The notes under the pieces are model-generated. The model saw nothing but the letters and a program-made list of their open reading frames with translations. It made no database searches and had not been told where the DNA came from. Source: Candidatus Nanopelagicales bacterium (GTDB lineage Bacteria; Actinomycetota; Actinomycetes; S36-B12; UBA5976). Taken from it: DNA of 49,184 bases. The DNA lies in contig JAURFT010000007.1 of the NCBI GenBank assembly GCA_030834185.1, forward strand, positions 1-49,184, written 5' to 3'. Shown piece after piece: positions 1 to 49,184 of this stretch. The position numbers and the translations under genes are program-made. Numbering within the stretch: position 1 is the first letter of the stretch; each line of letters starts with the position of its first letter.

Positions 1-930
<930 letters not shown>

Positions 931-1143
931 TTATATTTAGAATCACAAATTAAGCAGTGTCTTTTTAGACATACAGCAGCTTCAATTGCAATTTCGTCAG
1001 GTGCAAGTGTGCTATCAGTAGCAAATATGTTGGGGCATGCAGACCCATCAATAACTCTAAAAATATATGCCCATTTATTTGACAGAGATAAAGAATCTAT
1101 TGCACGGTCAATCGGAAAAGTGTTTGAGAATCTTGCCCGATAG
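931..1143 (+). pseudogene. C-terminal remnant of a tyrosine recombinase (phage-type integrase)
   Basis: Frame 1 right after the previous stop encodes the last third of an integrase catalytic domain. It contains the box II arginine motif (L-F-R-H-T-A-A), then N-M-L-G-H-A with the conserved histidine, then I-Y-A-H-L-F with the nucleophilic tyrosine. It ends at a TAG at 1141. There is no start codon, no N-terminal DNA-binding domain and no first catalytic arginine, so it is a truncated remnant. With the tRNA gene 2.5 kb downstream it supports a decayed integrated element. Too short for a full enzyme of about 350 residues. Confidence 0.85.
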
Positions 1144-1403
1144 GCAACTTACCCAATTTGCTGGTGAAGTCAGATAACGTCAGCTAGTTAGAGCTCCAAA
1201 TTTATTTTGAAATTAACACGAGCTACGGTTTGATGAGGATTAGGATTTATTACGAGAATTTTTGTAACATTGCTGGCAGCTTCCTTGCCCTTTTTCAATA
1301 TTGGATACCATCGGATTAAGGTTGGTTTTGTAAATGATTTGTACTCAGTGGCTAATTCGAAATTCAAGTTCAAAAGTAATTACAATACTTCCTACTCTTA
1401 CAC

Positions 1404-2759
1404 CTACTTTCTCTGCGTCCTGTTTTCACATATTGGACAGAATTGGTTGCGTTCCAGCATATTGTTGAAATTGCCCTGAAAGGTATGACCATTTTTACAC
1501 CTCCACTCGTAGACGTGCTTCCTCTTCGCATATTCTGATGACAGAACAACTCCCCCATGTTTTGCAGCGTATTCTCCTAGTGCGCTCATCCCCAATTTCA
1601 TTCTTTCCCCGGCTCTAGCTCTAGCGCATTTGTCGCATCCAGCAGTGGCTCTACTATTGAAGAACGCACTTCCTTGCGCTTTCCATGTGTGCCCACACAC
1701 ACGGCACAGCAATTCATATTTAGCCTTCACGGTAAGCCACTTGGTAGATAGGACTTCAATATCTTTTTCAGCCATTATTGATTTAAATTCAATTAGTCTG
1801 TCATCGCGGATATATGCTTTATCCAAATCTATAGGTTTTTCAAAGTTGTACTGTTTGGTGTCAAAGCCATATATAGCTAATTGACTTTTGATTAAAAGAG
1901 GAAAGTCTTGATAGTCGTTTCTATAGGTCAAAATAATTAAAAGAATTCCATTTTCTTCACACAATTTCGCTTTGAGCTTGTCATCTTCGATTCTCTTCAC
2001 TAAATCTGTACCAAAATGGCTATTCTTAAAATGTTGAATTCCTTGATATTCAAAACCTATTTTAAGGCTCATGGAGCATCCGTCTATTTCCATTTGATAT
2101 CCACGAGAATTCTTTAACCACTTTGGTCGAACTTTTGGAAAGGAAGTGCCAAATATCTGTTGAAAGGTTTCTCTTGCTATTTCTTCTGATTTGGTTCCTC
2201 GATTACAAGTCGGACACCATTGACCCTTTTCAATTTTCTTAAACATATTTGAAAATTTATGCCCAAGAGAGCATTCAAATTCGTATGTAGCATCAACTCC
2301 ATGATAGGTGGATGAATGGAGTTTCCCTCCACGTGTTTCCACAATTTCTTTTAGTTCTTCAAGATTTCTTTCAAGATTTCCAGCACATTTTGGGCACCAT
2401 GTTCTGAGGCTATATAAGGCACCAACCTGGACATTCCATTCGAAGCCACATGAACATCGCACGTCAACACGGTCTTTCGAGAGCCAAGGTCCTTGACTTA
2501 GAATGATGCCTTTTTTTTCTTCAACGTATTTACGTAATTGGGTCTCCGCCTTTGAGCGCCACCCGCAATCAGGGCACCAGGATTTGCCGTGTATTAATGA
2601 TGAGCATCTTGTCTCCCAAGTGTGGCCTTCACTGCATCTCAACTTAATGCGAGAGTTTGATTTCCAAGGTCCGTCACTAAGAATTTCCCCTTTGCGACTT
2701 AAGACATAAGCGGCTACTTGTGGCTCCACCGGTTCACGTTTTTTTCGGTTTGAAGTCAA
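1404..2759 (-). CDS. Multi-zinc-ribbon protein with embedded PD-(D/E)xK (Vsr-like) nuclease domain
   Basis: The 451-residue protein has five treble-clef/zinc-ribbon repeats (about 16-67, 75-127, 135-187, 325-380 and 392-446). Each pairs a 'C-x2-G-H-x-W/F' or 'C-x2-C-G-H-x-W' knuckle with a 'C-P-x-C' knuckle: C42/C62/C65, C102/C104/C122/C125, C163/C182/C185, C352/C355/C375/C378 and C421/C441/C444. Between repeats 3 and 4, residues 190-300 look like a PD-(D/E)xK endonuclease core: E192 in an early helix, D226 in 'E-I-D-G', then 'F-E-Y-Q-G' (E237, Q239) followed by G-I-Q-H-F and a lysine-rich helix. The repeats resemble the Pfam DUF4379 type and the core resembles very-short-patch-repair-like nucleases; both are judgements from memory. 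It is likely a DNA-binding endonuclease of an accessory element. No methyltransferase partner is visible nearby. Confidence 0.7.
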   Translation of the reverse strand: MTSNRKKREPVEPQVAAYVLSRKGEILSDGPWKSNSRIKLRCSEGHTWETRCSSLIHGKSWCPDCGWRSKAETQLRKYVEEKKGIILSQGPWLSKDRVDVRCSCGFEWNVQVGALYSLRTWCPKCAGNLERNLEELKEIVETRGGKLHSSTYHGVDATYEFECSLGHKFSNMFKKIEKGQWCPTCNRGTKSEEIARETFQQIFGTSFPKVRPKWLKNSRGYQMEIDGCSMSLKIGFEYQGIQHFKNSHFGTDLVKRIEDDKLKAKLCEENGILLIILTYRNDYQDFPLLIKSQLAIYGFDTKQYNFEKPIDLDKAYIRDDRLIEFKSIMAEKDIEVLSTKWLTVKAKYELLCRVCGHTWKAQGSAFFNSRATAGCDKCARARAGERMKLGMSALGEYAAKHGGVVLSSEYAKRKHVYEWRCKNGHTFQGNFNNMLERNQFCPICENRTQRK

Positions 2760-3055
2760 TTCATATCCTCAATCCAGTGAGCTCTTAGCCTTGGACTTGT
2801 CGTAGCCCCAGGAAAACAAGTCTAATTTGAAAATATGTTTTCATTCTGGTCAGATGAATCCACATTTAGGAAAATTAAACCAGGTGTGGCTGACATTACT
2901 GATATAGCCAGGATTCGCCCTTCGCGCCCCTCTTTATGCAGAGGTCTTCAGGGCTCTGTAGTTTGGGCAATGTTGACGTTATGTAGACCTACAAAATTCT
3001 GGAATGACTAGAGAGCAGTACCTAAGTAAAATATCTTTAGACAAAGTTCGCTTAA
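2760..3055. other. Non-coding gap in the accessory island
   Basis: About 300 bp without a gene I can support. A 58-codon frame on the plus strand (ATG 2835 to TAG 3011) is open, but its translation resembles no family and it has no ribosome binding site. A small inverted repeat (CCTCT-AGAGG around a six-base loop) lies near 2930-2946. Probably decayed element DNA plus the promoter of the nuclease gene. Confidence 0.4.
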
Positions 3056-3442
3056 CTAGGAACCAATTCCAATAAGTAAGAAAAATGCTGAAGCAACAAA
3101 GGCTCCAATTACTAATCCTGTTGTTCCTTCTATATCCTGCGCCATAATGTAAATGCCGCCAAAAAAGAATCCAATACCGGCTATAATTCCTATAACTTTT
3201 GTCGCGCTAGAATCTCTTTTTTGCTTGTATCTGATGGTCTCTGGGGAGTCAAACCATCGGGCCTTTTCTCCACAATTTCGACACCGAATTACAGTGCTTT
3301 TTGTATAATTTACCAACGTGGGGTCAACTGGTCCTGGAGTATCTAATGTCATCGCCATGGCGCCTGTGGTCTCTTCCGATTTATACACATCTTGCCCCTG
3401 ACATCTTGGGCACTCGTAATGACCTGTTCGTGGGTTCCCCAT
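3056..3442 (-). CDS. Small zinc-ribbon membrane protein, unknown function
   Basis: The 128-residue protein starts at ATG 3442 with an N-terminal zinc ribbon: C-x2-C at residues 11-14 and a second C-x2-C near residue 55, each in a hydrophilic context. A basic stretch (Y-K-Q-K-R) follows, then two hydrophobic membrane segments, roughly residues 82-100 and 109-126, forming a hairpin that ends at the C-terminus. The zinc ribbon should therefore face the cytoplasm. I do not recognise a named family. It lies alone between the zinc-ribbon nuclease and a tRNA gene, so it may be cargo of the same island. Confidence 0.6.
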   Translation of the reverse strand: MGNPRTGHYECPRCQGQDVYKSEETTGAMAMTLDTPGPVDPTLVNYTKSTVIRCRNCGEKARWFDSPETIRYKQKRDSSATKVIGIIAGIGFFFGGIYIMAQDIEGTTGLVIGAFVASAFFLLIGIGS

Positions 3443-3536
3443 AATTTAACGATAATCTAATTACGAAATATGTCAACTATTTTGTTGCTTAAAACAGACA
3501 CCTGCCACGGGTCGCATAGTAAAGCCATCTTCCCCT

Positions 3537-3557
3537 GTTGACTTTTTGTTGACTTTT
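3537..3557 (+). repeat. Tandem direct repeat GTTGACTTTT beside the tRNA gene
   Basis: GTTGACTTTTT at 3537-3547 is followed directly by GTTGACTTTT at 3548-3557. The pair lies about 54 bp outside the 3' end of the tRNA gene at 3611, on the island side. Tandem short sites in this position resemble arm-type integrase binding sites, but that function is inferred. Confidence 0.5.
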
Positions 3558-3610
3558 CCTGGGACATGCGGAGGATGAGACTCCAAATTGGGTCAAAAAG
3601 GCACAATCAC

Positions 3611-3687
<77 letters not shown>

Positions 3688-3750
3688 AAATGCCGCTTAA
3701 CTGGCTTATTTGGTTGAAGCGCTAATTCTAGGGGTTGCGTTATGGGCCAG

Positions 3751-5505
3751 TTAAGAATCCTCAAGTTGGCCAGCTATTCGCTCCCAATCTAGTTCGATTA
3801 ACTGCTGCTCAGCTTGCAGACCAGATAACTGCTGCTGCAGTTCCAATAGTTTGCCATTATCAATTGCCGCACTTGCCATCTGGGTGCCAATATCAGCAAT
3901 CTGATTATTTAATTTCTCTAATTTTCGCTCTACTTTTGTGAGATCTTTTTGAAGCTGCCAGGTGTTTACCTTCGGCTTGACTGTTACTGCAGTTTGATCA
4001 GCCACTTCTGCTCGGTTCAAGTATTGATCAATTCCACCTGGCAGATGCGTTAACTTGCCATTGCCTGCGAGCATATATAGCTGATCGCATACCCGCTCTA
4101 GAAAATATCGGTCGTGCGAGATAACTAAAACTGTGCCAGCAAAGCCATCCAGTAGGTCTTCAAGAGCTGCAAGAGTTTCAACATCAAAATCATTTGTGGG
4201 TTCATCTAAAAACACCACATTTGGGCCGCTCATCAAAATTCGTGTTAACTGCAATCTGCGTCGCTCGCCACCGGATAAATCACCAACTGGGGTCCATTGG
4301 GAATCAGATCCAAATCCAAGTCGCTCGCATAGCTGACTTGCAGATAACTCACGACCTTTACCCAGATCTACCTGCATTGCAACCTGCTCCACAGCTTCAA
4401 GCACCCGAAGTGTTGGATCAAGTTCATCAAGATGTTGGGAAAGATAACCCAGTTTTACGGTAACTCCTGTTTGCAGCTTGCCAGCAGCTGGGCTTAACTG
4501 CCCTGCGAGCAACTTTAATAATGAGGTTTTACCAGCACCATTGGGCCCTAAAATTCCATAACGAATGCCAGGTCCAAAATTAGCTTCAACTTTATCAAGT
4601 AGTTTTAAATTATCTCCCACAACTAAATCCAGATTGTGTAATTCAAAAACTTTTTTACCTAACCGATTAGCTGCAAAATTTAACAATTCAACTGAATCAC
4701 GCGGGGGTGGTTCTCTACTGATTAACTCATTTGCGGCATCAATTCGGAATTTAGGCTTAGTTGTTCTAGCTGGCGCGCCACGGCGCAACCAGGCCAGCTC
4801 TTTTCGCAGTAAATTATTGCGTCGAGCATCTTCTGCTGAGCTCTGTCGCATCCGTTCAGCTTTAGCTAGCACAAATGCGCTGTATCCACCTTCATACTCT
4901 TCAACTCTGCCGGCAATTACTTCCCATACCTGTTCAGCAACTTCATCTAAGAACCAGCGATCGTGTGTGATGACAACTACTGCCAGATTTCTTCGTTGTT
5001 TTAAATGCGCGGCCAGCCAATTAATACCTTCAATATCGAGGTGATTTGTTGGCTCATCAAGCAAAATCACATTTAAGTCAGAGATCAATAACTGAGCTAA
5101 CGATGTTCTTCTAAGTTCACCACCAGAAAGCCCACCCATGCTTCTAGTAAGCAGCGGCGCATCCAATGAGCCAAATAGCCCAATGATCACATCGCGAGCC
5201 AGCGGATTACCAGCCCAAGTGTGAGTTAGCTGATCGCCAAATATGTACTGCGAGACGCTTTGAGTTGGTTCTTTTAAATCTACCTGGGTTAAATAACCCA
5301 ATCTAAGTTCTGAATTATGAGTTACTTTGCCCGCATCAACAGCTTCGCTGGTGGTAAGCAACTTAAGCAGCGTACTTTTGCCGCCGCCATTTCTTCCCAC
5401 GATGCCAATTCGAGCACCTTGCTCAATACCAAGTGAGACGCCATCAACAATATTTCCCTTGCCATAAGTCTTAGTTATTGATTCTGCGCTAATTAAATTG
5501 ACCAT
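3751..5505 (-). CDS. ABC-F family ATP-binding protein (Uup/Ets-like)
   Basis: 584 residues with two complete ABC ATPase cassettes and no membrane segments, the ABC-F layout. Cassette 1 has Walker A G-R-N-G-G-G-K-S near residue 38, signature L-S-G-G-E near 126 and Walker B L-L-D-E-P-T-N-H-L-D. Cassette 2 has Walker A G-P-N-G-A-G-K-T, signature L-S-G-G-E-R-R-R and Walker B F-L-D-E-P-T-N-D-F-D. Between them lies the charged linker region (about 215-265), and the C-terminus is a coiled-coil-like helix (about 510-580) as in Uup. ABC-F proteins act on ribosomes in translation quality control or antibiotic protection. The C-terminal coiled coil favours a housekeeping Uup-like role over a resistance protein. 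Confidence 0.88.
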   Translation of the reverse strand: MVNLISAESITKTYGKGNIVDGVSLGIEQGARIGIVGRNGGGKSTLLKLLTTSEAVDAGKVTHNSELRLGYLTQVDLKEPTQSVSQYIFGDQLTHTWAGNPLARDVIIGLFGSLDAPLLTRSMGGLSGGELRRTSLAQLLISDLNVILLDEPTNHLDIEGINWLAAHLKQRRNLAVVVITHDRWFLDEVAEQVWEVIAGRVEEYEGGYSAFVLAKAERMRQSSAEDARRNNLLRKELAWLRRGAPARTTKPKFRIDAANELISREPPPRDSVELLNFAANRLGKKVFELHNLDLVVGDNLKLLDKVEANFGPGIRYGILGPNGAGKTSLLKLLAGQLSPAAGKLQTGVTVKLGYLSQHLDELDPTLRVLEAVEQVAMQVDLGKGRELSASQLCERLGFGSDSQWTPVGDLSGGERRRLQLTRILMSGPNVVFLDEPTNDFDVETLAALEDLLDGFAGTVLVISHDRYFLERVCDQLYMLAGNGKLTHLPGGIDQYLNRAEVADQTAVTVKPKVNTWQLQKDLTKVERKLEKLNNQIADIGTQMASAAIDNGKLLELQQQLSGLQAEQQLIELDWERIAGQLEDS

Positions 5506-5547
5506 AGAGGCAATACCTTAAGGGTAAAGGTGGGGCAGCTAAGCAAG

Positions 5548-5874
5548 CTAGCTCAATCCAAGCAGCGAGAACAGGGTTGTGATTAAAATAAAGCTCGCAC
5601 CGATTGCGCCAGCGATTGCTGGAGCAAAGCCACGCTTACCGCCAGTGCGTTTGGCAGCAAAACCAAACCGAATCGCCTGTACGCATGGAGTTAGCATTAA
5701 AGCTGCTACCGGAATAGAGATTATGAATCTGTCAACAACTGGTCCGCTTAAAACCGAATCCCCTTGCTGATAACCCAGCGCCCAGAAAATAAAGTATCCA
5801 AACAGCTGTCCTAATACAAAAAACACTGGAATTGAAATCGCCCAAACCACAGCAATGCGTTGGTGTTTGTTCAT
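5548..5874 (-). CDS. Small integral membrane protein, unknown function
   Basis: 108 residues with three hydrophobic segments, about 8-33, 47-66 and 84-106, separated by short loops. The second loop is strongly basic (R-F-G-F-A-A-K-R-T-G-G-K-R), so that side should be cytoplasmic. No catalytic motif or named family is recognised. It lies 42 bp upstream of the ABC-F gene in the same orientation and could be co-transcribed with it. Confidence 0.6.
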   Translation of the reverse strand: MNKHQRIAVVWAISIPVFFVLGQLFGYFIFWALGYQQGDSVLSGPVVDRFIISIPVAALMLTPCVQAIRFGFAAKRTGGKRGFAPAIAGAIGASFILITTLFSLLGLS

Positions 5875-5959
5875 TTAGATTTTGCTCCTAGAAATTTGTA
5901 GCTAATGTCATAAATTGGCTGAATTAGATCGGAGCTTTTTGCTCCTAAATTAATCCAAG

Positions 5960-5982
5960 TACAACTTGGTTAACAAGTTGTA
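5960..5982. repeat. Perfect 9-bp inverted repeat TACAACTTG/CAAGTTGTA
   Basis: TACAACTTG (5960-5968) and CAAGTTGTA (5974-5982) are perfect inverted copies around a five-base spacer. The left half also belongs to an alternative palindrome, CCAAG-TACAA-CTTGG (5955-5969). There is no T run beside it, so it is not a clear terminator. It lies between the membrane protein (start 5874) and tRNA-Asn, where an operator for the former or processing structure for the latter is possible. Confidence 0.6.
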
Positions 5983-6033
5983 TCGCTGTCTATTACATCT
6001 GCGAAGCTTCTGCTGATAGCTCAGATTTAGTGC

Positions 6034-6109
6034 TGGCTCCCCCATCTGGACTCGAACCAGAAACCTGCCGATTAACAGTCGGCTGCTCTGCCAATTGAGC
6101 TATAGGGGA
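6034..6109 (-). tRNA. tRNA-Asn (anticodon GUU)
   Basis: The minus strand gives a 76-nt tRNA including an encoded CCA. The acceptor stem pairs TCCCCTA with TGGGGGA, discriminator G. The anticodon loop CTGTTAA gives anticodon GUU, and the T loop contains GGTTCGA. Single gene, oriented with its neighbours. Confidence 0.95.
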
Positions 6110-6149
6110 TTAAGGAAGGAAAAGATACCCGATGCGCTCCGCGCTGTGG

Positions 6150-6665
6150 TTAACCCCCAGCAGCCAACAGTCTGGCATTGCCACAATTAGTGGGAATTCG
6201 CAGCGGTTCAAGCTCTGCATCCCAGCTGGTGCCAATCAGCCAGTTGAGCTGAGCCACCAGATCAAGATCTTGCTGCATCGCCGCACGTAACTGATTTTCA
6301 TCAACAACAGCGTCGCCAAACTCATTAGTGTCGATTCGTTTCAGCCCTAAATTTGGCGTGATCATCCAGCGCTCGCCTAGTCCTGCGCTAATTGGCTCGC
6401 GAATTACTTCCGCAAATAAATTAGGAAATTCAAATAACGCTGAAACTAATCTTGGCAAATTATCAATCGTGGTTCTAAACGGTAGCTGGGTTTGTTCTGA
6501 TTTGGGAACCAGCGGTTGCGCTCGCCAACTCCATGGTGCAGCAGGAGTGATGATTGCTTCAACGCTCCACTGCAGATGTGACACAACAGATATTGGCGCA
6601 GCATGAATATAAAGATAGCCATTAACTCGCAGATTCATCTGCGATAAATATGGGTTCTGTCCCAT
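6150..6665 (-). CDS. DUF3145 family protein
   Basis: 171 residues, the usual length for the actinobacterial DUF3145 family. Recognisable family features are Y-I-H-A-A-P near the N-terminus, a P-A-A-P-W-S-W-R-A segment, 'E-P-I-S-A-G-L-G-E-R-W-M-I-T-P-N-L-G' in the middle and L-N-W-L-I-G-T-S-W-D-A-E-L-E-P-L-R near the C-terminus. The start at 6665 is supported by AGGAGG nine bases upstream. It is soluble with no signal peptide. The biochemical function is not known to me. It sits between two tRNA genes and appears to be transcribed alone. Confidence 0.85.
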   Translation of the reverse strand: MGQNPYLSQMNLRVNGYLYIHAAPISVVSHLQWSVEAIITPAAPWSWRAQPLVPKSEQTQLPFRTTIDNLPRLVSALFEFPNLFAEVIREPISAGLGERWMITPNLGLKRIDTNEFGDAVVDENQLRAAMQQDLDLVAQLNWLIGTSWDAELEPLRIPTNCGNARLLAAGG

Positions 6666-6833
6666 AACTGCAACCTCCTGAGGTTTGCCTTCCCCGACAT
6701 CCTCAGCGGTAACAACTAAATCCTACTGCAGATTCACTATGACGTAAAACTGGTGTGAATTAATAGTCAGCGAAAACCAGCCTGATTGACAACAAGCAGG
6801 AGTGGGTTGCAGTTTAGAGATACCCATTAAAAG

Positions 6834-6853
6834 ACCCCCTCGGTTGAGGGGGT
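6834..6853 (-). terminator. Rho-independent terminator downstream of tRNA-fMet
   Basis: An eight-pair hairpin, ACCCCCTC with GAGGGGGT around GGTT. It is followed by TCTTTT on the minus strand and by six T residues on the plus strand, so it could work both ways. It lies 11 bp beyond the 3' end of the initiator tRNA, which is the likely client. Confidence 0.85.
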
Positions 6854-6861
6854 TTTTTATT

Positions 6862-6938
<77 letters not shown>

Positions 6939-6964
6939 TTGTACTGCGCAATGGTAGCGCAGCA

Positions 6965-9844
6965 TCAACCTGATGTTGAAGCTGCCTCAGTCTGCGCTTG
7001 TACTGCACGACGCAGCGCTGCTTCCAGTTCGCGTTGAGCAACACCATAAGCTGTGAAATCACCATTTCGCAGCGCGGCATCTGCATCTGCAATTGCAGCT
7101 TGCATGTCAGCTAACGCTTGCTGCAATCTTTGAGCTGCAGTTTGTCCATTAGTTGATGGTGCTGTTGGTGAGTCATCATCTTCAGTTGGCTGAGCTTCAC
7201 CTGCGCTACCAGCTGAAGTGCCAAACAATTCAAATAACGCTTCTTCAAGTGATGGCGTAAAGACCACCCGTTGACCAAATGAAGCTAGCACTCGTCTTAA
7301 GAGCGGATAGCCATCACCTGCTGAGCCTTGAACATAAACTGGCTCGACATAAAGGAAGCCGCCTGCAATTGGAAGTGATAATAAGTTTCCAAGTCGCACA
7401 TCAGATCCACCTTGACGCAACAAACTTAGTTCTCGTCCTACTTGTGGATCAGACTCAAAATTGTTCTGCACCTGATTTGGACCAGGAATTACGGTATTGC
7501 TTGGCAGCTGCAGCACTCGAATTCGACCATAGTCTTCACTTCTAGGATCAGATCCAACTGCGATAAATGCAGCCATAGTTTGGCGCTGCACCGGTGAATA
7601 AGCTGAGGTCAACATAAATGTTTCCTGCTCATCGCCTGGCATCTGAATCTGCAGGTAATAAGGAGGTTGCGATAACGCTAATCCCTCAGCAGTTGGGTCT
7701 TGCGGTACTGACCAAAAATCCTGTCCGTTATAAAAAGATGCTGGGGTGGTTACGTGATACTTTGCATAAATAGATCGCTGCACCTTAAACAAGTCTTGTG
7801 GGTAACGAACCTGATTGAAAACTGATTCAGGCATGTCATCGCGTGACTTAATTAAGCCCGGGAACACTTTGTCCCAAACTTTTAGCACTGGCTCATCTGC
7901 TTCCCATGCATATAGCGAGACTGTTCCCTCATAGGAATCCACAACTGCCTTTACGGAATTTCGCATGTAGTTAACTTGATCTGTGCTTAATCTTGAGATT
8001 GCACTTCCAGTTACACCTAGAGAATCTGTAGTTGCAATTCCCAACGAGACTCGCTCCGAGTATGGAATTAAAGATGAGGTTGTGTAGGCATCAACAATCC
8101 ATTTAATGCGGCCTTCAGAAACAATTGGATATGGATCTGAATCCAGCGTCAGCCATGGCGCAATGTTTTGAACGCGGGCGCGAGGATCGCGGATATAAAG
8201 CACCTGTGACTCTTCATTCACATAATCGCTTAGCATGATATTAATTTCACTAAATGAAATTGCGTACATCAATTTGTTGAAAAATGATCCAATTGGAACG
8301 CCGCCATCACCGCTGTAGGTGTTGTTCTGCTGTCCGGTTGGCGAAGTCTCATCTGGATAATCCAGCTCGCGCGGCTCAGCGCCTTCTGGTGCTCCAACAA
8401 TTGAGTAATCTGGAGACCGCTCACCAAAATAAATTCTTGGCTGCGTAATTCCTAGTGGTCCTTTTGGTGGGATATCACGTTCAAAAAATATCGGTCCGCC
8501 ATCTGGGCGCACTGAGTTATCAAATGCGGCAGAGACACCAAAGCCATGGGTGTAAACAAAGTGGGAGTTAATAAAGTTTCTGGCCTGCGGAATGGCGTCT
8601 AGGTTAATTTCACGAGTTGCCAAAATTGCACCGCGAAGCTCGCCATCAATTTCATATCTTGCAACATCGAGCTTATCCCCAAATGAGTAATAGCCTTTAA
8701 TTTGCTGCAGCTGATTAAAGGTTGGCGCAAGCGCTGCTGGATCCATCAAGCGAACTTTATTCAGCGTGCCTTGGAACTGATCTAAGTTATCAATTCGTGG
8801 CTGCGAAGTTGCGGCATAATCTTCTTTTTCAACATTTGAAAGAAGATATGCATCGCGCGTAGCATCTATACCGCGCTGAATAAATGGTGTTTCAAGCGCA
8901 GCTTGGCTTGGTCGAACTCGGAACTGTTCTAACAGCGCTGGATAAACTCCGCCAGCTAGAACTGAAGTTGCAACTAAAAGTCCAACCGCTGTGATTGGAA
9001 TTCGCCATGAGCGACGGAAAATATTTGCAATAAATAACACTGCGATCAAACCGGCAATGGCAGCAAGCAACGCACGAGTTGGAAGAACTGCCTGCACGTC
9101 TGTGTATTGCAATCCATCAACGAGCGTATTGGATTGCACTGCTAGCCCATATCGATCCAGCCAATAGGCACCAGACTTGAAAATCATAAATACTGCCAAA
9201 ATTGCAGATAGGTGGGCCGTTGCCTGCGGCGTAATTCGACGCTGATCTGGTTGCAACACAATTGCACCATTGGCAGAGTGAATTAAGAAGCCGATGATAA
9301 ACATGAACAGCGCCAAAGTGATTCCAGTTCCAACTAGCAATCGCATAATTGGATATGTGAAGACAAAGAATGAGACATCAATTCCAAAATGTGGATCTTT
9401 AGTTCCAAATGGTTCACGATTTAGAAAACTCAACCACTGCGACCAATTACTTCCACCTGATAGTGCCATCAACAGCGCCAGCACGCCTGCGATTCCATAA
9501 GCTAGCAATTTGCGCAATCGATCAACTGCTTCTGGAACGTTTAGCGCAACCTGCGCTGGTCGAAGTCGATACGCTAAAAACACCGTTCCCCATAAGAAGA
9601 TTAAACCAACGGCCAATGTGGCTACGAACAGCAAAATCCGAGTTGTCAAAATTGTGGTGAATACTGTCTGCGAATCAACTGACTTAAACCATAGGTAGTC
9701 GGTGTAGAAGCCGGCAAAAAATGAGGTCAGTATGCCAAGCGCTACCACAATTGAGATCGCAATTAAAAATGCGCGGGATCTTCCAGTTGGAAGACTAGGT
9801 GTAGCTGGTCGCTCGCCGAACGGGTTCTGTTGAAAGAAAGTCAC
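6965..9844 (-). CDS. UPF0182 family integral membrane protein
   Basis: 959 residues, typical for UPF0182 (COG1615). The N-terminal third has about seven membrane helices (first near residues 25-47, the last ending near 310). A large extracytoplasmic domain follows, with family-type segments such as N-S-H-F-V-Y-T-H-G-F-G (about residues 429-439) and S-E-I-N-I-M-L-S-D-Y-V-N. The last 80 residues are acidic, Gln/Ala-rich and likely coiled coil. The function is unknown; in actinobacteria it is conserved beside a PDZ/Lon-like protease, and the same pairing is seen here with a 24-bp gap. The order matches mycobacterial Rv3193c-Rv3194c. Confidence 0.93.
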   Translation of the reverse strand: MTFFQQNPFGERPATPSLPTGRSRAFLIAISIVVALGILTSFFAGFYTDYLWFKSVDSQTVFTTILTTRILLFVATLAVGLIFLWGTVFLAYRLRPAQVALNVPEAVDRLRKLLAYGIAGVLALLMALSGGSNWSQWLSFLNREPFGTKDPHFGIDVSFFVFTYPIMRLLVGTGITLALFMFIIGFLIHSANGAIVLQPDQRRITPQATAHLSAILAVFMIFKSGAYWLDRYGLAVQSNTLVDGLQYTDVQAVLPTRALLAAIAGLIAVLFIANIFRRSWRIPITAVGLLVATSVLAGGVYPALLEQFRVRPSQAALETPFIQRGIDATRDAYLLSNVEKEDYAATSQPRIDNLDQFQGTLNKVRLMDPAALAPTFNQLQQIKGYYSFGDKLDVARYEIDGELRGAILATREINLDAIPQARNFINSHFVYTHGFGVSAAFDNSVRPDGGPIFFERDIPPKGPLGITQPRIYFGERSPDYSIVGAPEGAEPRELDYPDETSPTGQQNNTYSGDGGVPIGSFFNKLMYAISFSEINIMLSDYVNEESQVLYIRDPRARVQNIAPWLTLDSDPYPIVSEGRIKWIVDAYTTSSLIPYSERVSLGIATTDSLGVTGSAISRLSTDQVNYMRNSVKAVVDSYEGTVSLYAWEADEPVLKVWDKVFPGLIKSRDDMPESVFNQVRYPQDLFKVQRSIYAKYHVTTPASFYNGQDFWSVPQDPTAEGLALSQPPYYLQIQMPGDEQETFMLTSAYSPVQRQTMAAFIAVGSDPRSEDYGRIRVLQLPSNTVIPGPNQVQNNFESDPQVGRELSLLRQGGSDVRLGNLLSLPIAGGFLYVEPVYVQGSAGDGYPLLRRVLASFGQRVVFTPSLEEALFELFGTSAGSAGEAQPTEDDDSPTAPSTNGQTAAQRLQQALADMQAAIADADAALRNGDFTAYGVAQRELEAALRRAVQAQTEAASTSG

Positions 9845-9868
9845 CCGCGTACTCTAAGGGAAGCCAAA

Positions 9869-10912
9869 TCACGGCGCAGTACAAGTAGGCGTTCTGCCCG
9901 ATGCGTCCGAATTTAAGCCCTGCAGCACTTTTATGGCCTCACTAAGTGTGCGGACCGGAATTACATTTAGCCCACTTGGAATTCGCTTGACTGCCTCAGC
10001 GCAGTTTTCAGCTGGTAATAAAAATGTTGTTGCGCCAGCATTTTTAGCACCAATCATTTTTTGCCTGATGCCACCAATTGATCCCACTTCACCAGTTGTG
10101 GTGATAGTTCCAGTTACCGCGATGTGCTTGCCGGCAGCTAATTCGCCTGGCGTTAATCGGTCATAAATTGCCAGTGCAAATACCAATCCTGCACTTGGTC
10201 CACCAACGCGTTGATCGGCAAAAGTTGCTGAAACCTCTGATTCAATTTCAGAGGTTAAAAAAGCGCCAATTGATCCTGCAGTTGGTGAATCTGGTGCAGC
10301 TACTGTTGGAATATCAAAAGTTAACTCATCGCCAGCTCGAGCAATAACTAGATTTGCGCTGTTGCCTGGGGTTGTTTTTCTAACTTCAGCAATAGTGTTT
10401 CCGATCGAATCAACCGCAACACCGTTAACTAAAAGAATTTGATCATCAGACTTTAAAAATTTAGCAGCTGGGCGATCTGCAATAACATCAACCACAAATA
10501 CTTTTTCGGTGAAATCAATTTCTAAAATTCTAAGCACTGCACCTAGCGCAATCTCTTGTGAAGATGCAAAAGCTCTTCGGCTTTGCGTGCGCGCTTGCTC
10601 TGCAGTGACATTTTCGGCATAGCTTGCTCTTCTAGGCACAACTGCAACATCAGGGTGCACCCAGCCCCAAAGCGCTTCACCCAAAGAAATCGATTGTTGC
10701 GGACCACCTGACTCCCGCACTGTGGTCATATCTAATCGGCCATCAACTGGATAGGTAGGAGCATTTGAAACTGTGATGAATCCTTGCTCGCCAAGATTTC
10801 CCAACGTATTAAAAACTGGTCCTGGCTGTTGCGCTAAATAAGGAACTGGCAGCGCAGTTGCTGCAACCGCTAGCCAAATCAGAATTAGCTTGCGCCAGTA
10901 CCCACTAAAAAT
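9869..10912 (-). CDS. PDZ-domain Lon-like serine protease (YlbL/Rv3194c-like), probable ATT start
   Basis: A membrane-anchored protease with a PDZ domain (about residues 130-200 of the extended frame) followed by a Lon/S16 proteolytic domain. The catalytic serine lies in G-G-P-S-A-G and the partner lysine in G-G-I-R-Q-K. The first canonical start is TTG 10804, but the frame stays open upstream and encodes a basic tripeptide plus a hydrophobic helix and the family motif L-P-V-P-Y ... P-G-P-V-F-N-T-L-G. No ATG, GTG or TTG exists in that extension. ATT at 10912 (or 10915) sits 2-5 bases after GGAG, so an ATT start is the best fit. The upstream small gene ends in the same bases, so translation is probably coupled. 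Confidence 0.85.
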   Translation of the reverse strand: MFSGYWRKLILIWLAVAATALPVPYLAQQPGPVFNTLGNLGEQGFITVSNAPTYPVDGRLDMTTVRESGGPQQSISLGEALWGWVHPDVAVVPRRASYAENVTAEQARTQSRRAFASSQEIALGAVLRILEIDFTEKVFVVDVIADRPAAKFLKSDDQILLVNGVAVDSIGNTIAEVRKTTPGNSANLVIARAGDELTFDIPTVAAPDSPTAGSIGAFLTSEIESEVSATFADQRVGGPSAGLVFALAIYDRLTPGELAAGKHIAVTGTITTTGEVGSIGGIRQKMIGAKNAGATTFLLPAENCAEAVKRIPSGLNVIPVRTLSEAIKVLQGLNSDASGRTPTCTAP

Positions 10913-10914
10913 AA

Positions 10915-11103
10915 TTACTCCTTCACTGGTTGCTTGGTCGAATCTGACTCAGTCACCCGAGTAACTGCTTGTTCAAATTTATGTCGATCCAAAATCGCCT
11001 TGTCAGTTCGGTTAGACCTGCGCGGCTTTGCCTTCCAGATCGCCCAGGCAGTTCCAACTACCAGCGTCAGAATTGGTAGTGACCACCAAAGTAATGTGCT
11101 CAA
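10915..11103 (-). CDS. Small single-pass membrane protein
   Basis: 62 residues: a hydrophobic segment (about residues 5-24), a basic cluster K-A-K-P-R-R-S-N-R, and a hydrophilic tail, so N-out/C-in is expected. The TTG start at 11103 follows AAGGAG by four bases. Its stop codon overlaps the putative ATT start of the PDZ protease. Similar short proteins occur upstream of this protease in actinobacteria, but I cannot assign a function. Confidence 0.6.
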   Translation of the reverse strand: MSTLLWWSLPILTLVVGTAWAIWKAKPRRSNRTDKAILDRHKFEQAVTRVTESDSTKQPVKE

Positions 11104-11219
11104 GCTGCTCCTTTTTCGGTGAGTTAAATCTAACCCATAACCGCAACTGTGCAGCAGGATTGGTCAGGCAGCGCTCAGAAATGCCAGCTACGCTTAGGTC
11201 TTAACGAAGAGGTAGCAAA

Positions 11220-12419
11220 ATGAGCATTCCGTTTGGGTTTCAACCACCATCAGGTGATGGTGAGCCAATTAATCAAATGGGACAGATGTTTGAGCAACTT
11301 GGCAAGCTGATGCAAGGTGGCGGACAAACTGGAATTGATTGGAAATCCATAGCTGAGATTGCAATTTCCCAGGTGATATCCCGCGGTGATCTGCAACCAA
11401 CAATGAGCGAAATTTCACGCACCCAAGCTGCTGGCAGAACTGTTGATTTATGGCTTGACCAAGCAACAAACTTTCCAGCTCTTGGCACTGATCTACAAGC
11501 TTGGTCACGCAAAGATTTTATTAATTATTCGATTGACTCCTGGCGCGTTATCTCTGATCCGGTTTTAGGACGCATGGCCGATTCAATGACCACCATGATG
11601 CCTGGCAGCGAATCAATTCCAGCGGAGTTTATGCAGCTGGCAAAGCCCATGTTAGATATGGTGAAAGGCTTGACATCAGCAATGGTTGGAATGCAAGTTG
11701 GGCAATCACTCTCCGCATTGGCAATGGATGTTATGGGAGCTGCAGATGTTGGGATTTTGCTCACCAAACAACCAAAGCCAGCTCTGGTAACTCAGCGTTG
11801 CGATAGCTATGCGGCAGAGATAGGTGTTGACGCTGATGACTTACTGCATTTTTTAGCAAGCCGCGAAATCGCCAGACAACGACTGTTTAATTCGGTTGAT
11901 TGGTTAAGTGGGGCGATCATTACCGCAGTTGAGATTCATGCCGCTGGTATGCATGTAGATACTTCAAGGCTGCAGGCAGCGCTGGAAGGAATAGATCCAA
12001 CAGATCCAGCAGCTTTAGCTGCAGTGCTTGAAGGTGGAGTGTTAACTCCAGAACTTACTGCCGAACAACAAGCAGCTTTAGCTAGATTGGAAAATCTACT
12101 AGCGCTCTCCGAAGGCTGGGTAGAAGTAGTAACGCAACAAGCAACTGCAACCAAATTAACAAATTACGCCAGCATGTTTGAATCAATTAGGCGACGTCGA
12201 GCTGCTGGTGGGCCAGCTGAAAATGCTTTCGCAGCCCTGGTTGGCCTTGAGATCAGACCTAAGCGGATGCGCGCAGCTTATGATTTTTTCAAAACCTTAA
12301 CCGATGAAGTTGGAGCTGAGCGACGAGATTTTATCTGGCAGAATCTTGATCTGCTACCAAAGCAAGATGAGCTTGATGATCCAGCTGCGCTCGCTAAAAA
12401 AGTAGCGCAATCACTTTAA
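11220..12419 (+). CDS. DUF2342 (zincin-like) family protein, key histidine replaced
   Basis: 399 residues, soluble, matching the actinobacterial DUF2342 family annotated as zincin-like or F420-associated hydrolases (Rv3195-like). Supporting segments are M-V-G-M-Q-V-G-Q-S-L near residue 156, D-D-L-L-H-F-L-A-S-R-E around 207-216, R-L-F-N-S-V-D-W-L at 221-229 and the C-terminal A-A-Y-D-F-F near 363. Family members usually read R-E-A-A-H-Q; here the segment is R-E-I-A-R-Q (215-220), so R219 replaces the histidine and metal binding is doubtful. The start is supported by AGAGG eight bases upstream. It is divergent from the protease cluster, as in mycobacteria. Confidence 0.85.
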   Translation: MSIPFGFQPPSGDGEPINQMGQMFEQLGKLMQGGGQTGIDWKSIAEIAISQVISRGDLQPTMSEISRTQAAGRTVDLWLDQATNFPALGTDLQAWSRKDFINYSIDSWRVISDPVLGRMADSMTTMMPGSESIPAEFMQLAKPMLDMVKGLTSAMVGMQVGQSLSALAMDVMGAADVGILLTKQPKPALVTQRCDSYAAEIGVDADDLLHFLASREIARQRLFNSVDWLSGAIITAVEIHAAGMHVDTSRLQAALEGIDPTDPAALAAVLEGGVLTPELTAEQQAALARLENLLALSEGWVEVVTQQATATKLTNYASMFESIRRRRAAGGPAENAFAALVGLEIRPKRMRAAYDFFKTLTDEVGAERRDFIWQNLDLLPKQDELDDPAALAKKVAQSL

Positions 12420-12958
12420 TAGCTATCAGCGTGACTCATCCCTGCTAAAAAAGCTTCCGCTTCAACTAATCTTGGGTGACGTTTTGCTAATAAATTAAAT
12501 TCCTTATTGTGATCGTGATGCAATAAATGTACTAACTCATGAAGTAGCACAACTTCAATTACATATTTTGGTGCAGTAGCAATGCGTTTTGAAATTCGAA
12601 TAGTTCGATCTACCGAGGTGCAAGAGCCATGCAGTTCTCGTTGTCGCTGCGACCAGGTAATTGATACTGGCCGCAGTTCTGCAAATTCTGGTTGTAAATA
12701 TGTTTGAATTAATTCTTCACTTAATGCAATCAGTTCATCATCACCTAAAACTGCTTCTGCATTAATAATTCTTGAAGTTAGCTCCAAAATATGAGTATCT
12801 ATCTCCCGCCGAGACATTCGAGCTGGCACCGAGATGATTAATCGACCAGATTCACGCCAAGCTGCAACGGAGCGAGTTCGTTTTTTTGATCTACGAATCT
12901 CAACAATCTCCGAAGTGTCAGTTGGTGCAAACTCCAACTGCGGCTGATCTGGGATCAT
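12416..12958 (-). CDS. YgjP-like/M48-type metal-dependent hydrolase
   Basis: The gluzincin motif H-E-L-V-H near the C-terminus is followed by L-L-H-H-D-H-N-K-E-F, typical of the YgjP/DUF45 (WLM-like) metallopeptidases. There is a conserved 'W-S-Q-R-Q-R-E-L-H-G-S-C' segment before it. I prefer the ATG at 12958 (180 residues) over one 90 bases upstream because GGAAGG precedes it by five bases and the extension is unlike the family. The stop overlaps the end of the DUF2342 gene by 4 bp, tail to tail. Same neighbourhood as in streptomycetes. Substrate unknown. Confidence 0.85.
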   Translation of the reverse strand: MIPDQPQLEFAPTDTSEIVEIRRSKKRTRSVAAWRESGRLIISVPARMSRREIDTHILELTSRIINAEAVLGDDELIALSEELIQTYLQPEFAELRPVSITWSQRQRELHGSCTSVDRTIRISKRIATAPKYVIEVVLLHELVHLLHHDHNKEFNLLAKRHPRLVEAEAFLAGMSHADSY

Positions 12959-13124
12959 TACTGCCTTCCGAGCTCGAATTAACTGATTTATTTTTAATCC
13001 ACACCGCAGTGTAGGTTTATTTTCAAATTTAATGAGGAAAATGAGCATTTAATCCGATATTGCAAAAAGATATTAACACCGATATGCACAAGCTGTACGC
13101 AGTTATCTGGTCATACTCCCCAGC

Positions 13125-13145
13125 TTTTCCACAGTTTTATCCACA
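13125..13145 (+). promoter_or_regulatory. Two DnaA-box-like nonamers
   Basis: TTTTCCACA (13125-13133) and TTATCCACA (13137-13145) lie in the same orientation 12 bp apart; the second is a perfect match to the standard DnaA box. Two sites without a dnaA/dnaN context are not an origin. They could be a DnaA-responsive control element or chance. Confidence 0.4.
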
Positions 13146-13187
13146 TGCTGCGTTGACTCACAGAAATCCAGGTTCTAACTTTCGCTT

Positions 13188-13260
13188 GGGTCCGATGAGA
13201 TTACAGATCTGGCATCAGCAAGGGGAAGGCTGATGGCAATTCCTGTTGCTTGTCGGACCC
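13188..13260 (+). ncRNA. Candidate structured RNA: three-way junction with possible loop-loop contact
   Basis: GGGTCCGA (13188-13195) pairs perfectly with TCGGACCC (13253-13260). Inside are a seven-pair hairpin CATCAGC/GCTGATG (13213-13235) with loop AAGGGGAAG and a four-pair hairpin GCAA/TTGC (13236-13249) with loop TTCCTG. GGAA in the first loop is complementary to TTCC in the second. It could be read on either strand; the plus strand would place it 148 bases upstream of DUF5679. It does not match purine, TPP, cobalamin, ydaO or SRP consensus patterns that I know. Confidence 0.4.
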
Positions 13261-13287
13261 GCTTATTTCCTTGTTTATCAAGGCTTT

Positions 13288-13302
13288 TGAGAACCATTGT
13301 CA
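13288..13302 (+). promoter_or_regulatory. Zur-like palindrome TGAGAACCATTGTCA
   Basis: The 15-mer fits the TGAnAAnnATTnTCA layout of actinobacterial Zur/Fur-type operators, with symmetrical TGA/TCA ends. It lies 105 bp upstream of DUF5679, a protein with two C-x2-C knuckles, so zinc-dependent control is plausible but unproven. Confidence 0.35.
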
Positions 13303-13372
13303 TTAAGAATTCTTCGGCGTGGCTGACCCGCTCAACCTGCGAACCAGCACGCTATGCGCGTATCGTGAAGCC

Positions 13373-13388
13373 GCTCTCGTAAGGGAGC
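13373..13388 (+). promoter_or_regulatory. GNRA-tetraloop hairpin upstream of the DUF5679 ribosome binding site
   Basis: GCTCTC and GGGAGC pair (one T-G wobble) around a GTAA tetraloop, ending two bases before the purine-rich GGAGGAGG. It could affect access of ribosomes to the adjacent site. Confidence 0.35.
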
Positions 13389-13407
13389 TGGGAGGAGGAG
13401 ATGCAAT

Positions 13408-13563
13408 ATGTCTGATTCATACACAGGTGAGGCCTACTGCGTTAAGTGCAAGGAGAAGCGAAGCTTCACTGGCAATATCGAGGTTACCAATGGCCGTCGT
13501 TTTGCAAAGGGTATTTGCCCAACATGCGGAACTAAGGTGACCAGAATCTTGGGCAAGGCCTAA
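13408..13563 (+). CDS. DUF5679 family small zinc-ribbon protein
   Basis: 51 residues with knuckles C-V-K-C (residues 11-14) and C-P-T-C (37-40), separated by a beta-hairpin-like stretch, and ending R-I-L-G-K-A. This matches the short actinobacterial DUF5679 proteins almost over full length. A very strong ribosome binding site (GGAGGAGG) lies nine bases before ATG 13408, and a hairpin follows the stop. Four cysteines suggest one structural zinc. The function is unknown; the ending resembles small zinc-ribbon proteins that bind nucleic acid, which is only an analogy. A strong ribosome binding site and private terminator suggest a well expressed single-gene unit. Confidence 0.85.
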   Translation: MSDSYTGEAYCVKCKEKRSFTGNIEVTNGRRFAKGICPTCGTKVTRILGKA

Positions 13564-13581
13564 CCAAACTCAAGCTTCGCA

Positions 13582-13608
13582 AACCCGCAGTCTGCTGACT
13601 GCGGGGTT
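13582..13608 (+). terminator. Terminator hairpin after DUF5679
   Basis: AACCCGCAGTC and GACTGCGGGGTT form an eleven-pair stem with one bulged G around TGCT, 18 bp after the stop codon. The following sequence GCTGTTTG is only weakly T-rich, so termination may be incomplete. Confidence 0.65.
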
Positions 13609-13661
13609 GCTGTTTGTGGAGAACCAAGAAATTTTCAATTGGATTTGGTTGTAATAACCCA

Positions 13662-14696
13662 ATGCGCCCAGATCTCAGACCAAAATTAAGAAATCCAGCA
13701 GCAACCGCGCTACGCGATCGCAACTGCATTCAGCTTGATCTTGATCCTGCTCATTCGCTGCTGCTCACCGGTGATGTGTCACAGATCCGAGATTTTTTAG
13801 CAGCGCTAACTGGCGAGCAGACAGTTGCTCAGCTCTGCGAGCAATTTGAATTTGCCGCTGCTGCGCTGTTTCAGTTAGGCCAACGCGGATTACTGGAGGC
13901 CGAGCTGCTCGATAGCAGCATCACCGCAGCTCTGCCAGCAGCACAACTTGATCGGCTTTTAATCAACCAGCGCAGTCATCAATCAGCTGCTGCTAATTTA
14001 GATTTTGCAGTTGAACGCATTAATAATTTAGCTAATTCATATGTCTGGATTGATACTGCAGGTCCTGCATCTGCTCTTGCTGCGCTGCTGTTGGCAGAGC
14101 AGCATGTTGGCAGAATCAAGCTTGCTCAGGCTGCTGCATTTAAAGCACTAGATCTACCAAGCTGGCTTAAGCCAGTGCCGGATGCTGAAACTGCGCTGTT
14201 AACTTCGATGCAGAGTGTTTCTGCTAATTTGAAACTCACGCAGCCAGCGGGGATGCCAAATCCTGATTTGATAATAATTGCTGATCAACCCTGGCTTGAT
14301 CCAAGCGAGACTGCTTCATTTTTAAATCGCGGCATTCCACATCTTGTAATAGATCCGCTGATCTCAGAGGTCGCAATTGGACCGATGGTGCTGCCTGGTG
14401 ATTCTGGGTGCTTAAGTTGTCAGGAACAAAAGCTGCGAAACGTTGATCGAAGTTGGCCAATCATGCGGCAGCTAATTGGCCAGCACCTGCGAGATCAACC
14501 AGATCGGTTACTGCTGCAAACAGCGGTAAGTTTTGCGATCGCCCAAATTATTGAAGCAATTGGTCGCGGCAGCTTTGCCCAATCGGTGTTGGTAGGTAAC
14601 AGATGGCGGTTCAAACTGCCTGGTCCAACGATTGAGATTCTGCGATGTGAGCCAAATATGTTCTGCTCCTGCCAATGGGGAGCAATTGCAGCCTAG
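13662..14696 (+). CDS. ThiF-like/TOMM cyclodehydratase-like protein (Rv3196-like)
   Basis: 344 residues from ATG 13662; this start is preferred over one 48 bases upstream because M-R-P-D-L-R-P-K-L matches the family N-terminus. The N-terminal part (about 1-110) resembles the winged-helix-like domain of leader-peptide-binding cyclodehydratase proteins. The rest is a reduced E1/ThiF-like fold with D-L-I-I-I-A-D in the middle, then P-G-D-S-G-C-L-S-C (C-x2-C) and a final C-S-C. The usual nucleotide loop G-x-G-x-x-G is not recognisable, so adenylation activity is doubtful. There is no precursor peptide or YcaO gene nearby. It sits in the conserved neighbourhood before the ABC1 kinase. Confidence 0.7.
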   Translation: MRPDLRPKLRNPAATALRDRNCIQLDLDPAHSLLLTGDVSQIRDFLAALTGEQTVAQLCEQFEFAAAALFQLGQRGLLEAELLDSSITAALPAAQLDRLLINQRSHQSAAANLDFAVERINNLANSYVWIDTAGPASALAALLLAEQHVGRIKLAQAAAFKALDLPSWLKPVPDAETALLTSMQSVSANLKLTQPAGMPNPDLIIIADQPWLDPSETASFLNRGIPHLVIDPLISEVAIGPMVLPGDSGCLSCQEQKLRNVDRSWPIMRQLIGQHLRDQPDRLLLQTAVSFAIAQIIEAIGRGSFAQSVLVGNRWRFKLPGPTIEILRCEPNMFCSCQWGAIAA

Positions 14697-14737
14697 TTGC
14701 AGGTGCGCAACTGCGGGTTTACAGCAAGAATCCACCC

Positions 14738-16081
14738 ATGTCTGATATCCCGCGTCGCACTTTTACTCGCACTGCCCGATTAGCCTCGCTGCCAATTGGC
14801 GCAGCTGGCCGCTCCGCTGCAGGTTTAGGTAAGCGATTAGCAGGAGTATCTGCTGAGCAGATTGCAGCTGAGAATCAAACTAAAACTGCTGAACAATTAT
14901 TTCGAGTGCTTGGTGATTTAAAAGGTGGCGCTATGAAAATTGGTCAAGCGCTCTCGGTTATGGAAGCTGCTTTCCCAGAAGATGTAGCAGCGCCGTATCG
15001 CGCTTCGCTTACCAAATTACAAGATTCAGCTCCGCCAATGTCGATTGAAACTGTAGCTAAAGTTATGGAAGCTGAATTTGGTTCGAACTGGCGCGAGAGA
15101 TTTCAAGAATTTAGTGATGCCCCAGCAGCTGCAGCTTCTTTAGGTCAGGTGCATCAGGCAATTTCAAAAGATGGTCGAAAAGTTGCAGTCAAAATTCAAT
15201 ACCCTGGTGCTGATAAAGCACTCTTAAATGACTTTGAGCAGGCCGCTCGGTTCTCCCGCATTGCACAGCCGCTAGCACCTGGTATTGATTTCAAAGCGCT
15301 GATGGATGAGATGCGTAAAGTGTTAGCTGAAGAGCTGGATTATTTCCGTGAAGCACAAGCGCAGCGACAATTTGCCTTGAGTTACGACGGTGATCCAAAC
15401 GTAAAAATTCCGCATATCCTTGCTGCCACAGCGCATGTGTTGATCTCAGAATGGATAGATGGCACACCGCTATCGAAGATTATTGAATCTGGAACTAAAG
15501 CCCAGCGTGATCGAGCTGGAGATTTGTATCAAACATTTTTACTATCTGGACCAACCAGAGTTGGCATGCTGCATGCAGATCCGCACCCTGGCAATTTCCG
15601 AATGACTGCTGATGACAAATTGGGAGTTTTAGATTTTGGTGCAGTTGCCAGATTGCCGGAAGGATTTCCAGCAGCAATGGGACAGTTATTGGCAATAGCA
15701 ATGAGCGGTGATGCGGATCGTGTTATTGAAGTCATGCGAGATCAGAATTTTATTTTGCCAAGTGTCGAGATCAGCCCAACTGCAGTGCTTAATTACCTTT
15801 CACCTTTTACTGAGCCAGCACAAACTGAGAAGTTTGAATTTAATCGAGATTGGATGAGAGAGCAGTTTGGTCGAGTGAATGATCCTCGCAATCCAGATTT
15901 TTCAACCGGACTAAAAATGAATCTGCCACCACAATATGTTTTGGTGCATCGAGTTTGGTTGGGTTGCATTGGTGTGCTGAGCCAGCTAAATGCCGAGGTT
16001 GGCGTGCGCGGTGAGATCGAACGATCCATGCCTGGGTTTTTGGATTACTTCGCCAACAACAATAAAAACGCTTCACTGTAG
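14738..16081 (+). CDS. ABC1/UbiB (AarF) family atypical kinase
   Basis: 447 residues from ATG 14738, where M-S-D-I-P-R-R-T-F-T-R-T matches the family start. Family motifs are clear: the K-x-G-Q motif (G-G-A-M-K-I-G-Q-A-L-S), the A-A-A-S-L-G-Q-V-H alanine-rich loop, V-A-V-K-I-Q-Y-P-G with the ATP-site lysine, E-E-L-D-Y, and the catalytic M-L-H-A-D-P-H-P-G-N-F followed by V-L-D-F-G-A. Such kinases are linked to isoprenoid quinone or lipid metabolism. It corresponds to mycobacterial Rv3197. The 3' end overlaps convergent uvrD2 by 37 bp. whiB7, which sits here in mycobacteria, is absent. Confidence 0.92.
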   Translation: MSDIPRRTFTRTARLASLPIGAAGRSAAGLGKRLAGVSAEQIAAENQTKTAEQLFRVLGDLKGGAMKIGQALSVMEAAFPEDVAAPYRASLTKLQDSAPPMSIETVAKVMEAEFGSNWRERFQEFSDAPAAAASLGQVHQAISKDGRKVAVKIQYPGADKALLNDFEQAARFSRIAQPLAPGIDFKALMDEMRKVLAEELDYFREAQAQRQFALSYDGDPNVKIPHILAATAHVLISEWIDGTPLSKIIESGTKAQRDRAGDLYQTFLLSGPTRVGMLHADPHPGNFRMTADDKLGVLDFGAVARLPEGFPAAMGQLLAIAMSGDADRVIEVMRDQNFILPSVEISPTAVLNYLSPFTEPAQTEKFEFNRDWMREQFGRVNDPRNPDFSTGLKMNLPPQYVLVHRVWLGCIGVLSQLNAEVGVRGEIERSMPGFLDYFANNNKNASL

Positions 16082-17811
16082 CGCGCAAGCTTGCTAGCGC
16101 TTACCCCAGCAATTCCAAGCTCAGCGGCTTGAGCCAGATCACCAACTTCAGCAATTGCCTGCAGCGCGGTATCTGTGAATACTAAAAACGGCGCTACCCC
16201 TTCAAGCTCAGCTTGCTCTTGCCGCCAATTGGTTAACTTCACCATCACCTTTGGGTCAACCCATGGGGCGCAGCTATCACATCTCACCGCAGCAATCTCA
16301 ACAGCAGTTACTAAGCCACGCGCACAGAACCGACACTTAGCAACGCTGGGAGCTGTGTTAGCGATTGGCTTAACTTGATTTCGAGTGACTTTTGAATGTG
16401 TTGTAACTAAATCAGTTCCAGCATCCGCACCTATTGTTGCTAAAAACTCTGATGCGCCGCGATCTCGACTGTAACTAAGTAACAAGTTATCAGCAGCTCT
16501 GGTCATGCCGACATAGAACAATCGTTGCTCTTCAGCTAGCTGATGCTCAGTTAGCACTGAGCCAAATGGTTGATAAGGAAGTAGCTGATCATTTACTCCT
16601 GCAATCGCGACAGCTTTCCACTCCAGCCCTTTTGCCGAGTGAATAGTAAGTAGATCAACTCCTGCTTGCTGATTTGCCAAATTTGTTGCAATCCCAACTT
16701 CACGCAATGCGGCATCAATAATTGGTAGCTGCGCATTTAACCGACTTAGCACCGCCACTTCAGTTAACTGTTTGCCATCTGCCACCTGTGCTGAAACCCA
16801 TTTTGCAATAAATTTTGCTTCAGCTTTAGCATCTGAACTGGAATTGATTTCAACGCTGCCTGCAATATCGCGCTGACTCACAGTTGGTATATGAGCAAAG
16901 CTATTTGCCGCATGAATAATTGCAGGGGCTGATCGATAGCTGCGCGTTAACTTTGCGATTGTTGCTTGGCCAAAGCGCTGTTGTAACTCAATTAAGAAAT
17001 TTGAATTAGCCCCTGCAAATCCGTAAATTGCCTGACCGGGGTCTCCAACCACGCAAACTGAATCTCGATCTGCCCACCATTGATTCAATAAATGCTGTTG
17101 GGCAGGCGAGATATCTTGATACTCATCAACAGTGAAATGTTGATAACGCCCAGTGAAGGAAGCTGCGATTCGAGGTTGATCTTCCATCATGGCAGCTGCC
17201 AATAACACAATATCTGCTAAATCACATTGATGAGCTGCAGTTAAAAGCTGGTCATAGCTGCGCATAACTTCTGCTATTTGAACTGCATCAAGCTGGGCGG
17301 TGATTCCGCGCTGCGCTGCATGATTTAAATAATCAACCGAGCTTAATCGCATGGCTTTGGTCCAAGATATTTCAGATGCCAAGTCTCGAACCAGCGATCG
17401 CTCGGCGGTTAATCCGTGTTTTAGTAAAGCACGTGCAATTAAGCTGTCAGTATCCTCGCAAATTGCAGGTGCGTTACCACCAATTACTTCTGGCCAAAAA
17501 TGTTGAACTAACTGATATGCAGATGCATGCAAAGTTCGAACCTGCACACCGTTAACTCCCAATTTTTGTAAGCGCGCCTTCATTTCATTTGCTGCTCGAA
17601 CCGTGAATGTCACAGCGAGAGTGGAATCTGCGGTATGTGCCCCAGTGGAGATGGCATATGCAATTCGATGCGTAATTGCCCTAGTTTTTCCAGTGCCAGC
17701 TCCAGCCAGCACAATTACCGGACCCTGCACCGCCGTAGCAACAGCACGCTGCTCTGGGTCAAGTTGAGCTAGGAGTTCGGCCACTGGATGAGCGTAATCA
17801 GCCACACCCAC
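16045..17811 (-). CDS. uvrD2: UvrD2-type SF1A DNA helicase
   Basis: 588 residues. Walker A is G-A-G-T-G-K-T near residue 36, motif II is V-D-E-Y-Q-D, and motif VI is Y-V-G-M-T-R-A. After the motor, a tetracysteine module (C-R-F-C ... C-D-S-C) precedes a short HRDC-like C-terminal domain, the combination that defines actinobacterial UvrD2. UvrD2 unwinds DNA 3' to 5' and is essential in mycobacteria. It is shorter than the mycobacterial enzyme of about 700 residues, in keeping with a reduced genome. It diverges from mycoredoxin with a 43-bp gap. Confidence 0.88.
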   Translation of the reverse strand: MGVADYAHPVAELLAQLDPEQRAVATAVQGPVIVLAGAGTGKTRAITHRIAYAISTGAHTADSTLAVTFTVRAANEMKARLQKLGVNGVQVRTLHASAYQLVQHFWPEVIGGNAPAICEDTDSLIARALLKHGLTAERSLVRDLASEISWTKAMRLSSVDYLNHAAQRGITAQLDAVQIAEVMRSYDQLLTAAHQCDLADIVLLAAAMMEDQPRIAASFTGRYQHFTVDEYQDISPAQQHLLNQWWADRDSVCVVGDPGQAIYGFAGANSNFLIELQQRFGQATIAKLTRSYRSAPAIIHAANSFAHIPTVSQRDIAGSVEINSSSDAKAEAKFIAKWVSAQVADGKQLTEVAVLSRLNAQLPIIDAALREVGIATNLANQQAGVDLLTIHSAKGLEWKAVAIAGVNDQLLPYQPFGSVLTEHQLAEEQRLFYVGMTRAADNLLLSYSRDRGASEFLATIGADAGTDLVTTHSKVTRNQVKPIANTAPSVAKCRFCARGLVTAVEIAAVRCDSCAPWVDPKVMVKLTNWRQEQAELEGVAPFLVFTDTALQAIAEVGDLAQAAELGIAGVSASKLARYSEAFLLLLAK

Positions 17812-17854
17812 TGCCTCAACGGGCGGATTGCGTTGAAAAACCTAGACTGCGGCT

Positions 17855-18091
17855 ATGACGCTAACTATGTACAGCACCCAGTGGTGCGGGTATTGCCAAC
17901 GCCTAAAAGGTCAACTAGATCGAGCTGGTGTGGCATATATTGAAATTGATATCGAACACTCAGCTGAAGCAGCAGAATATGTGCAATCTGTAAACGGCGG
18001 AAATCAAACCGTCCCTACTGTGGTGCTACCTGATGGAACCGCGATGACAAATCCATCAATTAATCAATTGCTAGCAGCGCTAGGGACGTAA
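17855..18091 (+). CDS. mrx1: Mycoredoxin (glutaredoxin-like, W-C-G-Y-C)
   Basis: 78 residues with the thioredoxin fold of glutaredoxin-like proteins. The active site is W-C-G-Y-C with C11 and C14, the cis-proline lies in T-V-P-T-V, and 'G-G-N-Q-T' precedes it, as in mycoredoxin-1. In actinobacteria mycoredoxin reduces mycothiol-mixed disulfides. Its place between uvrD2 and nudC is the same as in mycobacteria (Rv3198A). Its last 12 bp overlap the convergent nudC gene. Confidence 0.9.
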   Translation: MTLTMYSTQWCGYCQRLKGQLDRAGVAYIEIDIEHSAEAAEYVQSVNGGNQTVPTVVLPDGTAMTNPSINQLLAALGT

Positions 18092-18988
18092 CCAACTGGT
18101 TGGTAGCTCCTCGCCATACCAATCTTCAATCAATGCTCGAGCGATTGAGATTTTTGATGGAAGTTTTATTTCTCCAGAAGTGCAGGCAGCTTGTAGCTGC
18201 GCTCTAGTAAACCACCGCACTTCAGCAATCTCATAACCATCTGCAACTGCAGTGCTCTGATTAACTTTTGCAATGTAGCCAAGCATTAAAGAAGCTGGGA
18301 ATGGCCATACCTGCGAACCTTTGTAATTAATATCTTCATAATTAACAATCACCCCAGCCTCTTCGCGTAGCTCTCGAATCAGCGCCATCTCAGCGGATTC
18401 CCCAGCTTCTACAAATCCGGCAAAGGTTGAATAAAAATCTTCTGACCAATCCACTCTTCGGCCTAATAGCGCACGATCTTGTTGATCAACTACAAGTGAG
18501 ATTATCGCTGGATCTGTTCTAGGGTGATGGCTTACGCCACACGTATTGCACTTTCGTGTCCAGCCTGCAGTTTCAACAATTGTTACATCACCACAGTTGC
18601 TACAGAATTTATTTTTCAGATGCCAATTTGAAACTGCGACGCTTGTAACAAGTAGCGCAATATCAATGTCGCTTAAATTAGATCCAAGCTCTCGCAGATC
18701 CTGCCATTGTGCTGGCGCAGCCGATTCATCAATTGCAGCAATATATGGAGTTGAGAAATCATCAATTCCCAGATCAACCCAGATCAGCGCTGGATCCACT
18801 TCAGAAACTTTTTGGAACTGCAGCTCATTATTTGGTGCAAATACTTTTCCACTTTTAATCAAGATGACCTTTGTCGCTGAATTGGACTTCACAGCTGACC
18901 AATCAAGATCAGTCCAGATCTCTCGGTTTCGACGTCTAATCTGGGATCTGGAGAGGATCAGCGAGGTCAGCAATGGGTCAGGTTTCAT
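18080..18988 (-). CDS. nudC: NAD+ diphosphatase / NAD-capped RNA hydrolase NudC
   Basis: 302 residues. A zinc ribbon (F-C-S-N-C ... C-N-T-C) precedes the Nudix domain. The Nudix box is complete: G-F-V-E-A-G-E then R-E-L-R-E-E-A-G-V, with the metal-binding glutamates. The NADH-pyrophosphatase signature downstream reads S-Q-V-W-P-F-P-A-S, with V in place of the common P at its third position. NudC hydrolyses NAD(H) and removes NAD caps from RNA. Transcribed away from the following EEP gene with a 41-bp divergent gap. Confidence 0.92.
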   Translation of the reverse strand: MKPDPLLTSLILSRSQIRRRNREIWTDLDWSAVKSNSATKVILIKSGKVFAPNNELQFQKVSEVDPALIWVDLGIDDFSTPYIAAIDESAAPAQWQDLRELGSNLSDIDIALLVTSVAVSNWHLKNKFCSNCGDVTIVETAGWTRKCNTCGVSHHPRTDPAIISLVVDQQDRALLGRRVDWSEDFYSTFAGFVEAGESAEMALIRELREEAGVIVNYEDINYKGSQVWPFPASLMLGYIAKVNQSTAVADGYEIAEVRWFTRAQLQAACTSGEIKLPSKISIARALIEDWYGEELPTSWLRP

Positions 18989-19029
18989 CTCCCCAAGCCT
19001 AAAGCAAGAATCCCAGTTAGGTTTGGCGA

Positions 19030-19866
19030 ATGAGCGCTGAAGCCAAATTCAAAATTTCCAGCTGGAACATCATGCATGGCATCAATTTAACTGAGCCCCC
19101 AACAAATGGCATGCCAGTGATTCAAAGTGCGGATTTGAAAACTGGTTGCGAGCAGCTGGCAGTTGATGTGCTTGCTGTCCAGGAAATAGATCAATATCAG
19201 CAGCGCAGTCATCAACTTGACCAGGCTGAATTCATCAGCACTCATACAAAATTACCTAACTACCGATTTATTCCAACATTGTTAGGCAATCCAGATGAGG
19301 GCAAGAAGAACTGGCAAGCGACAAGCGAAGCAGATGTTGATTTAGCAAATACCAATAAATCAGCAAGATATGGAATCGCGCTGTTCACGCGTTATCCAGT
19401 TCGGCGCTGGCATCAACTTGATCTAGTTGGCGCAAAAGTTACAACTCCAATTGCCATCCCTGGTGAAAACGGTAAACCAAAATTGATCTGGATCAGCGAT
19501 GAGCCGCGAGCAGTGCTAGCTGCAGAAGTTGAAACAGAGCTTGGTTTAGTTCTGATAGCAACAACTCATTTATCTTTTGTACCAGGTCGAAATATTAGAC
19601 AACTTCGCACTGCGCTTAGTTGGTTGAGTCAATTTGATCTACCCAAAGTATTTCTAGGTGATCTAAATCTTCCAGCAAGATTTATCCAAGCGCTAACCTC
19701 TTGGCAGCGCACACCGGTGATTCCTACATTTCCAATTACGAAACCAAAAGTGCAGTTTGATCACATTTTGACATCTGGCGATCTAATCACAACTGAAGTG
19801 CAGGCTACCAAAATGCCAGTTGGCGATCACTTAATGTTAAGTGCTTCAATTAATAGAATTAAGTAG
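19030..19866 (+). CDS. Endonuclease/exonuclease/phosphatase (EEP) family hydrolase
   Basis: 278 residues with the EEP signature in order: S-W-N-I-M-H-G with the metal-site asparagine near residue 13, A-V-Q-E-I-D with the catalytic glutamate, T-T-H-L-S with the histidine, L-G-D-L-N with the Asp/Asn pair, and a C-terminal G-D-H-L-M. No signal peptide is visible, so it is probably cytoplasmic. The substrate could be DNA, a phosphoinositide-like lipid or a nucleotide. The ATG lies after a weak ribosome binding site. Its end overlaps adnB by 21 bp, tail to tail. Confidence 0.85.
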   Translation: MSAEAKFKISSWNIMHGINLTEPPTNGMPVIQSADLKTGCEQLAVDVLAVQEIDQYQQRSHQLDQAEFISTHTKLPNYRFIPTLLGNPDEGKKNWQATSEADVDLANTNKSARYGIALFTRYPVRRWHQLDLVGAKVTTPIAIPGENGKPKLIWISDEPRAVLAAEVETELGLVLIATTHLSFVPGRNIRQLRTALSWLSQFDLPKVFLGDLNLPARFIQALTSWQRTPVIPTFPITKPKVQFDHILTSGDLITTEVQATKMPVGDHLMLSASINRIK

Positions 19867-22800
19867 CAGTTCATGCAGCTGCTCATAGGTTAAAGTTTGA
19901 GTTGATTCAATCTCAACTAAGTCAGGTAAAAATACAAACCTTGCCGATACATCAGCCAGATCGGCTTGATGGAATTTTGCCCACGCCATGCGATAAATAG
20001 CCAGCTGAAGTTGGTCAGCATTTGTTGACCTGCCAGTTTTCCAGTCAACTAGCACCGATCTTCCAGCGATGTTATAAACAGCATCGATCCGACCTGGGAT
20101 TAATAAGTTTCCAATTGGTAGCTGAAAACTCCATTCAATTGCGGTTGGCTGCATATCTGCATATTTAGATTTTTCAAAAGCTGCAAATGCTTTTTCAGCC
20201 GCAACATCAGATCGAACGCCGCGATCCATAAGTTCATCTAGATCAATCAAGGTTGCTTGTTTATAGAACTGCTCAATTTTGTTATGAACATTTGTTCCGC
20301 TAGCAGCGCCTCTTGATGGCGGTTTTGGCAGCGGGCGATGCAAAGCTTGGGCAAATTCAGTTGGGGTTCGAATTGCCTGAATTAAATTTGAAGCAGTAAC
20401 TAAATTAGGCAGCTCAACTTGCTTGATCTGATTTGCCGCTAACAGCCAGTTAATTGCAATATCCCAGCTTTGCACCTGCGCTACTTCAGATTCAGTTAGC
20501 CCAGCTGGAGTTTCAATTGTTGCGCCACTAGCAGCGACTTGTTCTGCAATTTGCTTTAACTCGCGTCGATATGGCGAATCTGCCTGACCTCGATAAACAT
20601 CTAGCTCAACAAGATAAGGATTCACCATCGCTGGATCTGGTGGCGGAGTTGAGTTCAGCACCTGAGTTGCTGTTGGTGCTATCTCGTTGTAAATAACCGA
20701 AGGACCTCGAGGTAGTTTCTGGGTCTCTCCCCACCAAGAAGATGTAATAGTCACTGTAAGTTGCGCGCGAGTAATTGCTACGTAAGCTAATCGAAGCTCT
20801 TCTTCAAGCGAATATTGTCGTATTGCATCTTGAAAATCTTTTAACGAATTTTTATCTGCAATTGGGTCCAGCGGTAATGAATTTCGATCCCCCCGCAGCG
20901 AATGTGCAATAGCGTCAACAACTGATGTAAATACTGAGCGGCCTTTTGATCCAGGGAAAACAGTTTTTGTCACATCAGGCACAAATACATGCGGCCATTC
21001 CAGTCCTTTTGCTCTATGTATTGTCAATAGTGAAATTGCACCATCAACGAGCGGCACTTCAATTTTTGGCACCAAATCAAATCTTCTGGCAGTTTTTATC
21101 CAAGCAATAAATGCGGCAACACTTTGATCATCTGTGGAATCACTCCAAGATCTGACCAAATCCATAAACCCTGCAACCACGTTTGATCGCTGGGTGATTC
21201 GACTAGTTGGATTTGCATACAATTCAATATCCATATTCAGCACCATGATTGCTTTCCAAACTGCATCAACTGCGCTGTTTACATTTCTGATGCTCTCAAT
21301 ATCAGCAGCAAGCTGTCGCATCCGAGTTCGTCCAGCTGCTGAAATTTCAATATCACCTAAATCGCTCAAAGCATCAGCCAGGCTGGATTGCGTAAGTGAA
21401 TCTAATGATCGCAATTCAACTGGAGTATCAGGATCGCTAAGCACTTGATTAGCTAACTGCACTGATCTATCTGCAAGCGCTGCTAAATCTCGGTCTCCTA
21501 AATTTAATCGTGGCGAAATTAATAATCTTGCAACTGCAGCTGACGCCAAGGGGTCTGCTGCTGCTTCAATCAGCGAAATAATTTCAACAACTTCAGGGGT
21601 TTTAGAAATTGTTTCGACACCTATCAGGGCTGCAGGTATTTCATTAGCTAATAAGGCTTCATGAATTTTTAATAAAGTTGAACTAGTTCGTCCAAGCACA
21701 GCTATGTGATCAGGCTTAGCGCCAGCATTTAATAACTCACTTATCTGCGAAACAATTGCTGCAACTTCTGCTGCAGCGTTCTCATAGCAGCCCACATTTA
21801 CTTCACCGCTACCAAATTCTAAATTTCCCTGCTGCAGCGGAATTGAACCTGGATTCGCTGATCTCAATGGGGCAATTAACTCATTTGCCGTATGCAATAT
21901 CCCTGCAGCTGAACGATAGTTATCGCTTAGGGATAGCACTTGAGCAGGTTCACCTGTTTTGGTTCGAAACAAAAATGGGAATGACCTGGTGGTTTCAGCT
22001 GAAGCTCCACGCCAGGCATAAATGGATTGCAACGGATCTCCTACTGCTGTGACGCTGTGTCCATCACCAAATGCCAGCAGTAGTAACTGCTGCTGCGCCA
22101 CCGAGGTATCTTGATATTCGTCAAGCAATACGCATTTGTATCTTTGTTTTAGGTTTTGCACCAAATCTGGATTTAAAGTTAATAGATTAACTGATAATCG
22201 CATCTGATCAGCAAAGTCAACTAATCCCTGCTGCTGCTTTGTGGCTCTAAACTCTGCCACTAATTCCAATAACTCGATTCGTTGATTGGCAACAGTTATA
22301 GCTTTTCTAATATCTGCGTTAGTTGAAATAGCAGTTAACTGCTCAATCCAGTTGGCATCAAAATCTTTAACTTCTTGGGCTTCTAGCAGATGCTCTGCTA
22401 GTAATTCATCTAACTTCAGCAGCATCTCAACAAATCGACCGGTTGAGTAATCTAGTTGAGATATCTCGGTTTTCGTTTCTCGCAATACTTTAAGCGCTAG
22501 TTGAGCTCGCGCGGTATCGGTCAAAGTGCGGTGATCTGGCTCAATTCCGATGCTTGCGCCATGATCAATTAACAGCTGGCGCGCAAAGGCATGATAGGTA
22601 GCAATACTTGGTAATTTATCTTGAAATTCTTTACCAAGTTGCTTAGCTATTCGATTACGTAGCTCATTTGCTGCTTTATTTGTAAAAGTAAGTCCTAAAA
22701 TTTCTTCAGACTCAACCTGCTTGGTTTCAATTAGATGCAGCACGCGTGCACTCATTACGGTGGTCTTACCGCTACCTGCGCCAGCGATAATCGCTACTGG

Positions 22801-22869
22801 CTTAGCTGGGTAACTGACTGCTAGTTGCTGTTCAGCACTTAACTTAGCTACTTCTACCAACGCGCTCAT
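19846..22869 (-). CDS. adnB: AdnB-like helicase-nuclease subunit
   Basis: 1007 residues from ATG 22869, which forms an A-T-G-A overlap with the adnA stop; a start 63 bases upstream would be inside adnA. The SF1 motor is intact: G-A-G-S-G-K-T, L-D-E-Y-Q-D, and V-A-I-T-R-A. The C-terminal RecB-type nuclease has H-N-K-I near the start, G-R-I-D-A, V-D-W-K-T-G with catalytic Asp and Lys, and Q-L-A-I-Y-R. With AdnA it would form the AdnAB end-resection machine that processes double-strand breaks. Order adnA then adnB and linkage to nudC, mrx1 and uvrD2 are as in Mycobacterium (Rv3201c-Rv3202c). Confidence 0.88.
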   Translation of the reverse strand: MSALVEVAKLSAEQQLAVSYPAKPVAIIAGAGSGKTTVMSARVLHLIETKQVESEEILGLTFTNKAANELRNRIAKQLGKEFQDKLPSIATYHAFARQLLIDHGASIGIEPDHRTLTDTARAQLALKVLRETKTEISQLDYSTGRFVEMLLKLDELLAEHLLEAQEVKDFDANWIEQLTAISTNADIRKAITVANQRIELLELVAEFRATKQQQGLVDFADQMRLSVNLLTLNPDLVQNLKQRYKCVLLDEYQDTSVAQQQLLLLAFGDGHSVTAVGDPLQSIYAWRGASAETTRSFPFLFRTKTGEPAQVLSLSDNYRSAAGILHTANELIAPLRSANPGSIPLQQGNLEFGSGEVNVGCYENAAAEVAAIVSQISELLNAGAKPDHIAVLGRTSSTLLKIHEALLANEIPAALIGVETISKTPEVVEIISLIEAAADPLASAAVARLLISPRLNLGDRDLAALADRSVQLANQVLSDPDTPVELRSLDSLTQSSLADALSDLGDIEISAAGRTRMRQLAADIESIRNVNSAVDAVWKAIMVLNMDIELYANPTSRITQRSNVVAGFMDLVRSWSDSTDDQSVAAFIAWIKTARRFDLVPKIEVPLVDGAISLLTIHRAKGLEWPHVFVPDVTKTVFPGSKGRSVFTSVVDAIAHSLRGDRNSLPLDPIADKNSLKDFQDAIRQYSLEEELRLAYVAITRAQLTVTITSSWWGETQKLPRGPSVIYNEIAPTATQVLNSTPPPDPAMVNPYLVELDVYRGQADSPYRRELKQIAEQVAASGATIETPAGLTESEVAQVQSWDIAINWLLAANQIKQVELPNLVTASNLIQAIRTPTEFAQALHRPLPKPPSRGAASGTNVHNKIEQFYKQATLIDLDELMDRGVRSDVAAEKAFAAFEKSKYADMQPTAIEWSFQLPIGNLLIPGRIDAVYNIAGRSVLVDWKTGRSTNADQLQLAIYRMAWAKFHQADLADVSARFVFLPDLVEIESTQTLTYEQLHELLLNSIN

Positions 22870-25800
22870 CCAGCCACCTGATCCCCTTCTGGAACTGCAG
22901 GACAAACTGTTTTCACTTTGCAATTCCGACATTGCGCACCTGGCCGGGCAGGTAAATCTTCAGAGATCAGATGGGTTTTTGCTTTTTGAATTTGGTTTAC
23001 CAGCCAGGAATCATCAGCTAAATCAGGTGCTGCTTGTTCAACTGCTTGCTCTTTAGAGTTTCGTAATCGAATCTGCACTAATTTTGCGCTAACTGGAGCT
23101 TGATTGGGATTGAGCTCTTCGCTGTTGCTCACGGCTAATTGATAAATACCCAATTGTGAATGCTCTTGCAATTCAGCTTTAGTTGGCTTAGTTGATCCAG
23201 TTTTGTAATCAACAACTTCAAAGCTTCCAGTTGAAGTTTGCTGCAGTAAATCAATATGTCCTACCAGAACAACATCAAGATCAGCGTGCACTACTTTAAA
23301 TTTAAGTTCAGTGCCAATTGCGGTTGCGCTTTGAGTTTGAATCCAAGCGTGAAGTGCAGTTACCATGTTCTTTGCTTCAACAAGCTGCACTTCAGATTGC
23401 CATTGGGCATCAAAGATTTCACATGGCCACAGTTTTGTTAACTGATTTATCGCTTCAGTTAGTTCCAATTTGGTATTGACTATCTGCTGCGCAATTGAGT
23501 GAATGGTTAGGCCAATAACAGTATTAGCAACTGGCTGATCTTGAACTTTTAACTTGCGTTCAAAGAACCATTGAGTTGGACATTTGGTAACGCTATCAAG
23601 CATTGATCCACTGATTGCAAGTTGCTTATCGTGATTAACGATGCTGCGATCAGATTCACTCACATCAGCAACAAACCACCAATTCTCCGGTCGTGCCGGA
23701 AGAGTGCGAGGATCATCTAATTTAGCTAAATAGCCCAAGCGATTAATTGCAGCAGCTCTAAGTTCTGGTGATGCGCCAGCATCAATGCTCGTTGCTCGCA
23801 ATCTGGCAATTAATCCTCGAATAGTCAGCATCGATGGTGGAGTTGCGGTGATTCGATTTGGTAGATCAAAATTTACTAACAAACTCGATGGCGCAGTTCC
23901 CTGATCCAGCTTGGAATCAATAACACAGATCACTAGCTCGTTTTGCGCTGTTGCTGCAGCCGCTGCAGCCAATCTGCGCTCTTCAGCTAATCGCTGTCGC
24001 TGTCCAGCTGCATCTCTTGCTTGAATAATTGATTCGCGGACATTATTTGCCGGCCAGATTCCTTCTTGTAAATCAACAATTATTACTAACTTCCATTCCC
24101 GACCTCGAGCTCGATGGGCAGTTAGCACTGCCACGCCTGAAACTGATCGTTGAATTAATACTTCACTTGCTGCATCTTGATTGGTTAGTTCTGCAATAAA
24201 ATCAAGCAAAGATTGAGTGCCTTGATAGTTTCGATCCGCCCGATCAGCTGCATCAAATAGCGAGAGCACTGCATCTAAATCTCGATCAGCTTTACGCCCT
24301 GCTGCAGATTGATTAGTTGCAGCTAACTGCAGCCGAGCTGGCCAGTTCAGCCAGCGTTCATCAGCGTCATAGCCAAGCTGGCTGGCAACCTCAGTTAAAA
24401 CTCTGGCTTGCCAAATTCCCCATAAAACCTCAGCTACGGAATTAGAGGTTTTGATAGTTTTAACTAAACTCAACATAATGGCAGCTGCACGGCGCAGTGG
24501 TTGCAGGGTTGGACTAAATGGGAGCGCTGCCAGCAGGTTTGGATCTTTAATTGCGCTGGCAATAACTTCTTGAGTTGATCCAAAATATCCAGCTATCCGC
24601 AGCTCCTGTGCAGTTCGGCGCAGCATGGCTGGATTCATACCCACAATCTCACTTAGCGCAAACTGCACTATTTCCTGAGTTGTGACCTGATTGGGAAATT
24701 TTGATGCAGTTACTAATGCCTGCAGCAGCTGGGACACTGCAGGATCTTTGGCAAGAGCGACATTGTCAGGTGAAAATTCAACTGGGATAGCTGCTTCTGC
24801 CAAACTGCGACGCAGATTTGTTAACGTGCTAAATGACCTGCCAATAATTGCAATCTCGTTATATTCAAGTTTGTGATTTACCTTCGCTTGCATAATTCGG
24901 TCAACTATTAATGCATCACGAATAGCTTCACTAGCAGCAACTTTAAATTCAACCTTGCCAGTATCGGGCTGCGAGAATTTTGGATCTCTGATTTTTTTGG
25001 CTTCTAGTTCATTTAAATCAGGTGATGCCAAGGTTGGCAAAAATTCTTTAACTAAACTTCCAATTGGTTGGCCATATCGATAAACCATATCCAGCGTATG
25101 CACTGTTGGTGAAACTGCGTCACGAAATCGCTTGGTAGTTTCTATTCCAACACCGCGAAAACTAAGCACTGCCGCATCAGCATTGCTAGTTACAAAGCAA
25201 TAACTAGCTTGCTTCACTAAAGCAACCAGTAAATCTAGTTGTGACTGATCAAAGTCATGTAAGTCATCAACGATGATGGCTTTTGGTGAAAAATATTTGG
25301 TCGCAACAAATTTATCTGAATTCAACAACTCGGTTGCATTCAAATTTGCTTCGGTGTAACTCAGCTCCGCGGCTGCTGCTGCTTGAGTAAGTAAAATATT
25401 TACAAAATCTTTTAATGGTTTAGCAAGTACTGGGTCAGAATGCCATTGCTTAGTTGCCCTATTAATATCAATCCAGCGGCGCAGATCACTTGCGAAAACT
25501 TTTGTGTTAAGAGCAGATTTCCATTTTTCCGGCCAGTTAGTAGCTGAATTAGCAAGTATGTCTCGAATTCTAGCTTCCTGCTGCGGACCAGTTAGCATTT
25601 TTAAATTAACTTCACCAGCTGATGCATGAATTGCTTGTGTTCGCAGCATGGCGTATGCCAATGCGGAGATGGTAAATACTCTTGGTGTTGTTGCAGGATT
25701 AATCGATATTAATTTTTCGCGAAATTGTGAAGCACCCGTTCGACTAGCTGAAATCACCCAAACATCAGCAAGTCCAACTTTTGCCACAGCTAACTGCGCT

Positions 25801-25949
25801 GCCATAAGCGCAGTGGTGCTTCGCCCACTTCCGGCGGCGCCAAGCAACAGCTGCACACCTGAATCGGCGCCTAATGCCAGTTGCTGCTGGTCGGAGAGCG
25901 AGATCTGCGGTTCTTGTTCTGGCAGCCTTAATTGGATGGTCACTGGCAC
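22866..25949 (-). CDS. adnA: AdnA-like helicase-nuclease subunit with degenerate motor
   Basis: 1027 residues from GTG 25949. The SF1 motor is visible but altered. Walker A is G-A-A-G-S-G-R-S with Arg43 where lysine is needed, motif II reads V-D-D-L-H-D, and the motif VI arginine is gone (R-L-A-A-A-A-A-A-T-A-Q). The C-terminal nuclease looks intact: H817, G-H-I-D with D900, V-V-D-Y-K-T-G with D914 and K916, and Q-L-G-I-Y. Cysteines C790, C1007, C1010 and C1016 (C ... C-x2-C-x5-C) match the iron-sulfur 'staple' of AddB-type nucleases. It therefore likely supplies a nuclease and structural arm, with AdnB as the motor. Confidence 0.85.
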   Translation of the reverse strand: MPVTIQLRLPEQEPQISLSDQQQLALGADSGVQLLLGAAGSGRSTTALMAAQLAVAKVGLADVWVISASRTGASQFREKLISINPATTPRVFTISALAYAMLRTQAIHASAGEVNLKMLTGPQQEARIRDILANSATNWPEKWKSALNTKVFASDLRRWIDINRATKQWHSDPVLAKPLKDFVNILLTQAAAAAELSYTEANLNATELLNSDKFVATKYFSPKAIIVDDLHDFDQSQLDLLVALVKQASYCFVTSNADAAVLSFRGVGIETTKRFRDAVSPTVHTLDMVYRYGQPIGSLVKEFLPTLASPDLNELEAKKIRDPKFSQPDTGKVEFKVAASEAIRDALIVDRIMQAKVNHKLEYNEIAIIGRSFSTLTNLRRSLAEAAIPVEFSPDNVALAKDPAVSQLLQALVTASKFPNQVTTQEIVQFALSEIVGMNPAMLRRTAQELRIAGYFGSTQEVIASAIKDPNLLAALPFSPTLQPLRRAAAIMLSLVKTIKTSNSVAEVLWGIWQARVLTEVASQLGYDADERWLNWPARLQLAATNQSAAGRKADRDLDAVLSLFDAADRADRNYQGTQSLLDFIAELTNQDAASEVLIQRSVSGVAVLTAHRARGREWKLVIIVDLQEGIWPANNVRESIIQARDAAGQRQRLAEERRLAAAAAATAQNELVICVIDSKLDQGTAPSSLLVNFDLPNRITATPPSMLTIRGLIARLRATSIDAGASPELRAAAINRLGYLAKLDDPRTLPARPENWWFVADVSESDRSIVNHDKQLAISGSMLDSVTKCPTQWFFERKLKVQDQPVANTVIGLTIHSIAQQIVNTKLELTEAINQLTKLWPCEIFDAQWQSEVQLVEAKNMVTALHAWIQTQSATAIGTELKFKVVHADLDVVLVGHIDLLQQTSTGSFEVVDYKTGSTKPTKAELQEHSQLGIYQLAVSNSEELNPNQAPVSAKLVQIRLRNSKEQAVEQAAPDLADDSWLVNQIQKAKTHLISEDLPARPGAQCRNCKVKTVCPAVPEGDQVAG

Positions 25950-26003
25950 ATTGTGGTCATTTCCTCGGACAACTGCGTTGATTTAAGCCGTTCATGGCAC
26001 GAT

Positions 26004-28328
26004 GTGCAGGTGATATCTGTTCCGGCCCAAGTAAGACGCCCTGCTGACCTGGCTAGATTGCTAGTTGTTGTGGTGATTGGTGCCTTGGTTTTTGCAGCTG
26101 GAAACTTAGCTGCCCAAACCACAACCGGGCTGCAGTCTGACATTGTGCAAGCTACTCGATTACTACCCAGCATCATTGTGGTTTTGCTAACCGCAATAGG
26201 TGGCACGTTCGCAGTGCTATTGCCCGCTGCCTTTGTGATCCTGGGATTGCTGGAGCGAAAAATTAAATTAGTTCTACAAGCGCATTTGGCAGCATTAATT
26301 GCGATCATCGCTGCGATTGCAGCAAATAGTTACATCACCTCAGCTTCAAATTTTGATCTAGTTACGATGTTTATTGGCTCTGCTTCAACTACTGCCACTC
26401 CAATTAATACTTTACTTGCCGCAACTCTTGCTCTTGCAGTTGTGCTGCGATTAACAGAGCGAAAATATTGGTCGATTGCAACCATCTCAATTACTGCAGT
26501 ATTAGCGTGGTCAACTGTGTTGGCTGGATCTTCAACTCTGATCGCTCAAGTACTTAGTGTTGTTGGCGGAATCAGCGCAGGATTAATTGTTCGAATCTTG
26601 CTAGGAACTCCTTCCACGCGGCCAAGTCTTTCGCAGATAGTTGAAGGAATTCCCGAATTCGGATTGGGTGAAGCTGATTTTTTAGAAATCAACCCAACTA
26701 CTTATCACGCTGTTTTGGCCAGCGGTAAAAAAGTTACGCTTGAAATATTAGACCGAGATTCAGATCGCGCTGGTTTTATTGCTGGATTTTGGCGAGCAAT
26801 TCGGCTACGTGGAATTGAATCTGGTGCTGGACTTGCAATGCGAGCTAAGGCGGAGCGATTAATGCTTGCTAATCTTGCAGCTCATAATGCGGGCGCAGCA
26901 GCTACTGAGGTTTATGTGATCAAAGAAATAAATGCTGATGCAATTGTTATTTTGCGTGAACGGCTAGCAACAGCTGAGATCACTATTGATACTCCTAATT
27001 TGAATCAAGTGATAGCCCAGGTGTGGCAAGAGTTAGCTAAGTTGCATCAATCAGATATTGCACATCGCAATGCCACGCTAAATTCGTTTGGGTTAAATCA
27101 AAGCCAGATTGTGGTGAAAAACCTTGATACTGCAGTGATTGCAGCCCCTAAACTGTTAATCGCGCTGGATGTAGCAGAGCTGCTGCTTGCCACAACTCAG
27201 TTAATAGGTGCAGCTCAAGCAGTTCAAATTGCTATTAGTGAACTGTCAAAATCTAAAGTGTTTTATGCTGCTCGCTTGCTGCAACCAATTGCGATGAGCC
27301 CAGTTTCGCGAGCAAATCTAAAAGCAAATAAATCAAGCTTAGGTGAGCTTCGCAGCGAACTTGCTGGGCTTGGCTTTGATACTGCAACTGAGCCCCTAAA
27401 TATTCAGCGACTTCGGCCTCGCACAATTTTGTTATTAACACTTTCAGTTGGTGCTGGATATGCGGCGCTAAATCAGCTTGCTGAAGTTAATTTAATTAAT
27501 ATCTTTAGTGCAGCAAATACAAATTGGATGCTAGTGGCGCTCGCATTTTCAGCACTGACTTATATTGGGGCAACTTTTGCGCTAACTGCATTTGCTACTA
27601 AAAAAGTAGATTGGATTAAGGCATTTATTGCCCAACTAGCTGGAAGTTTTTTAACCTTAGTTACACCACCTGCAGTTGGTGCGGTAACCGTTAATGTGAG
27701 ATTTTTACAACGAGCAGGATTTACCCCTGGGGCTGCTGGTGCAACAGTTGCTATGAGTCAGATCACTATGTTTGCAACCCATATTTTGATGTTGATTGCA
27801 GTTAGTGTTATTGCTGGCACCTCAACGCAACTAAGTTTTGATCCACCTAGGTGGCTGATTTTAGCAGTTACGGTAATTGCATTTGTCTTAGTTCTGGTGC
27901 TCACAATTCCAATTGGAAGAAATTGGTTGCTTGACATCACTGCAAATTTTCGAAATCAAATGGCGCCAGCTTTAGTAAAAGTTATCAGTGAACCACGCCG
28001 GTTAGTTTTTGCGATGTTTGGTGCGGTTGGAATGAATATGGCTTATATCTTCTGCTTGGCAGCATCGATTCGAGCATTTGGTGATGACACTGCGCTGATC
28101 ACAGTTGCATTTATTTATTTAGCAGGCGCAACGCTTGGCTCGCTTGCGCCAACTCCGGGCGGTTTAGGCGCAGTTGAGGCCGTCTTAGTTGCTGCGCTAA
28201 CCGCAGGTGGGTTACCGGCGGCAACTGCCATCAGCGTGACGCTGTTGTATCGATTAGTTACGTTCTGGCTGCCAGTTTTGCCAGGTTGGCTTGGATTTAA
28301 CTATTTAACCCGTAAAGAATCCCTGTAA
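26004..28328 (+). CDS. Lysylphosphatidylglycerol-synthase-type flippase (YbhN/UPF0104-like) with pseudokinase-like middle domain
   Basis: About 775 residues. Several N-terminal membrane helices lead into a cytoplasmic domain (about 215-455) with a decayed kinase fold: H-R-N-A-T-L-N replaces the catalytic HRD loop and N-L-D stands where DFG is expected. The C-terminal 330 residues carry 7-8 helices of the UPF0104/MprF-type transmembrane family, including T-P-G-G-L-G-A-V-E near the end. The start is uncertain: GTG 26004 or 26010 fits the family N-terminus (R-R-P-A-D-L), while TTG 25932 would overlap adnA. A role in lipid translocation is inferred from the family. Confidence 0.75.
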   Translation: MQVISVPAQVRRPADLARLLVVVVIGALVFAAGNLAAQTTTGLQSDIVQATRLLPSIIVVLLTAIGGTFAVLLPAAFVILGLLERKIKLVLQAHLAALIAIIAAIAANSYITSASNFDLVTMFIGSASTTATPINTLLAATLALAVVLRLTERKYWSIATISITAVLAWSTVLAGSSTLIAQVLSVVGGISAGLIVRILLGTPSTRPSLSQIVEGIPEFGLGEADFLEINPTTYHAVLASGKKVTLEILDRDSDRAGFIAGFWRAIRLRGIESGAGLAMRAKAERLMLANLAAHNAGAAATEVYVIKEINADAIVILRERLATAEITIDTPNLNQVIAQVWQELAKLHQSDIAHRNATLNSFGLNQSQIVVKNLDTAVIAAPKLLIALDVAELLLATTQLIGAAQAVQIAISELSKSKVFYAARLLQPIAMSPVSRANLKANKSSLGELRSELAGLGFDTATEPLNIQRLRPRTILLLTLSVGAGYAALNQLAEVNLINIFSAANTNWMLVALAFSALTYIGATFALTAFATKKVDWIKAFIAQLAGSFLTLVTPPAVGAVTVNVRFLQRAGFTPGAAGATVAMSQITMFATHILMLIAVSVIAGTSTQLSFDPPRWLILAVTVIAFVLVLVLTIPIGRNWLLDITANFRNQMAPALVKVISEPRRLVFAMFGAVGMNMAYIFCLAASIRAFGDDTALITVAFIYLAGATLGSLAPTPGGLGAVEAVLVAALTAGGLPAATAISVTLLYRLVTFWLPVLPGWLGFNYLTRKESL

Positions 28329-28376
28329 CTTAAGCCAAGCCAGCAGCCCAGCTGCGTTACCTCTACCCTTAGCCCT

Positions 28377-29000
28377 GTGAGTTCAATTAATGCCGAGCAA
28401 CCAGTTCGAATGCCCCGTGAAGAGCGCCGGACAGCGCTGCTCTCAGCAGCCCGAGATGCCTTTGTAATTCACGGCTATCACGCTGCCTCGATGGAGGAAA
28501 TTGCCGATCGAGCCGGGGTTTCCAAGCCAGTGCTTTATCAGCATTTTGAGAGCAAGTTGGAGCTTTATTTAGCGCTGCTAGATCAAGGCTGTGACACATT
28601 GCTGGAGCGGATAAAAACTGCGCTGGGATCCACCACAGATAACCGACAACGGTTGCGCGCAACAATCTCAGTTTATTTTGATTTGATTGAAGAGCCTGCC
28701 AGCGGAATTAAATTGGTTTATTCAGGTGACTTAATTAATGAGCCAGCAGTTCGGTTTCGGGTAACCAAAGCTGAGCATGACTGTGCTGAGTTAGTTGGCA
28801 GCGTGATTGCTCAAAATACCCAGATTCCAAGTGAGCAGGCAGTGATTCTTGGTGCAGCGCTAACTGGTTTAGCGCAGAATGCAGCTCAGCGCTGGATTGA
28901 ACAAGGTGGCGTAAATAAAGATTTAGCAACTAGGTTGCTAGCAGCATTAGCGTGGCGGGGTATTTCTTCATTCCCGCTAACTAACCCAACGATTGATTAA
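28377..29000 (+). CDS. TetR family transcriptional regulator
   Basis: 207 residues from GTG 28377. The N-terminal helix-turn-helix (residues about 16-62) has the TetR signature A-A-R-D-A-F-V-I-H-G-Y-H-A-A-S-M-E-E-I-A followed by A-G-V-S-K-P-V-L-Y-Q-H-F. The C-terminal ligand domain is helical and not assignable to a ligand class. It is followed after 18 bp by DUF3107 and a DEAD-box helicase, the same order as Rv3208-Rv3208A-Rv3211 in mycobacteria, so it may control these genes or itself. Confidence 0.9.
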   Translation: MSSINAEQPVRMPREERRTALLSAARDAFVIHGYHAASMEEIADRAGVSKPVLYQHFESKLELYLALLDQGCDTLLERIKTALGSTTDNRQRLRATISVYFDLIEEPASGIKLVYSGDLINEPAVRFRVTKAEHDCAELVGSVIAQNTQIPSEQAVILGAALTGLAQNAAQRWIEQGGVNKDLATRLLAALAWRGISSFPLTNPTID

Positions 29001-29018
29001 GTTTTTGAAAGAGGAGTA

Positions 29019-29237
29019 ATGGAAATTCGAATTGTGGTTCAACAAGCCACTCGTGAGATTGTGCTTGAGATGGAAGATGACGCCACTAAAGTGGCAAAAC
29101 TCGTTGCAGACAGCATCGCAAAAGGCGAGCTGTTAGATCTAACAGATGCTAAAGGTCGAAGGGTTATGGTTCCAGTAGCAAAGCTCGCCTACGTTGAATT
29201 TGGCGCTGCAGCAGCTACTCGGGTTGGTTTCAACTGA
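29019..29237 (+). CDS. DUF3107 family protein
   Basis: 72 residues, matching the short actinobacterial DUF3107 proteins (mycobacterial TB9.4, Rv3208A) over full length: M-E-I-R-I-V-V-Q at the start, a central acidic region and V-P-V-A-K-L-A-Y-V-E-F-G near the end. AGAGGAG lies 3-4 bases before the ATG. Its stop overlaps the start of the next gene by one base, so translation is coupled. Function unknown. Confidence 0.9.
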   Translation: MEIRIVVQQATREIVLEMEDDATKVAKLVADSIAKGELLDLTDAKGRRVMVPVAKLAYVEFGAAAATRVGFN

Positions 29238-30586
29238 TGAATTTTTTAGAACTAAACGTAAAACCAGAAATTTGCAGTGCCTTAGCAAAAATTGGTATTA
29301 CCGATGCATTTCAAATACAAGAACTAACACTTCCCTTAGGCCTTGCCGGCAAAGACATAATTGGTCAGGCTAAAACTGGCACCGGCAAAACTCTTGGTTT
29401 TGGAATTCCGCTATTACAAGCGCTGGTAATTCCAAATACAGCTCAGTATGAAGAACTTGGTGAAGGTGAAAACAAACCGCAAGCGCTAGTGCTAGCGCCT
29501 ACCCGTGAGCTTGCCATTCAGGTGGCTTCAGATTTAGAGAATGCAGCAGCAGAACTGGGGGTTCGAATTTTGTGTTTATACGGCGGTAAAGCGTATGAAC
29601 CACAGATTGATGTTTTGAAATCTGGAGTAGATGTAATTGTGGGCACCCCTGGTCGAGTGCTGGATCTGGCGAATCAACGTCATTTAGATCTCAACTGGGT
29701 TCGAGTGCTGGTGCTTGATGAAGCAGACGAGATGCTTGATATGGGATTTCTGCCTGACGTTGAAAAACTAATCAGCAAGCTGCCAGCAAAGCGGCAAACT
29801 ATGTTGTTCTCAGCAACTATGCCAGGGCAGATAATTAATCTTGCACGTAAATACATGACGCAACCAGTTCATATCAGAGCAGTGAATCCAGATGATATTG
29901 ATAACTCAATTGTGGATGCGATCGAGCAGCATGTTTGGCGGGCACATCAGATGGATAAGCCAGAACTTGTAGCTCGCGTGCTACAAGCAGATACTTGCAC
30001 CAAGTCAATTATTTTTTGTCGAACTAAACGTAACGCTCAAAAGCTCTCAGATGACTTATTAGAGCGCGGCTTTAAAGCCGTTAGTGTGCATGGCGATATG
30101 GGCCAGGGGGCCAGAGAGAAATCACTTGAGCAATTTAAAGGTGATAAGGCAAACATCTTGGTTGCCACAGATGTTGCAGCCCGAGGTATTGATATTGATG
30201 CGGTTAGCCATGTAATTAATTTTGATTGCCCAGAAGATGAAAATTCATATGTGCATCGAATCGGTCGAACTGGGCGCGCTGGCGCATCTGGTGTGGCGGT
30301 GACATTTGTTGATTGGGCTGATTTACCTCGCTGGGAGCGAATTAATGCAACGCTGGGCTTGGCCTTTGCCGATCCGATTGAAACTTACTCCAGCAGCGAG
30401 CATGTTTATGTTGGGCTGGGAATTAAGCCTGGAACTAAAGGCAGATTAGTTCCAGCAAAACCTATGGCTCAAGCTGAACCTAAGCCAGTTTCAAAATCCA
30501 ATGGGCGCCCTGCAGATAGACCTGCAGCCAAACCAAAACAAACTGACCGAACTAGACAGCGAACAAGTAAAATAAGAGACAAATGA
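29237..30586 (+). CDS. DEAD-box ATP-dependent RNA helicase (RhlE-like)
   Basis: 449 residues with both RecA-like domains: A-K-T-G-T-G-K-T (45-52), P-T-R-E-L-A, T-P-G-R, D-E-A-D, S-A-T in domain 1, then A-T-D-V-A-A-R-G-I-D and H-R-I-G-R-T-G-R-A-G in domain 2. The last 50 residues are Lys/Arg/Pro-rich and probably disordered RNA-binding tail. It likely remodels RNA in ribosome assembly or mRNA decay. ATG overlaps the DUF3107 stop; its own stop overlaps the next gene start (A-T-G-A), so the three genes form an operon. Confidence 0.93.
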   Translation: MNFLELNVKPEICSALAKIGITDAFQIQELTLPLGLAGKDIIGQAKTGTGKTLGFGIPLLQALVIPNTAQYEELGEGENKPQALVLAPTRELAIQVASDLENAAAELGVRILCLYGGKAYEPQIDVLKSGVDVIVGTPGRVLDLANQRHLDLNWVRVLVLDEADEMLDMGFLPDVEKLISKLPAKRQTMLFSATMPGQIINLARKYMTQPVHIRAVNPDDIDNSIVDAIEQHVWRAHQMDKPELVARVLQADTCTKSIIFCRTKRNAQKLSDDLLERGFKAVSVHGDMGQGAREKSLEQFKGDKANILVATDVAARGIDIDAVSHVINFDCPEDENSYVHRIGRTGRAGASGVAVTFVDWADLPRWERINATLGLAFADPIETYSSSEHVYVGLGIKPGTKGRLVPAKPMAQAEPKPVSKSNGRPADRPAAKPKQTDRTRQRTSKIRDK

Positions 30587-31437
30587 GCACGCCAGAGTCA
30601 ATGGAGTTAGCAGCGAACGAGCTTCGATACCGCATCAAAACCACTCGTGGGGAATTCGCTGCCTTAGAAGCTACTCCACAAAGTGAGCCAATTGGTACAG
30701 CGCTATTAATTCACGGCTTTACTGGTAGCAAAGAAGATTTTATTCATTTACTGCCAGAGCTTGCCAAGCTTGGTTGGCGAGCAGTTGCGATCGATCAGCG
30801 CGGCTGTTACGAAACTGCTGGCTCTGAGCTTGAAGCTGATTACACCATGACTGAATTTGCAACCGACCTAAAAGAGCTGCTTAACACTTTTACTGAGCCA
30901 GTGCATCTGCTCGGTCATTCATTTGGCGGATTAGTAACGCAGGCAACTGCGCTAACTGGAGTTAAATTAGCTTCACTGACGCTGTTCTGCTCCGGCCCCG
31001 GCGCTATCCCTGGCACCAGCTATGACTGGCTTAAAGATTTTCAAGCCGACCTGCGAGCTGGCAATAAGGCAACGCGAATTGATACCAGCATCGCTGAGAT
31101 GAAAGCTGCAGGACAAATCAAAAATGCCGAAGTTGAGCAGTTCTTAAGAAATAGGTGGAGCGGCAGTAAAACTGCAGCGCTGCTTGGCAAAGCTCAGATT
31201 TTAATTGATCAAGCTGATCTATCAGAGCAGCTGGCTAAGTTAACTGCAGCAGGATTGCCAGTTTTAGTAACTCACGGCGTTAATGATGATGCTTGGCCAA
31301 TTTCGCAACAGCAAGAATTGGCGGAGATCATTAAAGGTGAGTATGTAGTGATTTCAAATTCAGCTCATTCACCAAATGTAGAAAATGTTGCAGAAACTAC
31401 AACTGTGCTTGATCAGTTTTGGCGTAGCCAGCTCTAG
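30583..31437 (+). CDS. Alpha/beta hydrolase
   Basis: 284 residues with an alpha/beta-hydrolase core. The oxyanion H-G-F-T-G lies at 44-48, the nucleophile elbow is G-H-S-F-G-G with S113, an acid lies in V-N-D-D-A near 235, and a histidine in S-A-H-S-P-N near 262. There is no signal peptide. The substrate cannot be told from sequence. Translationally coupled to the DEAD-box helicase by an A-T-G-A overlap, and its end overlaps the convergent EamA gene by 41 bp. Confidence 0.88.
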   Translation: MSTPESMELAANELRYRIKTTRGEFAALEATPQSEPIGTALLIHGFTGSKEDFIHLLPELAKLGWRAVAIDQRGCYETAGSELEADYTMTEFATDLKELLNTFTEPVHLLGHSFGGLVTQATALTGVKLASLTLFCSGPGAIPGTSYDWLKDFQADLRAGNKATRIDTSIAEMKAAGQIKNAEVEQFLRNRWSGSKTAALLGKAQILIDQADLSEQLAKLTAAGLPVLVTHGVNDDAWPISQQQELAEIIKGEYVVISNSAHSPNVENVAETTTVLDQFWRSQL

Positions 31438-32299
31438 TTGAGCTAATCACAATCACCAGCCCTGTCATAATTAACACAACTGCTGGAAATATCTGCCAAG
31501 GTGGTTGCTGCCCGGGCCAGAACCAAGCGATTAAAACCGCACCTGGCATCTCTAATAAAATTGCCAAGCTAATTGTGGTTGCTGAAAGTGAGCGCAGCGC
31601 CATATTCATTAAGGTGTGCCCTAGCAGCTGAGCAATTGCAGTTAAGCCCAGAATTAAAATCCAATCGCGTGCGGCATAACCTGTTAGCGGCGAATCTGAG
31701 ACCAGCACAAAAACCAAAAGCACAGCTGCCGCTGCTGCATAAACTAAAGTTGTATAAACACTAGTTGGAATATTTTTTCTCACTCGCTGGCCAACTGTCA
31801 TATAAGCTGCAGCAAACATTGCACCTAACAGCGCTAATAAATCTCCAATTAGCGCTGTTGGATTCAAACTCACATCAATTCCAGTAAGCATAATTACGCC
31901 AATGAGACTAATTGCAATGCCAAACCATTCTTTACCTGGCGCTTTAACGCCAAGGCCATGCGCAATTAACGCAGCCCAAACAACCTGGGTAGCCACAATT
32001 GCAGTTGATGCTGCAATTGATGTATACCTAAGTGATGGAATCCAAGCGGCAAAATGCAGTCCTAGAAAAAATCCAGCTAGCGCTGCACCAACTAAATCTC
32101 GCCTAGTTAAATTACGCCAAATCTCTTGATTTTTTAGCCATGCAAATGGTGCTGTAACTGTGGCGCCAATAAAACATCGCCAAAAAGCTATCGCTAGTGC
32201 AGGAGCAGCGCAGGCTGCAATCATCGGTCCTGAGCTTGAAACCGCCACAATTGCGATTGCCAGCGCAGTTAGATCTGTGCGGTAATGCTGAGAATTCAT
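31397..32299 (-). CDS. EamA/DMT family transporter
   Basis: 300 residues with ten predicted membrane helices in two repeated EamA halves. Family features include A-F-W-R-C-F near residue 38, A-S-T-A-I-V-A-T in the middle of the first half and a helix 'L-S-A-T-T-I-S-L-A-I-L-L-E-M-P' near the end of the second. DMT transporters export amino acids or metabolites; the substrate is not predictable here. It diverges from the MgtE-N gene with a 36-bp gap. Confidence 0.88.
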   Translation of the reverse strand: MNSQHYRTDLTALAIAIVAVSSSGPMIAACAAPALAIAFWRCFIGATVTAPFAWLKNQEIWRNLTRRDLVGAALAGFFLGLHFAAWIPSLRYTSIAASTAIVATQVVWAALIAHGLGVKAPGKEWFGIAISLIGVIMLTGIDVSLNPTALIGDLLALLGAMFAAAYMTVGQRVRKNIPTSVYTTLVYAAAAAVLLVFVLVSDSPLTGYAARDWILILGLTAIAQLLGHTLMNMALRSLSATTISLAILLEMPGAVLIAWFWPGQQPPWQIFPAVVLIMTGLVIVISSTRAGYAKTDQAQL

Positions 32300-32335
32300 A
32301 ACGCGACCCTAAAGCCTGCCTAATTGAGTTAGCCT

Positions 32336-33586
32336 ATGCACATGGAACACCGCGTTTTTCTTGCCAGATTAGCCGGCACAGCTGTCTTTGATCCAAACGG
32401 GGACCAAGTTGGACGGGTGCGAGATGCAGTGCTTTCTCGACCAGCTCCGCTGCGGCTGCCCCGAGTTCGAGGGTTAGTTGTTGAGGTGCCCCCAAAACGC
32501 AGAATCTTTGTTCCGATGGGAAGAATCACTGACATATCTGCTGATCAAGTTGTTACAACGGGCACTTTAAATTTACGTCGATTTCAACTGCATGCTGACG
32601 AGGTGTTAGCGCTGGGCCAGCTGCGCAATTCTAATTTTAACGTTAAAAGTAAACCCAACTCTCAAAAAATTGTCGATATGGCAATGCAGCTAGATCAAAA
32701 GGCTAGAGAGTGGTCAATAACAACTGTGTTTGTGCGGGAATCATCAAGTGGTTTTATGAGACGAGCAGTTGAGACCTTGATTGATTGGTCAGAGCTACAA
32801 ATTGAATCGCACCTAGCAACTGCAAGTGAAGAGCAGCAACTACTCGCTCAGGTAAATGAGATGCATGAAGCGGATGCGGCAAAATTTCTATTAACGCTTT
32901 CCTATGAAGTTAGATTACAATTTGCACGAGATTTAGCAGATGAAGTACTTGCTGCGGTTTTAGAAGAGCTGCCAGATGATGACCGGGTGGCGCTTTTGCA
33001 AGGACTTGAATTATCTCGAGCTGCAAATATTTTAGAAGAGATGGATCCAGCAGATGCTGCAGATGTACTCAGTGAGATGTCACCCGAGAGCGCAGCTGCT
33101 TATTTAAATTTAATGGAGCCAACTGATGCTGCTGGGTTAAAACAACTATTAACCTATGGCGATTACACAGCTGGCGGCATGATGACATCTAATCCAGTGA
33201 TTCTGCCGGCAAATGCAACTGTTGCCGATGCGCTAGCGGCAGTTAGAGTTAAGGCTGTAACCCCTGCGCTAGCAGCGCAGGTTTTTGTGGTGCGAGCTCC
33301 AACTGAGACACCAACTGGCAGGTTCTTAGGAATTGCGCATACTCAGCGATTGCTGCGTGAACCGCCATTTACCTTAGTTTCATCAGTGCTTGATACCACT
33401 ATTGAAGCAATTCATCCAGCTGCTCCCTTAAGTGATGTGACCCGCAGATTTGCCACTTACAACCTAGTTGCACTGCCCGTAATTGATGAGGTGGGCAGAC
33501 TAATTGGCGCTGTTACAGCTGATGACCTAATTGACCATATGCTGCCAAGTGATTGGCGCGATCAACCCGAGGTGGAAAATGGCTAA
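32336..33586 (+). CDS. PRC-barrel / MgtE N-domain / CBS protein without a channel domain
   Basis: 416 residues. Residues about 1-95 resemble a PRC-barrel. About 145-285 is the MgtE N-domain with repeated 'E-E-L-P-D-D-D-R-V-A-L-L' and 'E-M-D-P-A-D-A-A-D-V-L' helices. About 290-410 is a CBS pair (G-G-M-M-T-S near 280 opens it). The membrane channel of MgtE is missing, so it is a soluble sensor rather than a transporter. In actinobacteria it is commonly paired with a DUF1003 membrane protein, as here with an 8-bp overlap, and the two may act together in magnesium or ionic sensing. Confidence 0.85.
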   Translation: MHMEHRVFLARLAGTAVFDPNGDQVGRVRDAVLSRPAPLRLPRVRGLVVEVPPKRRIFVPMGRITDISADQVVTTGTLNLRRFQLHADEVLALGQLRNSNFNVKSKPNSQKIVDMAMQLDQKAREWSITTVFVRESSSGFMRRAVETLIDWSELQIESHLATASEEQQLLAQVNEMHEADAAKFLLTLSYEVRLQFARDLADEVLAAVLEELPDDDRVALLQGLELSRAANILEEMDPADAADVLSEMSPESAAAYLNLMEPTDAAGLKQLLTYGDYTAGGMMTSNPVILPANATVADALAAVRVKAVTPALAAQVFVVRAPTETPTGRFLGIAHTQRLLREPPFTLVSSVLDTTIEAIHPAAPLSDVTRRFATYNLVALPVIDEVGRLIGAVTADDLIDHMLPSDWRDQPEVENG

Positions 33587-34052
33587 CCGCAAACTAGATC
33601 AACCCGCTACAAAATCAATTCGTATTCAGCGGGATCCCGAACGAGTTGGTCGAATCAGTGAGCGGATTGCCCGTTTTATTGGATCTTGGCAATTTATTGG
33701 CTGGATGACAATTGTGGTAACAACTTGGTTAGCGCTAAACATTTTTGCACCACAGTATTTAAAGTATGACGAGTATCCCTTCATTTTTTTAACCTTGGTG
33801 CTTTCATTGCAAGCTTCATATGCCGCTCCATTGATTTTGCTAGCTCAAAACCGCCAAACTGACCGCGATCGCGTCACTTATGCTGAAGATCGTGCACATA
33901 ACGAACGCTTACATGCAAATACAGAATTCTTATCTCGCGAGCTCTCTGCAGTTCGTGCCGCTTTAGGTGACGTTGCTACGCGTGATTACATCCGCGCCGA
34001 GATTAGAGAGCTGTTAGCTGAGATTAAAGCTGATCAAAATAAACCTAACTAG
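33579..34052 (+). CDS. DUF1003 family membrane protein
   Basis: 157 residues from ATG 33579; a start 48 bases upstream would be out of family. Two membrane helices (about residues 36-56 and 66-90) carry the DUF1003 pattern with F-I-G-S-W at the start of the first and L-S-L-Q-A-S-Y-A-A-P-L-I-L in the second. The C-terminal 65 residues form a charged helical or coiled-coil tail. Coupled to the MgtE-N/CBS protein. Confidence 0.88.
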   Translation: MANRKLDQPATKSIRIQRDPERVGRISERIARFIGSWQFIGWMTIVVTTWLALNIFAPQYLKYDEYPFIFLTLVLSLQASYAAPLILLAQNRQTDRDRVTYAEDRAHNERLHANTEFLSRELSAVRAALGDVATRDYIRAEIRELLAEIKADQNKPN

Positions 34053-35217
34053 CTTGCTGTAATCGCTTAAGGCCATGCTGCTGACCAGGCTTAATTGGGA
34101 TAACTTCAGTGTTTGTTTTTGTAAGCTGCAGCCAGCTTGCAACTGCTTGCGAGAATTTTGATTTTGGCCTAAGCGCAACAGCTGCCTCCCCCGACCAGAT
34201 TGCCTGCTCAAATAGCTTGGCATCGGAAACCAAAAAGGCTGCTGGGGCTATGGTTGAAGATTCAGCAATTAACTTACTGAGCTCATAATTGGCTGTTCGC
34301 GAAGTAGTTTTATTAACAATGATTTGCAGTTTATTTTGATAATTAACTGCATTTTTGGCCAGCCAATTACAAGTTGTCAGCATTGAGATTGGATCTGCTG
34401 CTGTTACTAAAATTAATTCCGCACTACTTGCTATTACCTGTTGTTGAAATTTGGCAATAGCGCCTAATGGCTGCAATTGTCCAAGATCTATAACAACAAG
34501 CTGGTCTAGCTCGCTAGCAGCGCAGATCACTTCATCCATTACGTTTAAATCTAAATCAATTAACTGATTAGCAGCAGCTAGCCCTGGCAGTAATCGCAGC
34601 GCTGGTGTGATTTGAATGCAGCGCTGCGCTAACTCAGCTGCGGTAAGCGGCGCGTATTGCAGCTGCTGTGTTAGCTGTAGCAGCCCCGATGTGCTGGCAT
34701 GCTGATTTAACTGAGCTGCCAAGCTTGGATGTGTTAGGTCAAAATCAACTAAACACACACTTTCGAGCATCGATCGAAGCTGTGCCATGCTGATCGCAAC
34801 CGCAGAAGCACCGCTACCAGACGCAATTGCAGCGATAGCCACAATTCGACCTTGCCCGATTGTGGATTCTAACTGTGTCACAGCTGGCTTTAGTTTTCCT
34901 AGCTCTGCTGCCAGCTGAGCTAAATCAATAGCGCTGTGATTTAGACCCAGTTTTCGCAGCTGTGAGTTATCGGTGGTTTTAATAGTTAGCAGATCAACTT
35001 TTTGTACGATTAGTTTGACTAAGTTTTTTTCCAGCCTAGGTAGGTTGGCATCAATAATTACTAAATCGGCTTCAGCGCTATTTAGCAGTGCAATTAATTC
35101 AACTGCATCTTCAACTACTCCTAATAAATTCATCCCAACAACTGGATGCAGCACTCTAGAACTGATGGCTCGATTCAGCTGCAAATCAGCAGTTGCAATC
35201 ACTATGTTTAAGCTCAT
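34045..35217 (-). CDS. CpaE/TadZ-like MinD-family ATPase, Walker A lysines lost
   Basis: 390 residues. The N-terminal 120 residues look like an atypical receiver-like domain with D-L-V-I-I-D-A-N. The second part is MinD/ParA-like. Its deviant Walker A region reads A-S-G-S-G-A-S with no lysine, the A' motif is V-D-F-D-L-T, and Walker B is L-V-V-I-D-L. In CpaE/TadZ this module positions the Flp/Tad pilus or secretion machinery at the membrane. Here ATP hydrolysis is doubtful. It overlaps the SAF gene by four bases, so they form an operon, but no CpaF, CpaC or TadB is near. Confidence 0.75.
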   Translation of the reverse strand: MSLNIVIATADLQLNRAISSRVLHPVVGMNLLGVVEDAVELIALLNSAEADLVIIDANLPRLEKNLVKLIVQKVDLLTIKTTDNSQLRKLGLNHSAIDLAQLAAELGKLKPAVTQLESTIGQGRIVAIAAIASGSGASAVAISMAQLRSMLESVCLVDFDLTHPSLAAQLNQHASTSGLLQLTQQLQYAPLTAAELAQRCIQITPALRLLPGLAAANQLIDLDLNVMDEVICAASELDQLVVIDLGQLQPLGAIAKFQQQVIASSAELILVTAADPISMLTTCNWLAKNAVNYQNKLQIIVNKTTSRTANYELSKLIAESSTIAPAAFLVSDAKLFEQAIWSGEAAVALRPKSKFSQAVASWLQLTKTNTEVIPIKPGQQHGLKRLQQAS

Positions 35218-35852
35218 TTTCTGACCAAGTAAGGCTTTGCAGCTGCAATAGCATCTAACACAGCTGCGATTCGATCAGGCATAATGAAAAAGGTTATTGG
35301 AATTTCAACACTGATCCCTGAGCTTAATTCAGCTATTGCAGCAACTGGTAGATCAGCTAGAACTAACTGTGCTGCACCTGTGGTATTCCCAACTAGATCT
35401 TGCGGAATCACCCAAAGATCAAAGACATCACCGCTAGCTATTTGGGCAGGGAGTGACTTTTGATCAAAACTTATAGTTAGTTCTTGCAATCTTGAAGTAA
35501 AGCTAGACACATTTGCACTAGCAGCGAGCGATTTTGCGCTAACTGCATGAAGAAGTTCTTTTCCAATCAAATCGGCAGTGGTAACTTGATAATTAGTTAA
35601 CTCTGCAACTTTTGGCAGCAAAATAACTTCTAAATCTGCCAGTGTTAGTTTGGTGCCAGCTGGCAAAGCTGATTTGTATGCCACCGCTTGCTGCATCTCA
35701 ACCGGACTAGATATAGCGGCCATACCAATTAAAACTGCCGTTATAAATAATCCTGCTCCAAGCACTTTTGGGACGCGAGCAAAAGTTGAAATTTTTGCTC
35801 GCGGCGCAGAGGGCATTTTTGATTTAACTATGTTTCGACGGCGCTTTGGCAT
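35214..35852 (-). CDS. SAF-domain (CpaB/RcpC-like) membrane-anchored protein
   Basis: 212 residues. A basic N-terminus (K-R-R-R-N-I-V-K-S-K) is followed by one membrane helix (about 30-50). A SAF domain begins at V-A-Y-K-S-A-L-P-A-G-T-K-L-T near residue 57 and includes the 'L-I-G-K-E-L-L-H-A-V' strand. CpaB/RcpC proteins of Tad pili and FlgA share this domain. It is translationally coupled on both sides: TAATG with the gene upstream and A-T-G-A with the CpaE-like gene. Confidence 0.8.
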   Translation of the reverse strand: MPKRRRNIVKSKMPSAPRAKISTFARVPKVLGAGLFITAVLIGMAAISSPVEMQQAVAYKSALPAGTKLTLADLEVILLPKVAELTNYQVTTADLIGKELLHAVSAKSLAASANVSSFTSRLQELTISFDQKSLPAQIASGDVFDLWVIPQDLVGNTTGAAQLVLADLPVAAIAELSSGISVEIPITFFIMPDRIAAVLDAIAAAKPYLVRK

Positions 35853-36364
35853 TAACTGCCCACCTCTATTTTTAGCACCTGATTATAACTAATAGTAATT
35901 ACTTGATTAGCTAAAGCAATGTCAAAGCAATCTTGCCAAATCTCAACGAGCTCACACATGATTCGTTCCCCAGATTTAAAATCAACAATAATTCGTTGCT
36001 TTAGTTGTTCAAAAAGTACCGGGACAAATAGCAACTTACGCAGCTGATTTGGATTACCTGCCTTTGGTAACTGCGCCACATATTCAATGCTGGTTAGCGG
36101 AATAAGTTGGACAGTCATTGAGCTGCGAACCAGCACCGCATCTGCGCCGGCGCGTAATAATTCACCAAGAATTAGGTCATCTGTTATTAATTTTATTCTT
36201 AGTAATTGTTTTGCAGCAGCTAATCTAGTTGCAAGACTTAGTTGCAACATATTTGCTTGACTTAATTGTTCTATTTCAGCATTGATGGAAAAGCGATTTT
36301 CGGTGCTCCAGATGCTTGTGAGTTCTTCGTTCAGCTCTTGCAGATATGGGTTTTGTTCTTCCAT
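35852..36364 (-). CDS. Unknown protein, first gene of the SAF/CpaE-like operon
   Basis: 170 residues, soluble, with no motif I recognise. The N-terminal half is helical and acidic; the C-terminal half is beta-rich with repeated I-x-V-D-F-K-S and a final S-Y-N-Q-V-L-K-I-E-V. A weak resemblance to the first half of PRC/LSm-like beta folds is not strong enough for a call. It starts at ATG 36364 and overlaps the SAF gene by one base, so it very probably works with SAF and CpaE-like proteins. Confidence 0.7.
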   Translation of the reverse strand: MEEQNPYLQELNEELTSIWSTENRFSINAEIEQLSQANMLQLSLATRLAAAKQLLRIKLITDDLILGELLRAGADAVLVRSSMTVQLIPLTSIEYVAQLPKAGNPNQLRKLLFVPVLFEQLKQRIIVDFKSGERIMCELVEIWQDCFDIALANQVITISYNQVLKIEVGS

Positions 36365-36487
36365 TTGAAAAATCTATTGATCTTGAATTATTCAGTATTT
36401 TTTCTTCACCAGCTCTGGTGCTCATCTAGTTGGGTGATAGCAATTTCAACTAACTCCCTTAACACTTTAACTAACTAAAGGAGTACC

Positions 36488-37003
36488 GTGCATCTAACCA
36501 CTATAAATCCCATCGTCATTGCCCCGCCACCTGCAATAAACACTGATTCGATCATATTTGGCGAATCGAAACCAGCAGCTAACTACAGCCAGCCGCAGCT
36601 TGCGCTTCAGTTCTCACCAATCCCAACTCATCCAGGCCAATCAAACTCAGCACAGATTCAACTTTCACCTATGTTAAGAATTGGTCAACGAGATCCAGCG
36701 ATCTGGGCTTCACAGCTTGTTGCAGGTATTTTGGAGGTGCTTGCTGGTGCAAGATCCGTGTCGCAGCTGGCAATGCTGCTTAGCCCTGAGGTGTATGCAG
36801 TTATCAATGCGCATGCCCAGCGGCTTGCAGGGCTTAGTCCAAGACATCGCCCACTAGTTCGAAGTGTGCGAGTTTGTATGCCAACAGATGAAGTTGCCGA
36901 AGCGGCAATAGTAATTCAAGGCGCTAAAAGATCAAGAGCAATTGCATTGCGACTAGAAGTGCAGCATGGCAGATGGCGCGCCACTGCAATTGTTTTTGGT
37001 TAG
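36488..37003 (+). CDS. DUF6459 (Rv3235-like) protein
   Basis: 171 residues from GTG 36488 with AAAGGAG five bases upstream. The N-terminal 60 residues are Pro/Ser-rich and probably disordered. The C-terminal domain matches Rv3235: [39 protein letters not shown] and a final G-R-W-R-A-T-A. In actinobacteria it lies just upstream of secA, here tail to tail with a 4-bp overlap. A link to secretion is suggested by context only. Confidence 0.82.
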
Positions 37004-39654
37004 CGGCGTGGATCTCCATGGCAGCGCTTATATTTCTTACCAGAACCACAAGGGCAGCTGGAATTGCGCGGCGTATCTGGATACTCTAAATCGCCACTAG
37101 TAAGCGCGGTAGTGTGAGCCTTAGCAAGTCCTGGTGCATCTACTTGAACATTTTCGGTTGCAGGTGTTACTTGCACCTGTGCGGCAAATGCATAAGTCAC
37201 AGCTTCTTCTTTGACGCTATCCATCATGGCAACAAACAGATCAAAACCTTCGCGTTGATATTCAACTAGCGGATCTCGCTGCCCCATCGCTCTAAGTCCA
37301 ATACCGTTTTGCAGGTAATCCATTTCATATAAATGCTCACGCCATTTTGTGTCAAGCACACTTAGCACTACCCGGCGCTCTAATTCGCGCATAACTTCTG
37401 CGCCTAAAGATTCTTCACGTGCTTGATAAGCAGCTTTGGCATCCGCTAACACTTGCTCGATCATGCCATCGGTATTAAGTACGCCGCCTAGCCGTTCGCG
37501 CAGTTGATCTGGCGTAATTGAGATTGGATAAAGTTGTCGAAGCGCTGTCCATAGCTCCTCAAGATCCCAATTCTCTTCATAAGGATCTGCAGTAGCCGCC
37601 ACGATGTAGCCATTAATGGTGTCGCTCATAAACTCTTGCAGCTCTGATTTCAGATCAGCTCCCGCTAACACACGTTGGCGTTCGGTATAAATAACTTTTC
37701 GCTGCTGATTCATAACTTCGTCATACTTTAAGATGTTTTTGCGAATCTCAAAGTTTTGTTGCTCAACTTGGGTCTGCGCATTTTTAATTGCATTTGAAAC
37801 CATCTTGGCTTCAATTGGTACATCATCTGGCACATTAAATCTACGCAGGAAAGAATCAACTAGATCTGATTTAAATCGGCGCATTAAGTCATCGGTGAGC
37901 GATAGGTAAAATCGACTCTCGCCTGGATCTCCTTGTCGACCTGATCGACCACGAAGCTGATTATCAATTCGTCGGCTCTCATGGCGTTCAGTACCAAGCA
38001 CATATAACCCACCAAGCGCAACTACTTCGTTGTGCTCTGCGGCAACTAAATTTTGCGATTTGGCTAATGCAGCAGGCCAAGCTGCCTCATATTCAGCGGC
38101 CGCTTCAACTGGATCCAAACCGCTGTGCTGCAGCTCCTGATCTGCCAGGAACTCAGCATTGCCGCCCAGCATGATGTCAGTACCTCGGCCTGCCATATTT
38201 GTTGAAACTGTAACTGCAAACTTCTTGCCAGCCATCGCCACAATTGCAGCTTCCCGATCGTGCTGTTTTGCATTTAGCACTTCATGTTTAACGCCTGCTT
38301 TGCGCAGCAAATTTGAAAGTAGCTCTGATTTTTCAACTGATGTGGTACCAATTAATACTGGTTGGCCCACCTTGTTGCGCTCAGCAATATCTGAAACAAC
38401 TGCGTTGAATTTTGCCGCTTCGGTTCGATAGACCAAATCAGCCTGATCAATTCGGCTCATATTTTTATTAGTTGGAATTTGAACAACGCCTAATTTGTAG
38501 ATTCGATCAAATTCACCCTCTTCAGTCATCGCAGTACCAGTCATGCCTGAGAGTTTGTTATAAAGTCTGAAATAGTTCTGCAGCGTGATAGTTGCCAGTG
38601 TTTGATTCTCTTGCTTAATCGTGACGCCTTCGCGGGCTTCAATAGATTGGTGCATACCTTCGGAATAGCGACGACCAGAAAGCACGCGTCCGGTATGTTC
38701 ATCAACGATTAATACTTCACCATCTTTAACAATGTAATCGCGATCGCGACGATAGAGCTCTTTTGCCTTTAGTGAGTTATTTAAAAACCCAATTAGTGGG
38801 GTGTTTTCTGGCTTATATAAATTATCAATATTAAGTAGCTGCTCAACTTTGGTTATGCCAGCTTCAGTTACGCCAACTGTGCGCTTTTTCTCATCGACTT
38901 CATAGTGCGCATCACGGTTAAGTTGATTTGCAACCTTTGCGAACTGTGAATACAGCTCGTTTGCTTCATCTGCAGGTCCAGAAATAATAAGTGGGGTTCG
39001 AGCTTCATCAATTAAAATCGAGTCAACTTCGTCAACAATTGCAAAATTGTGACCGCGCTGCACTAACTCAGCTGGGTCCCAGGCCATATTGTCACGAAGA
39101 TAATCAAATCCAAATTCATTATTTGTGCCATAAGTAATATCAGCTGCATACATTTCACGTCGCTGACTTGCACTCATATTAGATAAAATTACGCCAACGT
39201 TTAAACCTAAAAATCTGTGAACTCGACCCATCCATTCTGAGTCACGCTCTGCAAGGTAATCATTTGTAGTAACTACATGAACGCCATCACCTGGTAGCGC
39301 ATTTAAATATGCCGCCAGCGTAGAAACCAAGGTCTTACCTTCGCCGGTTTTCATCTCCGCAATATTCCCAAAATGCAGCGCCGCACCACCCATTAACTGA
39401 ACGTCATAATGGCGTTGACCCAGCGTTCTTTTGGCAGCTTCTCGTACTGTTGCAAATGCTTCAATTAACAAATCATCTAGGGATTCACCCGCTGTTAAGC
39501 GTTGCCGATATTGATCTGTTAACTCACGCAGTTCGGTATCTGATAGCGCGATGAACTCAGGTTCTAACTCATTTACTGCCTTAGCAATAAGTTGAATTCG
39601 TTTAAGTTTTTTGCCTTCGCCAGCTCGTAAAACCTTGTTCAATAACTGCGCCAC
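37000..39654 (-). CDS. secA: Preprotein translocase ATPase SecA
   Basis: 884 residues from GTG 39654, with AAGGAG seven bases upstream. Domains are in order: nucleotide-binding domain 1 with M-K-T-G-E-G-K-T (101-108), D-E-V-D-S (SecA version of DEAD), preprotein cross-linking domain, NBD2 with T-N-M-A-G-R-G-T-D, helical scaffold and wing, and a C-terminal zinc-binding tail [13 protein letters not shown] near residue 868. It drives post-translational export through SecYEG. Corresponds to the main SecA1; no second SecA is in the window. Confidence 0.97.
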
Positions 39655-39784
39655 GAACCGGCTCCTTGCTTATTTGTCTTGAGGAGCTAATCGTAGACGG
39701 TCAGCCTTGATCCCTCACAAAATGGTCATTTTTGTGGACACCGAGCGCTTGGAGTCTGCTTTACGGCCGACTTCTTTGATTCAG

Positions 39785-40369
39785 TTAACTGATGATTGGC
39801 ACAAGTGCGTTAAAGGCTCTATGCCTATGACTTTTTTCATCCTTCTGTGCTGAACTGAGCTCCGCCACCGATTTTCTTAATTCAGGTAGATAAAAAATCG
39901 GGTCATAGCCAAAGCCATTTGATCCAGCTAGCTCAAATCCCACAACGCCTTCCCATTCACCGCGCGCAGTCTTAGTTTCGCCAGCAGGGGTTGCGTAAGC
40001 GGCAACGCAAACATATCGAGCAGCTCTGCGTTCAGCTGGGACATCTGCTAGTTGTGAAAGCAATAAATTTAAATTTGCACTGTCATCTTTTTGACTACCT
40101 GCCCATCTTGCAGATAGCACACCAGGCATGCCGTTTAACGCATCAACTTCAATTCCCGAATCATCTGCGAGCACTGGTTGATTTAAAACTTTTGCAATTG
40201 TGGTTGCTTTCAAAATTGCATTCTCTTCAAAAGTTGAACCGGTTTCGCGGACATCTGGCAGATTAGGAAAATCAAGCAGGGATTTCACCTCCCAGCCATA
40301 TGGTTTTAAAATGGCAGCAATCTCTTTAATTTTATGTGCATTTGTGCTGGCAACTACTATTGAGTTCAT
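39785..40369 (-). CDS. rdgB: XTP/dITP diphosphatase (RdgB/HAM1)
   Basis: 194 residues. The Ham1 signature is complete: S-T-N-A-H-K near the N-terminus, [19 protein letters not shown]-x-S-A-R-W-A-G, G-F-G-Y-D-P-I-F and S-H-R-H-R-A at the C-terminus. The last is usually S-H-R-G-R-A. It hydrolyses deaminated purine triphosphates to keep them out of DNA. Its ATG overlaps the stop of rph by four bases. Confidence 0.95.
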
Positions 40370-41091
40370 TTATTAAGTGCAGCTAACTGTAATTTGGTTA
40401 AATCAACACAACCTGCAGCAGCATAATCCAACATCTGATCCAGGGCTGCGCGCTGAAAAGTTTTGCCTTCAGCAGTTCCTTGTACTTCAACTAAATTGCC
40501 AGCACCAGTCATAACTACATTCATATCGACATCAGCTGCCACATCATCGTCGTAATGTAGATCTAATCTAATCTCATCACTAATAATTCCAACGCTTACT
40601 GCAGCAACCGAATCAATTAATACTTTTGATGTTGGCAGCAGCAATCCGCGCTGGGTTGCCGTATCAAGACCAAGCGCGAGCGCCACATAGGCACCCGTAA
40701 TTGCAGCAGTGCGCGTGCCGCCATCTGCTTGCAACACATCGCAATCAATCACAATTGTGTTCTCGCCAAGTGCTTTCATATCCACAATTGATCTAATGCT
40801 GCGACCAATTAACCTTGAGATCTCTTGAGTTCGGCCACCAAGCTTGCCCTTGACGCTTTCGCGATCACTGCGAGTTGAAGTTGCCCGCGGCAACATTGAA
40901 TATTCTGCAGTAATCCAGCCCTCACCTGAATCTTTTTTAAATCGCGGCACCCCAGGTGAAACTGATGCGGTGCAAAGCACGCGGGTATTACCGACATCAA
41001 TTAAACATGAGCCTTCAGGCGCTGAAGTCCAATTCACACTAAAGCTCACCGGACGAAGTTGGTTGGCGCTGCGGCCATCGGTTCTGGTCAT
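40366..41091 (-). CDS. rph: Ribonuclease PH
   Basis: 241 residues, full length for the family. It begins R-T-D-G-R-S and contains the phosphate-binding [10 protein letters not shown] segment, the I-G-R-S-I-R-S motif and the D-C-D-V-L-Q-A-D-G active site stretch. It trims tRNA 3' ends phosphorolytically. This is relevant here because one tRNA lacks an encoded CCA. ATG 41091 follows AAAAAGGAAGA; gap to murI is 15 bp. Confidence 0.96.
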
Positions 41092-41106
41092 TCTTCCTTT
41101 TTCTGA

Positions 41107-41904
41107 TTAAATTGAAACTTGAGCTGCGCTTTGCACAACTGGACCTAAAAATCGCTGTGCGAGTTCTTGAAACGCTTGGGCATCTTTAGTTGCGGCAAAT
41201 ATATGTGTTGGAGCAGCGCCGCCTGGTGGCCGAAGTAAGTTGTTTTCTAAAAGTGCATGATGCAGATCTTGCGCAGTTTCTTCAGCGCTAGATACCAGCG
41301 CCACTTCTGGGCCAACCACATATGAAATCACTGCTGTTAATAACGGATAGTGCGTGCAACCTAAAACTAAAGTATCTATTCCCTGTGCAACTAAATCATC
41401 TAAATATTCATGCGCGACGTTAAGCACCTGATCCCCAGTAGTTTCACCGCGCTCGACAAATTCAACAAATTGCGGGCAGGCTTTAGAAATTACCTCAATA
41501 CTTGGAGCGGCAGCAAATGCATCTGGGTATGCCCCTGATTTGATAGTGCCGCTAGTTCCAATTACCCCAACTTTGCCGCTGCGAGTTACTGCAACTGCTC
41601 TTCTAACTGCAGGGCGCACTACTTCAATTACTGGAATCTGATATCGCTCTCGGGCGTCATGGAGCACCGCAGCGCTAGCGGTGTTACAAGCAATCACAAT
41701 TGCCTTAACGCCAGCTGCAACTAAATGGTCCATCACCCCAAGCGCATATTCGCGCACATCAGCTAGCGGCTTGGGTCCATATGGGCCGTTTTTGGTATCC
41801 CCGATGTAATAGACAGACTCTTGGGGAAGCTGGTCAATGATGGATCTGGCCACAGTTAGGCCACCAACCCCTGAGTCCAGAATGCCTATCGGCGCGTCTA
41901 TCAC
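41107..41904 (-). CDS. murI: Glutamate racemase
   Basis: 265 residues from GTG 41904. Catalytic cysteines lie in I-A-C-N-T-A-S-A and L-G-C-T-H-Y-P-L-L, and the N-terminal [12 protein letters not shown] is typical. It makes D-glutamate for peptidoglycan. It is first in the operon murI-rph-rdgB, the order seen in mycobacteria (Rv1338, Rv1340, Rv1341). Confidence 0.96.
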
Positions 41905-41999
41905 GGCTTAAGCGTAGAGGGCAGCTGTGCCATTAATGGGGCGGCTGCTGGGGAAAGCTGGATTGCAATCAAAAATTCACCAAATAAAGTTATGCAAAA

Positions 42000-42098
42000 C
42001 TTGCCCAACTTAGGGCAGATGTGCAAGATTGACCTCGTGCCGTGGCCAAAGGGTCACGACTGGGTAGGCAGTTGCCTGCCCCTACCTGCTGGAGGCAG
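42000..42098 (+). promoter_or_regulatory. Highly structured 5' leader of actinorhodopsin, possible RBS-masking switch
   Basis: Three hairpins precede the start codon. Hairpin 1 is TTGCCC/GGGCAG (42001-42018). Hairpin 2 is CGTGGCC/GGTCACG-type, seven pairs with one wobble and loop AAAG (42041-42058). Hairpin 3 is nine pairs with a CC bulge, GGTAGGCAG with CTGCC..TACC (42063-42086). The CTGCC arm (42076-42080) can instead pair with GGCAG (42094-42098), which overlaps the ribosome binding site GGAGG (42091-42095). The two pairings exclude each other. A copy of CGTG at 42036 also competes for CACG in hairpin 2. The ligand, if any, is unknown. Confidence 0.5.
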
Positions 42099-42099
42099 A

Positions 42100-42906
42100 G
42101 TGGATTTTGCAACAATCAAAATCACCGGCGGACAGACATTCGGAATTTCTGAAGGTCAGTTCGACATAATTTATAACTCGTTGTCACTTGGTCTTGCATC
42201 AATGCTGGCAACAACTGTGTTCATGTTGGTGGCTCAGCCACGAGTATTGCCACAGTACCGCTTGGCACTAATTGCATCAGCAATGGTGACCTTCATCGCG
42301 GCTTATCACTACTGGCGCATCTTTGATTCATTCAAAGAAGCAGCAGCTGGTAACGAGGTATTCAACGAGGCTTACCGCTACGTTGACTGGCTACTAACTG
42401 TGCCACTGCTACTAGTTGAGGTTGTCGCTGTGCTTGCACTACCTGCAGCACGACGATCATCTTTGCTAACCAAGCTAATTCCAGCTTCAGCATTGATGAT
42501 CATCTTGGGTTACCCAGGTGAGATCACCTCTGAGCTAGGTCCAAAGGCAATCTGGGGCTTCTTGTCAACATTGCCATTTATCTACATCTTGTACGTACTG
42601 TTTGTGGAGCTAACCAAGTCACTAGAAGGTCAGCCACCAGCAGTAAAGGCAACCATTGGTCGACTACGACTGCTGCTAATTGGTACCTGGGGCGTATACC
42701 CAATCTCCTACATGTTCCCAATGATCGGCGATTGGACTGGCTCTGAGTTCTTCACTGGTGCAGACGGTTTCGTTGCGCGCCAGATTGGTTACACAATTGC
42801 AGATATCTTGGCTAAGTGCCTATTTGGTCTAACAATCTTCAAGATTGCTCGACTAAAGAGCATGGCAGATGATGCTTCATTCGCATCTGTTGAGTCAAAG
42901 CACTAA
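42100..42906 (+). CDS. Actinorhodopsin, light-driven proton pump (green type)
   Basis: 268 residues from GTG 42100, chosen because GGAGG lies four bases upstream; an ATG at 41992 lies in frame but would put the structured leader into the protein. Seven membrane helices are present. Helix C has Y-R-Y-V-D-W-L-L-T-V-P with proton acceptor D96, T100 and donor E107; H70 matches the histidine partner of the acceptor. The retinal lysine is K239 in I-A-D-I-L-A-K. Leu104 predicts green absorption. Gly153 in helix E may be the fenestration used by carotenoid antennae in related rhodopsins (inference). It sits between murI and clpS-DUF2017, genes that are close in other actinobacteria, and has its own leader and terminator. 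Confidence 0.95.
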   Translation: MDFATIKITGGQTFGISEGQFDIIYNSLSLGLASMLATTVFMLVAQPRVLPQYRLALIASAMVTFIAAYHYWRIFDSFKEAAAGNEVFNEAYRYVDWLLTVPLLLVEVVAVLALPAARRSSLLTKLIPASALMIILGYPGEITSELGPKAIWGFLSTLPFIYILYVLFVELTKSLEGQPPAVKATIGRLRLLLIGTWGVYPISYMFPMIGDWTGSEFFTGADGFVARQIGYTIADILAKCLFGLTIFKIARLKSMADDASFASVESKH

Positions 42907-42922
42907 TAGCTGTTAATTAAAA

Positions 42923-42961
42923 TTAGAGCCGTCCGGATCCGCGGGCGGCTCTAATTTTTTT
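42923..42961 (+). terminator. Rho-independent terminator after actinorhodopsin
   Basis: TTAGAGCCG...CGGCTCTAA forms a 12-pair stem (with the GTCC/GGGC region inside) around GGATCCGC, followed by seven T residues. The minus strand also reads into T-rich sequence, so it may also serve the convergent clpS-DUF2017 operon. Confidence 0.92.
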
Positions 42962-42978
42962 GGTTTTTATTATTTGTA

Positions 42979-43533
42979 TTAATTAGTTTCATCGCGCATC
43001 ACCGCGCGAACTAAAGTTTCTTGTAGCCAGGTTAGCCATTCATATAAATGAGCTGCGCCACCTGAATCTTGTTCAGCAATTAATAACTGCTCTAAGGTAG
43101 TTTCATCAGTTAAGCTAAGTCGAGTCGCGAGCACCAATCTGGTGTTATTTAGCGCAGCTAACATCAGTTTTGCTTCAGCTTCGCTTAACTCCACTTTGGA
43201 ATCTGCGCGATCTAATATTGCAATTGCAGCATCGGCTTCTGAAGTTTTTTTAGCTCGAAGCGCAGCTTCGGTGTATCGCCTAAAATCATTAGCAGCAGCT
43301 TCATCTTCTCGATAGGCATCTGGGAACAGTCTCAGTAACGCTGGATCTGCTGGTCGCTCTGCAAGATCTTGAATTCCAACTAACTGCGCAATGGGATCTT
43401 GAGCTGCGCCGTCATCGCTTTCATGCAACAGCACAGCTAGCTGCTGCAGCAAGGACCGCAGCAGCGCTTGCTCAACGGCATCTAGCCGACCGATAATTTT
43501 GCCGGTGATGCTTCGCTCAAATGCGTGCGCCAT
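42979..43533 (-). CDS. DUF2017 family protein
   Basis: 184 residues from ATG 43533, which overlaps the clpS stop by one base; a start 27 bases upstream would be inside clpS. It is Leu/Ala/Glu-rich, all helical, with F-P-D-A-Y-R-E-D near residue 80 and a C-terminal W-L-T-W-L-Q-E-T-L-V. This fits DUF2017, a family usually found directly after clpS in actinobacteria (Rv1331-Rv1332). A role with ClpS or Clp protease is suggested by the constant pairing only. Confidence 0.85.
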   Translation of the reverse strand: MAHAFERSITGKIIGRLDAVEQALLRSLLQQLAVLLHESDDGAAQDPIAQLVGIQDLAERPADPALLRLFPDAYREDEAAANDFRRYTEAALRAKKTSEADAAIAILDRADSKVELSEAEAKLMLAALNNTRLVLATRLSLTDETTLEQLLIAEQDSGGAAHLYEWLTWLQETLVRAVMRDETN

Positions 43534-43814
43534 CAGCCGCCCTGCTCCACAGTTGCCCATAGCCCAAATTCGTGCATCGCTGCTACATCTCGCTCTATTT
43601 TTTCGCGATCTCCATGTGATACAAAAGCTCGACCCTCATGATGCACCTGCAGCATTAGCTGCTCAGCTTTGGATTTGGAGTAGTTGAAATAAGTCATAAA
43701 TACATGCGTGACATAGCTCATCAAATTAACCGGATCGTTCCAAACTACGCAGGCAAATGGCTTGGCTAGGTCAAGCTCAACCTCAGTTAGCTCAAGGGTG
43801 TCGGTGCTGCTCAT
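43533..43814 (-). CDS. clpS: ATP-dependent Clp protease adaptor ClpS
   Basis: 93 residues. Conserved ClpS segments are V-V-W-N-D-P-V-N-L-M near residue 23, Y-V-T-H-V-F, and the V-H-H-E-G-R-A-F-V-S-H-G strand. The substrate-pocket acidic residues are in N-D-P and the histidine is in V-H-H-E. ClpS presents N-degron proteins to ClpC1P in actinobacteria. It is translationally coupled to DUF2017. Confidence 0.95.
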   Translation of the reverse strand: MSSTDTLELTEVELDLAKPFACVVWNDPVNLMSYVTHVFMTYFNYSKSKAEQLMLQVHHEGRAFVSHGDREKIERDVAAMHEFGLWATVEQGG

Positions 43815-43862
43815 TTAGTGATAATCGCATATTTTGGTGCCACTTGCTACTGATTTCCCAAA

Positions 43863-45692
43863 TTACTTAATTGTGACTTTGCCCAGTTTGATTAGCACTG
43901 CTGGATAATTTTCCGTTGCTGCTGAAGTTAATCGCAGCGCAGTTATCCCAGCTGGTGGTTTTCGCCATTGGAGTTTGAATTCACCTGTTTGTGTTAGCGC
44001 GGCCGTGGCAACTGTGCTCCAGCTGCGGCCTACTTTGCGTTGCAGCTCGATTGGATTATCCAGCGCTGCTGGCGAGACGATGCCGCTGAGCTTAAATCCG
44101 CGCTTTTTAGTGGGAGTTGCTGTTTGTTTGGTGATCTCAATAGTTCTAGTGATCGCTGGCAGCAGCTCGGCAGACGTTGTTGATTTCCAAGTGCCAGCAA
44201 CTGCTTGGGTGCTGATTCTAAATCTCGCTAAAACTGCGTTAATAGAAAACACTGCCGCACCAGTTGCATCAGTGAGACCAGTTGCAACATCGCTCCAGGA
44301 CATATCAGGATTTTGTTGTTGCAATCGGATTGGCACATTTGCAATAGATCTTGAAGCGCCAGCTGCAGTTGTTGGACGTAGCAGCGCGGACAGCGTTGCC
44401 AGTTCACCTAGATTTGCAATCTGCTGCTGCATGAGCTCAACTGTTAGGGGTTGTTCAGAGATTGATTGCGCATATGGCCGAGTTCGCGTCCACATTTCAG
44501 CATCTTCACCATTTAATCGCCAAACTGCAATTCCTGCCATACCTGCTTTGCGCGCAACCATTAAGCGGTCGTAATGACTTCTGGCATCTTGCCACCAAAC
44601 TGTTCTAGTGACAGTGCAGCTGCGCGCTACACCAGCATTATTAGTGCCGTTAAAAGTTCGGGTATAAATCAAATTGCGTTCTTTATGAATTGAGTGATAG
44701 CGCGAAACTGTTGGAGTAACGGCTAGCTCAGTTAGTTTCGCATTTACTTCTTTGCTGGTCCAAGTTACGCGCTCTAAATTTGGTACTTCACCGCTAGTAG
44801 GGCAGCTGCCAGTTACGCCAGTAACCCAGTTGCGTCCATAAGCTGGCACACCAAGCCAAACTTTTGCCGGATCAACCACGCTGACTGCATAATCCACAAT
44901 TCGCTGCACCCATTGCATCGGCGCAATTGCGCCATCTCCTTGGGACTTTACAGCTGGGTTCCATCTGCTTTGGCCAGTTGAGTAGTCATACGCCATGATG
45001 CGTAATCGATCCACGTGCGGGCCAAGCTGCTTCCAGGAATAAACCCAGTAGCCGGTGGTATCTGAATAAATTGGTGGCGTGGTAACCGAGAGCAGATCGC
45101 CTTGGGCGCGCAGCGCAACACCTAGCTCCGCTACAAATTTCACCCAGTTGGCCTGATACGAGCTCCAGAGCCTGGATTCATACATAAAGCACTCTAAATC
45201 CAGATCAATCCCGTCATAGTTCTCCCTGGCAGAGAGCTGCACGATTTGAGCTATGTAATTTGCACGATTTTGATCTGAGGCAAAAATAGCCGGCAGCGTG
45301 GATGCTGAAGCGTTTACGCAAGTTGAATCTGTAATTGTCGGTAGCACCAAAATTCCAGCAGCTTGCAACTGGCCAATTAATCTGGTGCGCTTAGCTAATG
45401 TGGTGCCGCTGCTTTTAATTTTCAAACTTACGCTCTGCGTATTGCCAACTGTGCTCCACCAAAATGGCATAGTTTCAGCAATCAGATCACTGTTTGCAAC
45501 CACCGTTGCAGTTCCTGGGGCATCATCCCAATACGGCAGCCAGCCCGTAATTACTGGCAGCGCGGGAATCGCAGTTGGGGTTTCAACCACATTTATTGGG
45601 GTGATATCTTCATTGGCACCAACAGGGCTTGCCACCAAAGCTGCCATTGCGATTGTTAGCAATAGGGCCAGGGAATGTTTTAGTTCTTTCAT
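43863..45692 (-). CDS. Secreted glycoside hydrolase family 18 protein
   Basis: 609 residues. A signal peptide is evident: K-E-L-K then a hydrophobic stretch to A-S-P-V-G-A-N-E, cleavage near residue 26. The GH18 barrel spans about 45-400. The catalytic D-G-I-D-L-D-L-E is at 160-167 with acid E167, and W-L-P-Y-W at 51-55 and I-M-A-Y-D-Y later are family features. The C-terminal 200 residues are beta-rich repeats, probably wall-binding or Ig-like. It may cleave chitin or peptidoglycan-type glycans; similarity to spore-cortex-lytic GH18 enzymes makes cell-wall action as likely as chitin use. It overlaps DUF3039 by four bases. Confidence 0.85.
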   Translation of the reverse strand: MKELKHSLALLLTIAMAALVASPVGANEDITPINVVETPTAIPALPVITGWLPYWDDAPGTATVVANSDLIAETMPFWWSTVGNTQSVSLKIKSSGTTLAKRTRLIGQLQAAGILVLPTITDSTCVNASASTLPAIFASDQNRANYIAQIVQLSARENYDGIDLDLECFMYESRLWSSYQANWVKFVAELGVALRAQGDLLSVTTPPIYSDTTGYWVYSWKQLGPHVDRLRIMAYDYSTGQSRWNPAVKSQGDGAIAPMQWVQRIVDYAVSVVDPAKVWLGVPAYGRNWVTGVTGSCPTSGEVPNLERVTWTSKEVNAKLTELAVTPTVSRYHSIHKERNLIYTRTFNGTNNAGVARSCTVTRTVWWQDARSHYDRLMVARKAGMAGIAVWRLNGEDAEMWTRTRPYAQSISEQPLTVELMQQQIANLGELATLSALLRPTTAAGASRSIANVPIRLQQQNPDMSWSDVATGLTDATGAAVFSINAVLARFRISTQAVAGTWKSTTSAELLPAITRTIEITKQTATPTKKRGFKLSGIVSPAALDNPIELQRKVGRSWSTVATAALTQTGEFKLQWRKPPAGITALRLTSAATENYPAVLIKLGKVTIK

Positions 45693-45922
45693 GCTGGTTT
45701 TAACTTGTTATAAATTTCTTGACATTGCGGACAGATTGGAAATTTTTGTGGATCTCGATTTGGTACCCAAACTTTTCCGCAGAGCGCAATCACTGGTTTG
45801 CCGGTGACGGCACTTTCTACGATCTGATCTTTTTTTACATAGTGCGAAAACTTTTCATGATCACCATCATCTACTTTGAGATCCGAGATTGGCTGTAAGG
45901 CTTGGTCTATTGAGGTGTTCAT
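45689..45922 (-). CDS. DUF3039 family protein
   Basis: 77 residues from ATG 45922; a frame 66 bases upstream is open but out of family. The family match is strong: D-H-E-K-F-S-H-Y-V-K-K-D, A-V-T-G-K-P-V-I-A-L-C-G-K-V-W-V-P and P-I-C-P-Q-C near the end. The single upstream cysteine and the C-P-x-C could form a small metal site. Function unknown. A-T-G-A overlap with the GH18 gene. Confidence 0.87.
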   Translation of the reverse strand: MNTSIDQALQPISDLKVDDGDHEKFSHYVKKDQIVESAVTGKPVIALCGKVWVPNRDPQKFPICPQCQEIYNKLKPA

Positions 45923-46083
45923 TCTGAAAATTCTAGGGTGAAACTTTGAGAACTGGCGCTGCCGCACGCATAGCACAGCGTCTCTCATCTTTCACTAAGG
46001 AGGGGGGCTAGATTTCCGATTCCCAGCGAACTATCTTTAGGGACTGAATTGAACTCAAGCTCTGACTTTCTACAGGAGATTTG

Positions 46084-46437
46084 ATGCCACAGCAGCCGCT
46101 GTCCCAGGTGCCAGAAGATGTTGTCTGGACCTGGCAAGAGCGAGGCTTATGCCGAACCGCCGATCCTGATGTGTTCTTCCATCCACAAAACGAGCGTGGC
46201 ATGGCAAGACTGCGTCGAGACCGCGCTGCCAAGGCGATTTGTGGCACCTGCCCGGTCCGGGTTGAGTGCGCTGATTACGCCATCCGAGCTCGCGAGCCTT
46301 ATGGTGTCTGGGGCGGATTAACCGAAGAAGAGCGCGAAGCGCTTTATCCCCGAGTCCCTGCTAGCCGGGTTGCCAAAATTACTCATGCCAGCGAGCTCGG
46401 TGAGATTGGGCCAGCGGTATTTGGCCAAGCTGGGTAA
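46084..46437 (+). CDS. WhiB family iron-sulfur transcriptional regulator
   Basis: 117 residues from ATG 46084, with AGGAG six bases upstream. The four cluster cysteines are C23, C53, C56 and C62 (C ... C-G-T-C ... C), and the G-V-W-G-G turn lies at 74-78, followed by a basic segment and R-V-A-K-I. These define the Wbl family; the extra C-terminal length fits WhiB1/WhiB2-like rather than WhiB7 (no AT-hook R-G-R-P). It senses redox or NO through a 4Fe-4S cluster and acts with sigma A. Only Wbl protein in the window. Confidence 0.92.
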   Translation: MPQQPLSQVPEDVVWTWQERGLCRTADPDVFFHPQNERGMARLRRDRAAKAICGTCPVRVECADYAIRAREPYGVWGGLTEEEREALYPRVPASRVAKITHASELGEIGPAVFGQAG

Positions 46438-46484
46438 TTGACCCGCACCGATTGATCTAATTTTTGCTCTGCCAGACTTAGCCA

Positions 46485-47486
46485 ATGAGCGCATCTTTAA
46501 AAGGTAAATCCTTAACCAAGGAACTGGATTTTTCGGCTGCGCAATTTCACTATCTACTTAACTTGGCTGCTGAGCTAAAAGCTGCAACTAAAGCTGGCGC
46601 TGAGATCCAGCAGTTGGTTGGAAAATCTGTGGCGCTAATTTTTGAGAAGACCTCAACGCGAACCCGAGCAGCGTTTGAAGTGGCAATGGCGCAGCAAGGC
46701 GGTAGCACAACTGTTTTTGATGCTGCTTCATCGCAGATAGGCCATAAAGAATCTATCGCCGATACCGCTCAAGTGCTATCTCGAATGTATGACGCGATTA
46801 TGTATCGCGGAGACCTGCAGGCAACTGTTGAAACTTTAGCTAAAAATTCCAAAGTGCCAGTTATTAATGGCTTAACTGATGCCTGGCATCCAACTCAGAT
46901 GTTGGCAGATTTATTAACCATGCAAGAAGCCAGCGGAAAACCATTAACTGATATCAAATTTAGTTATGTTGGTGATGCTCGAAATAACATGGGTAATTCA
47001 TTTTTAATTACCGCTGCAATTTTAGGTATGAATTTTGCAATCGGTGCTCCAAAATCATTATGGCCCACTGACCAATTAGTTGCCCAAGCGCAGCAAATTG
47101 CCGCCACAACTGGGGCAACTTTGCAGTTAACCGAGCAGCCTGAAGCAGCTGTGGCTAACAGCGATTTTGTGCATACTGATGTCTGGGTATCAATGGGAGA
47201 GCCAGATTCGGTTTGGAAATCTCGAATTGAGCAGCTTCTGCCTTATCAGGTAAATTCCAAACTATTTTCAGCTGCCGCTGCTGGAGCCAAATTTATGCAT
47301 TGTTTGCCTGCTTATCATGACCAAGAAACCAAGGTGGCTCAATTTGCAGCCAGTTTGACCGGGATCAGCGGCGGCATTGAAGTAACAGATGAGGTATTTC
47401 AATCTGCTGCCAACATCGCATTTGAGCAGGCTGAGAATCGACTACACACCACTAAGGCATTATTAATTGCAACTATTTTGGGTTAA
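46485..47486 (+). CDS. argF: Ornithine carbamoyltransferase
   Basis: 333 residues with all key motifs: S-T-R-T-R (57-61) for carbamoyl phosphate, H-P-T-Q, D-x-x-x-S-M-G for ornithine (V-S-M-G-E), and H-C-L-P near the C-terminus. Its length is close to the longer ArgF/ArcB type, not the 300-residue anabolic actinobacterial form. No argB, argG, argH or arc genes are beside it, so anabolic or catabolic use is open. It stands alone behind whiB. Confidence 0.92.
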   Translation: MSASLKGKSLTKELDFSAAQFHYLLNLAAELKAATKAGAEIQQLVGKSVALIFEKTSTRTRAAFEVAMAQQGGSTTVFDAASSQIGHKESIADTAQVLSRMYDAIMYRGDLQATVETLAKNSKVPVINGLTDAWHPTQMLADLLTMQEASGKPLTDIKFSYVGDARNNMGNSFLITAAILGMNFAIGAPKSLWPTDQLVAQAQQIAATTGATLQLTEQPEAAVANSDFVHTDVWVSMGEPDSVWKSRIEQLLPYQVNSKLFSAAAAGAKFMHCLPAYHDQETKVAQFAASLTGISGGIEVTDEVFQSAANIAFEQAENRLHTTKALLIATILG

Positions 47487-47516
47487 GCAGAGTTTTATAA
47501 GCTAACTAGGCAATAA

Positions 47517-47541
47517 TGATGCTTACAAGAGTGATGCTTAC
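47517..47541 (+). repeat. Direct repeat TGATGCTTAC x2 upstream of PAP2 gene
   Basis: TGATGCTTAC occurs at 47517-47526 and 47532-47541, starts 15 bp apart. The second ATG of the first copy opens a short frame to TAG 47545-47547. The pair lies 20 bp upstream of the PAP2 start and may be an operator or a leader peptide; the sequence alone does not decide. Confidence 0.45.
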
Positions 47542-47559
47542 TTACTAGAAGTTGGAACT

Positions 47560-48264
47560 TTGTTAACCATAGATCGCAGACAGTTGTTAATGATTGCAAT
47601 TGCAATCATCTCGGCCAGCTTGGCCAGCTGGACCACTTATCAAGTTGCGTTTGAGCGAGCTTGGATTCTGCGACTGGATAAAGCTGGCTTAAGCGTGCAA
47701 GTTGAGCGCGGAACTTCAGCTCGCGATTTAGCTGAATTGTTTATTCTGCTAGGCCAGCGCGGTTTAGTAGTTGCAGTTTTGTTAGTAGCTGCGGTTTGGC
47801 TTCATCGCGTAACTGGATCTTGGCATCCAGTAGCGCTGGTGCTGCTGGGAACGCTGGCGCTAAATATTGTGGTTGCTGCAATGAAATTAGTAATGGCCCG
47901 TAGTCGGCCAAATTCAGGTGAGCCAAGGTTTTTAAATCCAGATACGTTAGGTGAAATTGGGTTATTTCCATCTGGGCATGCAGCTAATGCTGCCTTTAGT
48001 TGGTTGGTGCTGCTGTATCTGCTTTCTCGCAAAGGCGCCTGGCCGCACTGGGCGAGCGCGCTTGGTGGAGTTATCGCAATAGCGCTTACGGCAACTATGT
48101 CACTTGGTTCAATGATGCTTGGACATCATTGGTTAACAGATCTGGCAACAGGTGCATTTGTGGGTTGGGCAATTGCCGCAGCTTTTATTGCAGGTGATAT
48201 CAAAGTTGCTTGGGCTAAAAAGGATAATTGGCAGCAAGCAAAAAGTATTACTGCTACCAATTAA
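47560..48264 (+). CDS. PAP2-family phosphatase, membrane
   Basis: 234 residues with five to six membrane helices. The three phosphatase motifs are present: K-L-V-M-A-R-S-R-P, P-S-G-H-A-A-N and S-L-G-S-M-M-L-G-H-H-W-L-T-D. The catalytic histidine is in the last and the phosphate-binding arginine in the first. Such enzymes dephosphorylate phosphatidic acid or undecaprenyl pyrophosphate. The TTG start at 47560 is only weakly supported and an ATG 30 bases on is possible. Its stop is immediately adjacent to the tmRNA 3' end. Confidence 0.87.
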   Translation: MLTIDRRQLLMIAIAIISASLASWTTYQVAFERAWILRLDKAGLSVQVERGTSARDLAELFILLGQRGLVVAVLLVAAVWLHRVTGSWHPVALVLLGTLALNIVVAAMKLVMARSRPNSGEPRFLNPDTLGEIGLFPSGHAANAAFSWLVLLYLLSRKGAWPHWASALGGVIAIALTATMSLGSMMLGHHWLTDLATGAFVGWAIAAAFIAGDIKVAWAKKDNWQQAKSITATN

Positions 48265-48638
48265 TGGTGGAGGTGGCGGGAATCGAACCCGCGTCCAACG
48301 TCGTAACTTCAGGCATTCTCCGGGCGCAGCCACAGTATTAAGTAGTCAGCCGTTGCGCATCTCGTGGCACGTCGCAACACTTGGCCCAAGTCACAAAAAG
48401 TTGTCCATTGCGTGGTCGTGACCCCCACGCGCTGTTAGCTTCCGCATTGACGCCGAGCTCCAGGAAGGAAGCGGCCCTGGTTCGACGGATTCGGGCTTAC
48501 TACTTATTAAGCAGCAAGGGCGAAATCGTTTGCCTTATGTTTGGCATTTATAGGTTCAATGGAATGTTTAAGAGATAACCATTGCTTCTCTGCCCGCTTC
48601 AACTGTTATTTCGAACGATGTCGAAGCCGTTCACCCCC
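48265..48638 (-). ncRNA. ssrA: tmRNA (ssrA), tag peptide AKHKANDFALAA
   Basis: The minus strand gives a 374-nt tmRNA. The acceptor pairs GGGGGTG with CACCTCC, followed by discriminator A and encoded CCA; the T arm reads GGTTCGA. The tag reading frame (48545 to stop TAA at 48507) encodes twelve residues ending A-L-A-A, like the mycobacterial and corynebacterial tags. The resume codon is GCC. It follows smpB on the same strand, which is the usual pairing. Confidence 0.95.
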
Positions 48639-48645
48639 CTATTTA

Positions 48646-48678
48646 GTTATAGGGCAAGGGTACCTGCTTTTTTACCCT
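48646..48678 (-). promoter_or_regulatory. ssrA promoter region with TATAAC -10 and an inverted repeat
   Basis: TATAAC (minus strand, 48651-48646) lies seven bases before the tmRNA 5' end, a good -10. A clear -35 is not visible at the expected spacing. AGGGTA/TACCCT (48657-48678) forms a hairpin-capable inverted repeat upstream of it that may end smpB transcription or bind a regulator. Confidence 0.5.
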
Positions 48679-48716
48679 AATGAATTTTGGGCAGCCAAAA
48701 GCTAACTAACTCTTAT

Positions 48717-49184
48717 CTATTCATCACCTTTGTTGCGCCGCCCCATAGCTCGCGCTGCCTCTTTGGCCGCATCGCGCGCTGCAATTGATTGCCGCTTGTC
48801 ATGAGCCTGTTTACCAGTTGCAATTGCTAGCTCCACTTTGGCAAAGCCATCTTTAAAATAAAGTGAGAGCGGAATAATCGTGGTGCCTTTTTCTTTGGTC
48901 TCTTTAATTATTTTTCGAATCTGCTCTTTCTTTAGCAACAGTTTGCGAGCACGACGAGGTTCATGGTTCGTCCATGATCCTTGTTCATATTCTGGAATAT
49001 GCACATTACGCAACCAAGCCTCGCCATTTCTAATCTCGGCAAACCCATCCACCAATGATGCTCGACCAGCACGAAGTGACTTAACTTCAGTGCCAACTAA
49101 CTGAATGCCAGCTTCAAATTTATCACCTAGTGAATAATCATGACGAGCTTTTTTATTCTGTGCAATTAATTTCTTACCTACTTC
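48717..49184 (-). CDS. smpB: SsrA-binding protein SmpB (start outside window)
   Basis: The frame is open to the window edge, so at least 155 residues are present and only the first few are missing. SmpB motifs are L-I-A-Q-N-K-K-A-R near the start, [26 protein letters not shown], and a basic C-terminal tail rich in R and K that enters the empty mRNA channel. With tmRNA it rescues stalled ribosomes. Confidence 0.95.

Follow-up and report, generated by a model that had tools for sequence, protein, structure and literature searches.

A folded leader upstream of the actinorhodopsin gene in a Candidatus Nanopelagicales bacterium, and leaders of the same gene in related lineages

What does a strongly folded stretch directly upstream of an actinorhodopsin gene do? 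Members of acI outnumber all other bacteria in most freshwater lakes (PMC5301498), and in them actinorhodopsin is reported to rank in the top ten genes by expression, at more than 84 times the median (PMC5574706); these are acI data, and not data for the genus considered here. A conserved leader RNA at this gene, absent from the lists of known RNA families, gives a concrete way into the question of how much of this light-driven proton pump the cell makes. Such a stretch is found in the window, i.e., the whole 49,184 nucleotides of Candidatus Nanopelagicales DNA that were analysed. The initial annotation read it as three tight hairpins and a set of mutually exclusive pairings, together the layout of a possible translational switch. 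That a structured, evolutionarily kept leader precedes the gene is borne out by the analysis; the switch is not.

The gene, its locus and the predicted fold

The features discussed below are as follows.

42001 to 42029, forward strand: predicted promoter, TTGCCC (42001-42006), a 17-base spacer and CAAGAT (42024-42029)
42041 to 42058, forward strand: hairpin H2, 42041-42046 paired with 42053-42058; six of six pairs kept in three of three species
42062 to 42081, forward strand: hairpin H3, an 8-bp helix of 42062-42069 with 42074-42081; pair probability 1.0
42086 to 42098, forward strand: hairpin P4, which holds the Shine-Dalgarno (SD) sequence; 42086-42089 paired with 42095-42098
42091 to 42095, forward strand: SD sequence GGAGG, assigned by sequence and kept in both congeners
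42100 to 42906, forward strand: actinorhodopsin gene actR, 268 amino acids, GTG start; PF01036, E 4e-38
42919 to 42958, forward strand: intrinsic terminator 3' of actR, a 17-bp stem with a T-run, from a consensus scan

The start codon of actR is the GTG at 42100-42102. An in-frame extension upstream to an ATG at 41992 was rejected, as it meets stop codons in both congeners (loci L003 and L004); since the reading frame upstream is thus interrupted in these relatives, the region 5' of the GTG is a leader and is non-coding. Between 41107 and 43814, actR is flanked by murI and DUF2017-clpS, and lies on the opposite strand. The order murI-actR-DUF2017-clpS is common to the window's genus, the genus g6 and some acI loci (L044, L061), and the actR locus is therefore common to these lineages. 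A gene for a retinal-forming dioxygenase (blh/BCD) was not detectable in the three genomes of the window's genus, whose assemblies are 87-92% complete. In these genomes (G000, G001 and G002) actR is present and conserved, yet no blh was found, the assemblies being incomplete. The genus may import retinal, or may use the opsin without it.

The promoter-like TTGCCC-N17-CAAGAT recurs in one congener (L003/L005, one genome) and, in a weaker form, TTGCTC-N17-CAAAGG, in the other (L004); a consensus promoter scan did not report it. Transcription is predicted from these hexamers to start around 42035-42037. The first of the three hairpins originally described, 42002-42017, overlaps this motif. As its position falls between two hexamers that resemble a promoter and are repeated in the congeners, it probably belongs to the promoter and is not part of the mRNA.

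The stretch 42000-42120 folds at -55 kcal/mol (z -4.3), which none of 200 dinucleotide shuffles equalled. For 42033-42120, the best fold comprises H2, H3 and P4 at -37.9 kcal/mol, and is predicted to dominate from 4 to 37 C. P4 can be extended in the window by pairing 42082-42085 with the start codon region at 42100-42103. Among 88 intergenic starts with an SD, taken from stretches of related genomes, about 99% have a higher folding energy than this leader from -75 to +12 relative to the start; once composition is corrected for, 4-5% of those genes are as extreme. Two other identities were rejected: a terminator within the leader (a scan flags P4, but the start codon and only four T come next) and a repeat or mobile element (the leader occurs once in the genome). 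An Rfam 15 search of 41500-42600 gave no match in the leader, the only hit being a chance snoRNA match elsewhere (E up to 5), and 18 related loci gave no leader match at E up to 3. The initial annotation, too, could match it to no riboswitch class.

Leaders within the genus and in other lineages

Searches with DNA and protein found the leader in only two other genomes of the genus, and the comparison of window-type leaders rests on three sequences. In each of the three genomes there is one copy, found only 5' of actR; the rhodopsin of L003/L005 is 93% identical to that of the window. The five best sub-threshold matches of R1, the model of the window leader, were checked (L182-L186), have no rhodopsin gene, and are taken as chance. 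Across the three species, H2 has undergone two double changes (U-A to C-G; G-U/G-C/A-U) with no broken pair. When the observed substitutions are placed at random, H2 stays intact with two double changes in 0.2-0.3% of trials (about 0.003); the number of double changes by itself is unremarkable, since 93 of 500 shuffles are as good. At the position of H3, L005 has the same helix and L004 a different hairpin of other sequence. P4, CUGCUGGAGGCAG, is identical in all three species, and the pair just outside it is U-A in L005 and A-U in L004, where the window has C and A. It is very probable that the folded leader is real and under selection.

The possibility that this is a GC-rich leader without a selected fold in the window's genus is nonetheless to be weighed. 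Such incidental structure would accord with a comparison of only three sequences, with the unexceptional double-change counts and with z-scores of -2.4 to -2.6 over -75 to +12, which 4-9% of other genes equal or surpass. It does not account for the two compensatory changes in an unbroken H2, or for the recurrence of a two-hairpin layout at actR elsewhere, and is considered distinctly unlikely.

This recurrence is clearest in acI. The leaders of about 80 actinorhodopsin genes were read, and those of acI have a long first hairpin, often tipped with CCUCGAGG, then a second hairpin, the SD and the start codon. This layout is seen directly 5' of the rhodopsin start in L040, L059, L066, L073 and about 45 other acI loci. 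A model built from 13 acI leaders (R2) recovers, at the right place, further leaders absent from its building set. An R2-type leader is present in 35 of the 151 genomes around P. versatilis, once in each. The rhodopsin gene lies directly 3' of the leader at 38 of 38 loci (30 of 30 checked in the P. versatilis search and 8 of 8 in a class-wide search with model R3). Ten of the 26 acI pairs, all of them in the two hairpins, covary significantly when the null preserves both the tree and the substitutions; the script was the authors' own, modelled on R-scape, and the alignment was fitted to the model and so leans towards structure. In a structure-free alignment, both sides have changed in 13 of 26 pairs. 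Just 5' of the first stem is a -10-like motif, which would place that stem near the 5' end of the transcript. The acI leader is an unlisted structured RNA with covariation support that is not in Rfam.

A different two-hairpin leader is found in genus g4, which belongs to the window's own family. Ten of its 13 pairs have changed on both sides, and two of 13 are significant in the tree-aware test (nine distinct rows). The strand CAGUUCC, the 3' strand of the second hairpin (P3), can pair with either the 5' strand of P3 or the SD in every g4 sequence.

The leaders of the different lineages are not connected by covariance models. With default filters, R2 and R3 find nothing in the window, and with filters off they reach at best 5.0 bits; R1 does not match acI leaders. 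A single model for all lineages was rejected, as none of R1, R2 and R3 crosses from one to another. It follows that shape is kept, and not a shared sequence core. With two hairpins between the predicted promoter and the SD of actR at the same locus, the window has the acI layout. The window and acI leaders thus share only layout and locus; common descent is not claimed, because the models do not link the lineages.

Possible roles of the leader

The reading tentatively preferred here is that of a constitutive structural leader, which would stabilise the mRNA and determine how readily ribosomes reach it, in the manner of the 5' untranslated region of Escherichia coli ompA. In this scheme, about 65 bases, from about 42035 to 42099, would make up the untranslated leader at the 5' end of the actinorhodopsin message. 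The H2 and H3 stem-loops would begin almost at the predicted 5' end (a start at about 42035 is predicted, and H2 opens at 42041), and after them the ribosome-binding site would lie in a small hairpin. The 5'-terminal stem-loops would shield the front of an abundant message from RNA-decay enzymes and keep the distance to the SD constant, while the small SD hairpin would moderate initiation. The transcription start is a predicted one, and the role in stability or translation, like any effect of P4, is putative.

Several observations favour such a structural leader. Firstly, the shape is kept while the stems change freely, with no unpaired core shared across lineages. Secondly, the stems lie near the predicted 5' end, the leader serves one gene only, and there is no competitive alternative fold. 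Thirdly, the reported transcript level in acI is very high (PMC5574706). Against stabilisation, a conserved SD hairpin that pairs with the GTG would lower translation, and regulation fits this at least as well.

The main rival is translational control. Here a protein, a small RNA or some other signal acting in trans would open or close P4 (in g4, the pairing between the SD and the 3' strand of P3) and so regulate rhodopsin synthesis post-transcriptionally. This is possible, if somewhat unlikely. P4 is identical within the genus and its outer pair is flipped between the congeners. The local fold around the window's SD ranks within the top 0-3% of 119 starts for stability, and rhodopsin SDs are enclosed by pairs more often than those of other genes (p 6e-6, over non-independent sequences). 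The either/or pairing of CAGUUCC in every g4 sequence would also fit. On the other hand, P4 does not exceed shuffles in which the SD is fixed (p 0.27 and 0.20), shuffled upstream sequence pairs the fixed SD side equally well (43 representatives, Fisher p 0.88), and P4 has no tree-aware covariation. The g4 alternative pairing has a single double change (81 of 500 shuffles). As a general feature of rhodopsin leaders, SD sequestration is thus an unproven hypothesis, since it stands above other genes but not above shuffles. Control through CsrA was rejected: csrA is absent from all 43 family genomes (0 of 43), while the E. coli, B. subtilis and T. maritima controls were detected.

A broader form of translational control would treat the fast-evolving leader RNAs of freshwater actinobacterial actinorhodopsin genes as having one function, translation control by some signal, carried out by lineage-specific folds that occlude the SD. 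In the window and acI this fold would be a local hairpin, in g4 the P3-or-SD pairing and in g6 a long-range closing stem. This unifying proposal is regarded as unlikely.

A structured leader at a single gene and the lack of an Rfam match would be consistent with a bistable switch, with a light-responsive RNA, or with a riboswitch that binds retinal or some other small molecule. The elements proposed for a switch by the initial annotation are located correctly (CTGCC at 42076-42080, GGCAG at 42067-42071 and 42094-42098, CGTG at 42036 and 42041, CACG at 42055-42058, together with GGAGG at 42091-42095 and GTG at 42100-42102), but the pairings between them are not favoured. GGCAG with CTGCC is not the stem of H3, which is 42062-42069 with 42074-42081; forcing it costs 6.9 kcal/mol. 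Moving CTGCC onto the downstream GGCAG yields -29.4 against -37.9 kcal/mol (8.5 worse), with a probability of about 0 from 4 to 37 C, and forcing the CGTG at 42036 onto CACG, in place of its supposed competitor, gives -35.4 (2.5 kcal/mol worse). Nor are the motifs kept. In L005 the upstream GGCAG is replaced by GGCATTGGG, and in L004 it is absent; CTGCC has become TTACC or TACCC, and TGTG or CAAG stands in place of the first CGTG. Because these motifs have changed, the proposed pairs cannot form in the congeners. Two exclusive conserved pairings involving the SD, as expected of a translational riboswitch, are thus not found, the alternatives being unstable in the window and absent in its relatives.

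There is, moreover, no unpaired core common to the lineages, and the leader was never found at another gene. Sensing of self-made retinal looks unlikely in the genus, and retinal feedback is disfavoured there, as blh was undetected in three of three genomes (87-92% complete). The initial annotation had tied its reading to covariation and to conservation of both GGCAG copies in relatives; the second was not found, while covariation was. Overall, a switch or riboswitch is very unlikely.

Equally improbable is an element acting at the DNA level, in which the inverted repeats would be operator sites just 3' of the promoter, and the RNA would fold only incidentally. The tips of the first acI hairpin are perfect palindromes, as an operator might be, but the stems covary, which is not required of an operator, and the loops of the second hairpin are variable. 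The loop of H2 in the window is CAAAGG/CAAAA. An RNA thermometer at the SD, suggested by a small hairpin containing the SD and GTG, can be largely dismissed, since folding predicts a P4 probability of 0.98-0.99 throughout 4-37 C.

Comparison with known leaders

The structural leader favoured above has precedents. The ompA stabiliser consists of a non-specific stem-loop and the ribosome-binding site (PMC7148126, PMC7509114). The window's leader resembles it in having non-specific stem-loops near the (here predicted) 5' end, then a strong SD, on an abundant membrane-protein message. It differs in that it belongs to another phylum and its SD may itself sit in a hairpin, and a stabilising role in the window would be by analogy. 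In Rhodobacter capsulatus, puf mRNA is protected by hairpins (PMC7509114), and there too hairpins are linked to how a light-energy gene is expressed; unlike the single-gene leader of the window, those of puf block endonuclease cleavage within an operon. With translational riboswitches that hide the SD, the window's leader has in common a folded structure and an SD in a hairpin, but it has no alternative fold and no unpaired core conserved across lineages, and it serves one gene only. The closest likeness is to the acI leader modelled by R2 and R3: the same gene, the same site in some acI genomes, two hairpins, the SD and the start codon, although R2 and R3 miss the window's leader and R1 misses those of acI.

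A structured mRNA leader is a known kind of object; as a family, this one appears to be undescribed, with no Rfam family and no paper found in a search of mostly open-access literature. The window's leader extends the two-hairpin layout outside acI, and the covarying hairpins make the leader directly testable.

Some minor observations concern the other lineages. In g4, the either/or pairing lies at about 1440-1475 in L006-L010, L014, L018, L050 and L068, and L050 has changed all three strands together. This P3-or-SD arrangement is the switch layout sought by the initial annotation, with weak statistics (one double change, 81 of 500 shuffles). The only four g4 genomes with blh (G005, G030, G031 and G037) have non-standard rhodopsin leaders (L097; L095/L064; L100/L079; and L101, respectively), which kinship may explain. 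In acI, the palindromic tips of the first hairpin are lineage-specific, above a stem that covaries: CCTCGAGG in L040 (1408-1430), L059 and L066, CATATG in L051, L061, L044 and L074, and CCGAAATTCGG in L012 and L019. Such a tip is possibly a protein site, a kissing loop or a DNA operator.
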